Assembly: GCA_019242465.1 (NCBI GenBank)
Contig: JAFAVL010000363.1
Coordinates: 1-7,052 of the forward strand
Source: Chroococcidiopsidaceae cyanobacterium CP_BM_RX_35
GTDB lineage: Bacteria; Cyanobacteriota; Cyanobacteriia; Cyanobacteriales; Chroococcidiopsidaceae
Length of the DNA: 7,052 nt
Direction: 5' to 3'
The notes beneath the pieces are model-generated. The model saw only the letters and a program-made list of their open reading frames with translations, did no database searches and was not told the DNA's origin. Positions 1 through 7,052 of the stretch are shown piece after piece (within the stretch, counting starts at the first letter, position 1; each line of letters opens with the position of its first letter). A program made the position numbers and the translations under genes.

Positions 1-940
1 TATCTCCAGACCAACCCTGCGTAAGTGGATACGTCGTTACGAACATTTAGGATTGGAGGGACTGAAAGACCAAAGCCGTCGTCCTAAATCCTGTGCTCCC
101 AAAAAGGTATTAGAGCAGCCAAAGGCATGGATTTTAGAACTGAGAGCCAAACGCAATTTAGGGGCAAGACGGATTCAAAGTGAACTATTGCGACTGCATG
201 GATTCTCTTTGTCACTGGCAACTATCCACAAGGTCTTAACAGCGGCAAATGTCAAACCCTTGAAAGCGACGCGGCGCTTAAGAAAAGGTAAGCGCCGTTA
301 TCAAAAAGACATTCCCGGTGAGAGAGTCCAAATGGATGTCTGTAAGATTGGACCCAAGCTTTATCAGTACACAGCCATTGATGACTGTACTCGTTTCAAA
401 GTTATCAAGCTTTATCCCAATAAAACGGCTGCCAGTACCGTAGCTTTTATTGACTCGGTGATGGCACAGATGCCTTTTCCCATCCAGCGGTTTCAAACCG
501 ACCGAGGAGAGGAGTTCATGGCTCATAAAGTGCAACGTCGTTTGATGAAATTAGGGATCAAGTTCCGTCCTAACAAACCGCGCTCACCTCATCTGAATGG
601 TAAAGTCGAGCGCACTCAGCGTACCGATTTGGAGGAGTTCTATTGTCTTGTCGATCTCAAGTCAACTGACTTATCTAAACAATTACAAGCATGGCAAGAT
701 TACTACAACCACCAACGCAAACATGGCTCCCTTAACCAAACACCTTGGCTCAAATGGCAGTTGCTTCAAGTTAAAACTCCAACCCAAGAGTCGGTGAGAG
801 CATCTTACGACTTAAGCTCTGAAAGAATTCGCCACCGGGACTACCGCACAGATATAGGAAAACCCAGAAAAGTCATCTGCTTATAATGCAATTTATCTTC
901 TCCTGGAAGCATATGTTAATCGGGCTTTAGGATTGTAACG
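1..940 (+). mobile_element. IS481-family insertion sequence (partial, right boundary unresolved)
   Basis: The element is identified only by its transposase. Its left end is outside the window. Its right end should lie in the 54 bp between the transposase stop at 886 and the IS630 start codon at 941, but I could not pair any sequence there with a left terminal repeat. The right limit given here is therefore an upper bound. Confidence 0.6.
2..886 (+). CDS. IS481-family transposase, 5' end outside the window
   Basis: This is a DDE transposase with an rve-type integrase core that cuts and joins the ends of its own insertion sequence. The frame is open to the left edge, and the residues encoded before the TTG at 53 (ISRPTLRKWIRRYEHLGLEG) read as the end of a helix-turn-helix, so that TTG is internal and the gene begins before the window. 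Counting from that TTG as residue 1, a second DNA-binding segment lies at about 35-65. The catalytic triad is visible as D95 (in QMDVC, 335-337), D150 (in QTDRGEEF, 500-502) and E186 (in NGKVERTQ, 608-610). D150 and E186 are separated by 35 residues, as expected for DD35E enzymes. The C-terminal YYNHQRKHGSLNQTPW stretch is typical of IS481. No frameshift or internal stop is seen, so this copy may be active, though its terminal repeats were not recognised. Confidence 0.93.
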   Translation: MSRPTLRKWIRRYEHLGLEGLKDQSRRPKSCAPKKVLEQPKAWILELRAKRNLGARRIQSELLRLHGFSLSLATIHKVLTAANVKPLKATRRLRKGKRRYQKDIPGERVQMDVCKIGPKLYQYTAIDDCTRFKVIKLYPNKTAASTVAFIDSVMAQMPFPIQRFQTDRGEEFMAHKVQRRLMKLGIKFRPNKPRSPHLNGKVERTQRTDLEEFYCLVDLKSTDLSKQLQAWQDYYNHQRKHGSLNQTPWLKWQLLQVKTPTQESVRASYDLSSERIRHRDYRTDIGKPRKVICL

Positions 941-1995
941 ATGTGTGTAAATCTCACAGAGCAACTTAAGACCCTTCTAAATGAACAGAAAACAGTCGAG
1001 GGGAAGGAAAGAGTGCAAGCGTTGTACTTACTGAAACTGGGTCAAGTCAAAACAATACAGCAGCTAGCTGTTGTGATGGGACGGGACCGGACAACTGTGC
1101 AAAGATGGCTACGTCAATATCGGGAGGGAGGGATAAGCCAACTGCTGCAACGTCAGGAGCGACTGGGGCGAAAACCAGACATAGCCCAATGGGCACAATC
1201 CGCTTTAAGGAAACGGTTGTGTGAGCCAGAGGGATTTAATAGCTATGGGGAGGTCAAAGACTGGTTAGAACAAAAGTTGGGAGTGAGCGCCAGTTATAAA
1301 GTGGTGCATGATACAGTTCGTTATCGATTGAAAGCTAAACTGAAGCGACCAAGACCGCAAAGTTTAGGGCATAACCCAAATCTTGCCGAAGCCTTTAAAA
1401 AAACTTGTCAATCGACTTAGAGTTGTTGAAAAGCTACTACAGCAATCAACTAGCTGCTGAGAAACCGAAATCTGTGCGTTATTGGTGTCAAGACGAAAGC
1501 CGATTTGACTTGCTCACAATTCCGGGAAGAAAAATTACTGCTACGGGAGTCAAACCAGTAGGAAAAGTGCAATGGGAGTCAGAACGGTACTATTTATATG
1601 GACTGGTAGAGCCCAAGAGTGGAGAAAACTTTTTCTGGGAATTCTCTCACATGGATAGTGCTTGTTTTCAAGTATACTTGCGAGAGTTTGCCCATGCCTA
1701 TCCTGAAGATTTACACATTATACAGTTGGATAATGGAGCCTTACACAAGGCAAAGAAGTTACAGGTACTCCCTAATATTTTGCTGTTGTTTCAACCAGCT
1801 CATAGTCCTGAGTTAAACCCAATTGAAAGGTTATGGGAACACTTCAAGGGGCAATTGAAATGGCAGGTGTTTAAAGACCTCAAACACTTGCAGGAACGAG
1901 TCAGTGAACTGTTGAGGAATTTAGGACAAGAAGTCATCGCATCCTTGACAGGATGGACATATATTCTTGAGGCTTTATTTGTAGTAGGTATTTAA
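941..1995 (+). CDS. IS630-family transposase, two frames joined by a -1 shift
   Basis: This is an IS630/Tc1-mariner-type transposase, which normally inserts at TA dinucleotides. Frame 1 (941-1420, 159 residues) carries the N-terminal helix-turn-helix region (about 20-75, including [18 protein letters not shown]) and a winged-helix-like second domain. Frame 2 (open from about 1399 to 1995) carries the catalytic domain. Its residues are Asp in WCQDESRF (1492-1494), Asp in QLDNGALH (1729-1731) and Glu in [11 protein letters not shown] (1825-1827). A -1 shift after the AAA codon at 1400-1402 gives one 351-residue protein reading [13 protein letters not shown] across the join, which is normal full length for IS630. 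The start is supported by AGGA at 929-932, eight bases before ATG, and an in-frame stop at 917. The split may be programmed or may be a disabling mutation; sequence alone does not decide. Confidence 0.88.
1396..1405 (+). other. Frameshift site of the IS630 transposase (A7 run)
   Basis: Seven A residues at 1397-1403 follow TTT. In the first frame they are read as AAA AAA ACT. Slipping back one base on the second AAA gives AAC TTG TCA ATC GAC and continues into the catalytic frame. The -1 frame has its own stop (TAA at 1396-1398), so the shift must occur within the A run. The zero-frame phase gives T AAA AAA rather than the strongest A AAA AAG type. Either ribosomal slippage or polymerase slippage adding one A would restore the frame. 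Confidence 0.6.
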
Positions 1996-2027
1996 GAAAA
2001 TGGTATCGACTAAAAGAGATTAAACCC

Positions 2028-2216
2028 ATGCCTAACAGTAACCCTAACATTCTGGTGATTTGGGGGGATGACATTGGTATCACCAACCTGAGCTGCTACA
2101 GCGACGGGATGATGGGCTATCGCACGCCTAACATCGATTGCCTGTCTTTGATTGCCGTCGGTACGTTCGCGGTATTCTTAGCATTAAGAGAATATCGGCT
2201 TTCCTCAATTCTATAA
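2028..2216 (+). pseudogene. Arylsulfatase head fused to a DUF202-like tail
   Basis: Residues 1-37 are the start of a cyanobacterial-type arylsulfatase: [17 protein letters not shown], then [10 protein letters not shown]. This covers the Asp-Asp pair that ligates the active-site metal, but the sequence ends before the C-x-P/A-x-R signature whose Cys becomes formylglycine, so no sulfatase activity is possible. From about residue 39 the frame changes character to a hydrophobic segment ([15 protein letters not shown]) that resembles the last membrane helix of the DUF202 protein just downstream (LIAIGSFAFIGILFR). The DNA also matches there: ATTGCC, GGTA and TTCGCG are shared in register with 2655-2675. 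The simplest reading is a deletion that removed the rest of the sulfatase and most of a DUF202 gene, with the break near 2138-2145. The sulfatase part is clear; the DUF202 origin of the tail is inferred. Confidence 0.75.
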
Positions 2217-2295
2217 ATCGCTTTATCCTCGTGGCTGTGGATTTCAACAGTCTTATACGGTTTTTAACTATTAAAATTTATCTCTCAAATGAGCT

Positions 2296-2721
2296 ATGAC
2301 CGATTCCACCTCTATGCCCCATCCCCCTAATACTCAAGCTGAACTCGCCAAAGAGCGCAACCGGGCTGCCGCTGAACGAACCCTGATGGCATGGATTCGG
2401 ACTAGCCTGTCTCTCATCAGTTTTGGGTTTGGAATTGACAGTATTGTCAGTGCAATTCGCAGCTTTCAAGCTACTGAAAACATTAATCCAGTTCGATTCT
2501 CTCGCATTTTTGGATTAGCATTCATCGCTTTAGGCGTCTATGCCATGATTGTGGCAGCGATCGAACACCGTAGAGAATTACGACAAATTCAGCGCAATGC
2601 CGACTATTTCTATGACCCGCGTCGTTCCTTGGGATTCACTGTAGCATTCGCACTCATTGCCATTGGTAGCTTCGCGTTTATTGGAATTCTATTCCGGGCA
2701 TTTACAACCGTACCTTCTTAA
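2296..2721 (+). CDS. DUF202 (YidH-like) membrane protein, first copy
   Basis: This is a 141-residue inner-membrane protein of the DUF202 family, whose biochemical role is unknown. The family signature is clear: residues 16-38 read ELAKERNRAAAERTL, then MAWIRTSL, an amphipathic charged segment leading into the first membrane helix. Three hydrophobic helices are visible at about 38-54, 70-89 and 114-133, with a basic loop (HRRELRQIQR, 91-100) between the second and third. The start at 2296 has only a weak ribosome-binding site; Met7 (2314) is a possible alternative. A second DUF202 gene begins 19 bp after the stop, so the two are likely co-transcribed and may form a hetero-oligomer. Length and content are normal for the family. 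Confidence 0.87.
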   Translation: MTDSTSMPHPPNTQAELAKERNRAAAERTLMAWIRTSLSLISFGFGIDSIVSAIRSFQATENINPVRFSRIFGLAFIALGVYAMIVAAIEHRRELRQIQRNADYFYDPRRSLGFTVAFALIAIGSFAFIGILFRAFTTVPS

Positions 2722-2740
2722 ATTTCGCTGCATCGTGACA

Positions 2741-3151
2741 ATGACTTTACCTTATAAAACCACCAATGATACAACCGAACTAGCCAAAACACGAAATCGC
2801 CTAGCCGCCGATCGCACTCTTGCAAGTTGGATGCAAAATTCTTTGGGATTAATTGGATTTGGTGCGGGATTTCAGACCATATTGGAGGCGGTTAATCGCT
2901 CTTTCCCTCAAAATCATTCAGTGATTAACCAAAACATTACTTATGCAATCGGTTTAAGCGCGATCGGATTGGGCATTTTTCTGCTGATTCCTGTCCTGAT
3001 TCCATACCGTAATTACATCAAATCGCTAGAGCGGGAAGAATTCTCAAATTATCCTCCTCGTTTGTTCAACCTAAAGCTTCTGACCATGTCAATCACACTG
3101 TATGGATTCATCGCCCTGATTGCTGTTTGGTTTGTTCATTCTTGGAAATAG
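2741..3151 (+). CDS. DUF202 membrane protein, second copy
   Basis: This 136-residue protein is a divergent paralogue of its upstream neighbour: residues 13-44 (ELAKTRNRLAADRTL, then SLGLIGFGAGF) align with residues 16-47 of the first copy. Three membrane helices are predicted at about 34-51, 66-88 and 113-132. The reading frame is open further upstream (a TTG at 2657 lies inside the preceding gene), but the ATG at 2741 is preferred because it places the start 19 bp after the previous stop and puts the conserved DUF202 motif at the usual distance from the N-terminus. The conserved AWIRTSL motif is altered to SWMQNSL, so the family's Arg is replaced by Gln. Function is unknown; tandem arrangement and short spacing suggest a joint complex. 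Confidence 0.82.
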   Translation: MTLPYKTTNDTTELAKTRNRLAADRTLASWMQNSLGLIGFGAGFQTILEAVNRSFPQNHSVINQNITYAIGLSAIGLGIFLLIPVLIPYRNYIKSLEREEFSNYPPRLFNLKLLTMSITLYGFIALIAVWFVHSWK

Positions 3152-3156
3152 ACAGC

Positions 3157-3162
3157 AAGGAG
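3157..3162 (+). promoter_or_regulatory. Strong Shine-Dalgarno before the 27-codon frame
   Basis: AAGGAG lies nine bases before the ATG at 3172. It is the best ribosome-binding site on the + strand of this window, yet it serves a frame that stops after 27 codons. This fits a site left over from a full-length sulfatase gene. Confidence 0.6.
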
Positions 3163-3171
3163 ATCGAACCA

Positions 3172-3255
3172 ATGCCCAACGGTAAACATAACATCCTCAT
3201 TATTGATGGAGATGACATCAAAGCATTTTGCAATCGTTATAGAGCTAAAAAGTAA
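3172..3255 (+). pseudogene. Second arylsulfatase N-terminal remnant (27 codons)
   Basis: The frame reads MPNGKHNILIIDGDDIKAF and then a short basic tail before TAA at 3253. The first 16 residues match the sulfatase head at 2028 at MPN, NIL, the following Ile and GDDI, in the same spacing, and the leaders also agree: 11 of 16 bases before each ATG are identical, including the GAGAT..AACC core. After GDDI the resemblance is lost. I infer a decayed or deleted second sulfatase copy. The intact ribosome-binding site means a 27-residue peptide could still be made, so a small functional protein is not excluded. The match is short, hence the moderate confidence. Confidence 0.5.
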
Positions 3256-3286
3256 TTAAAGTAGACTACTAGGTTTCAAAACGACT

Positions 3287-4060
3287 ATGAATTACTGGAA
3301 TCGCATCCACTTCCGTAAGTCCAAGTTTTTCACTACAGGAGCTGCTCTTTTCCTGCTGTCGGGATTGATATTAACAACTCATATCCCGACTCTTGCCGCT
3401 AGTCAGCATGTTTCTCCGGCAACGAGTGTGCCGCCAAGCTCACTAGAACTGGGACCAGATAAGATCTTTACCTATTTCTTTGTGATGCTGGGACCAATCA
3501 AGCTTCTTGCTCCATTTGTAAATCTGACGTACAATACCGACAATTCCTTTCGACGACAACTCGCCTTCCGCGCCTTTTTATTCTCTTGCATCGCGGGTGT
3601 TGTGGCCGCACTCATCGGTCAATGGCTCTTGGTGAAGTGGGGTGTCTCGCTTCCTGCCTTGCTAATTGCGGAGGGCATTGTGCTGTTTCTGATCGCTTTA
3701 CAGATAGTCCTACAGCAATATGAGCCACCGATAAAGGAGCAGAGCGCACCATCAACTCCGTCCCTGGCTACAGCCTTTGCCCCACTAACTTTCCCCACAA
3801 TTATCACTCCTTATGGAACAGCAGCGCTGATCCTCTTGCTGGCAGCCAGGACAACGAGAGATGACTTTGCTGTCCTCGGCATATTTCTAACCATCATGGT
3901 CATCAACCTGCTGGCAATGTTGTTCGCCCGTCAGATTCTCCAACTCGTGGGCCTAACTACCTTGCGGATTTTAGGGGCAGTACTCGGGATTTTGCAGGTC
4001 GCACTAGCCATTCAGATGCTCATAGCAGCCGTACGCTTGCTTGCTGCAAACTGGTCTTAA
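3287..4060 (+). CDS. MarC-family integral membrane protein
   Basis: This is a 257-residue multi-helix membrane protein of the MarC (UPF0056) family. Family members are widespread; the name comes from the mar region, but a role in antibiotic resistance is not supported and no substrate is established. Family landmarks are FFVMLGPIKLLAPFVNLT (64-81), the IAEGIVLFLIALQIV helix, LTFPTIITPYGTAALILLL (the loop-helix usually read as FPL-GPG) and a C-terminal ILGAVLGILQVALAIQML. About six core helices plus an N-terminal hydrophobic segment (16-37) ending in LAAS are seen. The 50-residue N-terminal extension is longer than in typical 200-220-residue MarC proteins and looks like a cleavable signal or an extra helix. 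The start at 3287 has a poor ribosome-binding site. The gene ends 15 bp from the grrM stop, facing it. Confidence 0.85.
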   Translation: MNYWNRIHFRKSKFFTTGAALFLLSGLILTTHIPTLAASQHVSPATSVPPSSLELGPDKIFTYFFVMLGPIKLLAPFVNLTYNTDNSFRRQLAFRAFLFSCIAGVVAALIGQWLLVKWGVSLPALLIAEGIVLFLIALQIVLQQYEPPIKEQSAPSTPSLATAFAPLTFPTIITPYGTAALILLLAARTTRDDFAVLGIFLTIMVINLLAMLFARQILQLVGLTTLRILGAVLGILQVALAIQMLIAAVRLLAANWS

Positions 4061-4075
4061 GATAGACAATGCGTT

Positions 4076-5308
4076 TCAATCGTTAGTTTGTTTGGAACCA
4101 GCGCATGTAGACAATCCTTCCTCTAGTGCATTGAGGACAACGTCAGTCAACACTTTAACGCGGTTTTTGCAAGCATTCGTCTCTGCTGAGCGAAAGGTGC
4201 CATTCTCCCAATACTTGTTGCTGCTAGCTCCACCGCCGCAAACTCCAAAGTATGAACAAGTCTGCTGACACATCTCTATTCCTGTTGTTATGTCTTGATA
4301 AATTTGCTGAAACTTTTCGCTGTCGCACACCGATTCCAATGTGTTGTGCAAAACGTTTCCTAGAATAAAGTCTCCATATCGATCGGTCTCGATCGACAAT
4401 AGCTCTGGATCGAAGGTAGAAAAGTTGCCCTTGTGGTCTATGTTGACAATCGCAAACGGTCGGTTCATCTCAGTATTGGTCGCACGTTCTCCCATATAAA
4501 TCAGACTACAAATCTCCTCAAATTCTCGCAGCTTGAACTCTCCTTTTGTTCGAGCAACCAGTTGCCAAAATCGTTTGATGAACGCACGATAGGGCTCTTC
4601 GATTGCCGCATGATTGAGAGAAGAGGAGCGATGCACACCTTCGGTTTCTTCCATGTTGAACCCAACGTTGGTGATGCCATTGTCCATGAAAAACTGGAAA
4701 ATCTCGTCGGCATAGGCTAGAGAATCCTGAGTGAGGATAGCGATCGCACTAAAGTCAAGCTCGTTTTGTTGCAGGTAGGCAATGCCGCGCATTGTGCTGG
4801 CATGAGTTCCTAACCCTTTGCGCGTTTTACGATGAGCATCATGAATGAATGCCGGACCGTCAATGCTTACCCCCACATGCACATTATGTTGCTTGAATAA
4901 ATCGCACCAGGCTTGATTAATCAGCGTGGCATTTGTCTGAACCGTATGCCTGACTTTGCAGGGCTGGGTGTTATGTAGACGCTCGGCGTCACTGATGCGG
5001 TCAAACACTCCTTCATAAAAGGCAATGGGAACAGCCAAGGGTTCCCCTGCGTGCCAGCAAACCGTGAAGTCTTGCTTGAGAAACTGACTGGTGAAGAGTG
5101 CTTTGAAGATAGGTTGAATTAAATCCAGAGAGAGCAGATGTTTGGATTGGCGATCTGGCAGATAGCAGTAATCACAGTTGAGGTTGCAGAAGGAGGTGGG
5201 TTGGATTACCACTAAACGAATTGGACCAAAACTCGAACGATCGAATAATTTATGCTGTCTAGTATCAATTTCATCCTGAGAATAACCATTTAAGCTTGCA
5301 GTCATCAT
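4076..5308 (-). CDS. grrM: GrrM: radical SAM/SPASM cyclophane-forming peptide maturase
   Basis: This 410-residue enzyme is the maturase of a GRRM (OscB-like) RiPP system. It uses S-adenosylmethionine and iron-sulfur clusters to make radical C-C cross-links between aromatic rings and side-chain beta-carbons in the precursor. The radical SAM cluster motif is CNLNCDYC (C41, C45, C48), followed by the SAM-binding HAGEP motif and VSIDGP. A C-terminal SPASM-type region holds C347, C351, C357 and C380, with the characteristic CGGGASSNKYWENG between the last two. The start is secure: an in-frame TAA overlaps the AAGGAG ribosome-binding site just upstream, leaving only ATG 5308 or the adjacent ATG 5305. 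It is last in the operon, 61 bp after grrA. Related sequences are sometimes labelled arylsulfatase regulator or sulfatase-maturating enzyme because of shared SPASM architecture; the neighbouring precursor argues for GrrM. Confidence 0.93.
   Translation of the reverse strand: MMTASLNGYSQDEIDTRQHKLFDRSSFGPIRLVVIQPTSFCNLNCDYCYLPDRQSKHLLSLDLIQPIFKALFTSQFLKQDFTVCWHAGEPLAVPIAFYEGVFDRISDAERLHNTQPCKVRHTVQTNATLINQAWCDLFKQHNVHVGVSIDGPAFIHDAHRKTRKGLGTHASTMRGIAYLQQNELDFSAIAILTQDSLAYADEIFQFFMDNGITNVGFNMEETEGVHRSSSLNHAAIEEPYRAFIKRFWQLVARTKGEFKLREFEEICSLIYMGERATNTEMNRPFAIVNIDHKGNFSTFDPELLSIETDRYGDFILGNVLHNTLESVCDSEKFQQIYQDITTGIEMCQQTCSYFGVCGGGASSNKYWENGTFRSAETNACKNRVKVLTDVVLNALEEGLSTCAGSKQTND
4740..4747. 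repeat. HIP1 octamer
   Basis: GCGATCGC, the highly iterated palindrome of cyanobacterial genomes, lies inside grrM. Near matches (for example GCGATCGA at 2557 and 6710) occur elsewhere. It supports a cyanobacterial origin. Confidence 0.85.
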
Positions 5309-5316
5309 CTCTCCAT

Positions 5317-5322
5317 CTCCTT
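5317..5322 (-). promoter_or_regulatory. Ribosome-binding site of grrM
   Basis: Read on the - strand this is AAGGAG, eight bases before ATG 5308. The in-frame stop TAA overlaps its first bases, which fixes the grrM start. It is stronger than the sites seen before grrA and grrP. Confidence 0.75.
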
Positions 5323-5369
5323 AAGTGAGTGGTGCCAGCAGTCGATTGCCAGGCTGCCTTTACGAATCG

Positions 5370-5723
5370 TTAATCATGCCAGTCAAAGAATCGCTGCCCA
5401 TCTCCCCAACCATTGCGCCAGGGGTCTGAGTTTTTGAATTGACCGCCATGCTGTCGCCCATCAAACCAGCCATTATCACGGGAGCGCCTCCAGCCTCGAT
5501 CGTCGCCATCGGCAAAGCCCTTGGCGATTGTTAATTCGTTCGCACCCAACTCACTGGTTTCTGGAAGCTGTTGTTCTCGCTCTCGGATCAGTGCAGTGAG
5601 CCTAGATAACCGTTCCTCAATCGTCTGCGGCGCTGACTCCGCTGCAGAAGCCGGTGTTGTTGGAGGAATGTTAAAGGCTGACAAGGATAGTAAAAAGCCA
5701 ACTAAACTGATTCTGTTCTTCAT
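5370..5723 (-). CDS. grrA: GrrA: Gly-rich cyclophane RiPP precursor with signal peptide
   Basis: This 117-residue protein is the substrate peptide of the GRRM system. Residues 1-28 form a Sec-type signal peptide (basic MKNR, hydrophobic stretch to about 17, then Ala-rich PASAAES). Residues 35-53 (IEERLSRLTALIREREQQL) form a charged amphipathic helix, the conserved leader that the maturase is expected to bind. The core, residues 69-117, is rich in Gly, Trp, Asp and Arg and contains aromatic-x-Asp/Asn triads FAD (70), WFD (86), FKN (96), WRN (102), WGD (106), FFD (112) and WHD (115); these fit the three-residue cyclophane motif. NGWxDG occurs twice, 20 residues apart. The core lacks Cys, so lanthionine or disulfide chemistry is unlikely. 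The gene sits between grrP (72 bp upstream) and grrM. Mature product and function are not known. Confidence 0.9.
   Translation of the reverse strand: MKNRISLVGFLLSLSAFNIPPTTPASAAESAPQTIEERLSRLTALIREREQQLPETSELGANELTIAKGFADGDDRGWRRSRDNGWFDGRQHGGQFKNSDPWRNGWGDGQRFFDWHD
5397..5474 (-). repeat. Duplicated NGWxDG unit in the GrrA core
   Basis: NGWFDG (residues 84-89, 5457-5474) and NGWGDG (residues 104-109, 5397-5414) repeat with a 20-residue period. This suggests the core grew by internal duplication, as in longer glycine-rich GrrA proteins. Confidence 0.5.
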
Positions 5724-5760
5724 ACGGACTTCTCTTTGGAGTGATACTGTATTTCTAAAC

Positions 5761-5777
5761 TTTTGCTATTGGCAAAA
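5761..5777 (-). other. Small hairpin between grrP and grrA
   Basis: A perfect 6-bp stem, TTTTGC/GCAAAA, with a 5-base loop lies 18 bp after the grrP stop. It is not followed by a U run, so it is a poor terminator; it may be an RNA-processing or attenuation element, or chance. Confidence 0.3.
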
Positions 5778-5795
5778 TTGTGCGATACCCAATAC

Positions 5796-6731
5796 TTAGC
5801 GCTGAGAGGTATTCTGCCTTGCGTCCTCTGCCGGAGACACTCCAGCATGGGTTTCAATTTCAAAGGCAAAGAACGATCTGATTGTCTCGGGAGTTACCGG
5901 CGTCAGTCCATCAGGACCAAACCAGTGATTAATAATTTTCACTGAACGATTCTCACCCGTTAAATACCCCTGCATTAGCCCAATAATTGTTTGGTTGACT
6001 AGCTGCAGAAAACTCGAGTTGTTTTGCGGTACAACACAGCCTACGCCGTAGCGCGCATATGGGGAATCGGGCACCAGCTTATAGTCGTTGGGGTTAGGTT
6101 GAGCCTGCCGAGTGCCATCCAGGATGAGGGTATCTCCGGCAATTGCATCAACTTGTCCCTGGTTGAGGGCGGCAACCGCTTCCTTGACGCTCCTGAAATT
6201 CTTCACGAGCTTTACCTGTGGCTGTAGTCGGTGGAGAATGTCTTCTGCTGGAGAATCAGGTGCTACCACAATCCGTTGACCGACCAGCGATGCTGGAGTT
6301 GCCAAGGTGCTCTTTTTTTTGACTAGGAGTCGCAGACCGGAAATGGTGTTACTGATGGAAAAATCGACAAACCGAGCACGCTCCCAAGTAAAACCTACGT
6401 TGCAGGCAATGTCGATGGTGCTGTTTTGAATCTGCGGGATCAAGTCACTTGCACCGTCTTCGCTGATGTTAATAGGGTGTGTTAAGAGTTCGATGGGTTT
6501 GCCTAATTGCTTCTCTAATGACTGTTTGACAAGATCGAGGGTGTCTACAGAATAGCCGACGAGCTGCTGATTACCATTCACGTAGGAATAAGGAATTGTA
6601 TCAAACTGGATACCCACATTTAGATAACCAGTGCGTGCAGCTTTTTCGATAACAGTTTCAGCTTTTACCATACTGGGAAAAACTACAGCAAGCAGGAAAC
6701 TTAACAGAGCGATCGAGCATTTGCTGGGCAT
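5796..6731 (-). CDS. grrP: GrrP: exported family-3 solute-binding protein of the GRRM locus
   Basis: This 311-residue protein is a periplasmic solute-binding protein of the amino-acid type (SBP family 3), the class that turns up beside GrrA/GrrM without an ABC permease. Residues 1-24 are a Sec signal peptide (MPSKCSIALLSFLLAVVF, then SMVKA before ETV), with no lipobox Cys at the cleavage site. The SBP fold follows at about 33-270: GYLNVGIQFDTIPYSYV, then LVGYSVDTLDLV, the ligand-contact segment FTWERARFVDFSIS, then GLRLLVKKKS and the hinge-proximal VDAIAGDTLIL. An in-frame stop (6741-6743) four codons upstream makes ATG 6731 the earliest start, although its ribosome-binding site is weak. No transporter gene is nearby, so it may bind or present the modified GrrA product or sense a small ligand; that role is inference. 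Confidence 0.88.
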   Translation of the reverse strand: MPSKCSIALLSFLLAVVFPSMVKAETVIEKAARTGYLNVGIQFDTIPYSYVNGNQQLVGYSVDTLDLVKQSLEKQLGKPIELLTHPINISEDGASDLIPQIQNSTIDIACNVGFTWERARFVDFSISNTISGLRLLVKKKSTLATPASLVGQRIVVAPDSPAEDILHRLQPQVKLVKNFRSVKEAVAALNQGQVDAIAGDTLILDGTRQAQPNPNDYKLVPDSPYARYGVGCVVPQNNSSFLQLVNQTIIGLMQGYLTGENRSVKIINHWFGPDGLTPVTPETIRSFFAFEIETHAGVSPAEDARQNTSQR

Positions 6732-7052
6732 GCTTATTACTTATCAATGGGTTAATGGGACGCTATCAAGTTGCTCAAATAGTTATCTAAATAAGATACT
6801 ATTCTTCAATGGAGCAGAGCAATGGGTAGAATTAAGCAGAAAGTTGAGTGGTCAGTACATTACCATCTTGCCGTGAGGGACAAAGCCTTCAGTAATAAGC
6901 TCTGCAACCAACCCACAATCTTTCTGCCAAATGCTTCACTCCCTACCCATTCCTTATCTTTTACTTAACTTCTCAAACTAGGTGTTTAACTTCAAACTTC
7001 AATCCGTCTGATTCTGCCAGTATCTAATTAATGAATTTTGTCAGCATCAAGA
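6732..7052. other. Intergenic region upstream of the grr operon
   Basis: These 321 bp hold no gene I can support. They should contain the grrP promoter. Visible structure includes the inverted repeat at 6778-6803, two CCCATT copies (- strand) at 6746-6759 just before the grrP start, a 9-bp inverted pair AATGGGTAG (6821-6829) / CTACCCATT (6943-6951), and two direct copies of yTTAACTT at 6964 and 6985 followed by a tandem AACTTCA (6988-7001). A 48-codon + strand frame (6822-6968) has a GGAG seven bases before its ATG but no recognisable product. Confidence 0.5.
6778..6803. promoter_or_regulatory. AT-rich inverted repeat upstream of grrP, possible operator
   Basis: AATAGTTATCT (6778-6788) and AGATACTATT (6794-6803) are inverted copies with one extra base in the left arm, separated by AAATA. 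It sits about 46 bp before the grrP start. On the - strand a TTGAAG (6804-6809) abuts it, which could be a -35 element, so the repeat may overlap the promoter. No known regulator consensus was matched. Confidence 0.4.

Follow-up and report, generated by a model that had tools for sequence, protein, structure and literature searches.

The closest described counterparts of the locus analysed here are the GRRM/OscB systems, comprising a precursor peptide (GrrA/OscA; TIGR04260), a radical SAM maturase (GrrM/OscB; TIGR04261) and the protein GrrP (TIGR04262). The available portion of a review (PMC11002830) describes the bonds formed by OscB as linking Trp C7 to Asn or Asp, and Phe C4 to Asn. The stretch of DNA studied in this work (the window, 7,052 nucleotides in its entirety) carries the identical gene set, and shares with these systems the arrays of aromatic-X-N/D triplets in the precursor. 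It differs from most of them in a GrrA core that is lower in Gly and higher in charge, and that belongs to a 17-sequence subclade. The locus is a new member of this already known triceptide family, slightly unusual in character, and nothing in its analysis overturns established knowledge. The genes and their features are these:

5796..6731, minus strand: grrP, an orphan solute-binding protein, predicted to be exported (311 aa; TIGR04262, PF00497)
6660..6731, minus strand: GrrP signal peptide, residues 1-24, ending MVKA before Glu25 (read from the sequence)
5370..5723, minus strand: grrA, the precursor peptide (117 aa; TIGR04260 match)
5640..5723, minus strand: GrrA signal peptide, approximately residues 1-28, with an AxA-type site near ASAA (read from the sequence)
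5373..5516, minus strand: GrrA core, residues 70-117 (from the triplet pattern and entropy over 17 sequences)
4076..5308, minus strand: grrM, a radical SAM maturase, predicted to form cyclophanes (410 aa; TIGR04261, PF04055)
5165..5188, minus strand: radical SAM cluster motif C41-X3-C45-X2-C48 of GrrM, kept in 67 of 67 aligned GrrM
4169..4270, minus strand: auxiliary-cluster cysteine stretch of GrrM (C347, C351, C357 and C380), kept in 67 of 67 aligned GrrM

Each of the three frames runs uninterrupted from ATG to stop, with 72 bp between grrP and grrA (5724-5795) and 61 bp between grrA and grrM (5309-5369), matching the co-directional arrangement given in an earlier, sequence-only reading of this DNA. 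Family membership was assigned using the curated NCBIfam score cut-offs, and ten window proteins were scanned against Pfam. In the profile searches GrrM scored 615.2 bits (cut-off 310), GrrA 70.2 bits (cut-off 31) and GrrP 265.6 bits (cut-off 190), all far above chance expectation. The sequence-only reading had proposed searches with these three models, and had named the lack of a GrrM family match at 4076-5308 as the result that would count against it; all three proteins exceed their cut-offs, and that lack is ruled out. Its description of the locus as complete is fair by the family definition, as all three families are present. Among 81 GrrM loci, the window counted in, 61 have GrrA and 51 have GrrP no more than 5 kb from GrrM; the 20 where GrrA and the 30 where GrrP was not found in that range include loci that end at contig ends. 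The Pfam scan identified neither a peptidase nor an ABC exporter among the ten window proteins; the predicted Sec signal on GrrA means an ABC exporter is not needed.

The GrrA core contains seven triplets of the form aromatic-X-(N/D), whose first residues are F70, W86, F96, W102, W106, F112 and W115, as well as W78-R-R80. Shuffling residues 69-117 gave a mean of 2.39 such triplets, with seven reached in 91 of 100,000 shuffles, and residues 1-68 contain none; the count exceeded the shuffled mean in all 83 GrrA ORFs. Within the subclade, exactly seven triplets occur in the last 50 residues of 16 of the 17 sequences. Across these 17, mean entropy was 0.05 bits at each of the first and third triplet positions, 1.02 bits at the middle position, and 0.53 bits at the 27 core positions outside the triplets. 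The third positions exchange only between N and D, except in one sequence (P0012), which breaks the F112-D114 triplet. Nearly invariant outer positions around a variable middle are the pattern expected of three-residue cyclophanes. The earlier placement of GrrM/OscB enzymes in the group forming such rings agrees both with core conservation and with the available portion of PMC11002830; the aromatic residues of GrrA are probably stitched into small rings in an exported peptide. Five of the seven triplets correspond to bond types described for OscB in that portion of PMC11002830, whereas the Phe-Asp pairs F70-D72 and F112-D114 fall outside them, and therefore the number of links may be five. This makes the locus a compact three-gene example with a defined prediction as to which seven residue pairs are linked, and which five are safest. 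GrrA had also been read as a Gly/Trp-rich peptide bearing a signal peptide: the signal stands, while the Gly-richness is only relative, as Gly makes up 20% of the last 50 residues (0.20, against a median of 0.32; 14 of the 83 ORFs are equal or lower). The same stretch ranks second of the 83 for charged residues plus His.

In SPASM-domain radical SAM enzymes, the SPASM domain holds a pair of auxiliary [4Fe-4S] clusters. In GrrM, the radical SAM motif (C41-NLN-C45-DY-C48) and the four auxiliary-cluster cysteines are invariant, but where the sulfatase-maturing enzyme anSME has its Aux I cysteines, the corresponding GrrM positions (T279, F285/I287, P301 and A361) are Cys in none of the 67 aligned GrrM. 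Nor was the Pfam SPASM model PF13186 matched at E<=0.01, although the NCBI family name nevertheless contains "radical SAM/SPASM". Judged from sequence alone, GrrM falls outside the two-cluster definition and looks like a half-SPASM enzyme, with cysteines for one auxiliary cluster and the other set absent. The CX3CX2C motif of the sequence-only reading was confirmed, whereas its SPASM region was half right, with only four SPASM-type cysteines invariant. The half-SPASM assignment predicts two, not three, iron-sulfur clusters; a search of open-licence literature found no report of such a GrrM, though one may have been published elsewhere. The predicted GrrM model (pLDDT 90.2) has as its closest solved folds anSME (4k36-4k39; TM 0.72-0.73 by query length) and ChlB (9gm3 and 9gmc; TM 0.75-0.76), both solved with substrate peptides. 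GrrM shares with anSME the CX3CX2C motif and one auxiliary cysteine set, and its invariant Glu302 aligns with an Asp beside an Aux I cysteine of anSME. With ChlB it shares the CGGG-type auxiliary set and an aligned Aux I stretch that is free of Cys, although the enzymes are 21-22% identical and their precursors differ.

For GrrP, the earlier description as a Sec-exported solute-binding protein is borne out by the TIGR04262 and PF00497 matches and by a Sec-type signal peptide, at the end of which A24 is invariant among 38 aligned GrrP, with the E25 that follows it kept in at least 90%. The closest solved folds to its AlphaFold model (pLDDT 91.0) are the Glu/Asp-binding protein DEBP (2ia4 and 2vha; TM 0.74-0.75 by query) and sensors built on it, with two cysteines at corresponding places. 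R118, which aligns with DEBP R97, and D200 are kept in 38 of 38 sequences; we take this Arg and Asp to be the anchors of the amino-acid backbone in amino-acid-binding proteins of PF00497, and GrrP has both. By contrast, DEBP S72 and R75 are replaced by Ala94 and Leu97, meaning the side-chain Arg of the template is not kept. The question of GrrP is thereby narrowed to a pocket of amino-acid type that departs from the Glu/Asp template at the side-chain end. The SBP_bac_3 fold, the proximity to DEBP and the kept R118 and D200 would also suit a protein of ordinary amino-acid uptake, whose permease is encoded elsewhere in the genome and which has no direct tie to the peptide. However, the 51 GrrP-bearing loci all carry GrrA, and GrrP never occurs without it (in a set of loci all picked via GrrM), while none of the ten window proteins scanned against Pfam is a partner ABC permease or ATPase. 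This alternative is possible, but unlikely.

An intact cyanobacterial GRRM/OscB-type triceptide locus is very probably the correct explanation. It builds on the observed gene set, family membership, triplet conservation and cysteine pattern, on the predicted folds of GrrP and GrrM, and on the OscB bond types in the available portion of PMC11002830; from these we infer how many links form, in what order the steps occur, where the proton and the electron go, and the whole role of GrrP. GrrA would be synthesised with its Sec signal peptide and acted on by GrrM in the cytoplasm. Reduction of SAM at the C41/C45/C48 cluster would yield a 5'-deoxyadenosyl radical that removes H from the C-beta of Asn or Asp in GrrA; this carbon would then become bonded to the aromatic ring of a Trp or Phe lying two positions earlier. 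The ring proton may be taken by Glu302, and the spare electron by the single auxiliary cluster. Up to seven links could form (F70-D72, W86-D88, F96-N98, W102-N104, W106-D108, F112-D114 and W115-D117), each with the loss of 2.016 Da, such that seven would amount to about -14.1 Da. Linked GrrA would exit via Sec, followed by removal of its signal peptide. GrrP, also exported, probably binds an amino-acid-like ligand, without transport, and that ligand may be the GrrA product or a fragment of it.

The following neighbouring features lie on the opposite strand:

2028..2147, plus strand: arylsulfatase N-terminus remnant, not part of grr (tblastn 64% over 39 aa, E 2e-8)
2296-2721 and 2741-3151, plus strand: two DUF202 membrane protein genes (PF02656)
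3287..4060, plus strand: MarC-family membrane protein gene, convergent with grrM (PF01914 above cut-off)

The remnant is 60% identical over 40 aa to a sulfatase locus (L117), and has no Pfam or NCBIfam match; a second sulfatase-like start at 3172, seen by eye only, gave no match. The stops of grrM and the MarC-family gene are separated by 15 bp, and NCBIfam MarC-type models matched the latter only below their cut-offs. Together with the anSME-like fold, and the sulfatase, FGE or anSME genes near some other grr loci, the remnant might suggest that GrrM is the maturing enzyme of a neighbouring arylsulfatase, with GrrA incidental. Four observations make this extremely improbable. Firstly, GrrM scores 164.4 bits against the anSME model TIGR03942, where the cut-off is 349.45, compared with 615 bits for its own family model. 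Secondly, it has the non-Cys Aux I positions described above. Thirdly, a Phormidium locus encodes, next to its GrrM, a true anSME (501 bits) as a distinct protein. Fourthly, Pegethrix bostrychoides GSE-TBD4-15B carries an FGE gene. This last is the nearest among named genomes, with a GrrM 76% identical to that of the window, and shares its gene order, GrrA subclade and a sulfatase-like tail upstream of grrP. Unlike the window, its longest FGE ORF starts 6 bp past the grrM stop, although the true start may be later, and no DUF202 or MarC match was found in the stretch compared.

IS630 and IS481 genes, as well as the sulfatase remnant, lie approximately 2-5 kb from grrM, as might be expected were grr a non-functional relic in a decaying, IS-rich island, its frames intact and its expression lost. 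Yet all three frames are open, every invariant GrrM cysteine and all seven GrrA triplets are present, and the third triplet positions are restricted to N/D exchange as set out above, making a relic very improbable.

Whether the neighbourhood is itself associated with grr was assessed across 46 genomes and 62 GrrM genes, at radii of 5, 10 and 20 kb, using uncorrected Poisson statistics with rounded genome sizes and contig ends ignored. Within 10 and 20 kb of GrrM there were 2 and 4 sulfatases (expected 0.41 and 0.82), 3 and 4 DUF1254 genes (0.19 and 0.38), and 1 and 3 DUF202 genes (0.34 and 0.67), with uncorrected p values from 6e-4 to 0.29 over the three radii. The three families co-occur far oftener with one another, with 11 of 89 sulfatases having a DUF202 gene no more than 10 kb away (expected 0.72); hence the island is also present in the absence of grr. 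In the GrrM tree, the seven loci given a loose, post hoc island label need 5 changes, against a shuffled mean of 6.8, with 6 of 500 shuffles as low. The association is weak and post hoc, the test having been picked after the pattern was seen, and two of the genomes (G100 and G343) being sister lineages on the tree. A functional link was scored down for these reasons, and a search of open-licence literature found no report of one, which does not mean that none has been published. It is very improbable that the grr product functions as part of a sulfatase/DUF202/DUF1254 island, joined in separate cyanobacterial lineages, with the charged-linker GrrA and altered GrrP pocket acting on or reporting a sulfated extracellular substrate.

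No phage link emerged: of 45 IMG/VR stretches that matched a pattern, none encoded a relative in a GrrM profile scan. With window positions 2000-7052 as query, six plasmid records were retrieved; their matches are short and fall on the arylsulfatase remnant or on a DUF202 gene, and none covers grr. Rfam gave no match in the window at gathering scores, and promoter and terminator sites across 3900-7052 were no commoner than in shuffles. The only repeats are short direct ones in two copies and inverted pairs that are weak. Decay is visible in the region, in the sulfatase remnant and two IS elements, and the grr locus could be in retreat.

The sequence-only reading had claimed a complete grrP-grrA-grrM operon, and the gene set was borne out at the proposed coordinates, as three consecutive open reading frames (ORFs) on the minus strand with gaps of 72 bp and 61 bp. 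Family-model searches exceeded all three NCBIfam cut-offs.

The grr genes of the window
5796-6731, minus strand: grrP, orphan solute-binding protein, 311 aa (TIGR04262, 265.6 bits; cut-off 190)
5370-5723, minus strand: grrA (GrrA/OscA1), precursor peptide, 117 aa (TIGR04260, 70.2 bits; cut-off 31)
4076-5308, minus strand: grrM (GrrM/OscB), radical SAM maturase, 410 aa (TIGR04261, 615.2 bits; cut-off 310)

The system is a known one, of which this locus is a real, ordinary and well-preserved representative; its precursor is slightly unusual. Among the named genomes of the collection, Pegethrix bostrychoides (Oculatellaceae) is the closest relative, with the same gene order and a GrrM of 76% identity; somewhat closer proteins, with identities of up to 80%, were present among the best 120 of 5999 matches. 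The distribution of GrrM is patchy, as it was found (E<=1e-100) in 2/36 genomes of Pegethrix's order, and in 63/388 drawn from its class. A contig assigned by binning to Candidatus Eremiobacterota encodes one cyanobacterial-type GrrM (L051), through either transfer or mis-binning. Neither GrrA nor GrrP was within 5 kb of GrrM in 20 of 81 loci (L009, L012, L015-L018, L033 and 13 others, all seven Microcystis included), for which other precursors, missed precursors or contig ends are possible readings. The locus of Hydrocoleum sp. CS-953 (L005, 1376-5110) carries a tandem of three grrA-like genes, followed by a repeated GrrM N-terminal piece (3610-3933), then a 397-codon stop-free GrrM frame.

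GrrA comprises a putative signal peptide, recognised by inspection of the sequence, then a conserved middle region and, starting at residue 70, the core. This core contains seven aromatic-X-Asn/Asp triplets (F70-A-D, W86-F-D, F96-K-N, W102-R-N, W106-G-D, F112-F-D and W115-H-D), with W78-R-R as an extra. Shuffling the same 49 residues (69-117) gave a mean of 2.39 triplets, and reached the observed seven in 91 of 100,000 shuffles; residues 1-68 contain none. In the GrrA ORFs of the fetched loci, 83 once one outside 80-220 aa was removed from the 84 found, the last 50 residues held a mean of 6.78 triplets, versus 1.32 when shuffled, with the shuffled mean exceeded in 83/83. Over these residues, the window's GrrA ranked second for charged residues plus His, and its Gly fraction (0.20) was below the median (0.32).

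Conservation was compared across 17 GrrA sequences (the window's, P0001, with P0002-P0016 and P0020), the other four of the 21 matches (P0017-P0019 and P0021) being excluded as outside the subclade. With N and D merged, mean entropy was 0.05 bits at both the first and the third triplet position and 1.02 at the second; the 27 remaining core positions averaged 0.53. One row (P0012) broke the F112-D114 triplet. Conserved first and third positions around a variable second are what one would expect of bonding between residues 1 and 3 that leaves residue 2 free. A review describes OscB bonds from Trp C7 to the C-beta of Asn or Asp, and from Phe C4 to the C-beta of Asn (PMC11002830); five of the seven window triplets are of these types, and the two Phe-Asp triplets are not.

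The locus yields a precise prediction. In the most likely scheme, GrrM would install three-residue cyclophanes, seven at most, in GrrA ahead of Sec export, and GrrP would encounter the resulting product or pieces of it beyond the inner membrane. The genes, the triplet footprint and the cysteine pattern were observed directly, the folds are predictions, and the bond types derive from published work on OscB; we infer how many links form, in what order the steps run and what GrrP does.

The alignment of 67 GrrM proteins (44 taken from the 80 loci, 22 listed proteins and that of the window) contains eight invariant cysteines: the radical SAM residues 41, 45 and 48, with 135, 347, 351, 357 and 380. 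Those at 84, 267 and 328 are kept in 48, 42 and 55 of the 67, respectively. C347, C351 and C357 align with cysteines of the anaerobic sulfatase-maturating enzyme (anSME; 4k37) that are ligands of its auxiliary cluster Aux II, with C380 outside the aligned stretch. At the GrrM positions opposite the anSME cysteines that bind Aux I (T279, F285/I287, P301 and A361 in the window's GrrM), none of the 67 proteins has Cys. Invariant Aux II-type cysteines, combined with Aux I-type positions that are never Cys, make GrrM look like an enzyme with a single auxiliary cluster; the maturase ChlB (9gm3) has a similar arrangement of auxiliary cysteines in alignment. E302 is also invariant (67/67), and aligns with the Asp after the Aux I cysteine of anSME, the catalytic base of that enzyme. 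The closest solved folds to the predicted GrrM structure (AlphaFold, mean pLDDT 90.2) are anSME and ChlB.

The predicted fold of GrrP (pLDDT 91.0) most resembles those of the Glu/Asp-binding protein (2ia4/2vha) and sensors derived from it. Five residues (C110, W116, R118, D200 and C232) do not vary among 38 aligned sequences, of 51 ORFs found; at position 115, 35 of them have Thr and three have Ser. R118 and D200 align with R97 and an Asp of the Glu/Asp-binding protein, whereas its S72 and R75 align with Ala94 and Leu97 of the window's GrrP; these residues of the Glu/Asp-binding protein have roles in binding its ligand. Position 97 is Arg in 19/38 and Leu in 11/38. The simplest reading of these alignments is a ligand of amino-acid type whose side chain differs. 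The window proteins scanned include no permease.

A MarC gene is convergent with grrM, with 15 bp between their stops, and further features lie beyond it.

Features beyond the MarC gene
Two DUF202 genes, on the same convergent side of grrM
2028-2147: arylsulfatase N-terminus remnant of 40 residues, beyond the DUF202 genes
941-1995: IS630-type transposase, split into overlapping frames (941-1420 and 1405-1995)
2-886: IS481 transposase, before the IS630-type transposase and cut by the window edge

A second start, at 3172-3252, resembles the arylsulfatase remnant by eye only, with no match, and the DUF202 genes lie between the two.

Related genes adjoin grr elsewhere. In Pegethrix (L001, 239-4369), grr has a sulfatase-like tail on one side and an FGE gene on the other: a 72-residue ORF before grrP, with no Pfam match, resembles the C-terminal end of a sulfatase (44% to locus L118 over 70 aa), and the longest FGE ORF (PF03781) starts 6 bp past the grrM stop. 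In Phormidium sp. LEGE 05292 (L002, 6159-11146), a genuine anaerobic sulfatase maturase (501 bits to TIGR03942), DUF1622 and DUF202 directly precede grrP-grrA-grrM. Halomicronema CCY15110 and its sister CCT1 have a sulfatase and DUF1254 genes after grrM. Neighbours were counted around 62 GrrM genes in 46 genomes, the source of 50 of the 80 loci. Sulfatases numbered two within 10 kb (expected 0.41) and four within 20 kb (0.82), DUF1254 four within 20 kb (0.38), and DUF202 one within 10 kb (0.34) and three within 20 kb (0.67), a small excess from a post hoc, partly pseudo-replicated count; we treat it as a lead rather than a result. In Crocosphaera MO_199.B6 (L069, 102-1904), grrP is preceded on its own strand, at a distance of 51 bp, by a MarC-family gene, and MarC adjoins grr in the window as well.
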